Assembly: GCF_004365705.1 (NCBI RefSeq)
Contig: NZ_SOBN01000002.1
Location: forward strand, 1,860,001-1,924,000
DNA length: 64,000 bases
Reading direction: 5' to 3'
From: Streptomyces sp. 846.5
GTDB taxonomy: Bacteria; Actinomycetota; Actinomycetes; Streptomycetales; Streptomycetaceae
This document shows, one piece after another, positions 1-64,000 of this stretch; position 1 is the first letter of the stretch; each line of letters begins with the position of its first letter. A model generated the notes under the pieces. It was not told the DNA's origin, did not search any database, and saw only the letters and a program-made list of their open reading frames with translations. The translations under genes were made by a program, and so were the position numbers.

Positions 1-37
1 AGGCGCCGCCTTCGGCGCTCACGCGGTCGGCGCTCAT
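1..37 (-). CDS. ureB: Urease subunit beta, first codons only (partial)
   Basis: An ATG at 37-35 overlaps the ureA stop codon in an ATGA arrangement, and an open frame runs off the window edge. Such four-base overlaps are typical of translationally coupled urease genes, where ureB follows ureA. Only about 12 codons are visible ([12 protein letters not shown]) and they match no domain, so the identity rests on gene order alone. Confidence 0.4.
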
Positions 38-336
38 GCGATCGGCTCGTGCACGGTCACCAGCTTGGTCCCGTCCGGGAATGTCGCCTCGACCTGGACG
101 TCGTGGATCATCTCCGGGATGCCCTCCATGACGTCCGCGCGGGTGAGCACCTTGCGCCCCGACTCCATCAGTTCCGCGACGGTACGGCCGTCCCGCGCGC
201 CCTCCAGGATGTGCACGGTGAGGATGGCGACGGTCTCGGGGTGGTTGAGCCGCAGCCCGCGTTCGCGCCGGGCCCGGGCCACATCTGCGGCCACATGGAT
301 GAGCAGGCGTTCCTGCTCGTGCGGGGAGAGTCTCAT
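34..336 (-). CDS. ureA: Urease subunit gamma
   Basis: Small structural subunit of nickel urease, the cytoplasmic enzyme that hydrolyses urea to ammonia and carbamate. The 100-residue protein has the usual UreA length. It begins [12 protein letters not shown] and carries the family motifs [14 protein letters not shown]-like [34 protein letters not shown]. The ATG at 336 is preferred over an upstream in-frame start at 369 because it matches the family N-terminus and has an AAGAGGTG ribosome site. It is the first gene of an operon that continues beyond the left edge into ureB. No canonical promoter was identified upstream. Confidence 0.95.
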
Positions 337-999
337 CGGCGTGCACCTCTTGCGGGGCGTCCCATGCATGCTGCCTGGGGAGTTGGGACGCGGGCACGTC
401 CTTGTGCCGCGAATGAGCCGGCGACCCTCCCGGTGCGCGGCGGGGGTACCGACCGCGAACGGCGTCGCACACGGGCCGCACTGCCCGCCGCCGCCACGGC
501 CGATCCGCGCCCGGGGCCAGGATCGTGTGCCGACACGTTAGCGGAACGAAAGGGTTTCCGGTGAGGGGGCGCGTCACACCGACGCCCTCTTCTGCTGTCC
601 GCACAGCAATGTCGTGCGCACGCCAGACCATTCGCATAAACGGAACCCGCCCGGCCGGAATGCGAGGCTCCGTCATTTATCGACCCCATCCGAACGAACG
701 AGAACCAGACACGCAGAATGGCGCATCATCGCCCCGGAATTAACCATTCCGCTCAGCATCACAGCAGGTCAGACGATATCTCCGGGAGTTCTGTGATTTT
801 TGTCAACCCCGCTGAAAAATCCCACAAAATGATCGTCGGAGCGCTGATCGTTCATGTTGTTGATGCACAGGAAACTCCACGTGACAAGAGTCACAAATAG
901 CCGTTGGATCGTGAAGATCCCATAAAAACGTGCCAATACTGTCGGCCGAACGGAGAAGTCCTCGCCGCCGTGGCGAGGCGGTCCGGCCGGACGCCGAGT
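337..999. other. Intergenic region between ureA and the riboswitch, no gene seen
   Basis: No coding region with plausible actinobacterial codon use is visible here. The first 200 bases are G/C-rich upstream sequence of ureA. About 740-950 is markedly richer in A/T than its surroundings, with runs such as GATTTTTGTC and CATAAAAACG. It probably carries the promoter(s) for ureA and for the riboswitch-controlled hydrolase. No clear -35/-10 pair was assigned. Confidence 0.5.
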
Positions 1000-1170
1000 C
1001 TCGCCACCGGTCGGACGCCAGGTGCGCACACACCTGACAGGCGAGAGCGGGAGACCCGATCAGGGCGGGACGGCTCGACCGTCCCTTGGGGTGAAGCCGG
1101 CGCGTGACCTCACGCGGGCGGCCGGGCAGCTTTCGGAGCCCGAACCCGACAGGGAGACCTTTCGTAGGCG
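1000..1170 (+). promoter_or_regulatory. ydaO/yuaA-type c-di-AMP riboswitch (boundaries approximate)
   Basis: The leader of the NlpC/P60 gene has the actinobacterial ydaO motif signature. A perfect hairpin GGGACGG-CTCGA-CCGTCCC (about 1068-1086) is followed at once by TTGGGGTGAAGCC. Next come a short hairpin CGCGTGA-CC-TCACGCG, the block AGCCCGAACCCGACAGG and then CGTAGGCGG. ydaO riboswitches bind cyclic di-AMP and in actinobacteria commonly sit before cell-wall hydrolase genes such as rpfA and NlpC/P60 genes. In those genes ligand binding lowers expression. The family call is from remembered consensus; exact ends were not computed. Confidence 0.8.
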
Positions 1171-1187
1171 GTTCCGGAAGGAAACGC

Positions 1188-1721
1188 ATGACTGCGTCCG
1201 AGCTCAACCATGCGCCCGAACAGGCCCATCAGGCCGGAGATGCCGCACCCGCCGGAGCAGCCCCGTCCCGGCTGAACAGCCGTCGCCGGCGGGCCGGGGT
1301 CACCACCGCACTCACCCTCGCCGCCTTCGCCGGCAGCACCCTGCTGGCGAGCAGCCCCGCCGACGCCGCGACCATCGAGGCCAAAGCCCTGAGCATCGCC
1401 GCGTCCAAGCACGGCGACCCCTATCGCTACGGCGCCGCGGGCCCCAACCGGTTCGACTGCTCCGGCCTGACGTACTACGCGTTCAAGCACGCCGGCAAGT
1501 CCCTGCCGCGCACCGCGCAGGCCCAGTACAACAGCGTCCAGCACATCTCCAAGGCCGGCCTGCGCCCCGGCGACCTGGTCTTCTTCCACTCCGGCAGCTA
1601 CGTCTACCACGTCGGTATCTATGCCGGCGGCGGGAAGGTCTGGCACGCTCCGTACACCGGCTCGTACGTGAAGCTGGAGCGGATCTGGACCAGCGCCGTC
1701 TGGTACGGCCGCATCCGCTGA
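1188..1721 (+). CDS. Secreted NlpC/P60 family peptidoglycan hydrolase
   Basis: Predicted exported endopeptidase that cleaves stem peptides of peptidoglycan. The 177-residue protein has a basic stretch (SRRRR, about 31-35) followed by a signal peptide core to about residue 61 (ending SPADAA). One NlpC/P60 domain fills the rest. The catalytic triad is visible: Cys91 in RFDCSGL, His141 in YHVGIYAG and His153 in VWHAP. The ATG at 1188 has GGAAGGAA just upstream; an earlier in-frame ATG at 1104 would translate riboswitch sequence and is rejected. Expression is likely controlled by the c-di-AMP riboswitch in its leader, which links wall remodelling to osmotic or developmental state. It has no extra binding domain such as LysM. 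Confidence 0.92.
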   Translation: MTASELNHAPEQAHQAGDAAPAGAAPSRLNSRRRRAGVTTALTLAAFAGSTLLASSPADAATIEAKALSIAASKHGDPYRYGAAGPNRFDCSGLTYYAFKHAGKSLPRTAQAQYNSVQHISKAGLRPGDLVFFHSGSYVYHVGIYAGGGKVWHAPYTGSYVKLERIWTSAVWYGRIR

Positions 1722-1737
1722 CCCGCACCCGAGGTCT

Positions 1738-1767
1738 CCGCGCGGCGGCTCCGGAGCCGCCGCGCGG
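1738..1767. terminator. Bidirectional terminator-like perfect palindrome
   Basis: A perfect inverted repeat with 15-base arms (arm CCGCGCGGCGGCTCC) lies between the convergent hydrolase and oxidoreductase genes. It is a strong G/C stem without a U-tract, as is usual in actinobacteria. Confidence 0.7.
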
Positions 1768-1787
1768 GGAGGGCAGGCAGCGGACCG

Positions 1788-2783
1788 CTACTCGCCCGGG
1801 TAACGGACGCCGATCACCTCGCGGGCGGTGTCCAGGATCTCCATCACCTCGATGGTGTCCTGCCAGGTCACCAGGGGGCTCTCGGTCAGCCCCGCGCGCA
1901 GGCAGCGCATCGCCTCCTCCGCCTCGTGGGCGAAGCCGATGCCGGTGCGCGGCAGGCCGAACTCCTCCGGCTGCGCTTCGTCGCCCTCGCCGTTGCGGTA
2001 GAGGGTGAAGGAGTCCGGCCGCAGGAACAGCGGCGGCACCTCGATCCGTCCGAGCGATCCGCCGACGTAGGCACGGCCGGGGCTGCTCGCGAGGATCCCG
2101 CAGCTCAGCGTCGCGATCGCGCCGGAGTCGTAGCCGAGGACCAGCCCGGTGTTGAGGTCCACCCCCTCCGGGGAGAGCGAGGCATGGGCCACCAGGGAGT
2201 CGGGGCGACCCAGCAGCAGATGCGCGAAGGAGACCACGTAGACGCCCAGGTCCAGCAGGGCTCCGCCGCCCAGCTCCGGATTGCGCAGCCGGTGCAGCGG
2301 GTCGGTCGGGCCGGGGAAGCCGAAGTCGGCGTGCACGCTGCCGACCTCGCCGATGGCGCCGTCCGCGACCAGGTCGAGCATCTTCCTGACGGTGGGGTTG
2401 CAGCGCATCCACATCCCCTCCATCAGGAACACCCCGCGCTTGCGGGCGAGCTCCACCAGCGCCCGGGAGTCCGCGGCGTTGAGGGTGAACGGCTTCTCGC
2501 ACAGCACCGCGCGCCCGGCCTCCAGACAGAGCGCGGCCGCCTCGTAGTGGGCCTGGTGCGGGGTGGCGACATAGATGATGTCCACCTCGTCGTCCGCCGC
2601 GAGTTCGGCCCAACTGCCGTACGCGCGCGGGATGTCGAAGCGGTCGGCGAAGGCCTGGGCGGAGGCCTGGGTACGCGAGCCGACCGCCACGAGCTCGGCG
2701 TCGGGGAGCAGCTTCAGGTCGTGGGCGAAGTCGGAGGCGATGCCGCCGGTGGCCAGGATGCCCCAGCGAATGGTGTCGGTCAT
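1788..2783 (-). CDS. Gfo/Idh/MocA family NAD(P)-dependent oxidoreductase
   Basis: A 331-residue cytoplasmic dehydrogenase of the glucose-fructose oxidoreductase/inositol dehydrogenase family. The N-terminal Rossmann fold opens with WGILATGGIASDFAHDL. The family motif appears as YVATPHQAHYEAAALCLEAG followed by VLCEKPFTLN, which contains the conserved EKP lysine. The C-terminal substrate domain follows (GGGALLDLGVY). The ATG at 2783 directly precedes the Rossmann strand, so an upstream in-frame start at 2831 is unlikely. The substrate cannot be told from sequence; sugar or polyol derivatives are usual. It stands alone, convergent with the hydrolase. Confidence 0.9.
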   Translation of the reverse strand: MTDTIRWGILATGGIASDFAHDLKLLPDAELVAVGSRTQASAQAFADRFDIPRAYGSWAELAADDEVDIIYVATPHQAHYEAAALCLEAGRAVLCEKPFTLNAADSRALVELARKRGVFLMEGMWMRCNPTVRKMLDLVADGAIGEVGSVHADFGFPGPTDPLHRLRNPELGGGALLDLGVYVVSFAHLLLGRPDSLVAHASLSPEGVDLNTGLVLGYDSGAIATLSCGILASSPGRAYVGGSLGRIEVPPLFLRPDSFTLYRNGEGDEAQPEEFGLPRTGIGFAHEAEEAMRCLRAGLTESPLVTWQDTIEVMEILDTAREVIGVRYPGE

Positions 2784-2874
2784 GGGTCCATCCCACCCCG
2801 CTGACCTGCCACTCGTCCAGGGGCGGTCCACGGCGGCGGCGTGCCGTGGCGCGCTGGGCGGCGTTAGGCAGGGT

Positions 2875-3798
2875 ATGTCCGATCATCGATGGTCCCCCAT
2901 CGCCCGCCTCGTCCCCGCAGCGGGACTGCTGCTGGCGGCCTGCGCCGCGCAGCCGACCACCAGCCACTCGCTCCCCGGCCAGGCGCCCGCGGCGGCACCC
3001 CTGGCCGCGCCGGCCGCCGAGTCGCCCGACCCGGCGGCCGCCGGACCGGCCGCCCCTGCCGGACCGACCGTCACCGCGGCCGGCCTGGCCGTGACCTCCG
3101 GGGGCTACTGGCTCGATGCGGTGACCGAGCAGCCCACCGGCGCCGTCCGCTCCCTCAACTACCTCTTCCGGGTGCTGGCCCCCGACGGGAGCGCCGTCAC
3201 CGCCTTCCGCGGCGGTCCGGACACGGCCCGCGCCTACGCGGTCCGCTCGGATCTGACCGGGTTCCGCCGGGTCCTCCCGGCCGACCTCGGCGAAGGGGTG
3301 TGGAGCGCGCCGCTGGGCGAGGTGGACCCCGGCCGCTGGCGGGTCTACCTGGCCTTCACACCCAGCACCAGCAGGCTGCCCCCGGGCCGGTCCGCCCACC
3401 TGCTGCTGGGCCGGGAGCTCCAGGTGCCGGGCGCCTGGGAGACCAGCCCGCTCGACCCTCCGTCGGACACCGCCTCGGTCGACGGATTCACCCTCCACCT
3501 CAGCGGCGCCCCGACCGCCGGCCGGCCGGTCGTCCTCCGGCTGACCCTGGACACGCCGGCCGGCAGCGGCCGACTGCAGCCGCTGGACGGGGCGCCCGCG
3601 CAGCTGACGGCCGTTCATCCCGGCGATCTCGCCCTGGTCCCGTTCACGCCGCTGCCCAGCCAGGGGCTCGCCTTCCGCGGCACCTTCCCCGAGGCCGGCG
3701 ACTGGCGGCTGTTCGTCCAGTTCCGGACGGACCGTCAGGACGCCGGGGCCGGCGTCGACGACCACACCGCCGTCCTCACCGTGACGGTTCGGCCCTGA
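2875..3798 (+). CDS. Putative lipoprotein of unknown function
   Basis: A 307-residue exported protein. A short basic N-terminus and hydrophobic core end in a lipobox (LLLAAC, Cys at about residue 21), so the mature protein should be lipid-anchored outside the membrane. An Ala/Pro-rich linker spans about residues 30-65. The remainder looks like two beta-rich repeats: both halves contain a transport-like FTL/YLF strand pattern and end with WRxYxxF or WRLFVQF segments. I do not recognise a named family. The last 23 bases overlap the convergent bioF gene. The start codon has only a weak GGCAGG ribosome site. Confidence 0.75.
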   Translation: MSDHRWSPIARLVPAAGLLLAACAAQPTTSHSLPGQAPAAAPLAAPAAESPDPAAAGPAAPAGPTVTAAGLAVTSGGYWLDAVTEQPTGAVRSLNYLFRVLAPDGSAVTAFRGGPDTARAYAVRSDLTGFRRVLPADLGEGVWSAPLGEVDPGRWRVYLAFTPSTSRLPPGRSAHLLLGRELQVPGAWETSPLDPPSDTASVDGFTLHLSGAPTAGRPVVLRLTLDTPAGSGRLQPLDGAPAQLTAVHPGDLALVPFTPLPSQGLAFRGTFPEAGDWRLFVQFRTDRQDAGAGVDDHTAVLTVTVRP

Positions 3799-4972
3799 CC
3801 AGCACCTCCACCGCGTGCGCGATCTGCTCCGGGGTCAGGTCGGCCCGGGCCGTCAGCCGCAGCCGCGACCAGCGGTCCGGGACGGAGGGCGGCCGGAAGC
3901 AGCCGACCAGCACCCCCTGCTCCCGGCAGGCGGCGGCCCAGGCCAGCGCCTTCTCCGGGGCCGTCACCCGCACCGACACCACGGCGGCGTCGGGGACCGA
4001 GGCGTCCAGCCCGGCCGCCGTCAGCCGGGCGGACAGCTCGCGGCCCACCGCGCGGGCCCGCTCGGCGCGCTCCGGCTGCTCCTGCAGCAGGCGCAGCGCG
4101 CCGAGCGCCGCGCCGACGGCCGCCGGCGCCAGGCCGGTGTCGAAGATGAAGGTGCGGGCCGACTGGATCAGGTGCTCGATCACCCGGCGCGGACCGAGCA
4201 CCGCACCGCCCTGCGAGCCCAGCGACTTGGAGAGGGTGACCGTCGCCACCACGTCCGGCGCGCCGGCCAGACCGGCGGCGGCGAGCGCGCCCGCCCCGCC
4301 CGGGCCGAGGACCCCGAGGCCGTGCGCGTCGTCCACGAGCAGTGCCGCGCCGTGGTCCCGGCAGGCGGCGGCGTGGGCGGCGAGCGGTGCGGCGTCGCCG
4401 TCCACCGAGAAGACCGAGTCGCTGACGACCAGGGCACGCGGCTCGGGCCTGGCCGCGAGCTCGGCCCGGACGGCGTCCGGGGAGCGGTGCGCGGCGCGGG
4501 CGACCCGGGCGCGGGACAGCCGGCAGCCGTCGATCAGCGAGGCGTGGTTGAGCGCATCGGAGACGATGACCGTGTCGGCGTCGGTGAGCGCGGTGACCGC
4601 GGCGAGGTTGGCGGTGTAGCCGGAGGAGAAGACCAGGGCTGCCTCGGCGCCGCAGAAGGCTGCGAGCTCCGCCTCCAGCTCGGCGTGCAGCGCGGTGCTG
4701 CCGGTGACCAGACGCGAACCGGTGGCGCCGCCGCCCCAGCGCAGCGCGGCGTCGGCGGCGGCCCGGGTGACCCGGGGGTGGCGCACCAGGCCGAGGTAGT
4801 CGTTGCTGGCCAGGTCGAGCAGCGGCTCGTCGGCGGCGCGCGGGCGCAGCGTGCGGACCAGTCCGGCGCTGCGGCGCCTGGCGGCGGCCTCGTCCAGCCA
4901 GTCGAAGGGCGCGGGGGGCCGGACTTCCGGCCGGGTGGGAGACCCGGCGGGTTCTGCGGACTCGACCGTCAT
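3776..4972 (-). CDS. bioF: 8-amino-7-oxononanoate synthase (biotin synthesis)
   Basis: PLP-dependent condensation of pimeloyl thioester with L-alanine to give 8-amino-7-oxononanoate (KAPA), the first dedicated ring-forming stage of biotin synthesis. The 398-residue protein has the alpha-oxoamine synthase landmarks: [10 protein letters not shown] near residue 53, GSRLVTGST near 85, a [10 protein letters not shown] segment near 214, and PLP lysine Lys249 in [11 protein letters not shown]. The ATG at 4972 overlaps the stop of the small upstream gene by four bases (ATGA), so translation is probably coupled. The gene is on the opposite strand from bioB-bioA-bioD, with a membrane protein gene between, so this is a divergent biotin locus. 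The stop overlaps the convergent lipoprotein gene. Confidence 0.93.
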
Positions 4973-5187
4973 CCGGAGCACGCCCCCCGCTGGGCCTGCT
5001 GCCACTCGCAGAGCGGGCAGAGCGGGGAGCCCTGCGCGTCGGCCGGGTGCTCGCTGGGCTCACCGCACCGGACGCAGTCGGCCACGGCCTGTCCGGGCAT
5101 CACTGCCGCTGCTGCCTGAGGAGCCGGAAGGTCGCCGGTCGCGCAGTACGCCGCGACATCGCCATCGGGTTCGGGTTCGCTGTCCAC
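4969..5187 (-). CDS. Small Cys-rich protein coupled to bioF; candidate biotin synthase auxiliary protein
   Basis: A 72-residue acidic protein starting at a GTG and ending in a four-base overlap with the bioF start. It has a lone Cys near residue 15 and two CxxC pairs (CVRC near residue 38, CPLC near 57), arranged like a small zinc ribbon or Fe-S ligand set. Mycobacteria encode a short Cys-containing protein, BsaP, beside bioB that supports the Fe-S cluster of biotin synthase. The position and cysteines here suggest an equivalent role, but I see no sequence identity that proves it. A plain zinc-ribbon protein is the alternative. Confidence 0.7.
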
Positions 5188-5223
5188 GGCGCCGATCCTA
5201 CGCGCGGGCCTCGAAGCGAGGTC

Positions 5224-6117
5224 CTAGGGCGTCGGCGAGGCGGAGGCGCCCGGCTCCCAGGCCAGCGCCTCGGCCAGGGTGTAGGAGAGGTACCAGGTGG
5301 GCGTCTGCAGATCCGCCGTGAGCGGGCTGCTGTCCTGGTAGGCGGTCTGGACGACCGTCACGGCCTGGCCGACGGCGGCGACGTGGACCAGGGTGGCGCC
5401 GTTCGCCGGGTCCTGGGACGTGGCGGGCGCGGACGAACCGGAGGCGGACGGGTGCGCCGACGGCGAGGCGGTGGCCGACTTCGACACCGCCGGGGACGTA
5501 CTGGGCTGTGCGACGGTCGCCGCGAGCCCCTGCCCCGGCTGCCGGAACTGGAGCGCGGCCTGAGCGGTCTGCCCGGCCGAGAGGGCGTGCGCGGCCCGGG
5601 TCGCCGCCGTGCGGTTCGGGTAGTAGAGGACCGTCACCGAGGAGTACACGGCCGGCTGGCCGTCCCGCACGTAATCGGCCGTCAGAAACCCGGTGCAGTG
5701 GGCGGTCGCCGCCGCCGGAGCGGTTGCGGCGAAGGCCGGGCCGCAGGGCCCCTTGGGCTGGTCGAGTACGGCGTACCGGGTTGCCTGGTAGCTCTGCGGG
5801 CTGGTCGAGGTGACCGGGTAGCTGACCTTCTTCGGCAGGATGAAGTCGACCAGGTTGGCGTCGGCCTCGCTGCCCGAGGCGGCGGCCCCGCCCTGCTGTC
5901 CCGCGGAGTCCTGGGAGATCCCGTCGGCCGCCGCCTGCTGGTCCAGGCGCGAGGGGCCCAGGTACTGCACCTCGGCCCAGGTGGCCCCCGCCGCGGCCAC
6001 CACGAGGACGCCGACCAGCACCCACTGCCGGGGCCTGCGGCGCCGGTGCCGATGCGCCGACGACCGGGCCTGGGGCGTGTTCTGGTGTGCCCCCGGCTGC
6101 TCCCCCGTCGTGGTCAT
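5224..6117 (-). CDS. Membrane-anchored protein of unknown function
   Basis: A 297-residue protein with a basic cytoplasmic N-terminus ([10 protein letters not shown], about 22-31), one transmembrane helix ([19 protein letters not shown], about 32-50) and a long extracytoplasmic region. The outer part has two Cys residues likely to form a disulfide (GPCGP and AHCTGF), and a Ser/Ala/Pro-rich low-complexity stretch at about 205-235. No enzymatic motif is visible. It sits between the bioF pair and bioB with a divergent promoter region (6118-6273) shared with bioB. A link to biotin uptake is possible by position only. Confidence 0.72.
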
Positions 6118-6273
6118 GCGGAAGAGTGTATGGGGTCCCCCTGGACGGTGATCAGGGGGTTCGGGAGACAGGTGTTTTTGGCGGATCTGTCACCTCGGGA
6201 CCAATCCTCGCGGCGATCTTCTGGCGGGTTCCGCAGTGGCGGCGGCCCCCTCCGGCCAGGCAGGATCACCACC

Positions 6274-7398
6274 ATGGATCTGCTCGAAACCCTCGTCGCC
6301 AAGGGCCTGCGCCGCGAACTCCCGACCCGGGAGGAGGCACTGGCCGTGCTCGCCACCCCGGACGAGGACCTGCTGGACGTGGTGGCCGCCGCCGGCCGGG
6401 TGCGCCGCCAGTGGTTCGGTCTCCGGGTCAAGCTCAACTACCTGGTCAACCTGAAGAGCGGGCTGTGTCCCGAGGACTGCGGCTACTGCTCGCAGCGGCT
6501 CGGGTCCAAGGCCGAGATCCTCAAGTACACCTGGCTGAAGCCGGACCAGGCCGCCGCGGCCGCGAAGGCCGGCCTGGCCGGCGGCGCCAAGCGGGTCTGC
6601 CTGGTCGCCAGCGGGCGCGGCCCGACCGACCGGGACGTGGAGCGGGTCGCCGACACCGTCTCGGCGATCAAGGCCGAGAACGAAGAGGTCGAGATCTGCG
6701 CCTGCCTCGGCCTGCTCTCCGACGGCCAGGCCGAACGGCTGCGCGACGCCGGGGTGCACGCCTACAACCACAACCTCAACACCTCCGAGGACACCTACAC
6801 CGACATCTGCTCCACCCACACCTTCGCCGACCGGGTGGACACGGTGCAGCAGGCGCAGGCCGCCGGGCTGTCCGCCTGCTCGGGACTGATCGCGGGCATG
6901 GGCGAGAGCGACGCCGACCTGGTGGACGTGGTGTTCGCGCTGCGGGCGCTGAACCCCGACTCGGTGCCGGTGAACTTCCTGATCCCGTTCGAGGGCACCC
7001 CGCTGGCGAAGGAGTGGAACCTCACCCCGCAGCGCTGCCTGCGCATCCTGGCCATGGTCCGCTTCGTCTGCCCGGACATCGAGGTCCGTCTCGCGGGCGG
7101 CCGCGAGGTGCATCTGCGCAGCCTGCAGCCGCTGGCGCTGCACCTGGTGAACTCCATCTTCCTGGGCGACTACCTGACCAGCGAGGGCCAGGCCGGCCAG
7201 GCCGACCTGGACATGATCGCGGACGCGGGCTTCGTGGTGGAGGGCTCCGACGAGAAGACCCTGGCCCGCGACCGCGAGTCGGCCGTTGCCGAACCGGCCG
7301 AGGACGCCGACCTGCCCGAGCAGCTTTCCGACCGCCGCCGGGACCTGGTCTCGGTCCGCCGCCGGGGCGCGGGCACCGACCTGCCCCCGAACGCGTGA
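6274..7398 (+). CDS. bioB: Biotin synthase (radical SAM)
   Basis: Radical SAM enzyme that inserts sulfur into dethiobiotin, the last step of biotin synthesis. The 374-residue protein has the 4Fe-4S motif CPEDCGYC near residue 69. The ligands of the auxiliary 2Fe-2S cluster are present as Cys in [19 protein letters not shown] and [13 protein letters not shown], with the Arg in [10 protein letters not shown]. The C-terminal tail (about 40 residues, acidic then Arg-rich) exceeds the E. coli enzyme, as is common in actinobacteria. The ATG at 6274 has an AGGATCACC site. Its TGA overlaps the GTG start of bioA by four bases, so bioB-bioA-bioD form a coupled operon. Confidence 0.95.
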
Positions 7399-7454
7399 CT
7401 GCTCACCCCGTGACTGCTCACCCCAAGACTGCTCACCCCAAGACTGCTCACCCC
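7395..7454 (+). repeat. Four tandem 15-base repeats at the start of bioA
   Basis: Two copies of GTGACTGCTCACCCC are followed by two copies of AAGACTGCTCACCCC, and a fifth degenerate unit begins AAGACGCCG. The units are in frame and encode [10 protein letters not shown]. The first two units each supply a GTG that could serve as start codon, and the first overlaps the bioB stop. Confidence 0.9.
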
Positions 7455-8765
7455 AAGACGCCGTTCAACCCCGGTGACACCGAGCAGCTGCTCGCGCTGG
7501 ACCGTGCGCACGTCTGGCATCCGTACGGCGCGATGCCGGCCGCCGTCCCCCCGTTCGCGGTGGAGTCCGCGCAGGGCGTGCGGCTGCGGATGGCGCAGCC
7601 CGTCGAGGGCCGGGACGAGCTGGTCGACGGCATGTCCTCGTGGTGGTCGGCGATCCACGGCTACCGCCACCCGGTGCTGGACGAAGCGGTCCGCGACCAA
7701 CTGGGCCGAATGAGCCATGTGATGTTCGGCGGCCTCACCCATGAGCCGGCGGTACGGCTGGCGGCCCGGCTGGTGGAGATCACCCCGGAGCCGCTGCGCC
7801 ATGTCTTCCTGGCCGACTCGGGCTCGGTCGCGGTCGAGGTCGCGGCGAAGATGTGCCTGCAGTACTGGCGCTCGGTCGGCCGCCCGGCCAAGCAGCGGTT
7901 GCTGACCTGGCGCGGCGGCTACCACGGCGACACCTTCCATCCCATGTCGGTGTGCGACCCCGAGGGCGGGATGCACCAGCTGTGGAGCGGTGTGCTGCCC
8001 CGTCAGATCTTCGCCGACGCGCCCCCGGACGGCTTCGACGCCCCGCTGGACCCCGGTTACGCGGCCCACCTGGACGAGTTGATCGGCCGTCATGCCGACG
8101 AGACCGCAGCCGTGATCGTCGAACCGGTGGTGCAGGGCGCGGGCGGGATGCGGTTCCACTCCCCCGCGCTGCTGCGGGAGTTGCGGCGGCTCTGCGACCG
8201 GCACGGCGTGCTGCTGGTGTTCGACGAGATCGCGACCGGTTTCGGCCGCACCGGTGCGCTGTTCGCCGCCGACCACGCCGGGGTCTCCCCGGATGTGATG
8301 TGCGTGGGCAAGGCGCTGACCGGCGGCTATCTGACGCTGGCGGCGGCCCTCTGCACCGGCGAGGTGGCCGCGGGCATCAGCGGCGGCGAGGTCCCGGTGC
8401 TCGCGCACGGGCCGACGTTCATGGGCAACCCGCTGGCCTGCGCGGTGGCGAACGCCTCGATCGAGCTGCTGCTGAGCCAGGACTGGGCGACGAACGTGAA
8501 GCGGATCGAGGCCGGCCTGCGCGCCGGCCTCGCCACCGCCGCCGAGCTGCCGGGCGTCAGCGAGGTCCGGGTGCTGGGCGCGATCGGGGTGGTCCAGCTC
8601 GACCACGAGGTGGACCTGGCCGCGGCCACCCGCGCCGCGGCCCGCGAGGGCGTCTGGCTGCGTCCGTTCCGCGACCTCGTCTACACCATGCCGCCGTATG
8701 TGACCGGGGACGACGATCTGGCCGCCGTCTGCGCCGGGGTCGTCGCCGCCGCAGGAAAGGGCTGA
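7395..8765 (+). CDS. bioA: Adenosylmethionine-8-amino-7-oxononanoate aminotransferase
   Basis: PLP aminotransferase that converts KAPA to 7,8-diaminopelargonate with S-adenosylmethionine as amino donor. The 456-residue class III aminotransferase shows WHPYGAM near residue 41, [15 protein letters not shown] near 79, [12 protein letters not shown] near 276 and the PLP lysine Lys306 in [12 protein letters not shown]. It starts at the GTG that overlaps the bioB stop (GTGA); a second GTG lies 15 bases on. The first 60 bases are four copies of a 15-base tandem repeat that encode (V/K)TAHP pentapeptides. These form an N-terminal extension absent from ordinary BioA, which begins near [12 protein letters not shown]. 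bioD follows after six bases. Confidence 0.94.
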
Positions 8766-8771
8766 GCTGCG

Positions 8772-9527
8772 ATGACCATCATGCTGGTGACCGGCACCGG
8801 GACCGAGATCGGCAAGACCGTGGTGACGGCGGCGGTCGCCGCGCTGGCGCTCGGCGCGGGACGGCGCGTCGCGGTGCTCAAGCCCGCGCAGACCGGGGTG
8901 GCCCCGGGGCAGCCCGGCGACGTGGACGAAGTCCTGCGCCTGGCGGGCGAACTGACGACCAGTGAACTCGCCCGCTACCCGGAGCCGCTGGCCCCGGCCA
9001 CGGCCGCCGCGCGCAGCGGTCTGCCGCCGGTGTCGCCGGAGCAGATCGCCAAGGAGGCGGCCCGGCTGGCCCTGGACCACGACCTGGTCCTGGTCGAGGG
9101 AGCGGGCGGACTGCTGGTCCGCTACGACGAGCAGGGCTCGACGCTGGCCGAGCTGCCGCGCGCGCTGGAGGCGCTGGGCCATGCCTGCACCGTGCTGCTG
9201 GTGACCACGGCGGGTCTGGGCACGCTCAACACCACGGCGCTGACCGCCGAGGCGCTGCGGACCCGTGGCGTTCCGCTGCTCGGCCTGGTGATCGGCGCCT
9301 GGCCGGCCGAACCCGACCTGGCCGCCCGCTGCAATCTGGCCGATCTGCCGGTCGTGGCCGGGGCCCCGCTGCTGGGAGCCCTGCCGGCCGGGTTGACGGG
9401 TGACGGACCGTCAGGCGACGGAGCGGACCGCATCTCCCTCCGGGATACGGCCCGCTCCTGTCTCGCTCCCGCCCTCGGCGGGGTGTGGGAGGGTCAGCTC
9501 CCCACGTCCCGCCCGCTCAGCCGGTGA
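8772..9527 (+). CDS. bioD: Dethiobiotin synthase
   Basis: ATP-dependent carboxylation and ring closure of 7,8-diaminopelargonate to dethiobiotin. The 251-residue P-loop protein opens with [16 protein letters not shown] (Walker A, about 6-16). It then shows LKPAQTG (Lys and Thr for substrate, about 37), [15 protein letters not shown] (about 104) and a [18 protein letters not shown] segment. It is a little longer than the usual 220-240 residues because of a C-terminal tail. Third gene of bioB-bioA-bioD. Its last 11 bases overlap the convergent chitinase gene. Confidence 0.93.
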
Positions 9528-10458
9528 TCTTGTTGAACACCTTCGAGTAGGCGTACTTCACGGCCTTGTCGTAGCTGTCGACCTCCCAGAACGCCAGCTC
9601 CTGAACGCCCTTGGCGGCCGCGAAGGCCTCCAGGGTGCTCGCGTTGGCCTGGGTGAAGTTCTCGTTGTCGTCGTTCTTCCCGGCGATCGGGGTCAGACCG
9701 ATCTTGTTCCAGGTCGCGGAGGAGCTGGTGCCGTAGAGCGAGGCGAGCTGCTTCTCGGTGGCGTTCGCCGCCGACTCGGCGTCGTTGAGCGCGTTCTCGC
9801 CGTCGCCGAAGTCCATGGTCATGATGTTGACCAGGTTGACGTTGACGCCCTTGCTCTTGGCGTCCTTGAGCAGGGTGAGGGCGTTGGACTCCAGGCCGTT
9901 GGGGGCGACCGGGAGGGTGTAGTCCACCTGCACCGAGGGGTTGGACTTCTGCAGTGCGGCCAGGGCCTGGTCGCGGCGGGAGTTGGCCGCGGTGTTGTTC
10001 AGGTAGTCGCCCTCGATGTCGAAGTCCAGCCGGGTGATCCCGTAGGTCTTCACGACGTTGGCGTACGCGGCGGTGAGGCTGCTGACGGAGGTGCAGGTCT
10101 GCGCTATCTCGCCGCCGGCCGCGCCGCCGAAGGAGACGATCACATTGCCGCCGGCCGACTTCAGCGAGTTGACCTGGGAGGTGAACGCGCCGAGCGAGCT
10201 GTTGCCGGCCTCCCACATGGGCGTGCAGCCGGACTTGGGGATCAGGAAGGCCAGCGAGTAGTACTTGTCGCCGCTCGCCTTCAGGTCCGCGGCCATGTCC
10301 CCGGCGCTGCTGCTGGACAGCTCCAGATAGGGCGCGGAGTAGTGGGTGGGGAAGGAACCCGAGGCGTGGGCCGGGAGGGCGCCTGCGAGCAGGGCCAGTG
10401 CGGGGGCGATGGCTGCGGTGGCGGCGAGGGCGACGGAGCGTGTGGGGGTCTTCGCCAT
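9517..10458 (-). CDS. Secreted GH18 chitinase
   Basis: Predicted extracellular glycoside hydrolase family 18 enzyme acting on chitin or chitooligosaccharides. The 313-residue protein has a signal peptide ([17 protein letters not shown], cleavage near residue 32) and one TIM barrel. The conserved SxGG-like [12 protein letters not shown] and the active-site strand LDFDIEGD, with catalytic Glu, are visible. The first Asp of the classical DxxDxDxE is replaced by Thr (TRLDFDIE), as in some Streptomyces GH18 enzymes. It has no chitin-binding domain. A perfect palindrome 33 bases upstream (10491-10507) is the probable operator, so induction by aminosugars is likely. Confidence 0.88.
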
Positions 10459-10490
10459 GACGACCTTTCAGTTCCTGGGGCCGATTCTGG

Positions 10491-10507
10491 TTAGGAAAGT
10501 TTCCTAA
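10491..10507. promoter_or_regulatory. Palindromic operator upstream of the chitinase gene
   Basis: Perfect palindrome TTAGGAAA-G-TTTCCTAA. Closely similar boxes precede chitosanase and other polysaccharide-hydrolase genes in Streptomyces, where the ROK-family repressor CsnR has been reported to bind. That assignment is from memory. The local ROK regulator at 19.4 kb is a candidate but unproven binder. Confidence 0.7.
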
Positions 10508-10704
10508 TCGTTGGAGAGGATCGTGGCCCTTTGCCAGGGCACTGTCAAGAGGCCGCCGGGGAGGCCCGCCTGACTGCCTGTGACTGCGTGTAAGGGACAC
10601 CCGCATCCCTCGGCTGTCCTGCAGGAGGATGCGACTGTCAGTGGCCCCGCATAGGCTCCTCCCAGGCGCCGCACATCAGGCGGCGGACCGACTGGGGGTG
10701 GGTC

Positions 10705-11538
10705 ATGCCTGCAATCTCCGAACCCGTACCGCCCGGGCCGCACGGGCCGGAGCCCGGACCGGCGGCCGCGCTGCCGGCCGCCCGGGCCGAGCGCCTGACC
10801 AAGGCCTACGGCGAGGGCGACACCCGGGTGGTGGCGCTGGACACGGTGGACGTGGCGATCGGCCGCGGCCGCTTCACCGCGATCATGGGCCCCTCGGGTT
10901 CCGGCAAGTCCACGCTGATGCACTGCCTGGCCGGCCTGGACACGGTCACCTCCGGCCGGATCTGGATCGGCGACACCGAGATCACCGCGCTCAACGAGAA
11001 ACAGCTGACCCGGCTGCGGCGCGACAGCGTCGGCTTCGTCTTCCAGGCGTTCAACCTGCTGCCGACCCTGACCGCCGAGGAGAACATCACCCTGCCCGGC
11101 GACATCGCCGGGCGCCGCACCGACCCCGACTGGCTGAAGCGCGTCATCGAGACCCTGGGCATCGGCGACCGGCTCCGGCACCGCCCGTCCGAACTGTCCG
11201 GCGGCCAGCAGCAGCGTGTCGCGGTGGCCCGCGCCCTGGCGTCCCGGCCACAGATCATCTTCGCCGACGAACCGACCGGCAACCTCGACTCGCGCAGCGG
11301 CGGCGAGGTGCTCGGCTTTCTGCGCGGCAGCGTCGACGAACTGGGGCAGACGGTGGTGATGGTCACCCACGACCCGGTCGCCGCCTCGCACGCCGACACC
11401 GTGCTGTTCCTGGCCGACGGCCGGATCGTCGAAGAGCTGACCGCACCGACGGCGGACGCCGTGCTGGAGCGGATGGGACGCCTCGACGACCGCACCTCCG
11501 AGACCTCGGGACCGTCCGGGACCCCCGAGAACCGCTGA
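10705..11538 (+). CDS. ABC transporter ATP-binding protein, MacB/LolD type
   Basis: Cytoplasmic ATPase of an FtsX-type exporter. The 277-residue protein carries Walker A GPSGSGKST (about 63), the Q-loop VFQAFNLLPT, signature LSGGQQQRVAVARAL (about 165) and Walker B IIFADEPTGNLD (about 185). Such subunits power mechanotransmission by large permeases that export lipoproteins, peptides or antibiotics rather than pump substrate through a channel. The permease gene follows after 21 bases and is frameshifted, so the transporter may be inactive. The Pro/Ala-rich first 25 residues precede the domain. Confidence 0.9.
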   Translation: MPAISEPVPPGPHGPEPGPAAALPAARAERLTKAYGEGDTRVVALDTVDVAIGRGRFTAIMGPSGSGKSTLMHCLAGLDTVTSGRIWIGDTEITALNEKQLTRLRRDSVGFVFQAFNLLPTLTAEENITLPGDIAGRRTDPDWLKRVIETLGIGDRLRHRPSELSGGQQQRVAVARALASRPQIIFADEPTGNLDSRSGGEVLGFLRGSVDELGQTVVMVTHDPVAASHADTVLFLADGRIVEELTAPTADAVLERMGRLDDRTSETSGPSGTPENR

Positions 11539-11559
11539 CGAGAGGATGGTGAACGCACC

Positions 11560-14126
11560 ATGCTGAAGGCGACCCTGCGCAGCTTCCTGGCCCACAAGGG
11601 CCGGCTGGCCCTCTCACTGCTGGCCGTCCTCCTCTCGGTGGCCTTCGTCGCCGGGACGCTGATGTTCACCGACACCATCAGCGGCACCTTCGACCGGCTG
11701 TTCCGCAGCACCGCCCCCGATGTCGCCGTCACCCCGCACACCGAGGTGGGCACCGGACGGCAGGACCTCTCCGGCGCGGTGGCCACCGAGTCGGACGCGC
11801 TGGTCGCCCAGGTCGCCGCCGTCCCGGGGGTGGGCGCCGCCCGGCCAGGGGTCGGGGTGTCCGGAATCGTGCTGGTGGACGCAGCCAACCACGACATCGG
11901 CTCGGTCGGCGGAGCGCCGACCATCGGCGTCAACTGGGTGCCGACCTCGCGCTCGGTGGTGGACCTGACCTCGGGCAGCGCCCCGGCCGGCGACGGCCAG
12001 GCCGTCATCGACGCCGACACGGCGCGCAAGCACCATCTGACCATCGGCGAGCAGCTGCGGGTGATCGCCGGCCCGGGCAGCTTCCCGATCCGGATCACCG
12101 GCATCGCCACCTTCAACACCACCAACCCCGGCGCCACCCTGGTCTTCCTGGACACCGCGACCGCCGAGCACCGCCTGCTCGGCCGCACCGGACTCGTCAC
12201 CTCGGTGGACGTCACCGCCGCCCAGGGTGTCTCCGACGCCGTCCTCAAGCAGCGGATCCTGCCCGTGGTGGGCGCCGGATACGACGTCAAGACCGCCGCC
12301 GAGACCGCCAAGGACTCCAACCAGCAGCTGGGCACCTTCCTGGCCGTGATCAAGGACGCGCTGCTCGGCTTCGCCGGGATCGCGGTGCTGGTCGGCATCT
12401 CGCTTATCCTCAACACCTTCTCGATGCTGGTCGCCCAGCGCACCCGGGAGCTCGGGCTGATGCGGGCGCTGGGGGCCAGCCGACGGCAGGTGAACCGCTC
12501 GGTGATGGTGGAGGCGGTGCTGCTCGGGTGGTCGGCTCCACTCTGGGGCTGCTGGTCGGGGTGGGGCTGGCGCAACTGCTGATCAAACTGATCGGCGGGG
12601 TCGGGATGGAGCTGAAGGGCAGCGAGATCGCCTTCCGCTGGCCCACACCGGTGGCCGCCTACGCGGTGGGCGTGATCGTCACCGCGGTCTCCGCCTACCT
12701 CCCGGCCCGGCGCGCCGCCTCGGTCTCGCCGATGGCCGCGCTGCGCGAGGCCGACACTCCGGGCCGTGGCGCCCCGCTGCGGCGGCGGGCCCTGCTCGGC
12801 GGCACGGTGCTGCTCCTCGGCGCGGCCTCGCTGGCTGCGGCCGGCACCCTGCACGCGGCCGGGACAGCGGCGGCCTATCTCGGTCTGGGCATCCTGCTCA
12901 GCCTGATCGGCCTGATCATGACCGGGCCGCTGCTGGCCGGGCCGGTGATCAGGGTGCTGGGTGGCTGGTTCCCGCGGGCCTTCGGCTCCATCGGCGCGCT
13001 CAGCCAGCGCAACGCGCTCCGCAATCCGCGCCGGACCAGCGCCACCGCCTCGGCCCTGATGATCGGTCTGGCACTGGTGGCCGCGCTCTCCGTGGTGGGC
13101 TCCTCAATGGGGGCCTCGTTCGACAGCCAGGTCGACAAGACCATCGGCGCGGACTTCATCGTCCAGAACGGGCAGGGCCAGCCCTTCCCGGCCGAGGTGG
13201 CCCAGGCCGTCCAGGCGGTACCGGGGGTGGGCCTGCTGGTGCGCACCCAGGCCGTGCCGGTGACGGAGATCGCCGCCGACGGCAGCCGGACCAAGGTCTC
13301 CATGCTCGGCACCACCGGCGGACTCGACCGGGTGGTGAACCTGACGCTGCGCTCCGGAACCGTCGCGGCGGCCACCGCGCCGGGCGCGGTGATGATCGCC
13401 TCCACCTACGCGGACGACCACCACCTGGGCCTCGGCAGCCGGCTGACGGTGCTGTTCCCCAACGGCACCCAGGTCCCGCTCACCGTCGCGGCGATCAACA
13501 CCGTCGACAACAGCCTCAGCGGCATCGGCAAGAACCCGGTCATGGGCACCGCGACGCTCCAGCAGTACGCCCCCGGTGTGCAGGACGACGGCGTGTTCGT
13601 CGATGTCGCCAGCGGCGCGAACAAGGCGCAGGTCAAGGCCGCGATCAGCACCGCGATCGCCAAGGACCCGCAGGTCAAGGTCCGGGACCAGTCCGACTAC
13701 AAGAAACTGATCCGGCAGCAGATCGACATCCTGCTCAACCTGGTCTACGGCCTGCTGGCGCTGGCGATCATCATCGCCGTGCTCGGCGTCGTCAACACCC
13801 TGGCCCTGTCCGTGGTGGAGCGGACCAGGGAGATCGGCCTGCTGCGCGCCATCGGGCTCTCCCGCCGCCAGCTGCGCCGCATGGTGCGGCTGGAATCCGT
13901 GGTGATCGCGCTCTTCGGCGCCGTCCTCGGTCTCGGCCTGGGCCTGGTCTGGGGGCTGGCCGCCCAGCACCTGCTCTCCCTCAAGGGCATGCAGGTCCTC
14001 TCCATACCCTGGACCACGGTGATCGCCGTCGTCCTCGGCGCCGCCCTGGTCGGCCTGCTGGCCGCCCTCGGGCCGGCCCTGCGCGCCTCCAGGCTGAACG
14101 TCCTGACCGCCATCGCCCACGAGTGA
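11560..14126 (+). pseudogene. FtsX-like ABC transporter permease, split by a one-base frameshift
   Basis: Two overlapping frames (11560-12582 and 12528-14126) together encode one permease of about 855 residues. The first frame gives the N-terminal helix (LSLLAVLLSVAFVAGTLMF), a MacB-like periplasmic domain and the start of the FtsX core, ending in EAVLLG before drifting into a non-homologous tail. The second frame resumes with VGSTLGLLVGVGLAQLL, which is what the family expects right after EAVLLG. It continues with a second periplasmic domain and a C-terminal FtsX core (VVERTREIGLLRAIGLSRRQL). The break is near 12525-12530 and is fixed by adding one base. Possible causes are real decay, a sequencing error or, less likely, programmed -1 frameshifting. 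Confidence 0.88.
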
Positions 14127-14163
14127 CCAGAGCGACCCAAGCGACCAGGACGTTCCGCCCAGG

Positions 14164-14583
14164 TCAGAACCTCTTGACCCAGCGCCGCCACTGCGGCTCC
14201 GGCGCGTAGCCGGCGGCGCGCCAGGCCCGCTGCCCGAGCTCGTTGCGCTCCAGCACCATCGCGTCACCGCGACGGCCGCCGAGCGCGGTGAATCGCTGCT
14301 CCGCCGCCTCCAGCAGCGCGCCGCCGATCCCCTGACGGCGCGCGCCGGGGTCGACCGCGAGCCGGTACAGGTGGCACCGCCAGCCGTCCCAGCCCGCGAT
14401 CACCGTCCCGACCATCCGGCCGTCCCGCTCGGCGATGATCACCGCCTCGGCGTCCCGGGCGATCAGACGGCCGACGCCGTCCTCGTCGTCACTGATGCTC
14501 GTGCCCTCTGCGGCGGACTTCCAGAACTCCAGCAGAGCGGCGACGTCATCGGGGGTGGATGAACGGATGATCAGATCGGTCAT
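14164..14583 (-). CDS. GNAT family N-acetyltransferase
   Basis: A 139-residue single-domain acetyltransferase. The acetyl-CoA binding motif is clear: LYRLAVDPGARRQGIGGALLEAAEQR (pyrophosphate loop RRQGIG, about residue 82), preceded by the VGTVIAGWDG strand. The C-terminal GYAPEPQWRRWVKRF contains the usual Gly-Tyr before the last strand. The substrate is unknown; free amino acids or small amines are typical for this size. The ATG at 14583 begins MTDLIIRSSTPDD, a standard GNAT N-terminus. It is convergent with the permease gene. Confidence 0.88.
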   Translation of the reverse strand: MTDLIIRSSTPDDVAALLEFWKSAAEGTSISDDEDGVGRLIARDAEAVIIAERDGRMVGTVIAGWDGWRCHLYRLAVDPGARRQGIGGALLEAAEQRFTALGGRRGDAMVLERNELGQRAWRAAGYAPEPQWRRWVKRF

Positions 14584-14636
14584 GAGCAGAGGCTCGCACA
14601 CCCGCCCGAACGCCAGCGAGTCGTTTCCGCGCCGAC

Positions 14637-15593
14637 TCAGCCCACCTGACGTGGGAAGCTCACTTTCAACAGGTCCAGGATCTGTTGACCGGAATCCGCC
14701 AGCGCGACGTTCTGCGGCCCGCCGCGCACACTCAGCTCGGTACCCCCGCAACCGGTCATGCGGTCGACCACCACGGCTGCGGGCGACGCGTCGTTCCCGC
14801 CCCCGCTCCCCCGGTAGAAGTCGACGGTGAGCTCGCTGCCGAAGTCCGCCGGGCAGTTGAACACCCCGACCGGCGCCGTCGGCAACGCGTTGACCAGGGC
14901 CACCACCTTCGCCACCTGTCCGGCATCGGTCACGGCCGCGAGAGGCCGCACAGTGGACGCATGCCCGCCGGGGTTGAGCCCCGACGTGGCGGTGAGCACG
15001 ATCCGCGTCACCCCGGACGGAATCACAGCCGCCGCCGGATGCGCCGGCCGCCAGGTGTCCACGGCATCGACCCGCAGCAATGTGCTTGCGCCGTGCACCG
15101 CCAGTCGGACATCCAGCTCGCGCTGCTGCAGCAGGGCGGTCCCGGCCTCCCCGAAACCGACCTCGTCGACCTGGGGTCCGCCCAGCAGCGAACCGCTGGT
15201 GCCGGTAATCGTCCCGTTGTTGCCGGAGGGGGCATGGGCCATCAGCCAGGCAACCGCCTGCTGCTGCGTCCCCGGATAGCTCCACCACCCGGTTGCGACC
15301 ACGTCATTGCTACCTGTCGGCGGCACCGGGATCAGCTCAGCCGCCCCGGCAGGGGCGCTCGCCAGCCGCCGGGCGCCGGACGGCGCGACAAAAGTGCGGA
15401 GCCTCGCGGCCACATCGGCCCGGGCGATCTGCTGCGGCGACGCACCCCCGGCCCGGGGCGGTGACGCCGTGATCGAGATGACGGTCGACGCGGATTCGGA
15501 CGAAGCGGGGCCGAGCTGCGTGGCACACCCCGCAAGCAGTGCCACCCCGGCCACAAGGAACGCCATACGGTTCGCAGGTGCAGTCATGGCCAT
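14637..15593 (-). CDS. Putative lipoprotein of unknown function
   Basis: A 318-residue exported protein with hydrophobic N-terminus and lipobox LLAGC (Cys near residue 23), so probably anchored outside the membrane. The Ala/Ser-rich mature part contains VPPTGSNDVVATGWWSYPGTQQQAV, a pattern I associate with Streptomyces hypothetical lipoproteins. A Cys pair (FNCPADFG and TGCGGTEL) may form a disulfide. No catalytic motif is seen. Two ATGs lie six bases apart (15593 and 15587); the first is used here because GGGGGTG lies upstream. It diverges from the type ISP-like gene. Confidence 0.75.
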   Translation of the reverse strand: MAMTAPANRMAFLVAGVALLAGCATQLGPASSESASTVISITASPPRAGGASPQQIARADVAARLRTFVAPSGARRLASAPAGAAELIPVPPTGSNDVVATGWWSYPGTQQQAVAWLMAHAPSGNNGTITGTSGSLLGGPQVDEVGFGEAGTALLQQRELDVRLAVHGASTLLRVDAVDTWRPAHPAAAVIPSGVTRIVLTATSGLNPGGHASTVRPLAAVTDAGQVAKVVALVNALPTAPVGVFNCPADFGSELTVDFYRGSGGGNDASPAAVVVDRMTGCGGTELSVRGGPQNVALADSGQQILDLLKVSFPRQVG

Positions 15594-15699
15594 CTGACGC
15601 AACACCCCCGTACCGGGTTCCCCGATCCGACAGTTCCCGTCCGCCGACGTCACGCCTGTGTCGGACCGGCTCGGTACGATGGCCGGCGGGAGGTGCAAG

Positions 15700-16914
15700 G
15701 TGGCCGGAGTGCCGCTGCTCGGCGAGCTGATGCCGTGGTCCGTGCCGGGGCTGCGGGCGGGGCGGGGATGGGTCAGGTCCGCGCATCCCGAGATCCTGGC
15801 CGCGCGGTGGCGGCGGCTGGCCGAGGCCGAACCGCCGCTGCGGGCCGAGCTGTTCCGGGCCAGCAGGTCGCGCACCGTCGACAGCGCCGTCCCGCAGCTG
15901 CCCGGGCAACGGACGTCGACCCGGCGGCTGTCCCAGGAACCGGGGCCGGCGCCCGAGCCGGTCCGGGTCCGGCACGGCGCGTTCGACCGGCAGTGGCTGC
16001 TCGCCGACCAGCGGCTGCTGGACCAGCCCCGGCCGGAGCTGTGGCGGGTGGCGGACGGACGGCAGCTCTTCGCCACGGTCCAGCCGTACGACGCCGGCGG
16101 AGCGCCGTCACTGGCCTTCTCGACCGAGCTGCCCGACGGAGCCCGGCCCAAGGGTCTCGGCCGGATCCATCCGCTCTACCGCCGCCCGGGGGGCCTCGAT
16201 CCCAATCTGACACCCGGTCTGACCGGCTTCCTGCGACGCAGGCTGGGCACGGCGGTCCGGCCCGAGGATCTGCTGGCCTGGATCGCCGCCGTGACCGCCC
16301 AGTCCACCGGCCGCACCGGCGAGGACGTCCCGGTGCCGCTCCCCGCCGACCCCGCGCTGTGGGCGGAAGGCCTGGACCTGGGGCGTCGCGTGCTGTGGCT
16401 GCACACCTACGGCGAGCGCTTCGCCGCCGAACTTGGCCCGCTGCGGATGCCCGGCGGACGCCGCCCCTTCGTCCGGGAACGGGTGACCGGTCTCCCGGAC
16501 GCCCTGGACCATGACGCCGAGGACGACTCGCTGCTGATCGGCACCGGCCGCCTCTCCCCCGTCGCCCGCAGCGCCTGGGAGTTCCACACCGCCGACGAAC
16601 CGGTCCTGTCCCGCTGGTTCACCGAGCGCTGCGCCGACCCCGAGGCCCGGCCCGGAACCCTGGAGGCCCTGGGCCTGACCGGCTGGCCCCAGCAGTACAC
16701 CGCCGACCTGGTCGACCTGGTCACCGTGCTGACCCAGCTCGCCGAACTGCGCCCGTCCCTGGCCGACCTCAGCACCCGTGCGGCCGACGGCGGAATCACC
16801 GCCGACGACCTGTCAGCAGCCGGAGTCCTCCCGGTCCACGACCACTCCCGCCGCCCCGCCTCGGTCCTGCTCCACCACGAGGAAGGCCCCGACGGCCAGT
16901 TCGCCCTGCTCTGA
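15700..16914 (+). CDS. Type ISP restriction-modification-like protein (orphan C-terminal part)
   Basis: A 404-residue protein that resembles the C-terminal specificity region of single-chain type ISP restriction-modification enzymes as found in Streptomyces: PLLGELMPWSVPGLRAGRGW at the start, then SRSRTVDSAVPQLPGQ, PEPVRVRHGAFDRQWLLAD and RPELWRV. The helicase and methyltransferase domains of full enzymes are absent. No such genes flank it, so it is not a working restriction system by itself. The GTG at 15700 is chosen because GGGAGG lies six bases upstream; in-frame alternatives exist at 15658 and 15679. The 3' end overlaps the convergent DMT transporter frame by 119 bases. Its function as a stand-alone protein is unknown. 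Confidence 0.72.
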   Translation: MAGVPLLGELMPWSVPGLRAGRGWVRSAHPEILAARWRRLAEAEPPLRAELFRASRSRTVDSAVPQLPGQRTSTRRLSQEPGPAPEPVRVRHGAFDRQWLLADQRLLDQPRPELWRVADGRQLFATVQPYDAGGAPSLAFSTELPDGARPKGLGRIHPLYRRPGGLDPNLTPGLTGFLRRRLGTAVRPEDLLAWIAAVTAQSTGRTGEDVPVPLPADPALWAEGLDLGRRVLWLHTYGERFAAELGPLRMPGGRRPFVRERVTGLPDALDHDAEDDSLLIGTGRLSPVARSAWEFHTADEPVLSRWFTERCADPEARPGTLEALGLTGWPQQYTADLVDLVTVLTQLAELRPSLADLSTRAADGGITADDLSAAGVLPVHDHSRRPASVLLHHEEGPDGQFALL

Positions 16915-17800
16915 CCGGCCGTCCCGCAAGCAGCCCGGCCACCACCCCGCCCGCCACCAGCAGGCTGCCCGCGATCTGCCCGACCCCGGGGGAACCCGTG
17001 CCGACCAGCGGGGCGGTCGCCGCGGCTGCGACCGGGATCACGCCGGAGAAGAGTCCGGCGCGTTCCGGGCCCAGCCGTTGGACGCCGGTGTACCAGGCCC
17101 AGAAGGCCAGGACGGTGACCGGCAGCGCCATCCAGGCCAGCGCGAGGGCCTGGGTCGCGGTCGGCAGCCGTAGCACCGCCGGGCCCTGCAGCAGCAGGCC
17201 GAGCAGCAGGGCCTGGACCGAGCCCACCGCGCAGGCGCAGCCGGAGAGCAGCAGCGGGCCGAGCGGGGCGATCAGCGGGACGGCGACCAGGCCGAAGGCG
17301 ACCTCGCCCAGCAGGGCGAGCAGCGAGAAGCCCAGTCCGGGCGCGTCGGTACGGCCGAAGCCCTGCACCACCGCCGCCCCGGCGACGACCAGCAGCGCCG
17401 CCCCGGCGATCCGCGGCGAGGGCCGGCGGTGTTCCAGCAGCGGTGCGAGGATCGCGATGGCCAGCGGGGCGCAGCCGACGACCACGCCGGGCACGGCCGG
17501 CTCCGCGGTGCGCTCGGCAGCAAGAACGGCGAGGTTGAAGCCGACCATCCCGGTGGCCGCCAGCAGCGCCAGCCGCAGCCACAGCCGGGGCGGCAGCGTC
17601 CGGGCCGGGGCCAGCCCGCGCGGGCCCCGGCCGGCGAGGGCGAGCAGCACCACGGCCGCACCGCCGTAGCGCAGACCCTGGCCGCCGAGGCCGGGGTAGC
17701 CGCCGAGCAGGCTCATCGCGACGAAGCTGGTGCCGACGAGGAAGGCGGCGCAGGCCGTGAGCACGGCACCCGACGCGGAAGGGCGAGGTGGTCGGTTCAT
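16796..17800 (-). CDS. DMT superfamily (EamA-type) transporter
   Basis: Predicted inner-membrane exporter of metabolites such as amino acids or cofactor precursors. The 334-residue protein has about ten hydrophobic segments in two EamA repeats, with typical pieces such as AAFLVGTSFVAMSLLGG, AATGMVGFNLAVLAAER and MALPVTVLAFWAWYTGVQRLGPERAGLFSGVIPV. The last 40 residues are Gly/Arg-rich and not membrane-like. They are read from the strand opposite the type ISP-like gene, so the original stop may have been lost. It diverges from a MocR regulator gene (47 bases between starts), which probably controls it. Confidence 0.88.
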   Translation of the reverse strand: MNRPPRPSASGAVLTACAAFLVGTSFVAMSLLGGYPGLGGQGLRYGGAAVVLLALAGRGPRGLAPARTLPPRLWLRLALLAATGMVGFNLAVLAAERTAEPAVPGVVVGCAPLAIAILAPLLEHRRPSPRIAGAALLVVAGAAVVQGFGRTDAPGLGFSLLALLGEVAFGLVAVPLIAPLGPLLLSGCACAVGSVQALLLGLLLQGPAVLRLPTATQALALAWMALPVTVLAFWAWYTGVQRLGPERAGLFSGVIPVAAAATAPLVGTGSPGVGQIAGSLLVAGGVVAGLLAGRPVRAGRTGRRGLPRGGAGPRRGGGSGRGPGGLRLLTGRRR

Positions 17801-17819
17801 ACCGGCAGCCTCGTCGGCA

Positions 17820-17844
17820 CAGTGGCCCGCGTTAAGGTCCACTG
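17820..17844. promoter_or_regulatory. Inverted repeat between DMT transporter and MocR genes
   Basis: CAGTGG and CCACTG arms, with further GG/CC symmetry, enclose a short spacer in the 46-base divergent intergenic region. This is a plausible MocR operator controlling both genes. Confidence 0.5.
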
Positions 17845-17846
17845 CC

Positions 17847-19271
17847 ATGCGGAGTTCATGTACCACTTCTCAGACCGACTCCCCCGCCTGGGAGCTGCTG
17901 CTCCCGGCCGCCTCGGGGCCGCCGCGCGGTCGGGGGCGGGAGCTGGGCGCCGCGCTGCGCCAGGCGGTGCGCGAGGGACGGCTGGCGGCCGGCACCCGGC
18001 TGCCGTCCACCCGCGACCTGGCCCGGGACCTCCGGGTGTCCCGCGGTCTGGTCAGCGAGCTGTACGCGCAGCTCACCGCCGAGGGCTACCTGACCAGCCG
18101 TCAGGGCTCGGGCACCTGGGTCGCCGCGCTCACCCCCACCCCGCCGTCGCCCGCCGCAGCCGCCCCGCGGCCGGTGCCCGCGCAGGTCACCGACTTCCGT
18201 CCCGGCCTGCCCGACCTGGCCCTGTTCCCCCGGGCCGCCTGGTCCGCCACCCACCGCAGCGCCCTCGCCGCGCTGCCCGACGCGGCCCTGGACTACCCGC
18301 ACCCGCAGGGCCTGCCGGAACTGCGGGTAGCCCTGGCCGAGTTGCTGGCCCGCCGTCGCGGTGTCGTGGTGGCTCCCGAGGGGGTGGTGGTCTGCTCGGG
18401 CGTCGCCCAGGCGCTGACCCTGCTCGGACGGGTGCTGCGGGCCCGGGGCCATCGGTCGATCGCCCTGGAGGACCCGGGCAGCCTGCCCCAGTACCCGCTG
18501 CTGGCCGCCACCGGCCTGCGTCCGGTGCCGGTGCCGGTGGACGCGGAGGGCCTGGACCCGGGCGCGCTCGCCGCCACCGGCGCCCGCGCGGCCGTCATCA
18601 CGCCCGCGCACCACTTCCCCACCGGCGTGGTCCACTCCCCCGCGCGCCGGGCCGCGCTACTCCGCTGGGCGGCGGACCGCCGCGCCCTGCTGGTGGAGGA
18701 CGACTACGACGGCGACTTCCGCTACGACCGGGCCCCGGTCGGCGCGCTCCAGGGCCTGGCCCCGGACCTGGTGCTCTACACCGGCTCGGTGAGCAAGTCC
18801 CTCGCCCCCGGCCTGCGGCTGGGCTGGATGGTGCCGCCGGCCGAGCTGCTGGACGAGCTGGTCGAGGCCAAGCGGGTCACCGACCTGGGCAACGCCGTGG
18901 CCGAACAGGCCGCCTTCGCCACGTTCCTGCGCTCCGGTCGCTACGACCGGCAGCTGCGGCTGTGCCAGCGCCGCTACCGGGAACGCCGGGACGCCCTGAT
19001 CGAGGCCCTGACCACCGCCGTCCCCGGGGTCAGGGTCAGCGGCATCGCCGCCGGGCTGCACCTGATCGCCGAGTTCCCCTTCCCGGTCCCCGACGCCGTC
19101 TGCGCCGCAGCCGGGGTCCGGCTGCGGCCGCTCGGCGACTACTGCGCCGCGGCCCCCGCGGCGGACCCGGCCCGCACCCGCTTCGTCCTCGGCTACGCCC
19201 ACCTCACGCCGTCCGAGATCCAGCGGGCCTTCGGCAGACTGGCCGAATCTTTGCGCAGTGTTGCCGTTTGA
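17847..19271 (+). CDS. MocR family transcriptional regulator (GntR HTH fused to aminotransferase)
   Basis: A 474-residue PLP-dependent regulator. The N-terminal winged helix (about residues 20-85) has LPSTRDLARDLRVSRGLVSELYAQL and LTSRQGSGTWV. The aminotransferase-like domain has DYPHPQGLPELR, EDDYDGDFRYDR and the PLP lysine in YTGSVSKSLAPGLRLGW. PdxR-like members sense PLP, others sense amino acids. The gene diverges from the DMT transporter, the classical MocR arrangement in which the regulator controls the neighbouring exporter. The ATG at 17847 has AAGG 13 bases upstream. The downstream ROK gene lies 101 bases away. Confidence 0.9.
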   Translation: MRSSCTTSQTDSPAWELLLPAASGPPRGRGRELGAALRQAVREGRLAAGTRLPSTRDLARDLRVSRGLVSELYAQLTAEGYLTSRQGSGTWVAALTPTPPSPAAAAPRPVPAQVTDFRPGLPDLALFPRAAWSATHRSALAALPDAALDYPHPQGLPELRVALAELLARRRGVVVAPEGVVVCSGVAQALTLLGRVLRARGHRSIALEDPGSLPQYPLLAATGLRPVPVPVDAEGLDPGALAATGARAAVITPAHHFPTGVVHSPARRAALLRWAADRRALLVEDDYDGDFRYDRAPVGALQGLAPDLVLYTGSVSKSLAPGLRLGWMVPPAELLDELVEAKRVTDLGNAVAEQAAFATFLRSGRYDRQLRLCQRRYRERRDALIEALTTAVPGVRVSGIAAGLHLIAEFPFPVPDAVCAAAGVRLRPLGDYCAAAPAADPARTRFVLGYAHLTPSEIQRAFGRLAESLRSVAV

Positions 19272-19372
19272 TACCGAAGCCGTTCATGAGCTGCACAAAC
19301 GCTCGCGGGCGCGCGCACCCCCCGGATACGATCCGGCTGTCCCCGGGTACTCAGGTCAGGGAAGGCGGAGAG

Positions 19373-20620
19373 TTGGCACAGCTCACCGGCGGCGACTCGT
19401 CGCTGCTGCGGCGGATCAACTCCGCCGTGACCCTGCACGCCCTGCGCGGCGGCGACGCGCTGACCCTCACCCAGCTGGTCGGCGACACCGGCCTGTCCCG
19501 CCCCACCGTCGAGGGCGTCATCGAGGGCCTGATCGAGTCGGCGCTGGTCGTCGAGGTCCATCCGGACCCGGACTCCCGCCGCGGCGACAGCATCCGCCAG
19601 CGCGGACGCCCGGCCCGCCACTTCCGCTTCCGCGCCGAGGCCGGGCACCTGCTCGGCATCGAGATCGGCACCCACGGCGCCCGGGTCGCGCTCGCCGACC
19701 TCACCGGCCGGATCATGGGCTCCTACGCCCGACCCATCGACGAGTCCACCGGCGCCACCGAGCGCCTCGGCCTGGTCCGCGCCACCGTCGCCGAACTGCT
19801 GCGCCGCTGCGACGTCTCCAGGGACACCCTGTGGGCGGTCGGCGTGGGCACGCCCGGTGTGGTGGACGCCGAGGGCGTGGTGCGGCTGGGGACGGCGCTG
19901 CCGGGCTGGACCGGGCTTGAGCTGGGGGCGCGGCTGCGCCGCTCGTTCCGCTGCCCGGTGCTGGTCGAGAACGACGCCAACCTCGCCGCCATCGGCGAGC
20001 ACTGGAAGGGCGCCGCCGCCGGCATGGGCGACGTGGTCTTCGTGCTGGCCGGGCTCAGCCCCGGCGCGGGTTCGCTGATCAACGGCCGGCTGCACCGCGG
20101 CTTCGGCGGCGCGGCCGGGGAGATCGGCTCACTGCACCTGCTGGGCCGCGAGTCCAACCCGGCCCAGCTGCTCTCCGCGCCCAGCAAGCCGATCGACCCG
20201 CTGGACGAGGCGGCCGTGGCCCGGGTGCTGCGGCTGGCCGAGCAGGGCGACCAGGTCGCCCTGGACGTCCGCGACCGCTTCCTGACCCGGCTGGTGCGCG
20301 ACGTCGCCGCGCTGGTGCTCGCCATCGACCCGGAGATCGTGGTCATCGGCGGCTGGGCGGCCGGGCTCGACGGGGTGCTGGAGCCGCTGCGCGAGCAGCT
20401 GACCCGGATGTGCCTGCGCCCGCCGGTGGTACGGCTGTCGGCGCTCGGTGACGACGTGATCGCCACCGGCGCCCTGCGGCTGGCCCTCGAACACGCGGAG
20501 GAGCAGCTGTTCTCGGTGGATCAGGAGGCGGTGCGGACCTCGCCGGCGACCGGAGCGGCCGGGGCGACGTCGACCACGCCGGAGGCGCCGAAGGTCAGCC
20601 GGCACATATCGGCGCGGTAG
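19373..20620 (+). CDS. ROK family transcriptional regulator
   Basis: A 415-residue repressor/kinase-fold protein. An N-terminal winged helix (RRINSAVTLHALRGG, then LVGDTGLSRPTVEGVIEGL, about residues 10-60) precedes a ROK domain with EIGTHGARVALADLTG, VGVGTPGVVDAEG and VENDANLAAIGEHWKG. The usual zinc motif CxCGxxGCxE is missing: after GGAAGEIGSLHLLG the sequence has no cysteine cluster. ROK regulators usually sense sugars or sugar phosphates. The TTG at 19373 is preferred because GGAAGG lies seven bases upstream; an ATG at 19286 has no ribosome site. The 3' 100 bases overlap the convergent GntR gene. Confidence 0.87.
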   Translation: MAQLTGGDSSLLRRINSAVTLHALRGGDALTLTQLVGDTGLSRPTVEGVIEGLIESALVVEVHPDPDSRRGDSIRQRGRPARHFRFRAEAGHLLGIEIGTHGARVALADLTGRIMGSYARPIDESTGATERLGLVRATVAELLRRCDVSRDTLWAVGVGTPGVVDAEGVVRLGTALPGWTGLELGARLRRSFRCPVLVENDANLAAIGEHWKGAAAGMGDVVFVLAGLSPGAGSLINGRLHRGFGGAAGEIGSLHLLGRESNPAQLLSAPSKPIDPLDEAAVARVLRLAEQGDQVALDVRDRFLTRLVRDVAALVLAIDPEIVVIGGWAAGLDGVLEPLREQLTRMCLRPPVVRLSALGDDVIATGALRLALEHAEEQLFSVDQEAVRTSPATGAAGATSTTPEAPKVSRHISAR

Positions 20621-21309
20621 GTGGAGACGGCGACCGCGACGGTCCCGCCCTGCGCCTGGTAACGGGTCGTCAGAACCAGGACCGGGGTGCCCGGCGGGCG
20701 CTCCAGCAGCCGGGCCTGCTGCTCCTCGGCGACACCCAGCTCGACCGAGCGCGACTCGCCGTCCAGCTCCAGCCGCTGGAGCTGCCGCAGCACCGAACGG
20801 GCCCGACTGGAGTCGGCGGCGCTGGACTTCGCGAAGATGGCGGGGACGTGCGGCGCCACGGCCTCGGGCACGTACAGGGTCTCGGCGCCGATGGCCTGAC
20901 CGTGCATCATCCGCAGCCTGCGGACGGCGTGCACCGGCTCGTCGGCCGGGATGCCGAGGGTGGTGGCGACGGCGGCCGGGGCCGGGGCGTACCCGGCGTC
21001 GATGATCCGCCAGCTGTCGCGCCCCGCGGTCTCGCCGACCGGGACGCCCATCCGGGGTGCGGCCACCAGGGTGCCGATGCCGCGGCGGCGCACCAGCCGG
21101 CCCTCCAGCTCCAGTTGGTCCAGTGCCTGCCGCAGGGTGGCCCTGGCCACGCCGAAGCGCGCGGACAGGTCCCGCTCGTTGGGCAGCACCTCGCCGGCGC
21201 GGAACTCCGAGTCGAGCGCCCGCACCAGGACGGTGCGCAGATGCCAGTACTTGGGTTCGGGAGTGTCTGCGACGACCCCGTTCCCCTGTGCGGCCTGTGT
21301 GGTCCCCAC
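20521..21309 (-). CDS. GntR/HutC family regulator, DasR-like
   Basis: A 262-residue regulator with N-terminal winged helix (about 20-85: LPNERDLSARFGVARATLRQALDQLELEGRL, then RRGIGTLVAAP) and a C-terminal UTRA ligand domain (AVRRLRMMHGQAIGAETLYVPE). The layout matches DasR, the N-acetylglucosamine-responsive regulator of Streptomyces, but it is more likely a paralogue. The GTG start at 21309 has a strong GGAGGA site. A perfect dre-like palindrome lies 93 bases upstream (21402-21419), so autoregulation is likely. It is convergent with the ROK regulator gene. Confidence 0.9.
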   Translation of the reverse strand: MGTTQAAQGNGVVADTPEPKYWHLRTVLVRALDSEFRAGEVLPNERDLSARFGVARATLRQALDQLELEGRLVRRRGIGTLVAAPRMGVPVGETAGRDSWRIIDAGYAPAPAAVATTLGIPADEPVHAVRRLRMMHGQAIGAETLYVPEAVAPHVPAIFAKSSAADSSRARSVLRQLQRLELDGESRSVELGVAEEQQARLLERPPGTPVLVLTTRYQAQGGTVAVAVSTYRADMCRLTFGASGVVDVAPAAPVAGEVRTAS

Positions 21310-21400
21310 CCTGTCCTCCGCCTGTGAGCCGGTGCTCGTATTTATGAGCCCTTATTTCTTAAAGGACCCTGCACTATGGCGACAGTAGGGGTTTCCCGGA

Positions 21401-21889
21401 TCATTGGTCAAGACCAATGCCGAGGACTTCGCACACGGCAAGATACCGTGTCAAGCCGGTCATTCCGCTTCTCATCATCAGCGCGTGATTGATCCTGAAG
21501 GCCGGCCTGCCGGGCAGTGCGAGCCGTCTCATCAGGGGCTTCCGCACCTCGACGTCCTCGTCGAAGACGGCCACGGCCGCGCCGTCGCCCCTGCTGGTGA
21601 CGGTCCATCGGGTGCTTCCCTCAAGGTCACCGGTGAGCCGCGCCTCCAGCACCCCGGCGGCCGGATCCTGCCGCGCCTCATGGGCGGTCACCTGCAGTTC
21701 ATAGGGCAGCAGCGAGCGGAACCGCATCACTCCGGTGCGCTCGTCCAGCTGCCGGACCTCGCGGATCTCCGGCCACCACACCGGGTAGGTGCGCGGATCG
21801 GCCAGTACGCCGTAGACCCGCCGCGGCGGCGCGGGCAGGTCCCAGACGGTGGTGAAGCGGTAGCGGTGCAGGGCGGGTCGAGAGGTCAT
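21401..21889 (-). CDS. SRPBCC family protein (polyketide cyclase/START-like fold)
   Basis: A 162-residue single-domain protein of the helix-grip fold. The N-terminal YRFTTVWDLPAPPRRVYGVLADPRTYPVWWPEIREVRQ is the typical SRPBCC opening. A beta-rich centre (STRWTVTSRGDGAAVAVFDEDVEV) and a long C-terminal helix starting near FRINHALMMRSG follow. Members bind hydrophobic ligands or act as cyclases; no substrate can be inferred. The ATG at 21889 gives MTSRPALHRY. It diverges from the carbonic anhydrase-like gene. Confidence 0.85.
   Translation of the reverse strand: MTSRPALHRYRFTTVWDLPAPPRRVYGVLADPRTYPVWWPEIREVRQLDERTGVMRFRSLLPYELQVTAHEARQDPAAGVLEARLTGDLEGSTRWTVTSRGDGAAVAVFDEDVEVRKPLMRRLALPGRPAFRINHALMMRSGMTGLTRYLAVCEVLGIGLDQ
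21402..21419. promoter_or_regulatory. dre-like palindrome upstream of the GntR gene
   Basis: CATTGGTC-AA-GACCAATG has perfect 8-base arms and contains TTGGTCnnGACCAA, close to the DasR site (dre, ACTGGTCTAGACCACT). It lies upstream of the DasR-like gene and overlaps the 3' end of the SRPBCC gene. Confidence 0.75.
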
Positions 21890-21986
21890 GCACCGAAGTC
21901 TCGCGCCGAGGCGGCCCCGTGGCGATGACGCGCGGCGGCGGCGGTAGCGTGCAACCGAACCTTCGCCGCCGATCCGGGAGCACCCC

Positions 21987-22526
21987 ATGGCCGAACCTGT
22001 AGCCCGACCGCTGATCGCCGCCGTCTCCGGCCGCACCCCGGAGGTGGACGAGCGGGCATTCGTCGCCCCGACCGGTACGGTGCTGGGCTCGGTGCGCCTG
22101 GCCGCCGGCTCCAGCGTCTGGTACGGGGCGGTGCTGCGCGGCGACTGCGAGACGATCACCCTCGGGGTGGACAGCAACATCCAGGACAACTGCTCGGTCC
22201 ACGCCGACTTCGGCTTCCCGGCGACGGTCGGGGACCGGGTGTCGGTCGGCCACAACGCGGTGCTGCACGGCTGCACCGTCGAGGACGACTGCCTGGTCGG
22301 CATGGGCGCCACCGTCCTCAACGGCGCGGTCGTCGGCGCGGGTTCGCTGGTCGCGGCCAACGCGTTGGTGCCGCAGGGGATGCAGATCCCGCCGGGGTCG
22401 CTGGTCGCCGGCGTCCCGGCCAAGGTCAAGCGCGAGCTGACCGACGAGGAGCGCGCCCACATCAAGCTCAACGCCGAGTGGTACACCGCCCTCAGCGGCC
22501 AGCACCGCGAGGCGTTCAGCGGCTGA
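21987..22526 (+). CDS. Gamma-carbonic anhydrase family protein (hexapeptide repeat)
   Basis: A 179-residue left-handed beta-helix protein built from hexapeptide repeats (VGDRVSVGHNAVLHGCTVEDDCLVG). The zinc-binding histidines are in place: one in SVHADFGFP, then two in GHNAVLHGC, separated as in the YrdA/PaaY/CaiE group. It may hydrate CO2 or act as a metal-binding acyl transferase-like protein; many bacterial members show weak or no anhydrase activity. GGAG lies upstream of the ATG at 21987. Its 3' end overlaps the convergent sortase gene by 11 bases. Confidence 0.9.
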   Translation: MAEPVARPLIAAVSGRTPEVDERAFVAPTGTVLGSVRLAAGSSVWYGAVLRGDCETITLGVDSNIQDNCSVHADFGFPATVGDRVSVGHNAVLHGCTVEDDCLVGMGATVLNGAVVGAGSLVAANALVPQGMQIPPGSLVAGVPAKVKRELTDEERAHIKLNAEWYTALSGQHREAFSG

Positions 22527-23181
22527 CGAGGTGGGCGAAGACCACCACGTTGCCGAGGTAGCCGCTGGCCCGGGTGTAGCCGCCGCCGCAGGTGATCAGG
22601 CGCAACTCCGGGTAGGCGGTGGGCCCGTAGACCTTGCGGTCCGGGAAGGACGTGCGGGAGTAGACGTCGATGCCGTCGATCCGGAAGGTCGCGGTCAGCC
22701 GGTCCCGGCGCAGGATGCCGACGGTGTCGCCGCGGTGCAGCGAGCCCAGGCCGTAGAAGACCGCGGGACCGTGCGCGTTGTCGACGTGGCCGGCGATGAT
22801 CGCGGCTCCGGCGGCGCCCGGGGCGACGCCGCCGGAGAACCAGCCGGCCAGGTTGCGCTGCTGCTCCGGGGGCGGCACCAGGTGGTGCTGCGCATCGACG
22901 TGGAGCCCGGTGAGCGGTGCGTCCACGCCGATCGCCGGGATCCGGATCCGCAGCGGCACGGAGGCGGGCATCGGCGCGGCCGGCGGGGCGTCGGCCCAGT
23001 CCGGGTGGGCCGTGAGCGCCTCCGCCGAGGTGGGCTGCGGCGGCGCCCCGCCCGTCAGGCCGTGGTAGACCAGCGCCAGGCCGAGGAGGACCACCGCGGC
23101 CAGTTTCGGGAACCCGGCCTTCCTCGCCCGTGGGGAGGCCGCCTCCGCGGAGGCGGCGGCCGGACCGTCAGGAGACCCCAT
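22516..23181 (-). CDS. Class F sortase
   Basis: A 221-residue membrane-bound transpeptidase. A transmembrane helix (LAAVVLLGLALVYHGL, about residues 25-42) is followed by the sortase barrel, with catalytic His in IIAGHVDN, Cys in LRLITCGGGY and Arg in YTRASGYLGN. Class F enzymes are typical of actinobacteria and attach surface proteins to the wall. The ATG at 23181 overlaps the end of the upstream gene, so the two are co-translated; a GTG at 23190 is an alternative. The upstream secreted protein is the likely partner or substrate. Confidence 0.92.
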   Translation of the reverse strand: MGSPDGPAAASAEAASPRARKAGFPKLAAVVLLGLALVYHGLTGGAPPQPTSAEALTAHPDWADAPPAAPMPASVPLRIRIPAIGVDAPLTGLHVDAQHHLVPPPEQQRNLAGWFSGGVAPGAAGAAIIAGHVDNAHGPAVFYGLGSLHRGDTVGILRRDRLTATFRIDGIDVYSRTSFPDRKVYGPTAYPELRLITCGGGYTRASGYLGNVVVFAHLVSR

Positions 23182-23749
23182 CCGCGCCACCGCGGTTCGC
23201 CCGGCGCCGGCGCCACACCGCGGTGCCGCCCGCGCCGAACACCAGCGCGGCGCCCGCGGCGACCTGGGCCGGACTGGCCGAGTAGGTGCTGCCGCCGACC
23301 CCGGTGTGCACCGGGCCCACGACCGACTCGCGTTCCCTCTCCCTGCGCGGACGGTCGTCCTCCGAGCGGCCGACCCTCAGCGTGGTCTCGAAGGCCGAGG
23401 AACGCGCGTCGAACGGCTGGCACGACCCCGCGACCGAGTAGGTGCCGGGTCGGATCGAGGTACGGATGGTGGCGGCAGCGGAGAAGTGGCCGATGGCGCC
23501 GGCGACCGGGTGCAGCGCCACGCTGGAGCTGAAGGCCTGGGAGGAGACGGCCGAGGGTCGCGGGGTGTCGTAGGCGGTGCAGTCGACGTCGATCGACACG
23601 GTCCGGCCCGGCTCCGACCGGTCGGGCGACAGCTCGATCGTCGCCGCGCTGCCGCCCGACGACCGGTCGTCGGCAACCGCCACGGGGGTGCTAAAGCCGA
23701 TCGCGCAGATGACGGCAGCGCCTATGAGCATCGGTTGCTTTCGCATCAT
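23168..23749 (-). CDS. Secreted protein with C-terminal membrane anchor, paired with sortase
   Basis: A 193-residue exported protein. A signal peptide (LIGAAVICAIGFSTPVAVA) is followed by a beta-rich domain with two Cys (DVDCTAYD and AGSCQPFD), a charged linker (DDRPRRERERE) and the segment GPVHTGVGGS. A C-terminal helix (AQVAAGAALVFGAGGTAVW) and Arg-rich tail end it. This is the layout of a sortase-linked or tail-anchored surface protein, but no clear LPXTG is present. The first ATG (23749) has GGAGG six bases upstream. It overlaps the sortase gene and is probably the first gene of a two-gene operon. Confidence 0.82.
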   Translation of the reverse strand: MMRKQPMLIGAAVICAIGFSTPVAVADDRSSGGSAATIELSPDRSEPGRTVSIDVDCTAYDTPRPSAVSSQAFSSSVALHPVAGAIGHFSAAATIRTSIRPGTYSVAGSCQPFDARSSAFETTLRVGRSEDDRPRRERERESVVGPVHTGVGGSTYSASPAQVAAGAALVFGAGGTAVWRRRRANRGGADGVS

Positions 23750-23915
23750 TTCCTACCTCCGCGCCGAGTGCGGACCACGGGCCCGAGGCCCGGGTGCGGG
23801 GGGACACACCAGGCGATCGCAACGATCGTCACCGTGAGCAGTCGGGCACTAACCCACCGGTCACACTATTCACCCGTTCAGCGGCCCGGCCGCCGCAGTC
23901 CTCGCGCTCCCCCCG

Positions 23916-24533
23916 CTACAGCCAGCCGCGTTCGCGGGCGATGCGCACCGCGGTGTGGCGGTTGTCCGCGGACAGCTTCGCGGTGGCGGAGGACAGGTAG
24001 TTGCGCACGGTGCCCGGTGAGAGCGCGGCCCGCCGGGCGACATCGTTGATGGGGGCTCCGTCCGCGGCCAGTTCCAGCACCTCGGCCTCGCGTGCGGTCA
24101 ACGGGGAGTCACCGGCGCTGATCGCGTCGGCCGCCAGCTCCGGGTCCACGTACCGTCCACCCGCGTGCACGCTGCGGATGATCTCGGCCAGCCGCTGGGC
24201 CGAGACCGTCTTGGGGACAAACCCGCGCGCCCCCGCCGCCAGCGCCCGCTTGAGGTGGCCGGGCCGACCGTGGCTGGTGACGATCATCGTGCGGCAGCCG
24301 GGCAGGGTGGTGCGCAGCGCCTCGGCCACCGCCACGCCGTCCATACCGCCGGGCATCTGCAGGTCCAGCACCGCCACGTCCGGCCGGTGCGCCCTGGCCA
24401 TCGCCAGCGCCTCGGCGCCGCTCGCGGCCTGCGCCACGACCAGCAGGTCGTCCTCGTAGGAGAGCAGCGCGGCGACCGCACCGCGGATCAGGTGCTCGTC
24501 GTCGGCCAGCAGCACCCGGATGCGTTCGCTCAT
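23916..24533 (-). CDS. LuxR/NarL family response regulator (DesR-like)
   Basis: A 205-residue DNA-binding regulator. The receiver domain shows the acidic pair in LLADDEHLI, phospho-acceptor Asp in VAVLDLQMPGGMDG (about residue 56) and the conserved Lys in GFVPKTVS. The C-terminal LuxR helix-turn-helix has LTAREAEVLELAADGAPINDVARRAALSPGTVRNYLSSATAKL. The ATG overlaps the histidine kinase stop by four bases, so the two proteins form one two-component system. Position after an ABC exporter suggests control of that exporter. Confidence 0.93.
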   Translation of the reverse strand: MSERIRVLLADDEHLIRGAVAALLSYEDDLLVVAQAASGAEALAMARAHRPDVAVLDLQMPGGMDGVAVAEALRTTLPGCRTMIVTSHGRPGHLKRALAAGARGFVPKTVSAQRLAEIIRSVHAGGRYVDPELAADAISAGDSPLTAREAEVLELAADGAPINDVARRAALSPGTVRNYLSSATAKLSADNRHTAVRIARERGWL

Positions 24534-25813
24534 ACGGCCGCGCCCCGCCGGTCCGCCGCCGGGGCCAGGGTGCCGGTCCGCGACGGCGGTCCGGGCAGCG
24601 GCACCCGGGCGGTCAGCCGGAACACCCCGGACCCCGACTCGGTGTCCAGGCTGCCGCCCAGCACCGCCAGACGTTCGGCCAGCCCGCGCAGACCCGAGCC
24701 CGACCCGTCGGCCCCTACCCCGTCGGCGCTGACCCCGTCGGCCCGCGCCTCGGGCACCCCGTCGTTGTCGACCGAGAGCACCGCCGCCTCGCCCGCGGTC
24801 AGCCGGATGGTGCAGCTGCGGGCCTCGCTGTGGCGCAGCACATTGGTGGTGGCCTCGCGCACGACCCACCCCAGCGCGACCTGCACCTGGACCGGCAGCT
24901 CGCCCCCGCCGACACCCTGCGCCCGACCGTCGATACCCGCCGCGCGCAGCACCGACAGCGCCCCGGCCAGCTCCACGGCCAGGTCGGCGCCACGGTAACC
25001 GCGCACGACGGCGCGCACCTCGCGCTGCGACTCACGGGCGATCCGCTGCACCTCGACCATCTGCTCCACCGCCTCCGGACTGCCACGTCGGGCCAACTGC
25101 ACCGCCAGCTCGCTCTTGAGCGCGATCACGGCCAGGTTCCTCCCCATCACATCGTGCAGATCGCGCCCGAACCGCAGCCGCTCCTCGGCGACGGCGAGCT
25201 GCGTCTGCGCCTCGCGGGCGGCGTCCAGCTCCCACACCACGCAGACCAGCCAGACCGAGCAGAGGCTGGTGAAGACCATGCAGCCACCGGTGACCAGGAC
25301 GGCGACGGCGAGCGCCACGGCGGCCGTCCAGGGCTGTCCCAGCAGGGCGCCGACCGCGGCCGCGCCGACCACCGCTCCCAGCAGCCAGGACAGCAACGCA
25401 CGGATCCCCCGGACCGCCAGCGCGGTCGCGCCCAGCCCGAACCCGAGCAGTCCCACGGCGATCACCGCCGCCTGGCCTCCCTGCCGCAGCGAACCGGCCG
25501 TGTGCAGCAGCGCCGCCGCCGACGCACCCGTGACCGACACCACGGCCACCGCGGCGAGCAGCCCGACCGGACGCTCGCGCCGGGCCAGGATCCAGTCGAT
25601 CCCCCTGGACGACAGCACCGCGCACAGCACGGCGTGGACGGTCACCAGCGCGCTCAGCGTGATCCTCGCCCAGGCCGACCCCAGTGCCCCGGCCGTCGGG
25701 ACGACCAGAGCGACGACCTCGATCACCGCGAAGAGGTGGAACGAGGAGCGGACGTAGAGCTCGATCCGCGCCGGATCGCTGCGCCGGTGCCACCAGCCCG
25801 TCAGACGTGCCAT
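24530..25813 (-). CDS. DesK-like sensor histidine kinase
   Basis: A 427-residue membrane kinase. About five or six hydrophobic segments fill residues 25-200. The HisKA_3 box follows with the phospho-histidine in RFGRDLHDVMGRNLAVIALKSELA. The HATPase_c domain has REATTNVLRHSEA (N box), VDNDGVPEA and GSGLRGLAERLAVLGG (G box). A run of Asp/Gly/Val repeats (ADGVSADGVGADGSG) sits between the N and G boxes. Third gene of an operon: ABC ATPase, permease, kinase, regulator. DesK-type kinases often sense membrane state or cell-envelope-active compounds. Confidence 0.92.
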   Translation of the reverse strand: MARLTGWWHRRSDPARIELYVRSSFHLFAVIEVVALVVPTAGALGSAWARITLSALVTVHAVLCAVLSSRGIDWILARRERPVGLLAAVAVVSVTGASAAALLHTAGSLRQGGQAAVIAVGLLGFGLGATALAVRGIRALLSWLLGAVVGAAAVGALLGQPWTAAVALAVAVLVTGGCMVFTSLCSVWLVCVVWELDAAREAQTQLAVAEERLRFGRDLHDVMGRNLAVIALKSELAVQLARRGSPEAVEQMVEVQRIARESQREVRAVVRGYRGADLAVELAGALSVLRAAGIDGRAQGVGGGELPVQVQVALGWVVREATTNVLRHSEARSCTIRLTAGEAAVLSVDNDGVPEARADGVSADGVGADGSGSGLRGLAERLAVLGGSLDTESGSGVFRLTARVPLPGPPSRTGTLAPAADRRGAAV

Positions 25814-25844
25814 CGGTTCTCCCTAGTGGGGTGGGCGGCGGTGG

Positions 25845-26630
25845 TCAGCGGCGCGGTTCCCAGCGGAACCATCGGTGTACAGCAAACACGGCCAGCAGCG
25901 TCCAGGCCAGTGCGATGGCCAGGGAGCGGGCGAGCTGCTGGGGCTCCGCCTGGGCGCCGCCGAGCCAGCCGGCCCGTACCAGTTCCAGCACCGGGGTCAG
26001 CGGGAGCCAGCGGCACACCTCACCGACCGGGTGCGGCAGCGACCCCAGTGGCAGCACGAGCCCGGAGCCGACGGCGGAGACGAGCAGCAGCGGTGTCGTG
26101 GTGAGCTGGGCCAGCTCCACGCTGCGGGTGAAGACGCTGGAGGCGGCCGCCAGCGCGGTCAGCAGCACCACGCCCAATGCCACCGCGACCAGCAACAGCT
26201 CCGGTCGGCGCGGCATCGGAAGGTGCAGCAGGACCGCCCCGGCCGCGATCAGCGCCAGGCACTGGGCCACCGCCACGGCGGCGGCCGGGAGCGCGGTGCC
26301 GACCAGGATCTCCAGGTCGGTCGGCTCACCGGTGCGCAGCCGCTTGAGCACCAGCGTCTCGCGGCGGGCCACATAGGCGGCGACCAGGTTGTAGTAGACG
26401 ACGAACAGCAGGACGAAGCCGATGCCGCCGATCATCAGCAACTGGTCGGCCCCGGCTCCCGAACCGCCGGCCCGGGTGAATCCGGCGCTCGCCGGACGCC
26501 AGCCCGCGACCATCGCGGGCGGCAGCAGCAGGGCGGTGGCCAGTGCGGTCCGGTTGCGCAGCAGCAGTGTGGCCTCGGCCCGGCCGAGCGCGGACAGCCT
26601 CCGTGCCGTAGTGCTCTCGGTCGACGTCAT
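25845..26630 (-). CDS. ABC-2 type transporter permease
   Basis: A 261-residue integral membrane protein with about six hydrophobic segments (for example LLMIGGIGFVLLFVVYYNLVAAYVA and AVALGVVLLTALAAASSVFTRS) and a C-terminal LAIALAWTLLAVFAVHRWFRW. The motif RRETLVLKRLRTGEPTDLEILVG between helices two and three is typical of ABC-2 drug-type permeases. It overlaps the ATPase stop by four bases and pairs with it as an exporter of drugs, lipids or peptides. Confidence 0.9.
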   Translation of the reverse strand: MTSTESTTARRLSALGRAEATLLLRNRTALATALLLPPAMVAGWRPASAGFTRAGGSGAGADQLLMIGGIGFVLLFVVYYNLVAAYVARRETLVLKRLRTGEPTDLEILVGTALPAAAVAVAQCLALIAAGAVLLHLPMPRRPELLLVAVALGVVLLTALAAASSVFTRSVELAQLTTTPLLLVSAVGSGLVLPLGSLPHPVGEVCRWLPLTPVLELVRAGWLGGAQAEPQQLARSLAIALAWTLLAVFAVHRWFRWEPRR

Positions 26631-27568
26631 CGCAGCGCCCCGTCCTTGGTGATGTCCTTGGCGATCTCCAGGAACGCCTCCTCCAGCGACGCCGTCCGGG
26701 CGTCCAGTCGGTGGAGGGCGACCCCGCGCTGCTCCGCCCAGCCCAGCAGCACCAGCAGCGAGTGCTGGAGCCGGTCGGTGTGCAGCAGCACCCGCCCGTC
26801 CCGTTCCTCGTGCCGCACCACTCCGAGATCGGGCAGCGGCGGCAGGTCGCCCAGGTGCCAGCCGGTCGGCAGGTCGAAGCCGATCCGCGCCGGGCGCGCG
26901 CCGGTCACCTGCGCGGGCGTGCCGCTGACCACGATCCGGCCCTGGTGCAGCACCGCCAGCCGGTCGGCGAGCGCCTCGGCCTCCTCCAGGTAGTGCGTGG
27001 TCAGCAGCACGGTCGTGCCGCCGGCCCGCAACTCCCGTACCAGCTCCCAGGTGTCATGCCGCCCCTGCGCGTCCAGCCCGGTCGTCGGCTCGTCCAGGAA
27101 CAGCACCTCCGGGCGCCCCAGCAGCGCCAGCGCCAGGTCCAGCCTTCGCCGCTCGCCGCCCGACAGCTGCCCGACCCGGACGCCGCCCCGCTCGCCCAGC
27201 CCCACCAGGTCGAGCGCCTCCCGCGCCGGGCGGGCGCCGCTGACGCAGCCGGCCCACATCCGCACCGTCTGTGCCACCGTCAGATCGGCTGCGAAGCCGC
27301 CTTCCTGGAGCATCACCCCGGTCCTGGTCCGCACCCGGGCCCGCTCGCCGTACGGATCGCAGCCCAGTACCCGAACCTCGCCGCCGCTGGGCCTGGCCAG
27401 CCCCTCCAGCAGCTCCACCAGCGAGGTCTTGCCGGCGCCGTTGGTCCCCAGCAGCGCGAACAGCTCGCCCCGGGCCACCTCGAACGACACCCCCCGTACC
27501 GCCTCGAACCCGCCCCCGTACCGGCGGTGCACCCCAACGGCCTCGATCACGTTCTCCGCGTTGTCCAT
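26627..27568 (-). CDS. ABC transporter ATP-binding protein, drug-exporter type
   Basis: A 313-residue ATPase of the DrrA/CcmA class. Walker A GTNGAGKTS (about residue 42), Q-loop MLQEGGF, signature LSGGERRRLDLALALLG and Walker B VLFLDEPTTGLD with downstream TTHYLEEAEALADR are all present. The C-terminal 80 residues form the regulatory tail usual in drug-export ATPases. The ATG at 27568 (MDNAENVIEAVGVHRRY) is preferred to an in-frame start at 27589. First gene of the exporter/two-component operon, facing away from the SGNH hydrolase gene. Confidence 0.93.
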   Translation of the reverse strand: MDNAENVIEAVGVHRRYGGGFEAVRGVSFEVARGELFALLGTNGAGKTSLVELLEGLARPSGGEVRVLGCDPYGERARVRTRTGVMLQEGGFAADLTVAQTVRMWAGCVSGARPAREALDLVGLGERGGVRVGQLSGGERRRLDLALALLGRPEVLFLDEPTTGLDAQGRHDTWELVRELRAGGTTVLLTTHYLEEAEALADRLAVLHQGRIVVSGTPAQVTGARPARIGFDLPTGWHLGDLPPLPDLGVVRHEERDGRVLLHTDRLQHSLLVLLGWAEQRGVALHRLDARTASLEEAFLEIAKDITKDGALR

Positions 27569-27725
27569 GCCTCCAGCCTCCGGCCCCACCGCCGCCCGGG
27601 GCCGGGCGGAGCGTCATCGGAACTGATGACAAATGTCATGGTGCGGGGCCTTTCGGCCGGACGCCCGCACACCTGCTGACCTCGGCTGCAGGGCGCCGGG
27701 AGCGAGGGCTTAGGATCCGGGAACT

Positions 27726-28523
27726 ATGAGCCAGACCCCCGTCTTCCGCAGCATGGTCTCGCTCGGTGACTCGTTCACCGAGGGCATGTGCGACAGCATC
27801 CTGCCGAACGGCCACTACCGTGGCTGGGCCGACCGCGTCGCCGAGCGCCTCGCGGCCGAACTGACCGCCGCCGAGCCCGGCGCGGAGTTCCGCTACGCGA
27901 ATCTCGCGGTGCGCGGAAAGCTGATCGGTCAGATCGCCGACGAACAGGGCGACGCCGCCGTGGCCCTCGGCGGCGAACTGGTGACCCTGGCCGGCGGCCT
28001 CAACGACGTGATGCGGCCCGGCTGCGACCTCGACCACGTGGAACGCACGCTCGGCGAGCTCGCCGAGCGGCTCGCCGCCGGGGCCCGCCGACTGGTGATG
28101 TTCTACAGCGTCGACCCCAGCCGACGGATGCGCGGCAGCGCCCGCATCATGCCGCAGACCCTGCGGCTGAAGGGCTTCGTCGGCCAACTCGGTGAGCGCG
28201 AGAACATCACCGTCGTCGACCTCTTCCATGTGCCCGCTTTCGACGACGCGCGGATGTGGGCCGAGGACCGGCTCCACTTCTCCGCCGAGGGCCACCGCCG
28301 GGTCGCCGAGGCCGTCCTCCAGGCCCTCGGGTTTCCGGCCTCCTTCGACTGGCGCGAGCCGCTGCCCCCGGCAGCGCCGGTCCCCCGGGCCACCAGGGTC
28401 CGCGCGGACCTGCGCTGGCTCCGCATCCACGTCCTGCCCTGGATCGTCCGCCGCCTCACCGGCAGGTCCTCGGGCGACGGCCGCCCCGCCAAGCGCCCTG
28501 CCCTGGAACGCTTCCCGGCCTGA
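27726..28523 (+). CDS. SGNH/GDSL hydrolase family protein
   Basis: A 265-residue cytoplasmic esterase/lipase-like protein. Block I is SLGDSFTEGM with the catalytic Ser, block III is LAGGLNDVMRPG (Gly-Asn), and block V is WAEDRLHFSAEGH with the Asp and His of the triad. It lacks a signal peptide, so it probably acts on an intracellular ester. The basic C-terminus (about 210-265) is a low-complexity tail. This is a common single-copy gene in streptomycetes with no assigned substrate. Confidence 0.92.
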   Translation: MSQTPVFRSMVSLGDSFTEGMCDSILPNGHYRGWADRVAERLAAELTAAEPGAEFRYANLAVRGKLIGQIADEQGDAAVALGGELVTLAGGLNDVMRPGCDLDHVERTLGELAERLAAGARRLVMFYSVDPSRRMRGSARIMPQTLRLKGFVGQLGERENITVVDLFHVPAFDDARMWAEDRLHFSAEGHRRVAEAVLQALGFPASFDWREPLPPAAPVPRATRVRADLRWLRIHVLPWIVRRLTGRSSGDGRPAKRPALERFPA

Positions 28524-28546
28524 CCGCGCCAAGCGCCTCGGCCCGG

Positions 28547-28586
28547 CCCGGCGGCCCGGCGGCCCGGCGGCCCGGCGGCCCGGCGG
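28547..28586. repeat. Five tandem copies of CCCGGCGG
   Basis: A perfect 8-base tandem repeat lies just downstream of the SGNH hydrolase gene in the intergenic region. It could fold on itself and act as a transcription stop, or be a slippage-prone microsatellite. Confidence 0.85.
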
Positions 28587-28671
28587 GCACGGTACACCCT
28601 GCGGCGGTTCAGGTTGCGATGTTCTGCAATTCATCAGTGCTGTATCCGCTCATGTACCTAGCGTTACCGCC

Positions 28672-29043
28672 ATGGCAGACATCGACATCGCACTCAAGGA
28701 AGCAATGATGATCGAGGGCGCGCTCGGCGCCGCCCTCGTGGACGTGAACAGCGGCATGGCGCTGGGCACGATGGGAGGGGGCAAGGAGTTCGACCTCGCG
28801 GTGGCCTCGGCCGGCAACACCGACGTGGTCCGAGCCAAGCTCCGGGTCATGGAGATGCTCAACCTGAGCGGGGGCATCGAGGACATCCTGACCACCCTCA
28901 CCAACCAGTACCACGTGATCCGCCCGCTGACCTCGCGCAGCGGCAAGGGGCTCTTCCTCTACCTGGTTCTGGACCGCAAGCGGGCCAACCTCGCCCTGGC
29001 CCGCCGCCAGCTGAACCAGGTCGAGGCCGGGCTCGACCTGTGA
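28672..29043 (+). CDS. Roadblock/LC7-like small protein
   Basis: A 123-residue protein. The opening KEAMMIEGALGAALVDVNSGMALGTMGG and the strand-helix pattern through ILTTLTNQYHVIRPL and KGLFLYLVLDRKRANLALARRQL match the roadblock/LC7 fold. That fold often acts as a scaffold or partner of small GTPases or as a polarity regulator in bacteria. The stop overlaps the GTG start of an ArsR gene (GTGA), so the two are co-translated and may interact. No GTPase gene is adjacent. The family call is from fold pattern and is moderately sure. Confidence 0.82.
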   Translation: MADIDIALKEAMMIEGALGAALVDVNSGMALGTMGGGKEFDLAVASAGNTDVVRAKLRVMEMLNLSGGIEDILTTLTNQYHVIRPLTSRSGKGLFLYLVLDRKRANLALARRQLNQVEAGLDL

Positions 29044-29426
29044 CCCAGCCCCCGCTCTACCAGGTCAAGGCCGAGTTCTTCCGGATGCTCGGGCACCCGG
29101 TCCGGATCCGCGTCCTGGAACTGCTCCAGGACGGGCCCAGGCCGGTGCGCGAGCTCCTCGCCGACATCGGCGTCGAGCCCTCCAACCTCTCCCAGCAGCT
29201 CGCCCTGCTGCGCCGCTCCGGCATCGTGGTGTCCACCCGGGAGGGGCCAACTGTGGTGTACGCGCTGGCCGGTGGCGACGTCGCCGAGCTGCTGCGCTGC
29301 GCCCGGCGGATCCTCACCGTGCTGCTGGCCGACCAGCAGGGACTGCTGGAACAGCTCCGGGAGGCCGACGCGCAATCCGCGTCCGAACAACATTTCGGAC
29401 AAACACTGACAAAATTGAATCAATGA
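29040..29426 (+). CDS. ArsR family winged-helix regulator
   Basis: A 128-residue regulator with an ArsR HTH: FFRMLGHPVRIRVLELLQDGPRPVRELLADIGVEPSNLSQQLALLRRSGIVVSTREG. It contains a single Cys (LLRCARRI) and no ELCVCDL-type metal box, so it is unlikely to be a classical metal sensor. The C-terminal extension (LEQLREADAQSASEQHFG) is helical. It is translationally coupled to the roadblock-like gene. A/T-rich sequence at 29395-29460 immediately after it is the probable promoter region of the next gene. Confidence 0.92.
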   Translation: MTQPPLYQVKAEFFRMLGHPVRIRVLELLQDGPRPVRELLADIGVEPSNLSQQLALLRRSGIVVSTREGPTVVYALAGGDVAELLRCARRILTVLLADQQGLLEQLREADAQSASEQHFGQTLTKLNQ

Positions 29427-29489
29427 CTCTTAATGTTCTGGTCATGATCCGTTTGTGACCGCGAAACACCGGTTCGACAGGATGCCAGC

Positions 29490-30851
29490 ATGGCTGAATT
29501 GACGAACCGTGACCGCAGGAACACCACCCGACACCACTGGCGCCGCGACACCGTGGAACTGTCCGCGGTGTTCATGGCGGTGGCCATCGCCGATCTGATC
29601 GCCAATGTCGTCGTCCACGGCCATGACGGTCCGGTCCTGCTGGTGGCGTCCGCGCTGGCACTGCTGGCTACCGCCGCCTGGCACAGCTGGTGGAAGCACC
29701 GCCATCCGGACGCCCCACCGGGGCCCGCGCCCGGCGACATCGTCTCGTCCGCGCCGAGCGAGGCGGCCGCGCCGCCGGCGCACTCGCCGCAGTCCCCCCT
29801 CTGGCGGATCCGGGCCACCGTCCCGGACGCCCCGGGCAGCCTGGCCGGGCTGTGCAGAGCGCTGGCCGACCTGCCCGTCAACATCATCTCCATGCAGGCG
29901 CACCCGCTCGCCGAGGAGACCGTCGACGAGTTCGTGGTCCAGGCCCATCCGGAGACGGCCCCGCAGGACATCACCCGGGCCGTCGTCGCGGCCGGCGGCA
30001 CCGAGGTCTGGCTGGAGCGCGCGGACGCGCACGACCTGGTGGACGTGCCGACCAGGATCCTCAACCTGGCCACCCGGACCGCGCTGGACGCCGCCGAGCT
30101 GCCGCTGGCGCTGCGTCAGTTGTTCGGCCGCTGCACCATCCGCTCGCAGCCGGGCGGGATCAAGGAGGACGAGCTGGACGGCAGCACCATGCGGCTGCGC
30201 GACCCCTCCGGCGGGATCCTGCTGGTCACCCGGGACGAACCGCCGTTCACCCCCACCGAGTTCGCCCGCGCCCGGGCCCTGATCGAACTGGACGCCCAGC
30301 TCGGCCCGCGGGTCCCGGACACCCGCTCGGTGATCGAGCTCGACGGCCGGGGCGCCCCGGCCGAGGAGCTGACGGTGCGCCGGGCCGACCCCTCCGACCG
30401 GACCGCCGCCGTGGCCCTGCACGAGCGGTGCAGCAGCGCCACCCTGCGCCGTCGCTACCACGGCCCGGTCGCCGACAGCGACCGCTACCTGGGCCATCTG
30501 CTGGAGCCCCGCTACGGCCAGACCCTCACCGCCGAGACCCCGGACGGCAGCCTGGCCGCCCTCGCCCATCTGATGTGGGACGGCGACAGCGCCGAGATCG
30601 CCGTCCTGGTCGAGGACGCCCGGCAGCGCCGGGGCCTCGGCAGCGAGCTGGTGCGCAGGCTGGTGGAGCTGGCGCGGGACGCCGGGATCGACGAGGTCTA
30701 CGCGGTGACCACCGCATCCAACAGCGGCATGATCGCGACCCTGCGCCGACTCGGCGTCCCGCTGGACTACCAGGTCGAGGACGGCACCCTGGTGATCACC
30801 GCGCATCTCGCCCTGGAGACCGCGGATTCGGCACCGGCCGCCCGCCGGTGA
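29490..30851 (+). CDS. Membrane-anchored ACT-GNAT fusion protein
   Basis: A 453-residue protein with unusual domain order. Two predicted transmembrane helices (about 22-45 and 48-65) are followed by a linker and an ACT-like regulatory domain (WRIRATVPDAPGSLAGLCRALADLPVNIISMQAHPLAEETVDEFVVQAHP, about 107-160). A middle region of unknown type and a C-terminal GNAT domain (about 290-430, acetyl-CoA loop ARQRRGLGSELVRRLVELA) complete it. ACT domains usually bind amino acids, so an amino-acid-responsive acetyltransferase is a reasonable inference. Its ATG at 29490 follows an A/T-rich leader. Confidence 0.88.
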   Translation: MAELTNRDRRNTTRHHWRRDTVELSAVFMAVAIADLIANVVVHGHDGPVLLVASALALLATAAWHSWWKHRHPDAPPGPAPGDIVSSAPSEAAAPPAHSPQSPLWRIRATVPDAPGSLAGLCRALADLPVNIISMQAHPLAEETVDEFVVQAHPETAPQDITRAVVAAGGTEVWLERADAHDLVDVPTRILNLATRTALDAAELPLALRQLFGRCTIRSQPGGIKEDELDGSTMRLRDPSGGILLVTRDEPPFTPTEFARARALIELDAQLGPRVPDTRSVIELDGRGAPAEELTVRRADPSDRTAAVALHERCSSATLRRRYHGPVADSDRYLGHLLEPRYGQTLTAETPDGSLAALAHLMWDGDSAEIAVLVEDARQRRGLGSELVRRLVELARDAGIDEVYAVTTASNSGMIATLRRLGVPLDYQVEDGTLVITAHLALETADSAPAARR

Positions 30852-30856
30852 CCTGA

Positions 30857-32683
<1,827 letters not shown>

Positions 32684-32735
32684 ACAGGGCTCCTTCGTTG
32701 AGGGTCGTTGAGGGTGGAGACAGAGGAGGGTCTGT

Positions 32736-33023
32736 TCAGCCGTAGACGAGGCGGCGCAGCTGCCGGGCGGACAGCTCGGGTGCGCGCACCCGCCGGTGCT
32801 GCAGCTCGGCGGTGATCCGCTCGAAGATCCGCTCGTTGGTCAGCCCGCGCGCCTGCAGCTCGCCGTGCCGCCGGCGCACGTACTCCTCGGTGCTCTCGGC
32901 GAAGTAGGCGAGGACGTCGGCGACCACCCGCGCCGCCTCGTTCGGGCCGAGGGCCGTGGTGCGGGCCAGATGGTCGAGCAGATCGTCGGGTACGGACGCG
33001 GCGGAGCGGGCAGGACTGGACAC
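32736..33023 (-). CDS. Small conserved helical protein upstream of glmS
   Basis: A 95-residue, charged, mostly helical protein (LLDHLARTTALGPNEAARVVADVLAYFAESTEEYVRRRHGELQARG, then RIFERITAELQHRRVRAPELSARQLRRLVYG). No signal peptide, Cys or known motif is seen. The GTG start has AGGT ten bases upstream. It may be co-transcribed with glmS. I do not recognise the family. Confidence 0.7.
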   Translation of the reverse strand: MSSPARSAASVPDDLLDHLARTTALGPNEAARVVADVLAYFAESTEEYVRRRHGELQARGLTNERIFERITAELQHRRVRAPELSARQLRRLVYG

Positions 33024-33065
33024 AAGGAGTGACCTTACGCATCCGCGTCCTCGAAACCAAGAATT

Positions 33066-33083
33066 CTGCCCGGAATCGGGCAG
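33066..33083. terminator. Hairpin downstream of the N-acyltransferase gene
   Basis: CTGCCCG-GAAT-CGGGCAG, a perfect 7-base stem with a 4-base loop, lies between the lnt-like gene and the small gene upstream of glmS. Confidence 0.5.
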
Positions 33084-33113
33084 GAATCTCGCACTTCCGG
33101 GTGCTTCCGGGCG

Positions 33114-34781
33114 TCAGATGCGGTTCCGGCGCTCCAGGAGCACCCAGCCGCCCGCCGCGACCACCAGCAGCAGGCAGCAGCCGGTCGGCACCCAGTTGCC
33201 CCAGCGGTCGTACAGGGTGGAGCCGGTGGCCAGCGGCATCCGGTAGGTGATCGTCCCCCGGTCGTCGGTGCCCAGCGCCCGGCCGACCTGGCGGCCCAGC
33301 GGGTCGTAGGCGGTGCTGACGCCGGTGAGCGTCGCCTGCACCACCGGGCGGCCGGTCTCGGCTGCGCGGAAGGCCGCGAGCGAGGCATGCTGCTCGGGTG
33401 CGGCGGTGCTCTGGAAGGTCGAGGTGGAGGACTGCACCACCACCAGTTGCGCGCCCATGTTCACCAGCGCCCGGCTCATGTCGGGGAACGCGGACTCGAA
33501 GCACACCAGCGGTCCGATCCGCAGCGTCCCGCCGTCCGGCTCGGGCACGGTCATGATCACCGGGGTGGTGCCCCGGCGCCGGTCGACGGCGGCGGCCTTG
33601 GACAGCGAGGCGATCCAGCCCAGGGCCGGGCGCATCGGGATGTACTCGCCGAACGGCACCAGCCGGATCTTGTCGTAGCGCTGCCCGGTCAGCCCCTGCG
33701 GGTCGACCAGCACCGAGCTCTTGTAGATCGCCCCGTTGGGCCGGGCCGCGTCCACATTGACCAGCAGGTCCGCCCCGACCTGCGTGGACAGCGCGGCCAG
33801 CTGGGCGGTCAGGTCCGGGCGGTCCGCCAGGTCGTAGCCGAGGCTGCTCTCGCCCCAGACCACCAGGTCGGGACGGGTGCCGATGAGCGTGCGGGTCAGC
33901 TCCTCGCCGCGCGCGGTGCGGTCGTCCAGGGTTTCCGAGCCGCCGGGCTGGACCACGGCGACGGTGGCCGTTCGGCCGGTCAACCGGGGCTGCGGGGCCC
34001 AGGCCAGCGCCGCCACCGTGCAGCCGCCCAGCGCCAGCAGGGTGCCGTAGGCGACGGCGGACCGGCCCCAGGCCGCGATCAGCACCACCGCGGCGGTGTT
34101 CACGGTGACGATGAACAGGCTGTCCAGCCACACCCCGCCGACCGAGGCCAGCACCAGCGCCGGGTGCTGCCGGTACTGGCTCGCGCCGAGCAGCCCCCAC
34201 GGTCCGCCGAGGTACTGCCAGGAGCGGACGGTCTCGATGGCGAGCCACGCACACGGGATCAGGACCACGGCCGCCGCTGCCCGCCCCGCGTCCGGACGCC
34301 CGCGCAGCAGCCGCCACACCAGCCAGCCCCAGGGCGCCCAGAACAGCCCGAGCAGCCCGGCCAGCACCAGGATCGCCACGTTCAGGGTGGGGATCAGCCA
34401 GCTCATCACGCCGACCAGGAAGCCCACCCCGCCCCACCAGCCGAGCACCATGGCCCGGCGCCGGGTCGGGGCCGACCGCACCACCAGCATCAGCGGCACC
34501 AGGCAGACATAGGCGAACCACCACCAGCCGACGGTGGGGAAGATCAGCACCGGCAGCGCGCCGGTCCCGGCGGCGAGCAGCGGCATCCGCGAGCGGAGCG
34601 CCAGCCGGCGCAGCCGGCCCGGTTCCGCCGGGTCGGCGTCCACGGCGGCCTTCGTCATGACGGCCTGCCCACCGCGGCCGCTCTGCTCTGCCTGGACCTG
34701 CCCTGCCTCGACCTGTTCTGCCGCGACCTGCCCTGCCCGGTCACCGGTGGGCCCCCTCCCAGCAACACTGTGCACCTGCAT
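33114..34781 (-). CDS. lnt: Apolipoprotein N-acyltransferase
   Basis: Integral membrane enzyme that N-acylates the lipid-modified Cys of lipoproteins. The 555-residue protein has about six N-terminal transmembrane helices, a nitrilase-type domain and a final helix (CCLLLVVAAGGWVLLERR). Catalytic Glu, Lys and Cys are visible in VVWGESSLGYD, YDKIRLVPFGEYIP and LVCFESAFP. The start is uncertain. The ATG at 34781 has a strong GAGGAGAGGG site but adds 41 Gln/Ala/Glu-rich residues containing three 15-base repeats. The ATG at 34658 gives a family-like N-terminus with a weaker site. The window contains at least two lipoproteins that could be substrates. Confidence 0.9.
   Translation of the reverse strand: MQVHSVAGRGPTGDRAGQVAAEQVEAGQVQAEQSGRGGQAVMTKAAVDADPAEPGRLRRLALRSRMPLLAAGTGALPVLIFPTVGWWWFAYVCLVPLMLVVRSAPTRRRAMVLGWWGGVGFLVGVMSWLIPTLNVAILVLAGLLGLFWAPWGWLVWRLLRGRPDAGRAAAAVVLIPCAWLAIETVRSWQYLGGPWGLLGASQYRQHPALVLASVGGVWLDSLFIVTVNTAAVVLIAAWGRSAVAYGTLLALGGCTVAALAWAPQPRLTGRTATVAVVQPGGSETLDDRTARGEELTRTLIGTRPDLVVWGESSLGYDLADRPDLTAQLAALSTQVGADLLVNVDAARPNGAIYKSSVLVDPQGLTGQRYDKIRLVPFGEYIPMRPALGWIASLSKAAAVDRRRGTTPVIMTVPEPDGGTLRIGPLVCFESAFPDMSRALVNMGAQLVVVQSSTSTFQSTAAPEQHASLAAFRAAETGRPVVQATLTGVSTAYDPLGRQVGRALGTDDRGTITYRMPLATGSTLYDRWGNWVPTGCCLLLVVAAGGWVLLERRNRI
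34692..34736. repeat. Three imperfect tandem 15-base repeats at the 5' end of lnt
   Basis: Units close to TCGACCTGCCCTGCC repeat three times. Read on the minus strand they encode A(G/E)QV(A/E/Q) pentapeptides within the possible N-terminal extension. Confidence 0.7.
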
Positions 34782-34898
34782 CCCTCTCCTCGTTCACCGC
34801 TCCCAGTCTCGACGCATTCCCCCTGATCAGCACCTCGAACACGGGAACCGCTTCCGATCGGCGCAGTGCTGGGGCACCCTGGAGACAGGGAGGCTGAT

Positions 34899-35324
34899 AT
34901 GCCGTCACTTCCACGGCCGATACGTCACGCACTGCGCCGCAGGCCGCGAGCCCACCATGACATCAACGACCTGGCCCGGCGCCGCTACTACCGCGCGCCG
35001 CGCCGCCGCCTGCACCCGGTCCGCGGGCTGCTGGTCAACCTCGCCGTACTGGTGCTGCTGCCGCTGTGGCCGTTCATCGCGTACCCACTGCAACGGGCCG
35101 GCTCGCCGAGGGGGCGGCGGCAGTTCCTCTGGGTGGTCACCCACCACTCGGTGGTCATCGCCCTGAGCGCGCCGATGCGGTACCTCGCCGACCGCCTGCA
35201 CCGGCTCGGCGGCCGCGGCGGCGGCCCGCGCCGCAATCCGCCCTTCGCCGGCGACCGCGAACCCCGCCGCCCCAAGTCAGGCCCGCCCTCCGACGCCATC
35301 GCCCTCCCCGAGCCCCGGGGCTGA
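34899..35324 (+). CDS. Small basic membrane protein of unknown function
   Basis: A 141-residue protein with an Arg-rich N-terminus (RHALRRRPRAHHD, RRRYYRAPRRR), one clear transmembrane helix (GLLVNLAVLVLLPLWPFIAYPL, about residues 42-63), a second weak hydrophobic patch and a Pro/Arg-rich tail. AGGGAGG five bases before the ATG supports this start over an earlier in-frame ATG at 34866. No family recognised. Confidence 0.7.
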   Translation: MPSLPRPIRHALRRRPRAHHDINDLARRRYYRAPRRRLHPVRGLLVNLAVLVLLPLWPFIAYPLQRAGSPRGRRQFLWVVTHHSVVIALSAPMRYLADRLHRLGGRGGGPRRNPPFAGDREPRRPKSGPPSDAIALPEPRG

Positions 35325-35338
35325 CGGTAGCCATCACG

Positions 35339-35371
35339 GCGAGGACAGCCCGGCCCCCGGGCTGCCCTCGC
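35339..35371. terminator. Bidirectional terminator-like hairpin
   Basis: Arms GCGAGG-A-CAGCCCGG and CCGGGCTG-C-CCTCGC form a long G/C stem with one mismatch between two convergent genes. Confidence 0.65.
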
Positions 35372-35396
35372 TCGCGTCTCGAATTCTGATACAGCC

Positions 35397-36380
35397 TCAG
35401 GCCGCGGTGCCGCCGGAGTAGTCGGAGGCGAAGGCGGTCTCGATGACCCCCTCCACACCGGTGTCGGTGAGGATGATCCCCAGCTCCCGGTTGTTGCTGA
35501 GCGAGTTGCTGGTGATGTTCATCGAGCCCGCCTCCACCTTCGCGGTGGACAGGCCGTAGTCGGCCACGATCGCCTTGGCGTGGATGTAGTAGCCGGTGCT
35601 GGAGGAGTAGCCGCGCACCGTGCCGCCGGCCGCCTTCACCGCGGACACCTCGGAGGAGTAGCTGCCCGGGTACTCCAGCACCACCCGCACGGTCACCCCG
35701 GCCTTGGCCCGGGCGACGATCGCGTTGACCACGGCGGTGTCGCTGAACTCCTCCTCCTCGACGTCGAGGGTCTTGGTCGCACCGTTGATCACGCTCAGCA
35801 GCCGGGTCTGCGAGTCGGTGGGCGACCACAGCAGGTTGTCGCCGTCGCTCGGGGTGACCGAGGTGTGGGCGTAGTCCGCGTTGAAGACCGTCTCGATGGC
35901 GGCGACGTCCGTGCTGTCGGTGTCGAAGACGCCGTAGTCGCGGCTGGTCGCGTAGTAGTTGGCGGTGAGGTTGCCGGTGAGGATCAGCGATTCGGTGCCG
36001 TCGACGGTGATGGTCTTCTGGTGCGTGTAGACGTAGGAGGAGGACGAGTAGACCACGCCGACCCCGGCGGCCTTGAGCGTCGAGTAGGCCGAGCCGTTGA
36101 TGCTCGTCTTGGTGCGGTCCAGGATCACCCTGACCGTGACCCCCGCCTTCTCCCTGGCCACCAGGTCGGCCACGGCGGTGCTGTCGTTCAGTTCGTACAT
36201 CGTCATGTCCAGCGACGTGGTCGCCGAGTTGATGAAGTTGTAGATCGTCGGCTCGCTGCTGCTCAGCGAGAAGGCGAACGCCGAGTAGCTGCCGGCGGCG
36301 TGGGCGGGCAGGGCGCTGCCCAGCGCTGCCGCGCAGGCCGCAAGGATGGTTCCGGCGCGGCGCAGGGTGGTCCGGATCAT
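35397..36380 (-). CDS. Secreted phospholipase D-like protein with two HKD motifs
   Basis: A 327-residue exported protein of the phospholipase D superfamily. A signal peptide ends near AHAAGSYSAF. Two catalytic repeats follow: HQKTITVDGTESLILTGNL in the first half and HAKAIVADYG with AGSMNITSNS in the second. In both, the usual HxKxxxxD spacing is kept. It may act on phospholipids, or on DNA like Nuc-type endonucleases of similar two-motif layout; the substrate is not decidable here. The ATG at 36380 has GGGAGACACG upstream. Confidence 0.9.
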   Translation of the reverse strand: MIRTTLRRAGTILAACAAALGSALPAHAAGSYSAFAFSLSSSEPTIYNFINSATTSLDMTMYELNDSTAVADLVAREKAGVTVRVILDRTKTSINGSAYSTLKAAGVGVVYSSSSYVYTHQKTITVDGTESLILTGNLTANYYATSRDYGVFDTDSTDVAAIETVFNADYAHTSVTPSDGDNLLWSPTDSQTRLLSVINGATKTLDVEEEEFSDTAVVNAIVARAKAGVTVRVVLEYPGSYSSEVSAVKAAGGTVRGYSSSTGYYIHAKAIVADYGLSTAKVEAGSMNITSNSLSNNRELGIILTDTGVEGVIETAFASDYSGGTAA

Positions 36381-36498
36381 CGTGTCTCCCTGAACACTTG
36401 AGGGTTCGTCAGCCCCGGCGGACTGGCGCGCCAACCAGAGAACCACGCGCGTAGAACTGAGGGAAGAGGAATCCGGTTAACTTGACATGTCCGGTTGT

Positions 36499-37293
36499 CT
36501 ACGCGCGTCCCTCCGTTTGTGTACGTTCTGCGTTCGCCGCTGAAAGGGCGCCCGAAGTGGCCGCGTCAGCCGGCAGGAACGCCTCCAGCCTCAGCTCGGC
36601 CACGGTGACGTCCACCGCCGTGGCGAAGGTGGTGACCGTGGTCAGCAACCGCAGCAGCCCGCGCGGCGAGCGCAGGACCAGCGGGACGGCGAAGCCGAGA
36701 TGGCCGGCTCCCGGCGGCTCCTCGGGGACGTGGCGCTCCAGCTCGGCCAGCAGCTCCAGTGCCCTCTCGTCCGGCGTGGCCAGAGCCGTCCGCCGCAGGC
36801 CCTCGATGACATGGCGGGCCCAGACGTCGAAGTTCTCGATCCGGGGCCGGATCCCCTGCGGGTGCAGCGCCAGCCGGTACACGTTCACCGGCGGTTCCAG
36901 CAGCCAGGGGGCGACCCCCTCGCCGCGCACCAGCGCGAAGGCCGCGTTCTCGGCGACCAGGTCGCCGTGCCGCTCCACCACCACGGCGGGGAACGGCAGA
37001 TGGCCGTCGAGGATGTGACCGACCGCCGAACGCACCGGCTCCAACCCCTCCCCCTCCCAGGGGGTCTCCGGGTAGACGGGGGCGAACCCGGCCAGCGCCA
37101 GCAGGCTGTTGCGCTCCCGCAGCGGCAGCGCGAGCGCCTCGCTCAGCCGCACCACCATTCCGCGCCCGGGCTGCGAGCGACCGCTCTCCACAAAACTGAC
37201 ATAGCGCTGGGAAGTTCCGGCACGGACGGCCAACTCGAGCTGGCTCAGCCGGGACCGGCTCCGGTAATCGCGCAACGCCTGGGGGAAGTCCAC
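36499..37293 (-). CDS. XRE-type regulator with MmyB-like ligand domain
   Basis: A 264-residue regulator. The N-terminal HTH (LRDYRSRSRLSQLELAVRAGTSQRYVSFVESGRSQPGRGMVVRLSEAL) is followed by the MmyB-like domain seen in actinobacteria: ILDGHLPFPAVVVERHGDLVAENAAF, WLLEPPVNVYRLALHPQGIRPRIENFDVWARHVIEGLRR, and HLGFAVPLVLRSPRGLLRLLTTVTTFATAVDVTVAELRLEAFLP. Such regulators bind small hydrophobic ligands and repress a divergent oxidoreductase gene, exactly the layout here. The GTG is the first start available after an in-frame TAG. Confidence 0.92.
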   Translation of the reverse strand: MDFPQALRDYRSRSRLSQLELAVRAGTSQRYVSFVESGRSQPGRGMVVRLSEALALPLRERNSLLALAGFAPVYPETPWEGEGLEPVRSAVGHILDGHLPFPAVVVERHGDLVAENAAFALVRGEGVAPWLLEPPVNVYRLALHPQGIRPRIENFDVWARHVIEGLRRTALATPDERALELLAELERHVPEEPPGAGHLGFAVPLVLRSPRGLLRLLTTVTTFATAVDVTVAELRLEAFLPADAATSGALSAANAERTQTEGRA

Positions 37294-37327
37294 CCTCCCG
37301 TTCTATGCCACCGGGCCCCACTCCGCG

Positions 37328-37343
37328 ATTCCCTCAAGGGAAT
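37328..37343. promoter_or_regulatory. Palindromic operator between XRE regulator and LLM oxidoreductase
   Basis: ATTCCCT-CA-AGGGAAT, a perfect palindrome centred in the 85-base divergent region. It is the probable binding site of the MmyB-type regulator. Confidence 0.7.
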
Positions 37344-37378
37344 TGCCGCGATTCACCGTCCCGGGCAGAGTCCGGGAC

Positions 37379-38359
37379 ATGAAGCACACCACGGAACTGG
37401 GCGTACTCCTGCCGACCGGAACCAGCAGCTGGGAGCCGGGAACCGACGCCCGTACACTGATCGACTTCGCCGTCCGGGCCGAACGGCTGGGCCTGGACTC
37501 GGTGTGGGCCAACGACTCGCTGCTCAGCCCCAGGATCGAGCCGCTCACCATGCTGGCCGCCCTGGCCGCGACCACCGAACGGGTCACCCTGGGCACCGGC
37601 ACGCTGCTGCCGGTGCTGCGCCGACCGGTCCAGGCCGCGCAGACCCTCGCCTCGGTCGACGCCCTGTCCGGCGGACGGCTGGTGCTGGGCGTCGGCGCGG
37701 GCTTCCCCGGACGCTTCGGCAAGCCCCTGCACGAGCTGTCCGAGGTCCCCTGGGAGCGCCGCTTCGCCCGGCTGGACGACACCGTGGCGCTGTGGCGGCA
37801 GCTGTGGACGCCCGACGCGCCGTCCTCCTTCCACGGCGAGGTGCTGCACTTCGACGACCTGCCGAAGAGCACCGCACCACACCGCCCGGGCGGCCCCCCG
37901 ATCTGGCTCGGCGCAGCCGCCCCCACCGCCCTGGTCCGCACCGGCCGGCTCTACGACGGCTGGCTCCCCTACCCGCCCGACCCCGCCGCCTACGGATCCG
38001 GCCTGGGCACGGTACGCACCGCTGCCGCCGAGGCCGGCCGCACCGCCGAGGCGATCACCCCGGCCGTCTACGTCACCGTCCTGATCGACGACGACGCCCA
38101 GCACGGCCGTTCAGCTCTCGACGCCTTCGCCCGAGCCAACTACGGCATGCCCCTGGAGGACCTGGAGACCATCCAGTCCCTGGTCACCGGCCCACCCGCC
38201 ACCGTCGCCGCCCACCTCTCCCGCTACACCGCCGAAGGCGCCCACCACCTCGTCTGCCGCCTCGGCGCCCTCGGCCTCCCGGCCCAGCGGGAACAGCTCG
38301 AACGCTTGGCGGAGGTTCAGGGGCTGCTGGGGGGCAGCAGGGGAGGCGGGGCGGCGTAG
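37379..38359 (+). CDS. LLM class (luciferase-like) flavin-dependent oxidoreductase
   Basis: A 326-residue TIM-barrel flavoprotein using FMN or F420. Family blocks include LGLDSVWANDSLLSPRIEPLTMLAALAATTERVTLGTGTLLPVLRRPVQAAQTLASVDALSGGRLVLGVGAGFP and GGPPIWLGAAAPTALVRTGRLYDGWLPYPPDP. The ATG at 37379 (MKHTTELGVLLPTG) is preferred over a TTG at 37343 that lies within the operator. Divergent from its probable MmyB-type repressor, so induced by an unknown ligand, perhaps the substrate. Confidence 0.92.
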   Translation: MKHTTELGVLLPTGTSSWEPGTDARTLIDFAVRAERLGLDSVWANDSLLSPRIEPLTMLAALAATTERVTLGTGTLLPVLRRPVQAAQTLASVDALSGGRLVLGVGAGFPGRFGKPLHELSEVPWERRFARLDDTVALWRQLWTPDAPSSFHGEVLHFDDLPKSTAPHRPGGPPIWLGAAAPTALVRTGRLYDGWLPYPPDPAAYGSGLGTVRTAAAEAGRTAEAITPAVYVTVLIDDDAQHGRSALDAFARANYGMPLEDLETIQSLVTGPPATVAAHLSRYTAEGAHHLVCRLGALGLPAQREQLERLAEVQGLLGGSRGGGAA

Positions 38360-38416
38360 CTGCCTCCTCCCAATAAAATATTCGACGGCGGACGCCCTCC
38401 CCTTACGATCGTCGGC

Positions 38417-39836
<1,420 letters not shown>

Positions 39837-39850
<14 letters not shown>

Positions 39851-41438
39851 AGTCGGCCATCATGGCCATGTCCTCGTGCTCCAGGTTGTGGCAGTGCAGC
39901 ATGAAGCGGCCTGCGTAGTCCTCGAAGCGCACCGCGATCTCGACCGCCTCGGCGGGCTGCACATCCACGGTGTCCTTCCAACCGCCGTCGAAGGGGCCGG
40001 GGGCCGCGCCGTTGCGCGACACCACCTGGAAGTGGTTGAGGTGCAGGTGGACCGGGTGGTGGAAGTCGCTGACGAAGCGCCAGACCTCGGTGGTGCCGAG
40101 CCGGGGCGTGGCCAGCGAGCGCCCCGGCCGGTACTCCTGGCCGTTGACGGCCCAGCCGCCGGCCGACTTCTGGAACAGGAAAGAACGGGTGGCCGCGGCC
40201 CTGGCCGGGTCCAGCACGGCGACCGCGGAGAGCTTGGACGGGATGCGCGAGTCGTCCGAGACACTGCCGCCGCCCAGGTCGAACCGCATCACCTCGGCGG
40301 TGCCGCCGCTGCCGAGCCTGTTGACCAGCCGTACCTTGGTTCCGGCCGGATAGCGGGAGAAGTCGACGACCACGTCGAAGCGTTCCGCCGGGGCGAGGTC
40401 GATGCTGTCGTGCGCGACCGGCACCGCCAGCAGCCCGCCGTCGCTGCCGATCTGCACCAGCCCGCCGCCGCCGGGCGGTTGCGGGTCCAGCGCGAGCCGG
40501 TAGCGGCGGGCGTTGGAAGCGTTGAGGATCCGCAGCCGGTAGCGGGCCCGGTCGGCGTCCAGCACCGGCCAGGGCGCGCCGTTCACCAGCACCGTGTCGC
40601 CGAGCACGCCGTCCAGGTAGGGGGCGGTGACACCGGACGTCGTCTGCGCGGCCTCCAGCGCCGGATAGGCGAAGGAGCCGTCCGCAGCGAAGGACCGGTC
40701 GCTGATCAGCAGCGGCAGGTCCCGTTCGCCGTGCGGGAGCGGCAGCGCGGCCTCCTCGTCATCCGTGACCAGGTGGAACCCGGCCAGGCCGCGCCACACA
40801 TTGGGGCCGGTGAAACCCATCCGGTGGTCGTGGTACCAGAGCGTGGCGGCCCGCTGGTCCAGCGGGTAGGTGTAGGTGCGCTGCGTGCGGCCGTCGCCGC
40901 TGTCGACCGCGGCCATGCCCGCCATGCTCGCCATGCCGCCCCACCCCGGCGTTCCGGCCATGCCCGAGGTCGCGGCGACGCCGGCCGGGTGGACCAGCTG
41001 GGTCGGGTAGCCGTCGCTCTCGGCGGGGGTGTGGCCGCCGTGCAGATGCACCACGGTCGGGTGCGGCAGCTGGTTGCGATGGGTCACCACGGTCCGCCGT
41101 CCGGACCGGGAGACCAGCGTGGGGCCGGGATAGCTGCCCTGGTAGGTCCAGGCCAGGGTGTCCAGCCCCGGCAGGATCCGCAGCAGCGCGGGCCGCTGGG
41201 TGATCTCGTAGTAGTCGGCGGTGGCGTCGGTACGGACCGGCACGAGGACCTGTGGCCGCGGCAGCGGCACCTGGTAGGGGCGCGGCAGCGGAGCCGCGCT
41301 GCGCAGCAGCAGCCCGGGCTGACCCTGCGTCAGCAGCCCGCCCAGGTAGGGAGAGCCGACCGCAACCGCACCGGCGCCCAGGACGGCGGCGCCGCCGATA
41401 CCGAGGAAGCGGCGGCGACTCAGCGCGGGCCGGCTCAC
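39837..41438 (-). CDS. Tat-exported multicopper oxidase
   Basis: A 533-residue secreted copper enzyme of the CueO/bilirubin oxidase-like type. The twin-arginine signal is SRRRFLGIGGAAVLGAGAVAVG. All four copper motifs are present: VVHLHGGH, LWYHDHRMGF, HPVHLHLNHF and LHCHNLEHEDMAMM with the T1 Cys, His and Met. A Met/Gly-rich loop (about residues 160-178, GMAGTPGW then MASMAGMA) may bind Cu(I), as in CueO. The GTG start overlaps the upstream membrane-protein stop (GTGA), so the two are coupled. A MarR operator lies before the operon. Likely roles are copper or phenolic oxidation. Confidence 0.93.
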
Positions 41439-41899
41439 GCGTCCACCTCGGCGGGCGACGCCTGCTCGGAGGCGTCGGGGACAGCGCCGTCCGGGACAGC
41501 GGCGGACGGGACCCGCAGTGGCAGCCTCCAGACCGACTCGGCGTTCTTCATCACCATGATCACTACCCCGACCCCGAGCGGGACATGGATGATCAGTTCC
41601 CGGCTGAACCCGAGCATCATCTGCACCGCGATGACAACCAGGGTGATCAGCTGGTCGCGGGCCGGCGTCCCCGGACCTCCGCCCGGGCGCCACATCAGCA
41701 GCGCGGCCACCAGCGACGCCAGCACCACCGTCGCCAGGATCATCGCGGCGATCCGGTGCGCCTGCAGCAGGGGGTAGTGCCCCTGCAGGAACCCGCCCGC
41801 GAGCACCGGCTGCCCGAAGGCCAGCAACCCTGCCAGCAGGACCGCTCCCCTGAGTACCCGGTGCGCCGCCACGCGCACCCCCGGCCTGCCCTGAGTCAT
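41435..41899 (-). CDS. Small integral membrane protein coupled to the multicopper oxidase
   Basis: A 154-residue protein with four predicted transmembrane helices (VLRGAVLLAGLLAFGQPVLAG; AAMILATVVLASLVAALLMW; LITLVVIAVQMMLGF; IHVPLGVGVVIMVMK). Histidines in QAHRIAAM and LIIHVPLG lie within helices, a pattern seen in cytochrome b561-like or electron-transfer membrane proteins; haem binding is an inference. GGAGGACG precedes the ATG at 41899. First gene of the operon with the oxidase and possibly its redox partner. Confidence 0.85.
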   Translation of the reverse strand: MTQGRPGVRVAAHRVLRGAVLLAGLLAFGQPVLAGGFLQGHYPLLQAHRIAAMILATVVLASLVAALLMWRPGGGPGTPARDQLITLVVIAVQMMLGFSRELIIHVPLGVGVVIMVMKNAESVWRLPLRVPSAAVPDGAVPDASEQASPAEVDA

Positions 41900-41928
41900 G
41901 CTCGTCCTCCCCCGCACCATATAAAGTC

Positions 41929-41966
41929 CCAACTGGGATAGTCCCTTTTGGGACTATCCCAGTTGG
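41929..41966. promoter_or_regulatory. Large perfect inverted repeat, probable MarR operator
   Basis: Arms CCAACTGGGATAGTCCC and GGGACTATCCCAGTTGG are perfectly complementary over 17 bases around TTTT. It lies between the MarR gene and the divergent membrane-protein/multicopper-oxidase operon. A further GTCCC upstream (41926-41930) suggests overlapping half-sites. Confidence 0.85.
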
Positions 41967-41984
41967 AGCATATACTCATGCCCC

Positions 41985-42464
41985 ATGGACGCCAACCCCC
42001 GCCCCGAAGCCGAGGACCAGCTCACCGAGGCCGCCTCCGTGGGCCTGCTGCTGCGCCGCGCGCACCGCAGGGCCGCCAGGGAGTTCGGCCGGCAGCTCCA
42101 GCCCCTGGGCATCGACAACCGCCATGCGGGCGTCCTGCTGCAGCTGGCCCGGGTCGGGCCGGTGACCCAGCGCGACCTGATCCTCCTGCTGGGCAGCGAC
42201 AAGTCCTCGATGGTGCGCACCATCGACGAGTTGGAGGCGCGCGGACTGGCAGTACGCCGACCGCACCCCACCGACCGCCGCGCCCACGCGATCCAGGCCA
42301 CCGAGGCCGGGCTCGCCGCCCTGGCCGAGGTCCGCAGCCGCGCAGACGCGGCGGGCAACACCCTGCTGGCCTGCCTGCAGCCGGCCGAGCGCAGTCAGCT
42401 GATGCGGCTGCTCAGACGTTTCGCGGACGCCGAGGAACGCAGCCCCGACGACCTGCTGCCGTGA
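41985..42464 (+). CDS. MarR family regulator
   Basis: A 159-residue winged-helix regulator: LLLRRAHRRAAREFGRQLQPLGIDNRHAGVLLQLARVGPVTQRDLILLLGSDKSSMVRTIDELEARGLAVRRPHPTDRRAHAIQATEAG. No Cys in the redox-sensor position, so it is a ligand-binding rather than OhrR-type member. It diverges from the multicopper oxidase operon across a large palindrome and probably represses both. The ATG at 41985 has GGAG further upstream, at 41965. Confidence 0.92.
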   Translation: MDANPRPEAEDQLTEAASVGLLLRRAHRRAAREFGRQLQPLGIDNRHAGVLLQLARVGPVTQRDLILLLGSDKSSMVRTIDELEARGLAVRRPHPTDRRAHAIQATEAGLAALAEVRSRADAAGNTLLACLQPAERSQLMRLLRRFADAEERSPDDLLP

Positions 42465-42480
42465 CGAAGCACTGAAACGC

Positions 42481-42544
42481 CGTCAGGCGGTCACCGGACC
42501 ACCAGCCCTCCTCGGCCCGGTAGTTGCTCGGTGACCGCCTGACG
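42481..42544. terminator. Bidirectional hairpin between MarR and ohr genes
   Basis: Perfect 16-base arms CGTCAGGCGGTCACCG and CGGTGACCGCCTGACG enclose a 32-base loop between convergent genes. Confidence 0.65.
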
Positions 42545-42574
42545 ATGCGGTGCGATGCAGTTGTCCGACGTGGA

Positions 42575-42988
42575 CTACTCGACTATCAGCTCGACCGGGA
42601 TGTTGCCGCGGGTCGCGTTGGAGTACGGGCAGACCTGGTGGGCCTGCTCGACCAGGCTCTTGCCGGTCTCGCCCTGGAGCGCCTCGGGCAGCTCGACCCG
42701 CAGGACCACGGCGAGGCCGAAACCGCCCTGGCCGTTGCTGCCAATGCTGACCTCGGCGGTCACCGAGGCCTCGCTGGTGTCGACCTTGGCCTGACGGCCG
42801 ATCAGGCCGAGGGCGCTGGCGAAACAGGCGGCGTAGCCGGCCGCGAAGAGCTGCTCGGGGTTGGTGCCCTTGCCGTCGCCACCCAGCGCGGGCGGCATGG
42901 CCAGGGTGAGGTCGAGCTGCCCGTCGGAACTCACGGCGCGGCCCTCGCGTCCGTTGGCGGTGGCTGCGGCGGTGTAGATGGCGTCCAT
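42575..42988 (-). CDS. ohr: Organic hydroperoxide resistance protein (Ohr)
   Basis: Thiol peroxidase of the OsmC/Ohr family that reduces organic hydroperoxides. The 137-residue protein has the two reactive cysteines in AAGYAACFASALG and AHQVCPYSNATRGN, and the opening AIYTAAATANGREGR. This is the canonical Ohr rather than OsmC pattern. The ATG at 42988 has GAGGAGACATTG upstream. Divergent from ohrR across a perfect OhrR-type palindrome, so induced by peroxides. Confidence 0.95.
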   Translation of the reverse strand: MDAIYTAAATANGREGRAVSSDGQLDLTLAMPPALGGDGKGTNPEQLFAAGYAACFASALGLIGRQAKVDTSEASVTAEVSIGSNGQGGFGLAVVLRVELPEALQGETGKSLVEQAHQVCPYSNATRGNIPVELIVE

Positions 42989-43041
42989 CAATGTCTCCTC
43001 ATGGCTTGCTCTCCGGCGTTCCCTGCTCCATAAGCATCACA

Positions 43042-43056
43042 CACAATTCAATTGTG
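43042..43056. promoter_or_regulatory. OhrR operator
   Basis: CACAATT-C-AATTGTG, a perfect palindrome between divergent ohr and ohrR genes, matches the A/T-rich TACAATT/AATTGTA-type OhrR box. Confidence 0.85.
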
Positions 43057-43081
43057 CACAACTAAGTAGTACCCTTGAGAC

Positions 43082-43591
43082 ATGCCGACGCAGCCCACCG
43101 CAACCGCTGACGACCTGCTCCGCCTGGAGCACCACGTCTGCTTCGCCCTGCAGACCGCCTCCCGAGCCTTCGGCGACCTCTACCGCGACGCCCTACGGGA
43201 GCACGGGATCACCTACCCCCAGTACCTGGTCCTACTGGCCCTGACCGAGCACGGAGAACTCCCGGTCAAACGCATCGGCGAACTGCTGCGCCTGGACTCC
43301 GGCACCCTGTCGCCGCTGCTGAAGCGGCTGGAGGCGGCCGGCCTGGTCCAGCGCACCCGCAGTACGCAGGACGAGCGCTCCGTCGACGTCAAGCTCACCG
43401 GCAAGGGGGCCACCCTGTCGACGGACGCCCAACGGGCCCTACGTGTCTGCGCCGCCAGCTTGGGCCTGGACCCGGCCGAACTCAAGGTCCTGCAGGGAAT
43501 GCTGCAGGACCTCACCGACCGCCTGGACGCCGCCGTCGGCGCTGCGACCGGCGGCGCCGTCGGCCCCGGGGCCCCGGCCGCCGGCAATTGA
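43082..43591 (+). CDS. ohrR: OhrR, MarR-type organic peroxide sensor
   Basis: A 169-residue repressor. The peroxide-sensing Cys is in LEHHVCFALQTASRAF near residue 20, and the winged helix has YPQYLVLLALTEHGELPVKRIGELLRLDSGTLSPLLKRLEAAGLVQRTRSTQDERSVDVKLTGKG. A further Cys near residue 121 could form a mixed disulfide. Oxidation should release it from the shared operator and derepress ohr. ATG at 43082. Confidence 0.94.
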   Translation: MPTQPTATADDLLRLEHHVCFALQTASRAFGDLYRDALREHGITYPQYLVLLALTEHGELPVKRIGELLRLDSGTLSPLLKRLEAAGLVQRTRSTQDERSVDVKLTGKGATLSTDAQRALRVCAASLGLDPAELKVLQGMLQDLTDRLDAAVGAATGGAVGPGAPAAGN

Positions 43592-43669
43592 TCAAACCGG
43601 GCCTCCGTCCCGTGCCAGACTGGGCACGCACCCGAACCGGCTGTGCCTGATCCACGATAGGAGGCCCCC

Positions 43670-43936
43670 ATGGCTGAAGACGCAGTGGCCGACAAGACCC
43701 CCGGCGACGCGACAGCGCCGGAGGCTGAGAACGATGCCGCGTCCGAGCAGCAGACTGCGACCGGCTCGAACGACGCGGCAGAGGATGTGAAGCGCAAGTT
43801 CCGCGAGGCGCTGGCCCGCAAGAGCGGCCAGCACGCCGACTCCGCCGCGGCCGGCGGCAGCTCCGAGACGTCCAAGATCCACGGAGCCCACGGCAAGTCC
43901 GGCGGACAGCGTGACTTCCGCCGCAAGAGCGGCTGA
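43670..43936 (+). CDS. Small DUF5302-type protein
   Basis: An 88-residue, highly charged, probably disordered protein. The first 38 residues are Ala/Asp/Glu-rich, followed by [20 protein letters not shown] and a Gly/Lys/Arg-rich end ([20 protein letters not shown]). This matches the DUF5302 family that is nearly universal in streptomycetes. Function unknown. ATG at 43670 has AGGAGG upstream. A strong hairpin follows at 43957-43985. Confidence 0.88.
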
Positions 43937-43956
43937 GGCCACGCGCGTAACGCTGA

Positions 43957-43985
43957 GGGGCGGCGACCATCGCGGTCGCCGCCCC
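43957..43985. terminator. Terminator-like hairpin
   Basis: GGGGCGGCGACC-ATCGC-GGTCGCCGCCCC, a perfect 12-base stem, lies just after the DUF5302-type gene and is followed by TTCG. Confidence 0.75.
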
Positions 43986-44063
43986 TTCGCGAGACCGCTG
44001 CGAGGGCGTCACGGATCGGTACGGATGCCTTGTCAGACGGGCCGCACGAGGCAGGATGTCCCT

Positions 44064-45641
44064 ATGACCTCGATGCGCAAGGGCTCGAACTGCCCCGTAC
44101 CGACGACCGCCCTGCACGCGGTGGTGAGCTGGCGCACCGATGCGCCCGCACCGGACGTCGACGTGTCCGCGCTGCTGCTGGACAGCTCCGGCAAGGTCCG
44201 TTCGGACGCCGACTTCGTCTTCTACAACCAGCCCCAGCACGCCTCCGGCGCGGTCCGGCACGAGGGCAAGCGGCCGCAGCCGGGCGAGATGATGGACGCC
44301 GTGCTGCTGGACCTGGCGGCGGTCGAGCCCGCGGTCGACCGCATCGTGGTGGGCGCCTCGGCCGACGGCGGCACCTTCGGCCAGGTGCCGGGGCTGCGAC
44401 TGCGGGTGATGACCCAGGACGGCGCGAGCGTCGCCGAGTTCGACATCGAGGGTGCGAGCAGCGAGACGGCGTTCCTGTTCGGCGAGTTCTACCGGCGGGC
44501 CGGGGAGTGGAAGTTCCGCGCGGTGGGCCAGGGCTACGCCTCCGGCCTCGAAGGGCTGGCCACCGACTTCGGCATCTCCGTCGAGGGCGACGCGCAGCCG
44601 GCCGCAGCGCCAGCCCCGCAGCCTTACCAGCCGCCGGCGCCACAGCCTTACCAGTCCCCCGCCCCACAGCCCTACCACCCCCCGGCCCCACAGCCGCCGG
44701 TCGGCTTCGGCCCGCCCCCGCCCCAGTACCAGCAACCCCAGTACCAACAGCCCGTGCCCACGGCGTCCGCACCGGGCGGCACTCCGATCAGCCTCAAGAA
44801 GCAGAAACTCATCAACCTGGAGAAGCAGCTCGCCGACCGCGGCGACCGCAACCTGCTCGACCTCACCAAGCGCGCAGCGGTCACCCTGGAGAAGCGCGGC
44901 CTGTCCGAGCACACCGCCCGGGTCGCCCTCTGCCTGGACATCTCCGGCTCGATGGGCGGCCTCTACCGCTCCGGCAAGGTGCAGTCACTGGTCGAACGGG
45001 TGCTGGCGCTGGGGCTGCGCTTCGACGACAACGCCGAGGTCGACGTGTTCCTGTTCGGGGCCCGCGGCCATGAGGCGGGCAGCGTCGGCATGGACAGCTA
45101 CCAGGGCTGGACGGACCGGATGCTCCAGCAGTGGCGGCTGGAGGGCGGCACCGACTACGCCGCCGCCATGGGGCTGATCCGCCAGCAGTACTTCGGCTCG
45201 GCCGACCTGCGCCACAAGCCGATCTCGGACCGCCAGCCGGTCTATGTGATGTTCGTGACGGACGGTCACACCACCAGCGAGGCCGCCACCAAGGCCCATG
45301 TCCTCTCCTCCAGCTACGAGCCGCTGTTCTGGCAGTTCATGGGGATCGGGCGCTCCTCCAAGTCGGTCGACGCACCGCAGGTCGCCCAGGCGGCGCCGCC
45401 TCCCGGCAAGCAGTCGCGCTTCGCCCGCCGGTTCTCGGCGATGGCCGCCAACTGGGGCGACGGCACCTTCCGCTTCCTGGAGGAGCTGGACGACCTGCCC
45501 CACCGCTATGTCGACAACGCCGACTTCTTCTGCGTCCAGGACCCGGCGAACCTCACCGACGAGCAGCTGTACGACCTGATGACGGCCGGGTACGCGGACT
45601 GGCTGCAGCGGGCGAGGGCGAAGGGCCTGCTCATCGGCTGA
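44064..45641 (+). CDS. TerD-VWA fusion protein
   Basis: A 525-residue cytoplasmic protein joining a TerD domain to a von Willebrand A domain. TerD (about residues 1-180) begins MRKGSNCPVPT and includes DADFVFYNQPQHASGAVRH and VGASADGGTFGQV. A Pro/Gln/Tyr-rich repeat linker (about 185-235) follows. The VWA domain (about 285-525) has the MIDAS motif LCLDISGSMGG, then EGGTDYAAAMG and VMFVTDGHTTSEAATKAH. TerD proteins bind calcium and belong to the tellurite/stress 'ter' systems. The ATG at 44064 is followed nine bases later by another ATG. No other ter genes are adjacent. Confidence 0.92.
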   Translation: MTSMRKGSNCPVPTTALHAVVSWRTDAPAPDVDVSALLLDSSGKVRSDADFVFYNQPQHASGAVRHEGKRPQPGEMMDAVLLDLAAVEPAVDRIVVGASADGGTFGQVPGLRLRVMTQDGASVAEFDIEGASSETAFLFGEFYRRAGEWKFRAVGQGYASGLEGLATDFGISVEGDAQPAAAPAPQPYQPPAPQPYQSPAPQPYHPPAPQPPVGFGPPPPQYQQPQYQQPVPTASAPGGTPISLKKQKLINLEKQLADRGDRNLLDLTKRAAVTLEKRGLSEHTARVALCLDISGSMGGLYRSGKVQSLVERVLALGLRFDDNAEVDVFLFGARGHEAGSVGMDSYQGWTDRMLQQWRLEGGTDYAAAMGLIRQQYFGSADLRHKPISDRQPVYVMFVTDGHTTSEAATKAHVLSSSYEPLFWQFMGIGRSSKSVDAPQVAQAAPPPGKQSRFARRFSAMAANWGDGTFRFLEELDDLPHRYVDNADFFCVQDPANLTDEQLYDLMTAGYADWLQRARAKGLLIG

Positions 45642-45685
45642 CCCGTCGTCGACGCGAGCCGGGGGCTGGGGCCGAGGGCCGGGCT

Positions 45686-47041
45686 TCAGACCCCCCGGAC
45701 GTCGCCGTCCCTCCCCCGCAGCACCGCGGCGATGGACTCGGCCAGCCGCGGCATCTCATCCTCCGTCAGCGGCGAGACCGTCAGCCGGACGCCGGGCGGC
45801 GAGCCCAGCCGGAACCGCGCACCGGGCGCCACCGCCCACCCGCGCTGCATCAGCCCGGCGACGGCGGCGGTCTCGTCGGGCACCGGGATCCAGACGTTCA
45901 GACCGCTGCGGCCGTGCGCCCGTACCCCGCGTTCCGCCAGCGCCCGGAGCAGCGCGTCCCGACGGAGCCGGTAGGAGGCCGCCGCGGGGGCGGTGTCCTC
46001 CGCCTGCCACAGCGCGGCGACGGTGCGCTGCAGCAGATGGCTGACCCAGCCCGCGCCGAGCCGCTGGCGGCCGCGTACCCGGTCCATGGTCTCCGGGTCG
46101 CCGGTGAGGACGGCCACCCGCAGGTCGGGCCCCAGCGACTTGGCCGCCGAACGCAATACCGCCCAGGTCGCGGTGACGGGTGTGCCGTCCGGGCCGACAC
46201 AGAGGGGGTGGAAGGGCAGGTCGACGATGCCGTGGCCGTGGTCGTCCTCGACCAGCAGCACCCCCGGGTGGTCCGCCAGCAGCCCGCGCAGCACCACGGC
46301 GCGTTCGGCGCTGACCGCGGCCCCGGTGGGGTTCTGGGCGCGGTCGGTGACCACCAGCGCGCGGACGCCCTCGTCCAGCGCCCTGGCGACGTCGGCGGCG
46401 ACCGGTCCCTCGTCGTCGACGGCGACCGGTACGGCCTTGAGGCCGAGAGCGGGCAGCAGGTCGAGCAGGCTGCCCCAGCCCGGGTCCTCGATCGCGACCG
46501 CGTCGCCGGGGCGCAGCCGGGCCAGGAAGATCCGTTCGATGGCGTCCAGCGATCCCGAGGCGACGCCGACCGGGGCGGCCGGAATGCCGTCTGCGGCGAA
46601 GGACGCCTCGGCGAGGGCGCGCAGCCGGGGGTCGATCGCCGGTCCCCCGTACAGCACCGGATCGGTCGCGTGGGCCAGCGCGGCCTCGCGCACCGCGGCC
46701 TCCAGGCCAGGGAGCAGCGCGGTGTCGGGGTTGCCGTCGGCGAGGTTGCGGGTGCCCGCGGGCACCGCCAGCCGGGAGGCGTCGCGGGGGGTGAGCGAGG
46801 GCCGGGAGCGGATCCGGCTGCCGCGCCGTCCGGCGGTCTCGATCACGCCCCGGTCCCGCAGCAGCCGGTAGGCGGCGGCCACGGTGTTGGGGTTGACGCC
46901 CAGGTCGGCGGCGAGGTCGCGGAGCGGGGGCAGGGCCGTCCCCGGTTCCAGCGCGCCGGAGCCGACGGCGTGCTCGATGTCGGCCGCGATCTCAGTGGCC
47001 CGGCGTCCCGTGATCCGATAATCTCCTAGCACAAAGAACAT
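45686..47041 (-). CDS. GntR-type (MocR-like) regulator with aminotransferase domain
   Basis: A 451-residue regulator with N-terminal GntR winged helix (ITGRRATEIAADIEHAVGSGALEPGTALPPLRDLAADLGVNPNTVAAAYRLLRDRGVIETAGRRGSRI) and an aminotransferase class I/II domain. PLP contacts are in EDPGWGSLLDLLPALGL, DRAQNPTGAAVS and SAAKSLGPDLRVAV, with Lys. It diverges from an FMN-binding split-barrel gene; a perfect palindrome overlapping its own start region is the likely operator. A role in sensing PLP or an amino compound is probable. Confidence 0.9.
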   Translation of the reverse strand: MFFVLGDYRITGRRATEIAADIEHAVGSGALEPGTALPPLRDLAADLGVNPNTVAAAYRLLRDRGVIETAGRRGSRIRSRPSLTPRDASRLAVPAGTRNLADGNPDTALLPGLEAAVREAALAHATDPVLYGGPAIDPRLRALAEASFAADGIPAAPVGVASGSLDAIERIFLARLRPGDAVAIEDPGWGSLLDLLPALGLKAVPVAVDDEGPVAADVARALDEGVRALVVTDRAQNPTGAAVSAERAVVLRGLLADHPGVLLVEDDHGHGIVDLPFHPLCVGPDGTPVTATWAVLRSAAKSLGPDLRVAVLTGDPETMDRVRGRQRLGAGWVSHLLQRTVAALWQAEDTAPAAASYRLRRDALLRALAERGVRAHGRSGLNVWIPVPDETAAVAGLMQRGWAVAPGARFRLGSPPGVRLTVSPLTEDEMPRLAESIAAVLRGRDGDVRGV

Positions 47042-47058
47042 TATGCACTAGTGCATAA
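47041..47058. promoter_or_regulatory. Perfect palindrome at the GntR-aminotransferase start
   Basis: TTATGCACTAGTGCATAA is a perfect 18-base palindrome that begins at the start codon of the regulator gene, in the divergent region with the FMN-binding protein gene. TGCACTAGTGCA-type boxes fit GntR-family dimers. Confidence 0.8.
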
Positions 47059-47101
47059 CTTCTGTCGACCGCAATCGACCGCGACGCGAGGTGTCTCGAC
47101 C

Positions 47102-47764
47102 ATGCTGATCAACCCCTGGGACCGCGGCAGCGACGACGAGTGGCGCGCCTGGCTGTCCGCCCGCGACTTCGGCGTCCTCGCCGCCAACGGCCCGGACGGC
47201 GCCGCACCCGTCCTGGTGCCCACGCAATTTGTTTACCAGGGCGGCGACGAGGTCCTGCTGCACCTGGCCCGGCCCAACCCGGTCTGGGCCGCCATCGAGG
47301 CCAACCCCCGACTCACCCTGGCCGTCACCGACGACTACGCCTTCGTCCCCGGCCCGTGGCGCGCCCCCGCCGACACCCCGCCCGAGGACGGCGTCCCCAC
47401 CACCTACTACGCCTCCGTCCACCTGGTCTGCACCGCCGAACCGGTCGACGACCCGGCCGCCAAGGCCGCCCTGCTGGACCGTCAGACCGCCCACTTCCAG
47501 CCGGACGTGCCGCACCGCCCGATCGTCCCCGGCGAGGCGCCGTTCGGACGGATGCTGTCCGCGATCCGGGGGCTGCGGCTGCACATCGAGGAGGTGCGGC
47601 CCAAGTTCAAGTACGACGACAAGAAGACCACCGACTTCCAGGCCGCCGTCGCCGAGGAACTGCTACTGCGCGACCGCCCCAGCGACCCGGGCGCCCGCAC
47701 CCAGCTGCTGCGCCGCCGCGAGGCCCGGCTCACCGCCCCGGAGACCTGCCCGGTCGAACACTGA
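47102..47764 (+). CDS. FMN-binding split-barrel protein (PaiB-like)
   Basis: A 220-residue protein of the FMN-binding negative transcriptional regulator/PaiB group. MLINPWDRGSDDEWRAWLSARDFGVLAANG, PTQFVYQGGDEVLLHLARPNPVWAAIEANPRLTLAVTDDYAFVPGPW and HRPIVPGEAPFGRMLSAIRGLRLHIEEVRPKFKYDDK are characteristic. PaiB members affect protease or polyamine genes in Bacillus; here the neighbour is a MocR-type regulator. The ATG at 47102 is used. Co-regulation from the shared palindrome is likely. Confidence 0.9.
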   Translation: MLINPWDRGSDDEWRAWLSARDFGVLAANGPDGAAPVLVPTQFVYQGGDEVLLHLARPNPVWAAIEANPRLTLAVTDDYAFVPGPWRAPADTPPEDGVPTTYYASVHLVCTAEPVDDPAAKAALLDRQTAHFQPDVPHRPIVPGEAPFGRMLSAIRGLRLHIEEVRPKFKYDDKKTTDFQAAVAEELLLRDRPSDPGARTQLLRRREARLTAPETCPVEH

Positions 47765-47786
47765 TCCACCGGCTCGCCGATCCCGT

Positions 47787-47821
47787 GGGCCGTCCGGGGC
47801 AGGCATCCACCCGGACGGCCC
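47787..47821. terminator. Terminator-like hairpin
   Basis: GGGCCGTCCGGG and CCCGGACGGCCC form a perfect 12-base stem after the FMN-binding protein gene. Confidence 0.7.
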
Positions 47822-47936
47822 AGGAATCGGCCTGGCATCCGCCCCGCTCCAGCCCCCGTTCCTAGGCTGGACGGACGGACCATCAGTTCGGGGACGCGGC
47901 CTCCGCTGCGGCCCGCCGCACTCCCGGGAGCCTCCA

Positions 47937-49355
47937 CTGACCAGTTCAGCGACATCTCAGCAGTCAGCCTCCGGCGAGGGCAGCCTCGGTCACGTCATCT
48001 TCATCGCCGCGGCCGCCGCGATGGGTGGATTCCTCTTCGGTTACGACAGCTCCGTCATCAGCGGCGCCGTGACCGGCATCCAGAAGCACTTCGGCGTGGG
48101 CAGCGGCGAGACCGCGCTGGTGGTCTCCTCCGCGCTGCTGGGTTCGGCCGCGGGCGCCATGGGCGCGGGCTGGCTCGCCGACCGGATCGGCCGTATCCGG
48201 GTGATGCAGATCGCCGCGGTCCTCTTCGCCATCAGCGGCGCCGGCTCGATGTTCCCGCCCAACATCTTCACCCTCGGCGTCTGGCGCGTGGTCGGCGGCG
48301 TCGCCATCGGCATGGCCTCCGTCATCGCCCCCGCCTACATCGCCGAGGTCGCCCCGCCCGCCGTGCGCGGACGGCTCGCCTCCTTCCAGCAGGGCGCGAT
48401 CGTGCTCGGCATCTTCATCTCCCAGCTGGTCAACTACGCCCTCAACCAGGGCGCCGGCGGCAGTCCCAACGACCACATCGCCGGGATCCAGGCCTGGCAG
48501 TGGATGCTCGGCGTGGAGACCATCCCGGCGCTGATCTACTTCCTGATGTCCTACGCCATCCCCGAGTCGCCGCGCTTCCTGATCTCCGTCGGCCGACTGG
48601 ACCGGGCCCGCCAGGTGCTCCTCGACGTCGAGGGCGAGAACAGCGACCCGGACGCCCGGATCGCGGAGATCCAGCAGGTCATGGCCTCCGAGCACAAGTC
48701 CAGCCTGAGCGACCTGCTGGGCGGCCGGGCCGGGCTGCAGACCATCGTCTGGATCGGCATCGGCGCCTCGGTGTTCCAGCAGTTCGTCGGCATCAACGTG
48801 ATCTTCTACTACTCCTCGCTGCTGTGGCAGTCGGTCGGCATCAACGCCAGCAACTCGCTGCTGATCAGCGTGTCCACCTCGCTGGTCAACATCGTCGGCA
48901 CGGTCATCGCCATCGCCCTGGTCGACCGCATCGGCCGCCGCCCGCTCGCCCTGGCCGGCTCCGTCGGCATGGCCGCCGCCCTCGCCCTGGCGGCCTGGGC
49001 CTTCTCCTACCGCCACGGCACCGGCACCACGGCCACCCTCCCCAACACCCAGGCCACCGTCGCCCTGGTTGCGGCCCATGTCTTCGTCCTCTGCTTCGCC
49101 TTCTCCTGGGGCGTCGTGGTCTGGGTCCTGCTCGGCGAGATGTTCCCCAACAAGATCCGCGCTCTCGCCCTCTCCGTCGCCGCAGCGGCCCAGTGGATCG
49201 CCAACTGGGCCATCACCGTCAGCTTCCCGACCATGTCCGACTGGAACCTGTCGGCGACCTACGTCATCTACGCCTGCTTCGCCCTGCTCTCCATCCCCTT
49301 CGTCTACTTCTGCATCAAGGAGACCAAGGGCCGCACCCTGGAGTCCATGGGCTGA
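47937..49355 (+). CDS. Sugar porter family MFS transporter
   Basis: A 472-residue, 12-helix proton:sugar symporter-like protein. Signatures: GGFLFGYDSSVISGAV, GWLADRIGRIRVM, PAYIAEVAPPAVRGRLASFQQ, IPESPRFLISVGR, QQFVGINVIFYYSS, ALVDRIGRRPL and KETKGRTLESMG. These fit xylose, inositol or glucose porters. No ATG, GTG or TTG lies near the expected N-terminus. A CTG at 47937 with GGGAG six bases upstream gives the natural start (LTSSATSQQSASGEG), so a CTG start is proposed; the next ATG would cut into helix 1. Confidence 0.9.
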   Translation: MTSSATSQQSASGEGSLGHVIFIAAAAAMGGFLFGYDSSVISGAVTGIQKHFGVGSGETALVVSSALLGSAAGAMGAGWLADRIGRIRVMQIAAVLFAISGAGSMFPPNIFTLGVWRVVGGVAIGMASVIAPAYIAEVAPPAVRGRLASFQQGAIVLGIFISQLVNYALNQGAGGSPNDHIAGIQAWQWMLGVETIPALIYFLMSYAIPESPRFLISVGRLDRARQVLLDVEGENSDPDARIAEIQQVMASEHKSSLSDLLGGRAGLQTIVWIGIGASVFQQFVGINVIFYYSSLLWQSVGINASNSLLISVSTSLVNIVGTVIAIALVDRIGRRPLALAGSVGMAAALALAAWAFSYRHGTGTTATLPNTQATVALVAAHVFVLCFAFSWGVVVWVLLGEMFPNKIRALALSVAAAAQWIANWAITVSFPTMSDWNLSATYVIYACFALLSIPFVYFCIKETKGRTLESMG

Positions 49356-49359
49356 CAGA

Positions 49360-50046
49360 TCAGGCCTCCCTCGCACCACCGACACTGTCGTCCGGCGGAA
49401 CTCGCGCGGCCAACCAGTCCCTCAACTCCCGGCAGGCTGCCCGCTCCTGCTCCTCGGGACCCCACCACCAGGCGAAGGGCGACGTGCCGACCCGCAGGTC
49501 GTCCCACCACCAGCTCGCGCACTCGGCCAGATGCCGGTCGGCCGTCGACCCCCTCTCCACTTCCCAGCAGGCCAGCCAGGGGCCAACGGATGAAGTCGCG
49601 GTGGCGCAGCTCTCGAAGACCTCGCGGGCCGTGGTCGGCGGCGAATCCTGCCTCAGGGTCCAGACCCACCACGCCTTCAGGAATCCGAGCAGAGCCTGAG
49701 CCTGCCGGTCGGGCCACAGGGTCCAGCGCGCGGCGGCCAGGCCACGGGCGATCAGATCCGGAGATGTCGTGCCCTGCGACAACAGCACAGCGAGTTGTGG
49801 CAGCACCCGCCGGATCACCGCCGGCTGGTCGTCCCAGTGGTCGGGGGCCTCCTCCGCAGCCATCCGAACCAGGTCCAGGGGGAGTTCGACGTCCGCGGTG
49901 CGCAGCAGTGCGACCTCGTCCGCGCCATTGCATCGACCACAACCGAGTTCGTCCGGGTGAGCAGTCATGCCGGCGAAAGCCTCCGCGACACGAGCAATTG
50001 CGACTTGCACGACCTGAGCATCCGACCCGGACACGGCGATTCCCAT
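49360..50046 (-). CDS. Conserved hypothetical protein
   Basis: A 228-residue cytoplasmic protein. It begins MGIAVSGSDAQVVQVAI, has a Cys pair in LGCGRCNGAD, and a Trp-rich second half (GFLKAWWVWTLRQD; CASWWWDDLRVGTSPFAWWWGPEEQERAACRELRDWLAARVP). No known motif. It faces away from the tRNA array across about 147 bases. Convergent with the transporter gene (4 bases apart). Confidence 0.75.
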   Translation of the reverse strand: MGIAVSGSDAQVVQVAIARVAEAFAGMTAHPDELGCGRCNGADEVALLRTADVELPLDLVRMAAEEAPDHWDDQPAVIRRVLPQLAVLLSQGTTSPDLIARGLAAARWTLWPDRQAQALLGFLKAWWVWTLRQDSPPTTAREVFESCATATSSVGPWLACWEVERGSTADRHLAECASWWWDDLRVGTSPFAWWWGPEEQERAACRELRDWLAARVPPDDSVGGAREA

Positions 50047-50193
50047 CGACTACTCCCGCAAGCCGACGCTCACCGAAGAGATCGACGCTACCAGGACGCG
50101 GAGATCGCGCAATCCTGGCGAGAACTGCCGCCTTCCGGACTGAGCGGCCGCAAAACCGTTAGACCTCAGATCGCTCGCTTCCTACGATGAGTG

Positions 50194-50269
50194 AGCGGGT
50201 TGGCGCAGTCGGCAGCGCGGGGGCCTCATAAGCCCTAGGTCACGGGTTCGAATCCCGTACCCGCCACCA
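50194..50269 (+). tRNA. tRNA with CAT anticodon (Met or Ile2 type), atypical
   Basis: Folds as a normal cloverleaf with encoded CCA. The acceptor is AGCGGGT/ACCCGCC, the D-arm is GCGC-AGTCGGCA-GCGC with A14 and G18G19, the anticodon loop is CTCATAA, and the T-arm is ACGGG-TTCGAAT-CCCGT. The 1:72 pair is A:C, a mismatch. The initiator hallmark of three G:C pairs in the anticodon stem is absent, so it looks like an elongator Met or an Ile2 (CAT) tRNA. First of four tightly packed tRNA genes. Confidence 0.8.
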
Positions 50270-50270
50270 A

Positions 50271-50348
50271 GCGTTGAGTGCTGGGACACGAGTGGGGTTG
50301 TAACCCCTGCGCCTTCGGGCTTGCGAGGTTCGATTCCTCGGCAGCGCA
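50271..50348 (+). tRNA. tRNA-like gene with GTA (Tyr) anticodon and reduced D-arm
   Basis: Starts one base after the previous tRNA. The T-arm CGAGG-TTCGATT-CCTCG is perfect. The loop TTGTAAC (anticodon GTA) sits on a stem of three G:C and two wobble pairs. A long variable arm GCC-TTCG-GGC fits tRNA-Tyr. The acceptor pairs at six of seven positions (GCGTTGA/GCAGCGC, one wobble, one A:G mismatch). Only about 15 bases remain for the D region (possible 3-base stem GTG/CAC), with no normal D-loop. No CCA is encoded. It may be functional but unusual, or decaying. Confidence 0.5.
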
Positions 50349-50363
50349 CGGTAATTGCATCGA

Positions 50364-50436
50364 GGCGTCGTACCCCAACGGCAGAGGGAGCCGGTTCAGG
50401 ACCGGTCCAGTGTGCGTTCGAATCGCACCGACGCTA
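50364..50436 (+). tRNA. tRNA with CAG (Leu) anticodon but short variable loop
   Basis: Complete cloverleaf: acceptor GGCGTCG/CGACGCT with a G1:T72 wobble, D-arm CCC...GGG with G18G19, anticodon loop TTCAGGA on a five-base stem, five-base variable loop and T-arm GTGCG-TTCGAAT-CGCAC. Bacterial tRNA-Leu normally has a long variable arm, so this body is not standard for its anticodon. No CCA is encoded. Confidence 0.75.
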
Positions 50437-50446
50437 CGCATGACAT

Positions 50447-50520
50447 GGCGCTGTGCCCCAACTGGCAGAGGGGGCGGTCTGAGGGACCGTCGGTTGCAGG
50501 TTCGATTCCTGTCAGCGCTA
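50447..50520 (+). tRNA. tRNA with GAG (Leu) anticodon but short variable loop
   Basis: Ten bases after the previous tRNA and clearly its paralogue (shared CCCCAACnGGCAGAGGG D-arm). Acceptor GGCGCTG/CAGCGCT with G1:T72 wobble, anticodon loop CTGAGGG on a five-base stem, five-base variable loop, T-arm GCAGG-TTCGATT-CCTGT. As with its neighbour, the Leu anticodon sits on a type I body. No CCA is encoded. Confidence 0.75.
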
Positions 50521-50584
50521 CCGAGGGCTGCCGTGACCGATTCGTTCAAGACGGCGTCGTCAACGGCCCGATAACGTCGCCGTC

Positions 50585-50992
50585 ATGGACACCACGGCTT
50601 CGGATTCACTGCACATCAGCACGCACATTGATCGGCTCGCCCAAGAGGTCTACGACTACGCCTCGGACCCGTCCAACCTGCCCGAGTGGGCTCCCGGGTT
50701 GGGCAGTTCCGTCGAATTGGTCGACGGGCAATGGATCGTGGAATCCCCCATGGGACGGGTCGTCGTCGCCTTTGCCGCCAGAAACGAGTTCGGTGTACTC
50801 GATCACGACGTCACGCTGCCCTCGGGCGAGACCTTCTACAACCCGATGCGGGTGACCGTGGACGGCACCGGGTGCGAGGTGGTGTTCACGCTTCGCCGGC
50901 AGCCGGGGACCAGCGACGAGGACTTCAAGCGTGATGCGGATGCGGTGTTCGCCGACCTCATCGCGCTCAAGCAGGTGATGGAGCACGCGTAG
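50585..50992 (+). CDS. SRPBCC family protein
   Basis: A 135-residue helix-grip protein: LHISTHIDRLAQEVYDYASDPSNLPEWAPGLGSSVELVDGQWIVESPMGRVVVAFAARNEFGVLDHDVTLPSGETFYNPMRVTVDGTGCEVVFTLRRQPGTSDEDFKRDADAV. This is the polyketide cyclase/dehydrase-like group; its ligand is unknown. ATG at 50585 starts 65 bases after the tRNA array, so the two might share a transcript. Confidence 0.87.
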   Translation: MDTTASDSLHISTHIDRLAQEVYDYASDPSNLPEWAPGLGSSVELVDGQWIVESPMGRVVVAFAARNEFGVLDHDVTLPSGETFYNPMRVTVDGTGCEVVFTLRRQPGTSDEDFKRDADAVFADLIALKQVMEHA

Positions 50993-51026
50993 CCCGGGCC
51001 GGACCGGACCGGGACGGCCGCCGCCG

Positions 51027-51278
51027 TCAGCGGGAGCGAGGCGCCTCTCGGGCGCGGGCGTCCTCGCGGAGCAGGCCCAGCAGGTACTCGCAGGCCGGTG
51101 ACTCGTCCCGGAAGCGGCGCAGCCAGGAGCAGCTGCCGCGGCCCCAGTGGTAGGCGATCCAGTCGGCGCCGTCGCGGTCCAGGCAGTAGGCGTTGTCGGG
51201 GAGGCCGCCGTCCAGGCAGTAGGCGTTGCGCCGGATGCCTTCGGCCTCCAACAGCGCTCGAAGCTCTTCGCGGTCCAC
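51027..51278 (-). CDS. Small acidic protein with repeated NAYCLD motif
   Basis: An 83-residue protein. RRNAYCLDGGLPDNAYCLDRDG contains a direct repeat of NAYCLD. The continuation DWIAYHWGRGSCSWLRRFRDESPACEYLLGLLRED resembles small bacterial immunity-like proteins of the form 'Y-x-LDGG ... YxxxRG ... F ... EACxYLL'. That resemblance is from memory and is weak. The GTG at 51278 has GGGAGG five bases upstream; the earlier GTG at 51308 has a poorly spaced site. No toxin gene is recognisable nearby. Confidence 0.7.
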   Translation of the reverse strand: MDREELRALLEAEGIRRNAYCLDGGLPDNAYCLDRDGADWIAYHWGRGSCSWLRRFRDESPACEYLLGLLREDARAREAPRSR

Positions 51279-51368
51279 TGCGGCCTCCCGCTCCTGGGTG
51301 AAGGTCACTCTCCGGACGCCGGGGAACAGCGCGTGGCGGCGCTACCGCCGGACGGGCGACGGCACGGG

Positions 51369-51620
51369 TCAGCTGCGCGCCGGACCCGAGTTCTCCTCCA
51401 CGGTCGCCGCGCTGTCGCCGAGGAACCGCACCTGGTCCAGCCGGACCCCGTACTCGTCGGCGACAGCGATGACATCGCGCCTGGTCCGGACCACGACCTC
51501 GGCGCTCAGCGGGTGCTTCCGGGGGTCGTAGACCTGCATCACGACATGCCTCGGATCGGCCTCACCTTCGACCTCATCCTTGATCCACACCTTCGCGGTA
51601 CGACCGCTCACGTCGTCCAT
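51369..51620 (-). CDS. Small hypothetical protein
   Basis: An 83-residue protein (VWIKDEVEGEADPRHVVMQVYDPRKHPLSAEVVVRTRRDVIAVADEYGVRLDQVRFLGDSAA) with a beta-alpha pattern and no Cys. The ATG at 51620 has a poor ribosome site. No family recognised. Confidence 0.55.
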   Translation of the reverse strand: MDDVSGRTAKVWIKDEVEGEADPRHVVMQVYDPRKHPLSAEVVVRTRRDVIAVADEYGVRLDQVRFLGDSAATVEENSGPARS

Positions 51621-51657
51621 GATCCGATCATCCGATGGCGCGCAGCTCCCCGCTACC

Positions 51658-52406
51658 TCACTTCAGGTGCCGGGCGAAGAAGCGGTCCCCGTCCTCCACC
51701 TCGAACCACGGGGTACCGACGTGCCCGCCCAGATTGGCGTGCAGCGTCTTCTCCTTGCTGCCGAAGGTGTCGAACAGGTCCAGGGCCCGCTCCCGGGGGT
51801 TCCCTTCGTCGTCCCACTGCAGCAGGAACAGCAGCGGAACGGCGACCTGCCGGGCCTCCTCGCGCTGGATGCGGGGCACGTAACCACCGGCGAAGAACCC
51901 GGCGGCCGCGATGCGGGGCTCGACCACCGCCAGCCGGATGCCGACGGCGGCCCACCCCGAGTACCCGACCGGGCCGCCGATCTCGGGCAGTGAAGGAGGG
52001 CGTCCAGGGTGGTCCGCCATTCCGGGACCGCGTTGTCGACCAGCGGGCCGATGAAGGACTCGAAGATCTCATCGACCGGCTCGCCGGCCTGCATCGCCCG
52101 GCGGAGGTCGGCGCGGGCCTGGTCGTCGGCGGCGGAACGGGGCCGGTCACCGCATCCGGGGGCGTCGATGGTCGCCACCGCGTAGCCGTATGCCGCGGAC
52201 TGCCGGGCCCGGGCCACCAGCCGGGCTTCCCGCCTGGGCAGGCCGTTGTTGTGGGCCATCAGGATCAGCGGGACCGGTGCGGCCCCGGAAGATCCAGCGG
52301 CAGATCCAGCAGAGCCCGGCGTCCACAGGGTGCCGGGGATCTCGCCGAGGGTGAATTCGCGTTCGAGGACGCCGTCGTCGAGACGCCGCTCAGAAGTGAA
52401 GCGCAT
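51658..52406 (-). pseudogene. Alpha/beta hydrolase gene broken by a one-base frameshift
   Basis: The first frame (from the ATG at 52406) gives MRFTSERRLDDGVLEREFTLGEIPGTLWTP, LILMAHNNG, YAVATIDAPGCGDRPRS and stays homologous to about WRTTLDALL. A second frame then continues LPEIGGPVGYSGWAAVGIRLAVVEPRIAAAGFFAGG with the nucleophile elbow GYSGW, and ends RFFARHLK. The shift is near 51990 and is fixed by adding one base. Rejoined, the protein is about 249 residues and complete, including PLLFLLQWDDE and the final GGHVG His. It is either recently broken or a sequencing error. Confidence 0.82.
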
Positions 52407-52611
52407 GGTCGTGCCTTTCGGGAGTGCTCGTAAACGGCGCTCCCGGACGACCTATCGCCCGACCGTGACCCCGGAGGGGAGCACCCATGTCGATACTGCG
52501 TTCACGGGTACCACCTCCTCGTTCTCTCGCACGGCCTCCGGCAACCTAGCAGTGGTCGTCGTGGTCCGCCAACCGGTTTTGCGGAGGCCGCCGCTCCAGC
52601 CCCCGCAGCAG

Positions 52612-52962
52612 GATGGCGAAGCCCTGCCCGAGATCTGGGAACGGCCCCCCACCGCCGAGCAGCTCGCCAACATGTGGCCCGGCATCACCGAGGACGCCTG
52701 CCTGTACCTTCCGGATCTCGTCGACCTGGCGGTCACCGCCGGCTTCCGCCCGCTGCGGGTCGAGACCGCCACCCGCAACGAGTGGGAGGAGTTCGAGTCC
52801 GGATTCATGGCGGGCTCCGAGGAGTGGCTGCTCGCCAACGGCGACCACCCCGAAGTCGACAAGGTGCGTTCGCAGTTGGACGAGCACCGGGCCAACTGGC
52901 TGCGCGGCCACCGGGGTGTCCTCGGTTTCGCCTTTCTGACCCTGGGCGTGCCGAACGCGTGA
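52612..52962 (+). pseudogene. C-terminal fragment of a class I SAM methyltransferase
   Basis: From about 52612 the frame encodes ALPEIWERPPTAEQLANMWPGITEDACLYLPDLVDLAVTAGFRPLRVETAT, EEFESGFMAGSEEWLLANGDHPEVDKVRSQLDEHRANWLRG and GFAFLTLG. I recognise this as the C-terminal half of a family of actinobacterial SAM methyltransferases. The N-terminal SAM-binding half is missing and no start codon fits, so this is a remnant. The 200 bases upstream (52407-52611) are unrelated and hold no gene; the junction may mark an old rearrangement. Confidence 0.72.
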
Positions 52963-52982
52963 CCGCGACGGCAGGAAGACGG

Positions 52983-53606
52983 CTATGCGCCCGCCGCCTC
53001 CTCCCGTTCCAGCGCGCGGACCAGGGCCTCGAACCCCGCGTCGGCTCCTGCCATGTCCCCGTTGCCGGTCGCGCGGTCCATCACGAAACCGCGCAGGGTC
53101 GCCAGGATCATCTCCGCGACCCCCAGCTTCCGCCGGTCGGACCAGCCCTCCGGGCAGATGGACAGCAGCGAGGGCAGATACTGCGTGGTCGCGCCCCGCC
53201 CCAGTTCCGCGTAGCGCTCCGGGTCGTACATCGCCAGGCCGATGGCCTGGTCGAGGACCCGCCGCAGCCCGTTGTCCTCCCCCATGAGGACCGGCCAGAT
53301 GGCACGCACCCGGCCGGCCAGCGTCTGCCGGTCCGAACTCCCGGTGCCGGCCAGCGCGTTGTCGATCAGTCGTCCGCGCAGTCGGAAGACCGCCTGCTTG
53401 AGCAGGTCCTCCACCCCGTCGAAGTAGTAGAGCAGCACCTTGTGGGTGGTGCCGGCCGACCGTGCGGCGCGGCGCAGCGAGAAGTCCACCAGACCGTTCA
53501 CCGCGAGGTCGTCGGTGACCCGTTCGAGCAGGTCCCGGCGCCGTGCCTCGCCGCGCCGCGAACCCGTCGAGCGCCGATAACCGACCGTCACATCGGCAGA
53601 GTCCAT
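52983..53606 (-). CDS. TetR/AcrR family regulator
   Basis: A 207-residue regulator with an N-terminal TetR HTH (RRRDLLERVTDDLAVNGLVDFSLRRAARSAGTTHKVLLYYFDGVEDLLKQAVFRLRGRL) and an all-helical ligand domain with a C-terminal LRGFVMDRATGNGD segment. The ATG at 53606 (MDSADVTVGYRR) has GAGGACG upstream. It diverges from the unknown gene at 53713; an operator in the 106-base gap is likely, but none stands out. Confidence 0.9.
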   Translation of the reverse strand: MDSADVTVGYRRSTGSRRGEARRRDLLERVTDDLAVNGLVDFSLRRAARSAGTTHKVLLYYFDGVEDLLKQAVFRLRGRLIDNALAGTGSSDRQTLAGRVRAIWPVLMGEDNGLRRVLDQAIGLAMYDPERYAELGRGATTQYLPSLLSICPEGWSDRRKLGVAEMILATLRGFVMDRATGNGDMAGADAGFEALVRALEREEAAGA

Positions 53607-53712
53607 GGTCGGACGTCCTCTCGAAGTTGATGCGCGACCGATGATGCCAGGCCGCCCGGAAGCCCGATAAATCCCAACTGCCCCACACGATCTCCGTGCT
53701 AGCGTTCGACCC

Positions 53713-54444
53713 GTGACCAAGCTCAATCAGATCATCGCGGTGGAGAAGGGCGTCAAGTCCAAGTCCTTCGCCGACCTCACCCAGGCGCACCACGACGTCC
53801 AGAAGACCGCGCTGCTGGCCGGCATCTCCCGGACCTACCAGCCCAAGGACGAGGAGGGCGACCAGTTCCCGCCCGAGTCGACCCGGGTCCAGGTCAAGGC
53901 CGAGGACGTGCTCAGGTCCACCGCCGCCACGCTGACCCGTCTCTTCGACGTCACCGCGACGAAGGACTGGGCCAACTGCACGGCCAAGGCCGACGTCGTG
54001 GTCGACGGCAACGTGATCGTCGAGGGCGCGCCGGTCAGCTATCTGCTGTTCCTGGAGAAGCAGTTGGTGGATCTGCACACCTTCGTGAAGAAGCTGCCGG
54101 TGCTGGACGCCTCGGAGGCCTGGTCGCGGGACGAGTCGACGGACTCCTGGCGCACCGAGCCGACCCGGACCATCCGCACCCGCAAGGTGATGCGGAACCA
54201 CGTGAAGGCCGAAGCCACCGAGAAGCACCCTGCGCAGGTCGAGGTCTACACCGAGGACGTCGCCGTCGGCTACTGGACCACCGTCAAGTTCTCCGGAGCC
54301 CTGCCGGCCAAGCGGGTCAACGACCTGCTGGAGCGGGTGGAGAAGCTGCAGCAGGCGGTGAAGTACGCCCGCGAGGAGGCCAACGGCGCGGAGGTCACCG
54401 ACCAGCGCGTCGGTGGCAGGGTGTTCGGCTACCTCTTCGGGTAG
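53713..54444 (+). CDS. Conserved protein of unknown function next to the tRNA-like array
   Basis: A 243-residue cytoplasmic protein from a GTG start. TKLNQIIAVEKGVKSKSFADLTQAHHDVQK, SRTYQPKDEEGDQFPPESTRVQVKAEDVL and VDGNVIVEGAPVSYLLFLEKQLVDLHTFVKKLPVLD are strongly patterned and look conserved. YTEDVAVGYWTTVKFSGALPAKRVNDLLERVEKLQQAVKYAREEANG closes with a coiled helix. I recall similar sequences in diverse bacteria and phages annotated only as hypothetical (a DUF). The gene ends 23 bases before a tRNA-like array, which is worth noting. Confidence 0.85.
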   Translation: MTKLNQIIAVEKGVKSKSFADLTQAHHDVQKTALLAGISRTYQPKDEEGDQFPPESTRVQVKAEDVLRSTAATLTRLFDVTATKDWANCTAKADVVVDGNVIVEGAPVSYLLFLEKQLVDLHTFVKKLPVLDASEAWSRDESTDSWRTEPTRTIRTRKVMRNHVKAEATEKHPAQVEVYTEDVAVGYWTTVKFSGALPAKRVNDLLERVEKLQQAVKYAREEANGAEVTDQRVGGRVFGYLFG

Positions 54445-54455
54445 CCCCACAGTCC

Positions 54456-54473
54456 CCCCGTCTTCGGGCGGGG
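54456..54473 (+). terminator. Hairpin after the unknown gene, overlapping a tRNA-like 5' end
   Basis: CCCCGTC-TTCG-GGCGGGG forms a 7-base stem with a stable TTCG loop and one wobble pair. Its 3' arm is also the 5' acceptor strand of the next tRNA-like element, so the two structures are mutually exclusive. Confidence 0.5.
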
Positions 54474-54555
54474 TGCGCGAGGAGCGCAAGCTGAACCTGA
54501 AGCTTGTCGTGACCGACGCGGTCCAGTGGAGGTTCGACTCCTCCCCCCGGCACCA
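54467..54555 (+). tRNA. tRNA-like element 1 of the second array, with encoded CCA
   Basis: The T-arm GGAGG-TTCGACT-CCTCC is perfect and the acceptor GGCGGGG/CCCCGGC pairs at six of seven positions, followed by A-CCA. The D-arm is GCGC-GAGGA-GCGC with a short loop. The anticodon-position arm AAGCT-AGCTT encloses eight bases (GAACCTGA) without T33, and a long variable arm GACC-GACGC-GGTC follows. It is tRNA-like in shape but not a standard decoding tRNA. Confidence 0.45.
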
Positions 54556-54559
54556 GCGG

Positions 54560-54702
54560 GCCGGGGTAGCCCAAGCAGGCAGAGGCAGCCGTGATCAATC
54601 TCAGACTCTCGCTCCAGATTCAGCATTCGCCGCCGAGCGCCAGATCGAACGAGTGCGGACGACCATCGTCGGATGCCGGTTCAAGTCCGGCCCCCTGCTC
54701 CA
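54560..54702 (+). tRNA. tRNA-like element 2 of the second array, with about 65 extra bases
   Basis: Starts four bases after element 1. The acceptor GCCGGGG/CCCCTGC pairs at six of seven positions. The D-arm GCC...GGC with GG in the loop is normal, the T-arm is GCCGG-TTCAAGT-CCGGC, and the 3' end is T-CCA. Between D-arm and T-arm lie about 88 bases instead of the usual 21-40, including a hairpin GACGA-CCA-TCGTC in variable-arm position. No clean anticodon arm was found. The extra bases could be an insertion, an intron or decay. Confidence 0.45.
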
Positions 54703-54706
54703 GCCT

Positions 54707-54750
54707 GCAGAGGTAGTTCAAAGGCAGAACACGGCGATTTGAAAATGATC
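54707..54750 (+). other. tRNA-like fragment: D-arm and possible anticodon arm only
   Basis: Four bases after element 2, GCAGAGG-TA-GTTC-AAAGGCA-GAAC is a textbook acceptor-5'/D-arm start. The following CGGCGATTTGAAAATGATCC could be a poor anticodon arm (GAA or TGA). No matching T-arm or acceptor 3' strand is found downstream, so it is truncated. Confidence 0.35.
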
Positions 54751-54800
54751 CGCAACTCTTAAACGTGCTGGCGCCAACAATTGGGTGGCATCACCAGAGG

Positions 54801-54826
54801 CCCGGGAGATGGATACCGCTCCCGGG
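54801..54826. terminator. Hairpin closing the tRNA-like array
   Basis: CCCGGGAG and CTCCCGGG, a perfect 8-base stem with a 10-base loop, lies downstream of the second array and about 75 bases before the convergent Clp-N gene stop. Confidence 0.6.
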
Positions 54827-54898
54827 TCTCGCCACGCTCCGCCCCATCCACCCCATCCCCCTTCGTCCCGCCCCATTCACCCCGTCCCCCGGAAGCGT

Positions 54899-55552
54899 TC
54901 AGCGCTGCCGTGCCCGGTCGGCCACCGCGGACGGGTCCGCGCCCGCGCCCTTGAGCATCTTCGCGGCCCGGCTGTCCGGGTCGGAGGCGAGCTCCGCGAG
55001 CAGGTCCAGCGGATCCGCCTCCGCGGCGTCCCGCAACAGCGCGGCGACCAGGGCCCGGTCGACGGCGGCCTCCGCGGCATCACTCAGTCCTGGCGGCAGC
55101 GCGAATCGCTGCCTGGGTATACCGACGCCGTCGTCCGCGCTCTCCCCCTCCCCCTGCAGCCAGTCGCGCCCGAAGCCGATGCTGCGCTGGGCCAGATACC
55201 CCATCAGCCGCGTTGCCTGGGTGGGCAGCGGAGCGGCCAGGCCGAGCACCTGCTCGTCGCATTCGAGCAGGGCGTGCAGCAGATGGCCGCTGTCGATCTC
55301 GACATCACCGGCACGGACGGCCCGGCGGCGGGCGCGGGCCAGGACGGGCGCGAGCGCACCCGCCGGGTCAGGGCGTCGGCGCCCGCGTTCGGCGCCGCGG
55401 AGATCTTCGGCGCCATGGAGGTCAGGGAACACGTGGTCCACCACATCGTCAGCAGGGACGGGGCAGATGAGCAGCGGCCGGCAGCCGGTCGCCACGTCGC
55501 AGTCTGCTGCGCAGCGTGAGCAACAGTCAACCCACAGATACGATCGTCCCAC
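54899..55552 (-). CDS. Clp N-terminal domain-containing protein
   Basis: The conserved part, LARARRRAVRAGDVEIDSGHLLHALLECDEQVLGL to LDLLAELASDPDSRAAKMLKGAGADPSAV, is a double Clp-N repeat of the kind found as stand-alone proteins in streptomycetes, where it may act as an adaptor or stress protein. No AAA+ domain follows. The start is uncertain. The GTG at 55552 has GGGGGAG six bases upstream but adds a Cys-rich stretch (six Cys in about 30 residues) that I cannot match to the family. Shorter GTG starts near 55444 are possible. Confidence 0.7.
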   Translation of the reverse strand: MGRSYLWVDCCSRCAADCDVATGCRPLLICPVPADDVVDHVFPDLHGAEDLRGAERGRRRPDPAGALAPVLARARRRAVRAGDVEIDSGHLLHALLECDEQVLGLAAPLPTQATRLMGYLAQRSIGFGRDWLQGEGESADDGVGIPRQRFALPPGLSDAAEAAVDRALVAALLRDAAEADPLDLLAELASDPDSRAAKMLKGAGADPSAVADRARQR

Positions 55553-55806
55553 CGACCGCTCCCCCTTCCCGGGCCGCCCGCAGGCGTCGCCCGCTCCCCC
55601 AGGACCGTCCCCAACTGCCGTGTTCCACAGGTTCGCTACCCCTTGCGCCGCCATTCGCCATCCGGCGCACGGTTGCACGACCGGGCGTGCGGCAACACCC
55701 CGCGCCCCCGATCGACCGCAACCACGGCCGTCCGCGACACGTCGGACACCACAACGGTCACACCTGTACCGCGCCGCCGCCGTTCCCGGAGCCCTCCATC
55801 GATCCC

Positions 55807-56331
55807 TTGCCAGCGCCGCGCCTCGCCGCCGGATCCGCAGCCGCCGGATCCGCGCGCCACCGGGCGGCCCGTACCGACAAGCCGCTGCTGTACCTGGACG
55901 TGGACGGCGTGCTCAACCCCGTCTGCCCGCGCCCCGAGGGCGACTTCACGATCTACCGGATCCAGGGCAGCACGGTGCTGATATCCGCCCGGCACGGCGC
56001 CTGGCTCCGCGAGCTCTCGGAGGTCTACCAGCTCGTCTGGGCCAGTACCTGGGAGGCCTACGCCAATCTCTGCATCGCGCCGCTGCTGCACCTTCCCGAG
56101 CTGCCGTTCGTCCCGGTGGGACGCCGGCCGGGCGGCGACTGGCTGCCGATCGTGCGGCACGCGGCGGGCCGGCCCTTCGCCTGGGTGGACGACCTCATCC
56201 CGGACGCCGTGCTGCGGGACAGCGAGGCCCGGGCCGACCGGTTGCTGCTTCCGGTCGACCCGGGCCAGGGTCTGCGCCGATCCCATGTGGACCGGCTGTT
56301 GCGCGAGCCCCCGATCCGCCCCCTGGTCTGA
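55807..56331 (+). CDS. HAD-like protein with N-terminal DVDGVLNP motif
   Basis: The core PLLYLDVDGVLNPVCPRPEG carries the HAD nucleophile Asp and the +2 Asp. LVWASTWEAYANLCIAPLL and PFAWVDDLIPDAVL supply the later HAD motifs (acidic pair in WVDDL). Proteins of this type are small HAD-domain 'hypothetical secreted or cytosolic' proteins of streptomycetes with no known substrate. The start is unclear: TTG at 55807 gives 174 residues, while a GTG at 55516 would add a 97-residue Pro/Arg-rich region overlapping the divergent gene. Neither has a good ribosome site. Confidence 0.75.
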   Translation: MPAPRLAAGSAAAGSARHRAARTDKPLLYLDVDGVLNPVCPRPEGDFTIYRIQGSTVLISARHGAWLRELSEVYQLVWASTWEAYANLCIAPLLHLPELPFVPVGRRPGGDWLPIVRHAAGRPFAWVDDLIPDAVLRDSEARADRLLLPVDPGQGLRRSHVDRLLREPPIRPLV

Positions 56332-56348
56332 CGGGGACGGTCACCGGG

Positions 56349-57020
56349 TCACGCCTCCTCGGCGAGGATCAGATAGAGCTTCTTGCGGGCGTCGGCCAGC
56401 ACCGCGAGCGCCTTGGTGCGCTGCTCGGGGCTGCCGGTGAGCACCACCTGCCGCAGTGCGTCCTGCACCGCGCCGCCGGCCTGGCCGAACTCCCTGACGA
56501 TCTGCCAGTGCTCGCCCTGCCCGGCCTCTTCCCACGGGGCCTCGGGGCCGTTGTCGGCCTCGGCCCGGCCGGTCTCGGTGAGCTGGAACAGCTTCTTGCC
56601 GCCGGTCTCCTCGCTGCTGATCAGTCCCTCCTCCTCCAGCATCTGGAGGGTGGGGTAGACCGATCCGGGGCTGGGCTTCCAACTGCCGCCGGAGCGCTCC
56701 GCGATCTCGCGGATCATCTCGTAGCCGTGCATCGGCCGGTCCTTCAGCAGGGCCAGCAGCGATGCGCGGACGTCGCCGCGCCGGGCCCGGCCGCCATGAC
56801 GGCCACCGCGCCCACCGGGGCCTCCGCCCCGGAAGGGACCGAAACCGGGGCCGAACGGTCCCGGACCGAAGCCGGGTCCTCCGGGGGGCGGGCCGAACCC
56901 GCCGAACGCCTGACGGAACTCGGCGCGCGGACCGCGCCCCCGGTGACCGTGTTCTCCGCGCCCGCCCCGGCCGGGTCGGCCTTCGGGCTGCGCGCCTTCG
57001 AATGGAATTCCTGTACGCAT
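56349..57020 (-). CDS. PadR family regulator with Gly/Pro/Phe-rich N-terminal extension
   Basis: A 223-residue regulator. Residues 12-80 are a low-complexity Gly/Pro/Arg/Phe region (for example GGPGFGPGPFGPGFGPF). The PadR winged helix follows: VRASLLALLKDRPMHGYEMIREIAERSGGSWKPSPGSVYPTLQMLEEEGLISSEETGGKKLFQLTETG, then a helical C-terminal dimerisation part. The ATG at 57020 has AAAGGACGAAG upstream. It is 118 bases downstream of the ABC permease gene on the same strand, behind its own A/T-rich promoter with a palindrome. It may repress that exporter. Confidence 0.92.
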   Translation of the reverse strand: MRTGIPFEGAQPEGRPGRGGRGEHGHRGRGPRAEFRQAFGGFGPPPGGPGFGPGPFGPGFGPFRGGGPGGRGGRHGGRARRGDVRASLLALLKDRPMHGYEMIREIAERSGGSWKPSPGSVYPTLQMLEEEGLISSEETGGKKLFQLTETGRAEADNGPEAPWEEAGQGEHWQIVREFGQAGGAVQDALRQVVLTGSPEQRTKALAVLADARKKLYLILAEEA

Positions 57021-57048
57021 GATCTTCGTCCTTTCATGAACGACTTGT

Positions 57049-57064
57049 ATCGAGTGGTCTCGAT
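57049..57064. promoter_or_regulatory. Inverted repeat in the padR promoter
   Basis: ATCGAG-TGGT-CTCGAT lies 29 bases upstream of the PadR start, near the A/T-rich ACGATATATCGG. It is a candidate autoregulatory site. Confidence 0.55.
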
Positions 57065-57138
57065 GCCTCAACGATATATCGGTAGTAGTCGTTCGGCAAG
57101 GCCGAATCTCAAGATCTTCAGCGGCCGGCGACCGGGGG

Positions 57139-59529
57139 CTACTCGGTCCGCAGCGCCGTGGCCGTCCGCGCCTTCGCCGCCCAGCCGGCCGGCAGCATCG
57201 CCCCGCACACCGCGACCGCCACCCCGCCCACCCCGAGCAGGACCAGCTCCAGCAGCCCGTACACGTCCTGGACCTGCGGCGGGGTGCCGCTGCCGGCCGC
57301 CCCCATCACCAGCGGGATGATGAAGTCGTGCAGCGCGATCCCGGCCGGGACGCCGACGGCCGCGCCGACCAGGCCGGCCCCGGCCACCGAGGACAGCACC
57401 TGGGCCACGGTCTGACCCGGCGTCATCCCGACCGCCTTGCAGACCCCCAGGTCGTGGACGCGTTCCCGGGTGTCCAGGACCACCGAGTTGAGCACCCCGA
57501 GCCCGGCGACCGAGACCAGCATCAGCGTCAGCAGCACCGACATCGCGTCGAAGGCGACGACGGTCGGGCTCAGATGCCCCGCCTGGGTGGCCTCGACCTG
57601 GGCGTCGGTCGACTGCAGTGCGGTGCGCAGCGCCGTGACGTAGCCCGCGACATCGGTGCCCGGCTTGAGCACCACGTCGTAGAAGTCCGGGTGCAGCCCG
57701 GGCTGGGCCCCGGCCAGTGTGGCCATGTCGGTGTTGATGGTCAGCCCGGCGTTGCCCGGGTCGAAGTCCTCGCCGACGATCCGTACCGGCACCTTGACGC
57801 CGTGGTCGACCAGGGTGACGGTGTCGCCGACCCGGGTACCGGTGGTGGCGAGGAAGTGCGTCGGCACCGCGATCTCCCCCGGACCGTCGAACCAGCGGCC
57901 GGAGATGAGGGCGAATGCCTCGACCCCGGACGGCCCCTGGTACAGGCGCACCCGGATCGTCCCGGTGCCCCCGGCCACACTGACCAGGCCCTGGCTCTGC
58001 CCGATGGTCCCGGCCGTGCCCGGCTGGGCCTGGATGGTCGCACGCACCTTCGCCGCGTCCGCGGAGGACGCGGCGGACGCCGCGACGCCCTGGGGCACCG
58101 GCCCTCCGCCACCGCCGAGGAACACCGACACCGGGATCGACTGCTGGGGGTGCCGTGCGCTGGTCACCGCGCTCGCGGTCGAGGTCAGCCCGATCGCGAA
58201 GGTCGCCGCCGTGGTGCCGAACACCACCGCCGCCAGCAGCGCCGCCGAGCGGACCGGACGGGCGAACGGCGAGGCCAGCCCGAGGGTCACTGCCCGGGGC
58301 AGCGGCAGTCGGGCCGCGAGCCGCTGCGCCCAGCGGCCCCGTCCGGTACGGGGCGCGCGCCCCACCGCGAGCGCCTCGACGGTGCGCAGCCGGCCCGCCC
58401 GCAGAGCGGGAACCAGCGCCGCGAGGGCGACCAGGACCAGCGCCGCGGCCGGCACCGCCAGGTCGATCCACCAGCTGACCCCGGACGAGCTGCCGCCGTA
58501 CATCTGCGCGGTGTCGCCCATCAGCGGCATCGCCAGCAGGTTGCCGAGCACCACGCCCAGCAGCGCGCCGACGGCCGAAGGGATCAGCGCCTGCGCCAGA
58601 TACGCCCGGACCACCTGACCCGGCGTCAGGCCGATCGACTTCAGGATGCCGATCCTGCGGATCTGCGCGCCGACCGCCCCGCTGACCACACTGGCGATGA
58701 TGATCACCGACATCAGCAGCCCCAGCACGCCGAAGGCCATCATCACCGGCACGAACAGGGCGGTGTTCTCGTCGGCCGCCAGCTTCACGTCCAGGTAGGA
58801 CTGAGCGCTCACCAACGCTCCCTTGGGCAGAGCGGCCGCGATCGCGGCCCGGTCGGCGTTCAGCTCGGCGGTGGTCGCGGCGGAGCTGAAGCGGTAGAGC
58901 ATCTGCGCGCCGGCCGCCGCACCGGAGGTCCGCAGCGCGTCGATCTCGGCCGGGACCACCCATCCGTCCGCGCTGTCGGTGACCGACGAGGCGAGACCGA
59001 CGATGGTCAGGGTCGGGCTCCCGGCCGCGCTGGATGCCTTCATGGTGCTGCCGACCTTGGTGTCGGGACCCACCGAGTTCGCGTTGGTGGAGAGCACGAT
59101 CTCCCCCGGCCCGGTCGCCCAACGCCCCGACCGCAGGGTGATGTCGTCAACGCCGCCACCGGCCGACGGCCGCCCGACGATGGTCTCGGCCTGCTGGAGG
59201 TCGGCGCCACCGGGACCGGGCGGATCAATCTGCACCACCTGGTACGGGCCCGAGCTCGCGGTGATCCCGGCCAGGCGCCCGGTGGCCGTGATCTGTTCGG
59301 ACGTCGTCCTGCTCTCGTCGAACTGCGCGGTCAACTGCGCTCCGTGCTGCCGCGCGAAGGCCGTGTCGAACGGCGCGGACGCACCCGCCATCAGCGACCC
59401 CGCGACCACCGCGGAGGCCACCGCCATCAGCACCGACAGGGTCATCACGACGGTCTGCACCCGCCGGCGGCCGACCCGACCCAGCCGGATCCGCCCACCC
59501 CACTTCATCCGCCCAGTACTGTCAGTCAT
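57139..59529 (-). CDS. FtsX-like ABC transporter permease
   Basis: A 796-residue two-core permease of the MacB/BceB-like group. An N-terminal helix (VVMTLSVLMAVASAVVAGSLM), a large extracytoplasmic domain, FtsX core 1 (MAFGVLGLLMSVIIIASVVSGAVGAQIRRIGILKSIGLTPGQVVRAYLAQALIPSAVGALLGVVLG), a second extracytoplasmic domain and FtsX core 2 (VAGLGVLNSVVLDTRERVHDLGVCKAVGMTPGQTVAQVL) are all intact, unlike the 11.6-kb paralogue. The ATG overlaps the ATPase stop by four bases. A divergent two-component system next door suggests a stress- or peptide-responsive exporter. Confidence 0.92.
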   Translation of the reverse strand: MTDSTGRMKWGGRIRLGRVGRRRVQTVVMTLSVLMAVASAVVAGSLMAGASAPFDTAFARQHGAQLTAQFDESRTTSEQITATGRLAGITASSGPYQVVQIDPPGPGGADLQQAETIVGRPSAGGGVDDITLRSGRWATGPGEIVLSTNANSVGPDTKVGSTMKASSAAGSPTLTIVGLASSVTDSADGWVVPAEIDALRTSGAAAGAQMLYRFSSAATTAELNADRAAIAAALPKGALVSAQSYLDVKLAADENTALFVPVMMAFGVLGLLMSVIIIASVVSGAVGAQIRRIGILKSIGLTPGQVVRAYLAQALIPSAVGALLGVVLGNLLAMPLMGDTAQMYGGSSSGVSWWIDLAVPAAALVLVALAALVPALRAGRLRTVEALAVGRAPRTGRGRWAQRLAARLPLPRAVTLGLASPFARPVRSAALLAAVVFGTTAATFAIGLTSTASAVTSARHPQQSIPVSVFLGGGGGPVPQGVAASAASSADAAKVRATIQAQPGTAGTIGQSQGLVSVAGGTGTIRVRLYQGPSGVEAFALISGRWFDGPGEIAVPTHFLATTGTRVGDTVTLVDHGVKVPVRIVGEDFDPGNAGLTINTDMATLAGAQPGLHPDFYDVVLKPGTDVAGYVTALRTALQSTDAQVEATQAGHLSPTVVAFDAMSVLLTLMLVSVAGLGVLNSVVLDTRERVHDLGVCKAVGMTPGQTVAQVLSSVAGAGLVGAAVGVPAGIALHDFIIPLVMGAAGSGTPPQVQDVYGLLELVLLGVGGVAVAVCGAMLPAGWAAKARTATALRTE

Positions 59530-60224
59530 CGGACGACCTCCGCGTTCTTGCTGCGGTCCACCGCGACATGCCCGTCCACCAGCTGGATCGTCCGCTCGGC
59601 ACAAGCCTCGGCCAGGGCCAGGTCATGGGTGACCAGGACGACGGTCTGGCCGCTGCGATGCAGATCGACCAGCAACTGCCGCACCTCCTGTCCCGATGCG
59701 GTGTCGAGCGCCCCGGTGGGCTCGTCCGCGAGCAGCAGGGCCGGACGGTTGATCAGCGCCCGGGCCACCGCGACCCGCTGCCGCTCCCCGCCGGACAGCC
59801 GCCCGGGGTAGGCGTCGGCGTGCTTGGCGATGCCCAGCACCCCCATCAGCTCGGCCGCCCTGGTGGCCGCCTTCCCCCGTGCGCTGCCCGCGAGTTGGGC
59901 CGGCAGCAGGATGTTGTCCCGCACCGTCAGGTCGTCCAGCAGGTTGAAGAACTGGAACACCATGCCGATCCGGTCGCGGCGGAAGCACGCCAGTGCCTTC
60001 TCGCCGAGTCCGTCGATCTGCAGCCCGCCGACGGACACCCGGCCCTCGCTCGGCCGGTCCAGCCCCGCCACCAGGTTCAGCAGGGTCGACTTGCCGCTGC
60101 CCGACGGACCGGTCACCGCCACCGCCTCGCCCTCGGCGACCGTCAGCGTCACCGGCCCCAACGCCGGTGCACCGGCGTTGTCGTAGCGCTTGACCACGCC
60201 TTCCAGTTCGATCACATTCGCCAT
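59526..60224 (-). CDS. ABC transporter ATP-binding protein, MacB/LolD type
   Basis: A 232-residue ATPase with Walker A GPSGSGKSTLLN (about residue 40), Q-loop VFQFFNLLDDLT, signature LSGGERQRVAVARAL and Walker B ALLLADEPTGALD, followed by VLVTHD. Coupled to the FtsX permease by an ATGA overlap. The ATG at 60224 (MANVIELEGVVKRYD) matches family N-termini; an ATG at 60245 with GGACGAG upstream is also possible. Divergent from the histidine kinase gene across about 220 bases. Confidence 0.92.
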   Translation of the reverse strand: MANVIELEGVVKRYDNAGAPALGPVTLTVAEGEAVAVTGPSGSGKSTLLNLVAGLDRPSEGRVSVGGLQIDGLGEKALACFRRDRIGMVFQFFNLLDDLTVRDNILLPAQLAGSARGKAATRAAELMGVLGIAKHADAYPGRLSGGERQRVAVARALINRPALLLADEPTGALDTASGQEVRQLLVDLHRSGQTVVLVTHDLALAEACAERTIQLVDGHVAVDRSKNAEVVR

Positions 60225-60447
60225 ACCCCGGCCCGTCCCTGTCATCTCGTCCAGCTGTCGTCGCCGCGGCTCTCCCCCGGCGACAACGAACTTAGGAGCG
60301 TGGCCTGTTGGGCCGCGTCGGCCGTCGAAGCGACGTTTCGTCGGCCGCGCGGACGACCCCGGCCGGGGGTCATCCCTGAGATGTACTCCGCGCGGCTGCA
60401 GGGCTGATCAACGAGACGGATGCGCGGCTGGGCAGAACCGCCGCAGA

Positions 60448-61776
60448 ATGACCCCCATGGAACTGGTAGGAGGGCGCGACCTGCGCCGATATCTGCGCAC
60501 CGTGCTGCGTCCCGAGGGGCAGGCCGTCCGGCTGCCGCGCTGGTCCCAGGGGGCCGACGCGGTGTTCGCGGTCCTGGTCACCGTCCTCGTGCTGCTCTCC
60601 ATGCGGCACAGCGTGATCGCCTGGCAGGGGACGAGTCCCGCTTACCCCACTGCGCCCACGGCTCCGGTCCCGCCGCCGGTGGACCCGACGGCCGTCCCGG
60701 TCAGCCCGGACTGGCATCAGTACCTCACCGGCGCCCTGGCCGGCCTGGCCCTGGCGGCGCGGCGGCGGTTCCCGCTCGCCACCTTCTGGGTGGTGCTGAT
60801 CGCCCTGCGCTCCGACAACTTCCTGCCGGCCGCGGTCACCCTGCTGGTCAGCTCCATCGCCATCTGCGCCGCGGTCCTGCACAGCCGCAACCTGGTCCCG
60901 GTGCTGGGGAGTTTCACGCTGGCGGCGCTGCTGACCACCACCATGTTCAAGAACGCCGCCACGGCCGTGCCGCCGGTGCTCATCCTCATGCTGGTCCTCG
61001 GCCTGCTCGGCGGAACCACCCGGCTCTGGCGCATGCGGGTGGCCGCTACGCAGCTCCGGATCGCCGAGATCCAGCAGGCCCAGCAGGCGGCGATGCGCCA
61101 GGCCGTCGAGGAGGAGCGCTCCCGGATCGCGAGCGAACTCCACGATGTGGTCACCCACAACGTCAGCGTGATGGTCATTCAGGCCGGGGCGGCCCGGACC
61201 GTGCTGGACACCTCGCCGGAACTGGCCAAGGAGGCGATGCTCGCCGTCGAAGCCGGCGGCAGGGCGGCGATGGCCGAACTCCGGCACGTCATGGGCCTGT
61301 TGGCGGCGTCGGGCACCGGCCCGCAGAAGAACCTCGGCGACGGCCGCCCTTCGGCCGACGAGCTGGTGCCGCAGCCGGGCCTCGGCCAGCTCCCGGCCCT
61401 GGTCGACCGGGTCCGCGCGGCCGGGATCCCGGTCGCCGTCTCGGTCTCGCTGCCGCCCGAACCACTCATGTCAGGAATCGATCTGACGGCCTATCGGGTG
61501 GTCCAGGAGGCACTGACCAACACCATCAAACATGCGGTCGGCGCATCCTCCTCGGTCACCGTCGGCCACTCCGGCGGACTGCTGGAGATCGAGGTCGTCG
61601 ACACCGGCGGCACTCCGGGATTCCAGTCCCTGACCGGCAACAGCCGCGGCCTGCTCGGCCTGCGCGAACGGCTCGCCGTCTACGGCGGGACGCTTGACGC
61701 CGGGCGTACGATCAGCGGCGGCTACCGGGTCCAGGCCCGCATCCCCCTGGAACACAGCATGAGGCAGACCGTATGA
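60448..61776 (+). CDS. Sensor histidine kinase (HisKA_3 type)
   Basis: A 442-residue membrane kinase with about four to five hydrophobic segments (about 30-185), a Pro-rich extracytoplasmic loop (TAPTAPVPPPVDPTAVPVSP) between the first and second, and a linker coiled region (QLRIAEIQQAQQAAMRQAVEEERSR). The phospho-His is in IASELHDVVTHNVSVMVIQAGAAR. The ATPase domain has YRVVQEALTNTIKHA, VVDTGG and GNSRGLLGLRERLAVYGG. Two ATGs (60448, 60457) are possible. It pairs with the downstream regulator and probably controls the divergent ABC exporter. Confidence 0.92.
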   Translation: MTPMELVGGRDLRRYLRTVLRPEGQAVRLPRWSQGADAVFAVLVTVLVLLSMRHSVIAWQGTSPAYPTAPTAPVPPPVDPTAVPVSPDWHQYLTGALAGLALAARRRFPLATFWVVLIALRSDNFLPAAVTLLVSSIAICAAVLHSRNLVPVLGSFTLAALLTTTMFKNAATAVPPVLILMLVLGLLGGTTRLWRMRVAATQLRIAEIQQAQQAAMRQAVEEERSRIASELHDVVTHNVSVMVIQAGAARTVLDTSPELAKEAMLAVEAGGRAAMAELRHVMGLLAASGTGPQKNLGDGRPSADELVPQPGLGQLPALVDRVRAAGIPVAVSVSLPPEPLMSGIDLTAYRVVQEALTNTIKHAVGASSSVTVGHSGGLLEIEVVDTGGTPGFQSLTGNSRGLLGLRERLAVYGGTLDAGRTISGGYRVQARIPLEHSMRQTV

Positions 61777-61786
61777 GGAGCACCGC

Positions 61787-62470
61787 GTGACCCAACCGCC
61801 CCTGCGCGCCGTCATCGCCGACGACCAGGCGCTGGTCCGCACCGGCTTCGGGATGATCCTGGCCGCCGACGGCATCGAGGTGGTCGCCGAGGCCGTCAAC
61901 GGAGCCGACGCCGTCGCCGCGGTCCGGCGCACCCGGCCCGACGTGGTCCTCATGGACATCAGGATGCCCGAGCTGGACGGCCTGGAGGCCACCCGGCAGA
62001 TCATGGCGGGCGGCGCGGACGGCACCCGGGTCCTCATCCTCACCACCTACGACCTGGACCACTACGTCTATGCGGCGCTGACCGCCGGCGCCAGCGGCTT
62101 CCTGCTCAAGGACGTCACCCCCGAGCACCTGGTCGCCTCGGTCCGCCTGGTCCGCTCCGGCGACGCCCTGCTCGCCCCGACCATCACCCGTCGGCTGATC
62201 GAGCGCTTCGCACCCCGGGACGAGGCCAGGGCCACCCTGCACCGCGACCTCTCCGAGCTGACGCCCCGTGAGCTGGAGGTGCTGCGGCTGCTGGCCACCG
62301 GCCTCAGCAACGCCGAGCTCGCCGACCGGCTCACCCTCAGCGCGACCACGGTGAAGACCCATGTGGCCCGGATCCTCTCCAAACTCGGACTGCGCGACCG
62401 GGTCCAGGCGGTGGTGCTCGCCTACGAGACCGGTCTGATCTCCCCGGGCGGACCCTCGGATCCCGTCTGA
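61787..62470 (+). CDS. LuxR/NarL family response regulator
   Basis: A 227-residue regulator. Receiver: AVIADDQALVRTGF (acidic pair), VVLMDIRMPELDG with phospho-acceptor Asp near residue 56, and GFLLKDVTP with the conserved Lys. LuxR HTH: LTPRELEVLRLLATGLSNAELADRLTLSATTVKTHVARILSKLGLRDRVQAVVLAYE. The GTG start follows the kinase stop by ten bases, with GAGGAG upstream. Standard partner of the kinase. Confidence 0.94.
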   Translation: MTQPPLRAVIADDQALVRTGFGMILAADGIEVVAEAVNGADAVAAVRRTRPDVVLMDIRMPELDGLEATRQIMAGGADGTRVLILTTYDLDHYVYAALTAGASGFLLKDVTPEHLVASVRLVRSGDALLAPTITRRLIERFAPRDEARATLHRDLSELTPRELEVLRLLATGLSNAELADRLTLSATTVKTHVARILSKLGLRDRVQAVVLAYETGLISPGGPSDPV

Positions 62471-62490
62471 CGGAGCCTCAGCAGGCCGCA

Positions 62491-62530
62491 GGGGCGCGGG
62501 CCGGCCACGGAGTGGCACAGCCCGCGCCCC
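62491..62530. terminator. Bidirectional terminator-like hairpin
   Basis: GGGGCGCGGGC and GCCCGCGCCCC form a perfect 11-base stem between two convergent genes. Confidence 0.65.
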
Positions 62531-62551
62531 ACGCGCATCGGACGACGGTGG

Positions 62552-64000
62552 TCAGCCGACGTTGAGCGCGGTGTCGTCCACGACGAACGAGGTCTGCTTG
62601 GTGCTGTCCTCGGCACCGGTGAGCTGCAGGGTGACGGTCTGTCCGGCGTACGAGGCCAGGCTGAAGCTGTGCTGGGTGTACCCCGAGGCGGCGTTCAGGT
62701 TGGAGTAGGTGGCCAGCGTGGACAGCACCGTGCCCGAGCTGTCCAGCACCTGGACCTTCAGGGTGTCGTAGGCCGTGCTGGTGGTGGTCTCGGCGGTGTC
62801 GATGTGCAGGTAGAAGCTGAACCCGTAGCTGGAGCAGCCGCTGGGCAGGGTCACCGACTGGGCGAGCGTGTCGGTGGTGGTGGTGCCGTAGCCGTCGAGC
62901 CAGGCGTCGTAACTGCCGGTGCGCGCGGGCTCCGAGGAGCCGCTGTAGATGGAGCTGCTGTCGTTCACGACCCACGGCGAGGCGGAGCCGGTCTCGAAAC
63001 CGGCGTTGCCGAGCAGCTGGCTGGAGGTGCAGCTGCCGGTCGCCGTGGCGGTGGGGCTGGCCGAGGCGCTGGCGGAAGCGCTCGCCGAAGCACTGGCCGA
63101 CGCGCTCGCGGAGGCAGTGGGCGAGCTGGTGGAGGTGGTGCCGCTCGCGCCCGCGAGCCAGGCGGTGGCGTTCAGGGCAAGGGCGGGGTTGGTGCCGGCA
63201 GTGTCGTTCCACCCGTCGTGGAGGGACTTGCCCGACTCCCCGGTCCCGTCGTCGGCGGCGGAGCTGTCGCCCCAGATGGCGACCCGCCCGGAACCGAAGC
63301 TACTGGTGGTGAAGAACGCGCCGGTGTTGCCGCTGTAGCCGGTGCGGTAGAGCAGGCCCTTGACCGAGGAGTTGTCGGCCGGGTGGAGCGTCTCGGTGGT
63401 GCCGTTGTAGATGTTGCTGCTCTTCACCGTACCGAAGCTGCCGTTCAGCACCGGGTCGGTGCTGTCCGTGATGGCTTTCGGGACGTCCTTGACGATGTTC
63501 AGCAGGTCGACGGAGAAGCCGAAGGGGTCGCTGCTGTCGACCGTGTTGTTGGTCATCAGGTCGTTGATGATGGCCGGGGAGTCGTAGCCGTCGTTGTTGC
63601 GGTCGCTGCCGGTGTGGTCGGAGATCAGGAACAGACCTCCGCCGCTCTTCACGAAGTTCATCAGCGCGGTCTTCTCCGCGGCGGTGAACAGCGTGTTCGG
63701 CTCGTCTATGACGACGGCGTTGAAGTTGCTCAGGTCCAGGCTGGCGCTGGTGCCGTAGCTGAGCGCGCTGGTGGTGGTCTTCAGGCTGTACGAACCGGTC
63801 TTCTGCAGGGCGACGCCCCAGCTGGAGAGGGCGCCGGTCCAGTCGCTCTCGACGGACGGGTTGGCGTTCTCGGCCAGCGGGTCGGGCTTGCTGGTGCTGA
63901 TGATCCAGTCGGCGTTTCCTGCGGTCTCCGCGTGGCCGTCGTCGAACAGCACGTTGTACTTGGTGGCCGCGTGCGCCGTGGGGGCTATGGCGGTGACGCC
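62552..64000 (-). CDS. Secreted protein with GATase1-like domain, Ser/Ala linker and C-terminal beta domain (5' end missing)
   Basis: The gene continues beyond the right edge; the visible part starts inside a signal peptide (VTAIAPTAHA, then ATKYNVLFDDGHAE). The first domain (about 330 residues) has NFNAVVIDEPNTLFTAAEKTALMNFVKSGGGLFLISDHTGSDRNNDGYD, resembling DUF4350/GATase1-like folds. A linker of alternating Ser-Ala repeats follows, then a jelly-roll-like C-terminal domain (LLGNAGFETGSASPWVVNDSS ... FVVDDTALNVG), which is typical of carbohydrate-binding or adhesion modules. Probably an extracellular enzyme or binding protein; substrate unknown. Confidence 0.8.
   Translation of the reverse strand, partial: GVTAIAPTAHAATKYNVLFDDGHAETAGNADWIISTSKPDPLAENANPSVESDWTGALSSWGVALQKTGSYSLKTTTSALSYGTSASLDLSNFNAVVIDEPNTLFTAAEKTALMNFVKSGGGLFLISDHTGSDRNNDGYDSPAIINDLMTNNTVDSSDPFGFSVDLLNIVKDVPKAITDSTDPVLNGSFGTVKSSNIYNGTTETLHPADNSSVKGLLYRTGYSGNTGAFFTTSSFGSGRVAIWGDSSAADDGTGESGKSLHDGWNDTAGTNPALALNATAWLAGASGTTSTSSPTASASASASASASASASASASPTATATGSCTSSQLLGNAGFETGSASPWVVNDSSSIYSGSSEPARTGSYDAWLDGYGTTTTDTLAQSVTLPSGCSSYGFSFYLHIDTAETTTSTAYDTLKVQVLDSSGTVLSTLATYSNLNAASGYTQHSFSLASYAGQTVTLQLTGAEDSTKQTSFVVDDTALNVG
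63055..63117 (-). repeat. Tandem Ser-Ala codon repeat in a secreted protein linker
   Basis: About ten consecutive Ser-Ala dipeptide units are encoded by a short G/C-rich tandem repeat. Such repeats vary in copy number by slippage and act as flexible linkers between extracellular domains. Confidence 0.8.

What the first reader, a model, noticed from the sequence alone, without database searches (positions are those of the whole stretch)
50194..50520. Packed array of four atypical tRNA genes
Four tRNA-shaped genes lie within 330 bases, with gaps of 1, 15 and 10 bases. All depart from standard bacterial tRNAs. The CAT tRNA has an A1:C72 mismatch. The GTA tRNA has almost no D-arm. The CAG and GAG tRNAs combine Leu anticodons with short variable loops and G1:T72 wobble pairs, and the last three lack encoded CCA. 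The last two are clear paralogues. Retained cloverleaf pairing and T-loops argue against random decay. Possible roles (inference): dedicated amino-acid donors for tRNA-dependent non-ribosomal enzymes, decoys for anticodon nucleases, Y-RNA-like regulators, or a degenerating phage/plasmid tRNA array.
Basis: partly seen in the sequence, partly recalled or inferred. Interest (0 to 1): 0.88.

Follow-up and report, generated by a model that had tools for sequence, protein, structure and literature searches.

The report
Mobile phage-type tRNA gene array
A soil bacterium of the genus Streptacidiphilus carries, on top of its ordinary tRNA genes, a small packed set of foreign, virus-style tRNA genes that relatives keep at different chromosomal places; they look selected rather than decaying and may keep protein synthesis going when the normal tRNAs are destroyed.

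Summary
The four tRNA genes are real and this copy does not look like random decay. The host is a Streptacidiphilus species (inferred). Related arrays of 2-10 tRNAs with a common upstream element occur in 11 of 14 genus genomes, the window's included, and 4 genomes of a second genus, mostly in unrelated surroundings. Stems are kept by compensatory change (Leu: 440 of 440 cells paired, 14 of 20 pairs with double changes). The genome has ordinary Met, Tyr, Leu(cag) and Leu(gag) genes, so the array is redundant. Most oddities have plain explanations: an unpaired 1:72 in Met is also found in 12 of 26 phage-type Met tRNAs; short-loop Leu tRNAs occur singly in other actinobacteria; missing CCA is usual here. 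Tyr-His and Trp-Gln order of a longer relative recurs in actinophages. Best reading: a captured phage-type array of spare tRNAs against tRNA-cleaving enzymes; expression, charging and resistance are untested. Possibly newer: 3.2 kb downstream, a DUF7873 gene with a covarying RNA of two permuted tRNA-like modules, also found among phage tRNA genes. The shared promoter type is seen in 18 of 42 DUF7873 loci, not in the window's.

The parts
50150..50188 (+). conserved promoter-like element GCAAAACCGTTAGA-N19-TACGAT; it begins 44 bases before the first tRNA
   Evidence: a matrix from 11 other loci scores it 24.8, against a maximum of 11.7 in 57 upstreams of other tRNA genes of the same genome
50194..50269 (+). 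tRNA-Met(cat), initiator-type unpaired 1:72, encoded CCA
50271..50349 (+). tRNA-Tyr(gta), 3-bp D hairpin, long anticodon stem, variable arm
50364..50437 (+). tRNA-Leu(cag), short variable loop
50447..50522 (+). tRNA-Leu(gag), short variable loop, paralogue of the former
53713..54444 (+). DUF7873 (PF25283) gene; possible functional partner, inferred only
   Evidence: Pfam 1.8e-119; 73 phage records; 343 viral-contig stretches
54445..54830 (+). structured RNA downstream of DUF7873 with two permuted tRNA-like modules (54528-54586 and 54675-54730); outer ends not determined

Best explanation
The four genes are a short, intact member of a mobile family of tRNA arrays of actinophage type, captured by Streptomycetaceae and kept under selection. 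Proposed working: a dedicated promoter transcribes the array as one RNA; tRNA-processing enzymes cut it and add CCA; the tRNAs are charged and act as redundant spares (one initiator-like Met, one Tyr, two Leu) whose bodies differ from the host's own, so that they escape or outnumber the losses caused by enzymes that cleave host tRNAs (toxins such as VapC, phage-defence tRNA nucleases) and keep translation going. Shown: conserved cloverleaves, promoter-like element, redundancy, scattered sites, phage-like order in a longer relative. Inferred: transcription, charging, nuclease resistance, benefit to the host.
For: Related arrays in 11 of 14 genus genomes and 15 of 297 family genomes, both counts including the window's (at most three candidates per genome were scored). 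Order Met-Tyr-His-Leu-Leu-Ser-Ser-Trp-Gln-Leu in the longest copy. Most pairs of copies share little beyond the array; ten flanking genes scanned look ordinary. Adjacent Tyr-His in Streptomyces phages and Trp-Gln in mycobacteriophages; 241 phage records match the long array. Structure kept by double changes. Leu(cag) has 0 of 74 mismatches to G005 and G003, whose DUF7873 fourfold sites differ from the window's by 15% and 20%. Ordinary Met, Tyr, Leu(cag), Leu(gag) genes elsewhere in the genome. The Leu anticodons serve the commonest Leu codons (CTG 0.72, CTC 0.25 in 24 open frames of the window), so they fill no codon gap. 14 PIN-domain (VapC-type) matches in the genome. Published precedent: anticodon-loop changes in mycobacteriophage tRNAs (PMC10264068, passages); phage tRNA-Tyr rescuing infection from tRNA-Tyr cleavage (PMC13096335, passages).
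Against: No expression data. No nuclease of this host is shown to cleave the matching host tRNAs. The Met anticodon loop is identical to the two host Met loops seen; Leu and Tyr loops differ at positions 32/38 only (compared by eye). In PMC13096335 the T6 tRNA-Tyr was itself cut, so dosage and not resistance helped there. Several sister copies are eroded, so the need is not constant. Nearest phage tRNAs are 77-80% identical, little closer than host ones (72-76%), and Leu(cag) is closest (84%) to single chromosomal Leu tRNAs of other actinobacteria, a set chosen by its likeness to Leu(cag). Horizontal spread could also make Leu(cag) look slow.
Confidence: 0.5

Rival explanations
1. A remnant of a prophage or plasmid tRNA array that is simply decaying.
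For: Sister arrays contain clearly eroded genes, for example Leu(gag) in G001 and G002, a Leu(cag) in the second G005 locus, and the second G146 locus. No integrase was recognised in the flanking genes scanned. The array of G068 lies in a contig that IMG/VR holds as viral.
Against: All four window genes keep their stems; compensatory changes are many; Leu(cag) hardly changes while fourfold sites do; the promoter-like element is kept although 36 of 76 alignment columns before the array differ between G000 and G005.
Confidence: 0.2
2. The array-type tRNAs, above all Tyr, serve as structural RNA partners of the DUF7873/tRNA-like RNA module rather than as decoding tRNAs.
For: In six genomes (G002, G006-G010) a Tyr-type tRNA of the same kind lies directly before the DUF7873 gene, and in three of these (G002, G006, G008) its anticodon arm is replaced or lost while T-arm, acceptor and CCA or CC remain. 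In the genus loci examined no genome has both an array Tyr and a leader Tyr. DUF7873 lies in or beside tRNA genes in four actinophages read.
Against: G146 has an array with Tyr but is not among the DUF7873 matches, and G004 has an array without Tyr and no DUF7873. The Leu and Met genes keep intact anticodon loops. The window's own DUF7873 upstream does not score as the same promoter.
Confidence: 0.17
3. Codon compensation: the array supplies tRNAs for codons that the host reads poorly.
For: This is the classical account of phage tRNAs (named in the abstract of PMC10264068, seen in part and in passages).
Against: The host has its own genes for the same anticodons, and the array reads common codons.
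Confidence: 0.08
4. Dedicated aminoacyl donors for a tRNA-dependent biosynthetic enzyme.
For: Other Streptacidiphilus genomes do carry cyclodipeptide synthases (11 of 14).
Against: The window genome and G005, which has the most similar array, have no match, nor has G012; no neighbour gene is common to the arrays. Lantibiotic-type dehydratases, peptide-tRNA ligases and FemX-type enzymes were not searched.
Confidence: 0.03

Closest known systems
tRNA array units of Mycobacterium chromosomes, plasmids and mycobacteriophages (PMC5966550, passages seen)
   Same: tight clusters, isotypes redundant with the rest of the genome, same kinds in chromosome and phage, no signs of recent integration in the flanks, another structured RNA in most arrays
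   Different: those hold many more tRNAs (26-37 on plasmids) and widely an HNH endonuclease gene; here 2-10 tRNAs, no gene inside the window's array, different order; a common promoter-like element is shown here
Actinophage tRNA arrays (Streptomyces phages Kenrey and Gilson, mycobacteriophage Severus)
   Same: Tyr-His and Trp-Gln order as in the ten-gene relative L085; unpaired 1:72 in one of the two Kenrey Met tRNAs
   Different: host chromosomal, few recognisable phage genes nearby, fewer isotypes
Phage tRNAs that evade tRNA-cleaving defences (PMC10264068 and PMC13096335, passages; PMC11555353, search listing with start of abstract only)
   Same: foreign tRNAs redundant in isotype with the host; Tyr with a different variable arm; loop differences at 32/38 in Leu and Tyr
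   Different: here in a bacterium; no nuclease tested
YrlA / Y RNA-like (Rfam RF02553), for the downstream RNA
   Same: T-arm, acceptor and D-arm in permuted order, the second module closed by a long stem
   Different: 29.8 bits against a cut-off of 69; two modules; neighbour DUF7873; no TROVE (Ro/Rsr) match in the window genome
GOLLD RNA with mycobacterial tRNA clusters (PMC9569102, passages)
   Same: large structured RNA found with tRNA arrays
   Different: no GOLLD match in the window at Rfam cut-offs or in 49300-56500 at E <= 1

Membership tests
Functional tRNA | cloverleaf conserved by compensatory change | tested here: met
Functional tRNA | transcribed, processed, charged | not testable with these tools
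   no RNA data
tRNA array unit as used in published surveys | high local density of tRNA genes | tested here: met
   4 in 329 bases
tRNA array unit as used in published surveys | large number of tRNAs (threshold of about 20, recalled, from no call) | tested here: not met
   4 here, at most 10 in the relatives fetched; hence a small array of the same nature rather than a formal unit
Actinophage-type tRNA array | gene order shared with phage arrays | tested here: met
   Tyr-His and Trp-Gln, tested with the ten-gene relative L085; the window's four genes lack His, Trp and Gln, and the window's own search found only single-tRNA phage matches
Actinophage-type tRNA array | phage genes around it | tested here: not met
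   of 9 open frames near the window array only the TerD/vWA protein, 4.6 kb upstream, matches PHROGs families, both of unknown function
Initiator tRNA (Met gene) | unpaired 1:72 | tested here: met
   6 of 6 array Met genes aligned; 12 of 26 Met against 6 of 409 other tRNAs in phage and viral loci, near-duplicates not removed
Initiator tRNA (Met gene) | three G-C pairs in the anticodon stem (recalled, from no call) | tested here: not met
   two G-C and one C-G in the window
Nuclease-evading phage tRNA | resists a nuclease that cuts the host isoacceptor | not testable with these tools
   needs cleavage assays
Y RNA (YrlA), for the downstream RNA | reaches the curated Rfam score | tested here: not met
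   29.8 against 69 bits; phage relatives 37.1 and 32.9
Y RNA (YrlA), for the downstream RNA | partner Ro/Rsr (TROVE) protein in the genome | tested here: not met
   no PF05731 match in G000; 8 of 14 genus genomes have partial matches
Y RNA (YrlA), for the downstream RNA | permuted tRNA-like module with covariation | tested here: met
   99.6% of 709 cells paired, 20 of 31 pairs with double changes

The most novel reading that the evidence does not exclude
Mobile tRNA arrays and the DUF7873 gene with its tandem permuted tRNA-like RNA are parts of one unrecognised, phage-shared system: an RNA-protein particle that mimics tRNA, working without a Ro protein, coupled to stand-in tRNAs and switched on from a common promoter type when tRNAs are attacked.
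Probability: 0.3. Interest if true: 0.88.

Novelty: new variant of a known kind. Interest (0 to 1): 0.62.

Why it matters
It shows phage-type tRNAs kept across a bacterial genus as a small transferable unit with its own promoter-like element, which makes the question of what extra tRNAs are for testable outside phages. It also points to a conserved protein-RNA pair (DUF7873 in 167 of 297 Streptomycetaceae genomes, and 343 viral-contig stretches) whose RNA reaches no Rfam cut-off in the loci tested and whose protein name occurs in no paper of the searched library.

Tried and rejected
Free-energy folding of single tRNAs: not informative. Plasmid search: 6 records, the best covering 37% of the query at 69.5%. 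Array inside a mobile element: no integrase among the flanking proteins scanned, 10 by Pfam and 10 by PHROGs; one ATPase-like protein of L085 matches an unknown-function family best and, weakly, a terminase (E 0.0026) and a transposition family (E 0.0086). Fold search with the DUF7873 model (pLDDT 89.8, pTM 0.63): no PDB match at E <= 0.001; one viral match at 3.1e-4 with low TM-score. The first promoter test on reverse-strand DUF7873 loci L099, L101 and L106 was mis-oriented and was redone. tRNA-dependent lysogeny (PMC10865867, abstract and outline) was considered as a role and set aside because no integrase was seen near the array. A matched control for tRNA density around phage genes failed: the terminase query brought one locus. 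Of 80 viral DUF7873 loci 45 have a tRNA or tmRNA call; leaving out calls just 3' of DUF7873, which can be the tRNA-like RNA itself, 41 have at least one, 31 at least three and 14 at least ten; near-duplicate contigs were not removed and there is no control. Literature: no paper for DUF7873; a search for tRNA arrays or clusters with Streptacidiphilus, Kitasatospora or Streptomycetaceae gave 196 papers, of which the 12 listed hold neither tRNA term; searches on Y-RNA-like and permuted tRNA-like RNAs of phages brought nothing on this RNA in their listings.

Rows dropped before counts: in the Leu alignment 11 of 15 intact Leu(cag) were used (G002, G003, G004, G007 left out) and 12 of 13 called Leu(gag) (second G146 locus left out), plus two from viral contig L166; eroded copies (G001 gag, G002 gag, second G005 cag, second G146 cag) were not aligned. 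In the Met alignment a separate Met gene of L030 was left out. In the Tyr alignment the eroded G001 copies, the second G146 copy and the G002/G006/G008 leaders were left out. In one search, tRNAs without a recognisable T-loop or with fewer than five of the other six acceptor pairs were dropped. In the RNA alignment 20 of 42 cellular loci and 3 viral loci were used; my pattern found both modules in only 3 of 14 viral loci tried, and two of each element in 32 of 42 cellular loci.

Full report
What is there. The window is part of a 9.03-Mb genome in 5 contigs. A Leu(cag) pattern scanned over the 84,980 species genomes of the named collection hits ten loci: eight Streptacidiphilus species, Kitasatospora humi and Streptomyces sp. 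NRRL S-350. The eight contig lengths equal those of genus genomes G002-G009, so the window belongs to Streptacidiphilus (inference). The four tRNA genes stand as described; three pass Rfam's tRNA cut-off.

Not chance, not lone. A search of the 14 genus genomes gives matches in 11, the window's included. Copies range from one or two called genes to ten: Met-Tyr-Leu-Leu-Ser-Ser-Gln in G005, Arg-Leu-Leu-Ser-Trp in G007, ten genes in G068. In the family 15 of 297 genomes match Leu(cag): 11 of the genus and 4 of one other genus. In a class-wide sample 46 of 394 match, 45 without the window's, at lower identity; of 24 such loci scanned (of 29 fetched), 23 hold one called tRNA, a Leu of 74-77 bases, and one an array of 18 called tRNA genes. 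Thus a Leu anticodon with a short variable loop is not unusual in other actinobacteria, while the four kinds of Leu gene that I examined in the window genome are 83-84 bases long.

Mobility. Pairwise comparison of 20-kb stretches shows that most pairs of copies share nothing above 90 bits beyond the array and the stretch just before it. Exceptions: G000, G005 and G006 share flanking sequence in part; G002 and G007 share a downstream flank of several kb; the second array of G001 (L030) and that of G146 (L088) share about 3 kb downstream at 72%; a few other pairs share single stretches at 64-71%; and the site of the G004 array is that of loci in G007, G009 and G010 that hold a lone Tyr tRNA beside DUF7873. 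Ten flanking genes scanned with Pfam are ordinary or unmatched. The G068 array lies in a contig that IMG/VR also holds as viral; of nine ORFs scanned there, four match PHROGs families, none clearly structural.

Selection. On the Leu alignment all 440 cells pair; 14 of 20 pairs show double changes; the covariation score is 0.655 against 0.244 in shuffles. For Met 95.2% of cells pair, 11 of 21 pairs show double changes, and position 1:72 is unpaired in 6 of 6. For Tyr 98.8% pair and 12 of 22 pairs show double changes, including one in the small D hairpin. Leu(cag) shows no mismatch between G000 and G005 or G003, while 15% and 20% of DUF7873 fourfold sites differ; against seven other genomes it shows 1-6 mismatches in 74 while 30-41% of those sites differ; an open frame beside the array (47229-49355) differs from G005 at 11.4% of fourfold sites. 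Met is less constant: 7 of 77 columns differ from G005. Horizontal spread could also make Leu(cag) look slow, so this is support and not proof.

Promoter. A matrix from 11 loci (ten array promoters and one DUF7873-leader promoter) scores the held-out window array 24.8 and the held-out G005 array 30.4; the best of 57 upstreams of other tRNA genes in the window genome scores 11.7. With ten array promoters alone, 18 of 42 DUF7873 upstreams exceed the maximum of 294 background stretches and 22 exceed its 99th percentile; the other 20 do not, among them the window's own (L097) and its near relatives L098 and L099.

Oddities explained. The Met 1:72 mismatch is a mark of initiator-type tRNAs (recalled), and in phage and viral-contig loci it is found in 12 of 26 Met tRNAs but in 6 of 409 others that passed the stem filter. 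The anticodon stem lacks the third initiator G-C pair. Encoded CCA is missing in most other tRNA genes examined: 13 of 58 end in CCA.

Origin. The ten-gene array matches 241 phage records; adjacent Tyr-His recurs in Streptomyces phages and Trp-Gln in mycobacteriophages (Kenrey read). The window's own four genes bring single-tRNA matches in 15 phage records. Best identities for the window's four genes are 77-80% to 492 phage-type tRNAs and 72-76% to 58 host tRNAs; Leu(cag) is closest, 84%, to single chromosomal Leu tRNAs of other actinobacteria. The array did not arise by recent copying of the host genes examined; the exact donor is open.

Function. The host has its own Met, Tyr, Leu(cag) and Leu(gag) genes, and CTG and CTC make up 97% of Leu codons in 24 open frames of the window. 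A spare-tRNA role against cleavage fits redundancy and published phage cases: mycobacteriophage tRNAs with anticodon-loop changes, and phage tRNA-Tyr supply rescuing infection from Septu, although there the phage tRNA was cut as well. The genome has 14 PIN-domain matches. Whether any of them cuts the matching host tRNAs is unknown.

Beyond the coordinates. 3.2 kb downstream lies a DUF7873 gene. Relatives occur in 73 phage records and 343 viral-contig stretches. In phages Mimi, NiceHouse, Phendrix and Keelan it sits in or beside tRNA genes, in a Klebsiella phage about 3 kb from them, and in cyanophage Pam2 no tRNA is annotated nearby. Of 80 viral loci kept, 41 have a tRNA or tmRNA call in the flanks (up to 6 kb a side) after leaving out the RNA beside DUF7873 (no matched control). 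All 42 cellular loci examined have at least one T-loop-like and one D-arm-like element downstream, 32 of them two of each. RNAalifold predicts 66 pairs, 39 with double changes, including T-arm, acceptor and D-arm in permuted order, twice; counted as named, 99.6% of 709 cells pair. Rfam knows it only as a sub-threshold YrlA match, and the window genome has no TROVE match. In six genus genomes an array-type Tyr tRNA lies directly before DUF7873, and in three of them its anticodon arm is replaced or lost. DUF7873 is common in the family (167 of 297), so its presence in 13 of 15 array genomes is weak evidence of a link; G004 and G146 have arrays without it.

Verdict. It is a small chromosomal array of phage-type tRNAs, a new variant of a known kind. 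The association with DUF7873 and its tRNA-like RNA is the part most worth following.

Noticed in passing
window 53713-54830: DUF7873 gene followed by a structured RNA with two permuted tRNA-like modules; also among phage tRNA genes; below Rfam cut-offs in the loci tested.
   Followed up: partly
L101, L102, L104 upstream of DUF7873: Tyr-type tRNA leader whose anticodon arm is lost (replaced by a long hairpin in G002 and G008) while acceptor and T-arm stay.
   Followed up: partly
   Followed up: no
L077 539-2339: Array of 18 called tRNA genes in a genome of another family of the class, including short-loop Leu(cag) and Leu(gag).
   Followed up: no
L092 4072-4600: tmRNA match (89 bits) in the tRNA array of Gordonia phage Phendrix, where the record annotates only tRNA genes on either side.
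   Followed up: no
window 43911-45641: TerD domain joined to a vWA domain of TerF type; PHROGs also has matching families.
   Followed up: no
window 49360-50046, minus strand: 228-aa open frame just before the array with no Pfam, NCBIfam or PHROGs match; its DNA is not matched in the 20-kb stretch of G005, whose array is otherwise 91% identical.
   Followed up: partly
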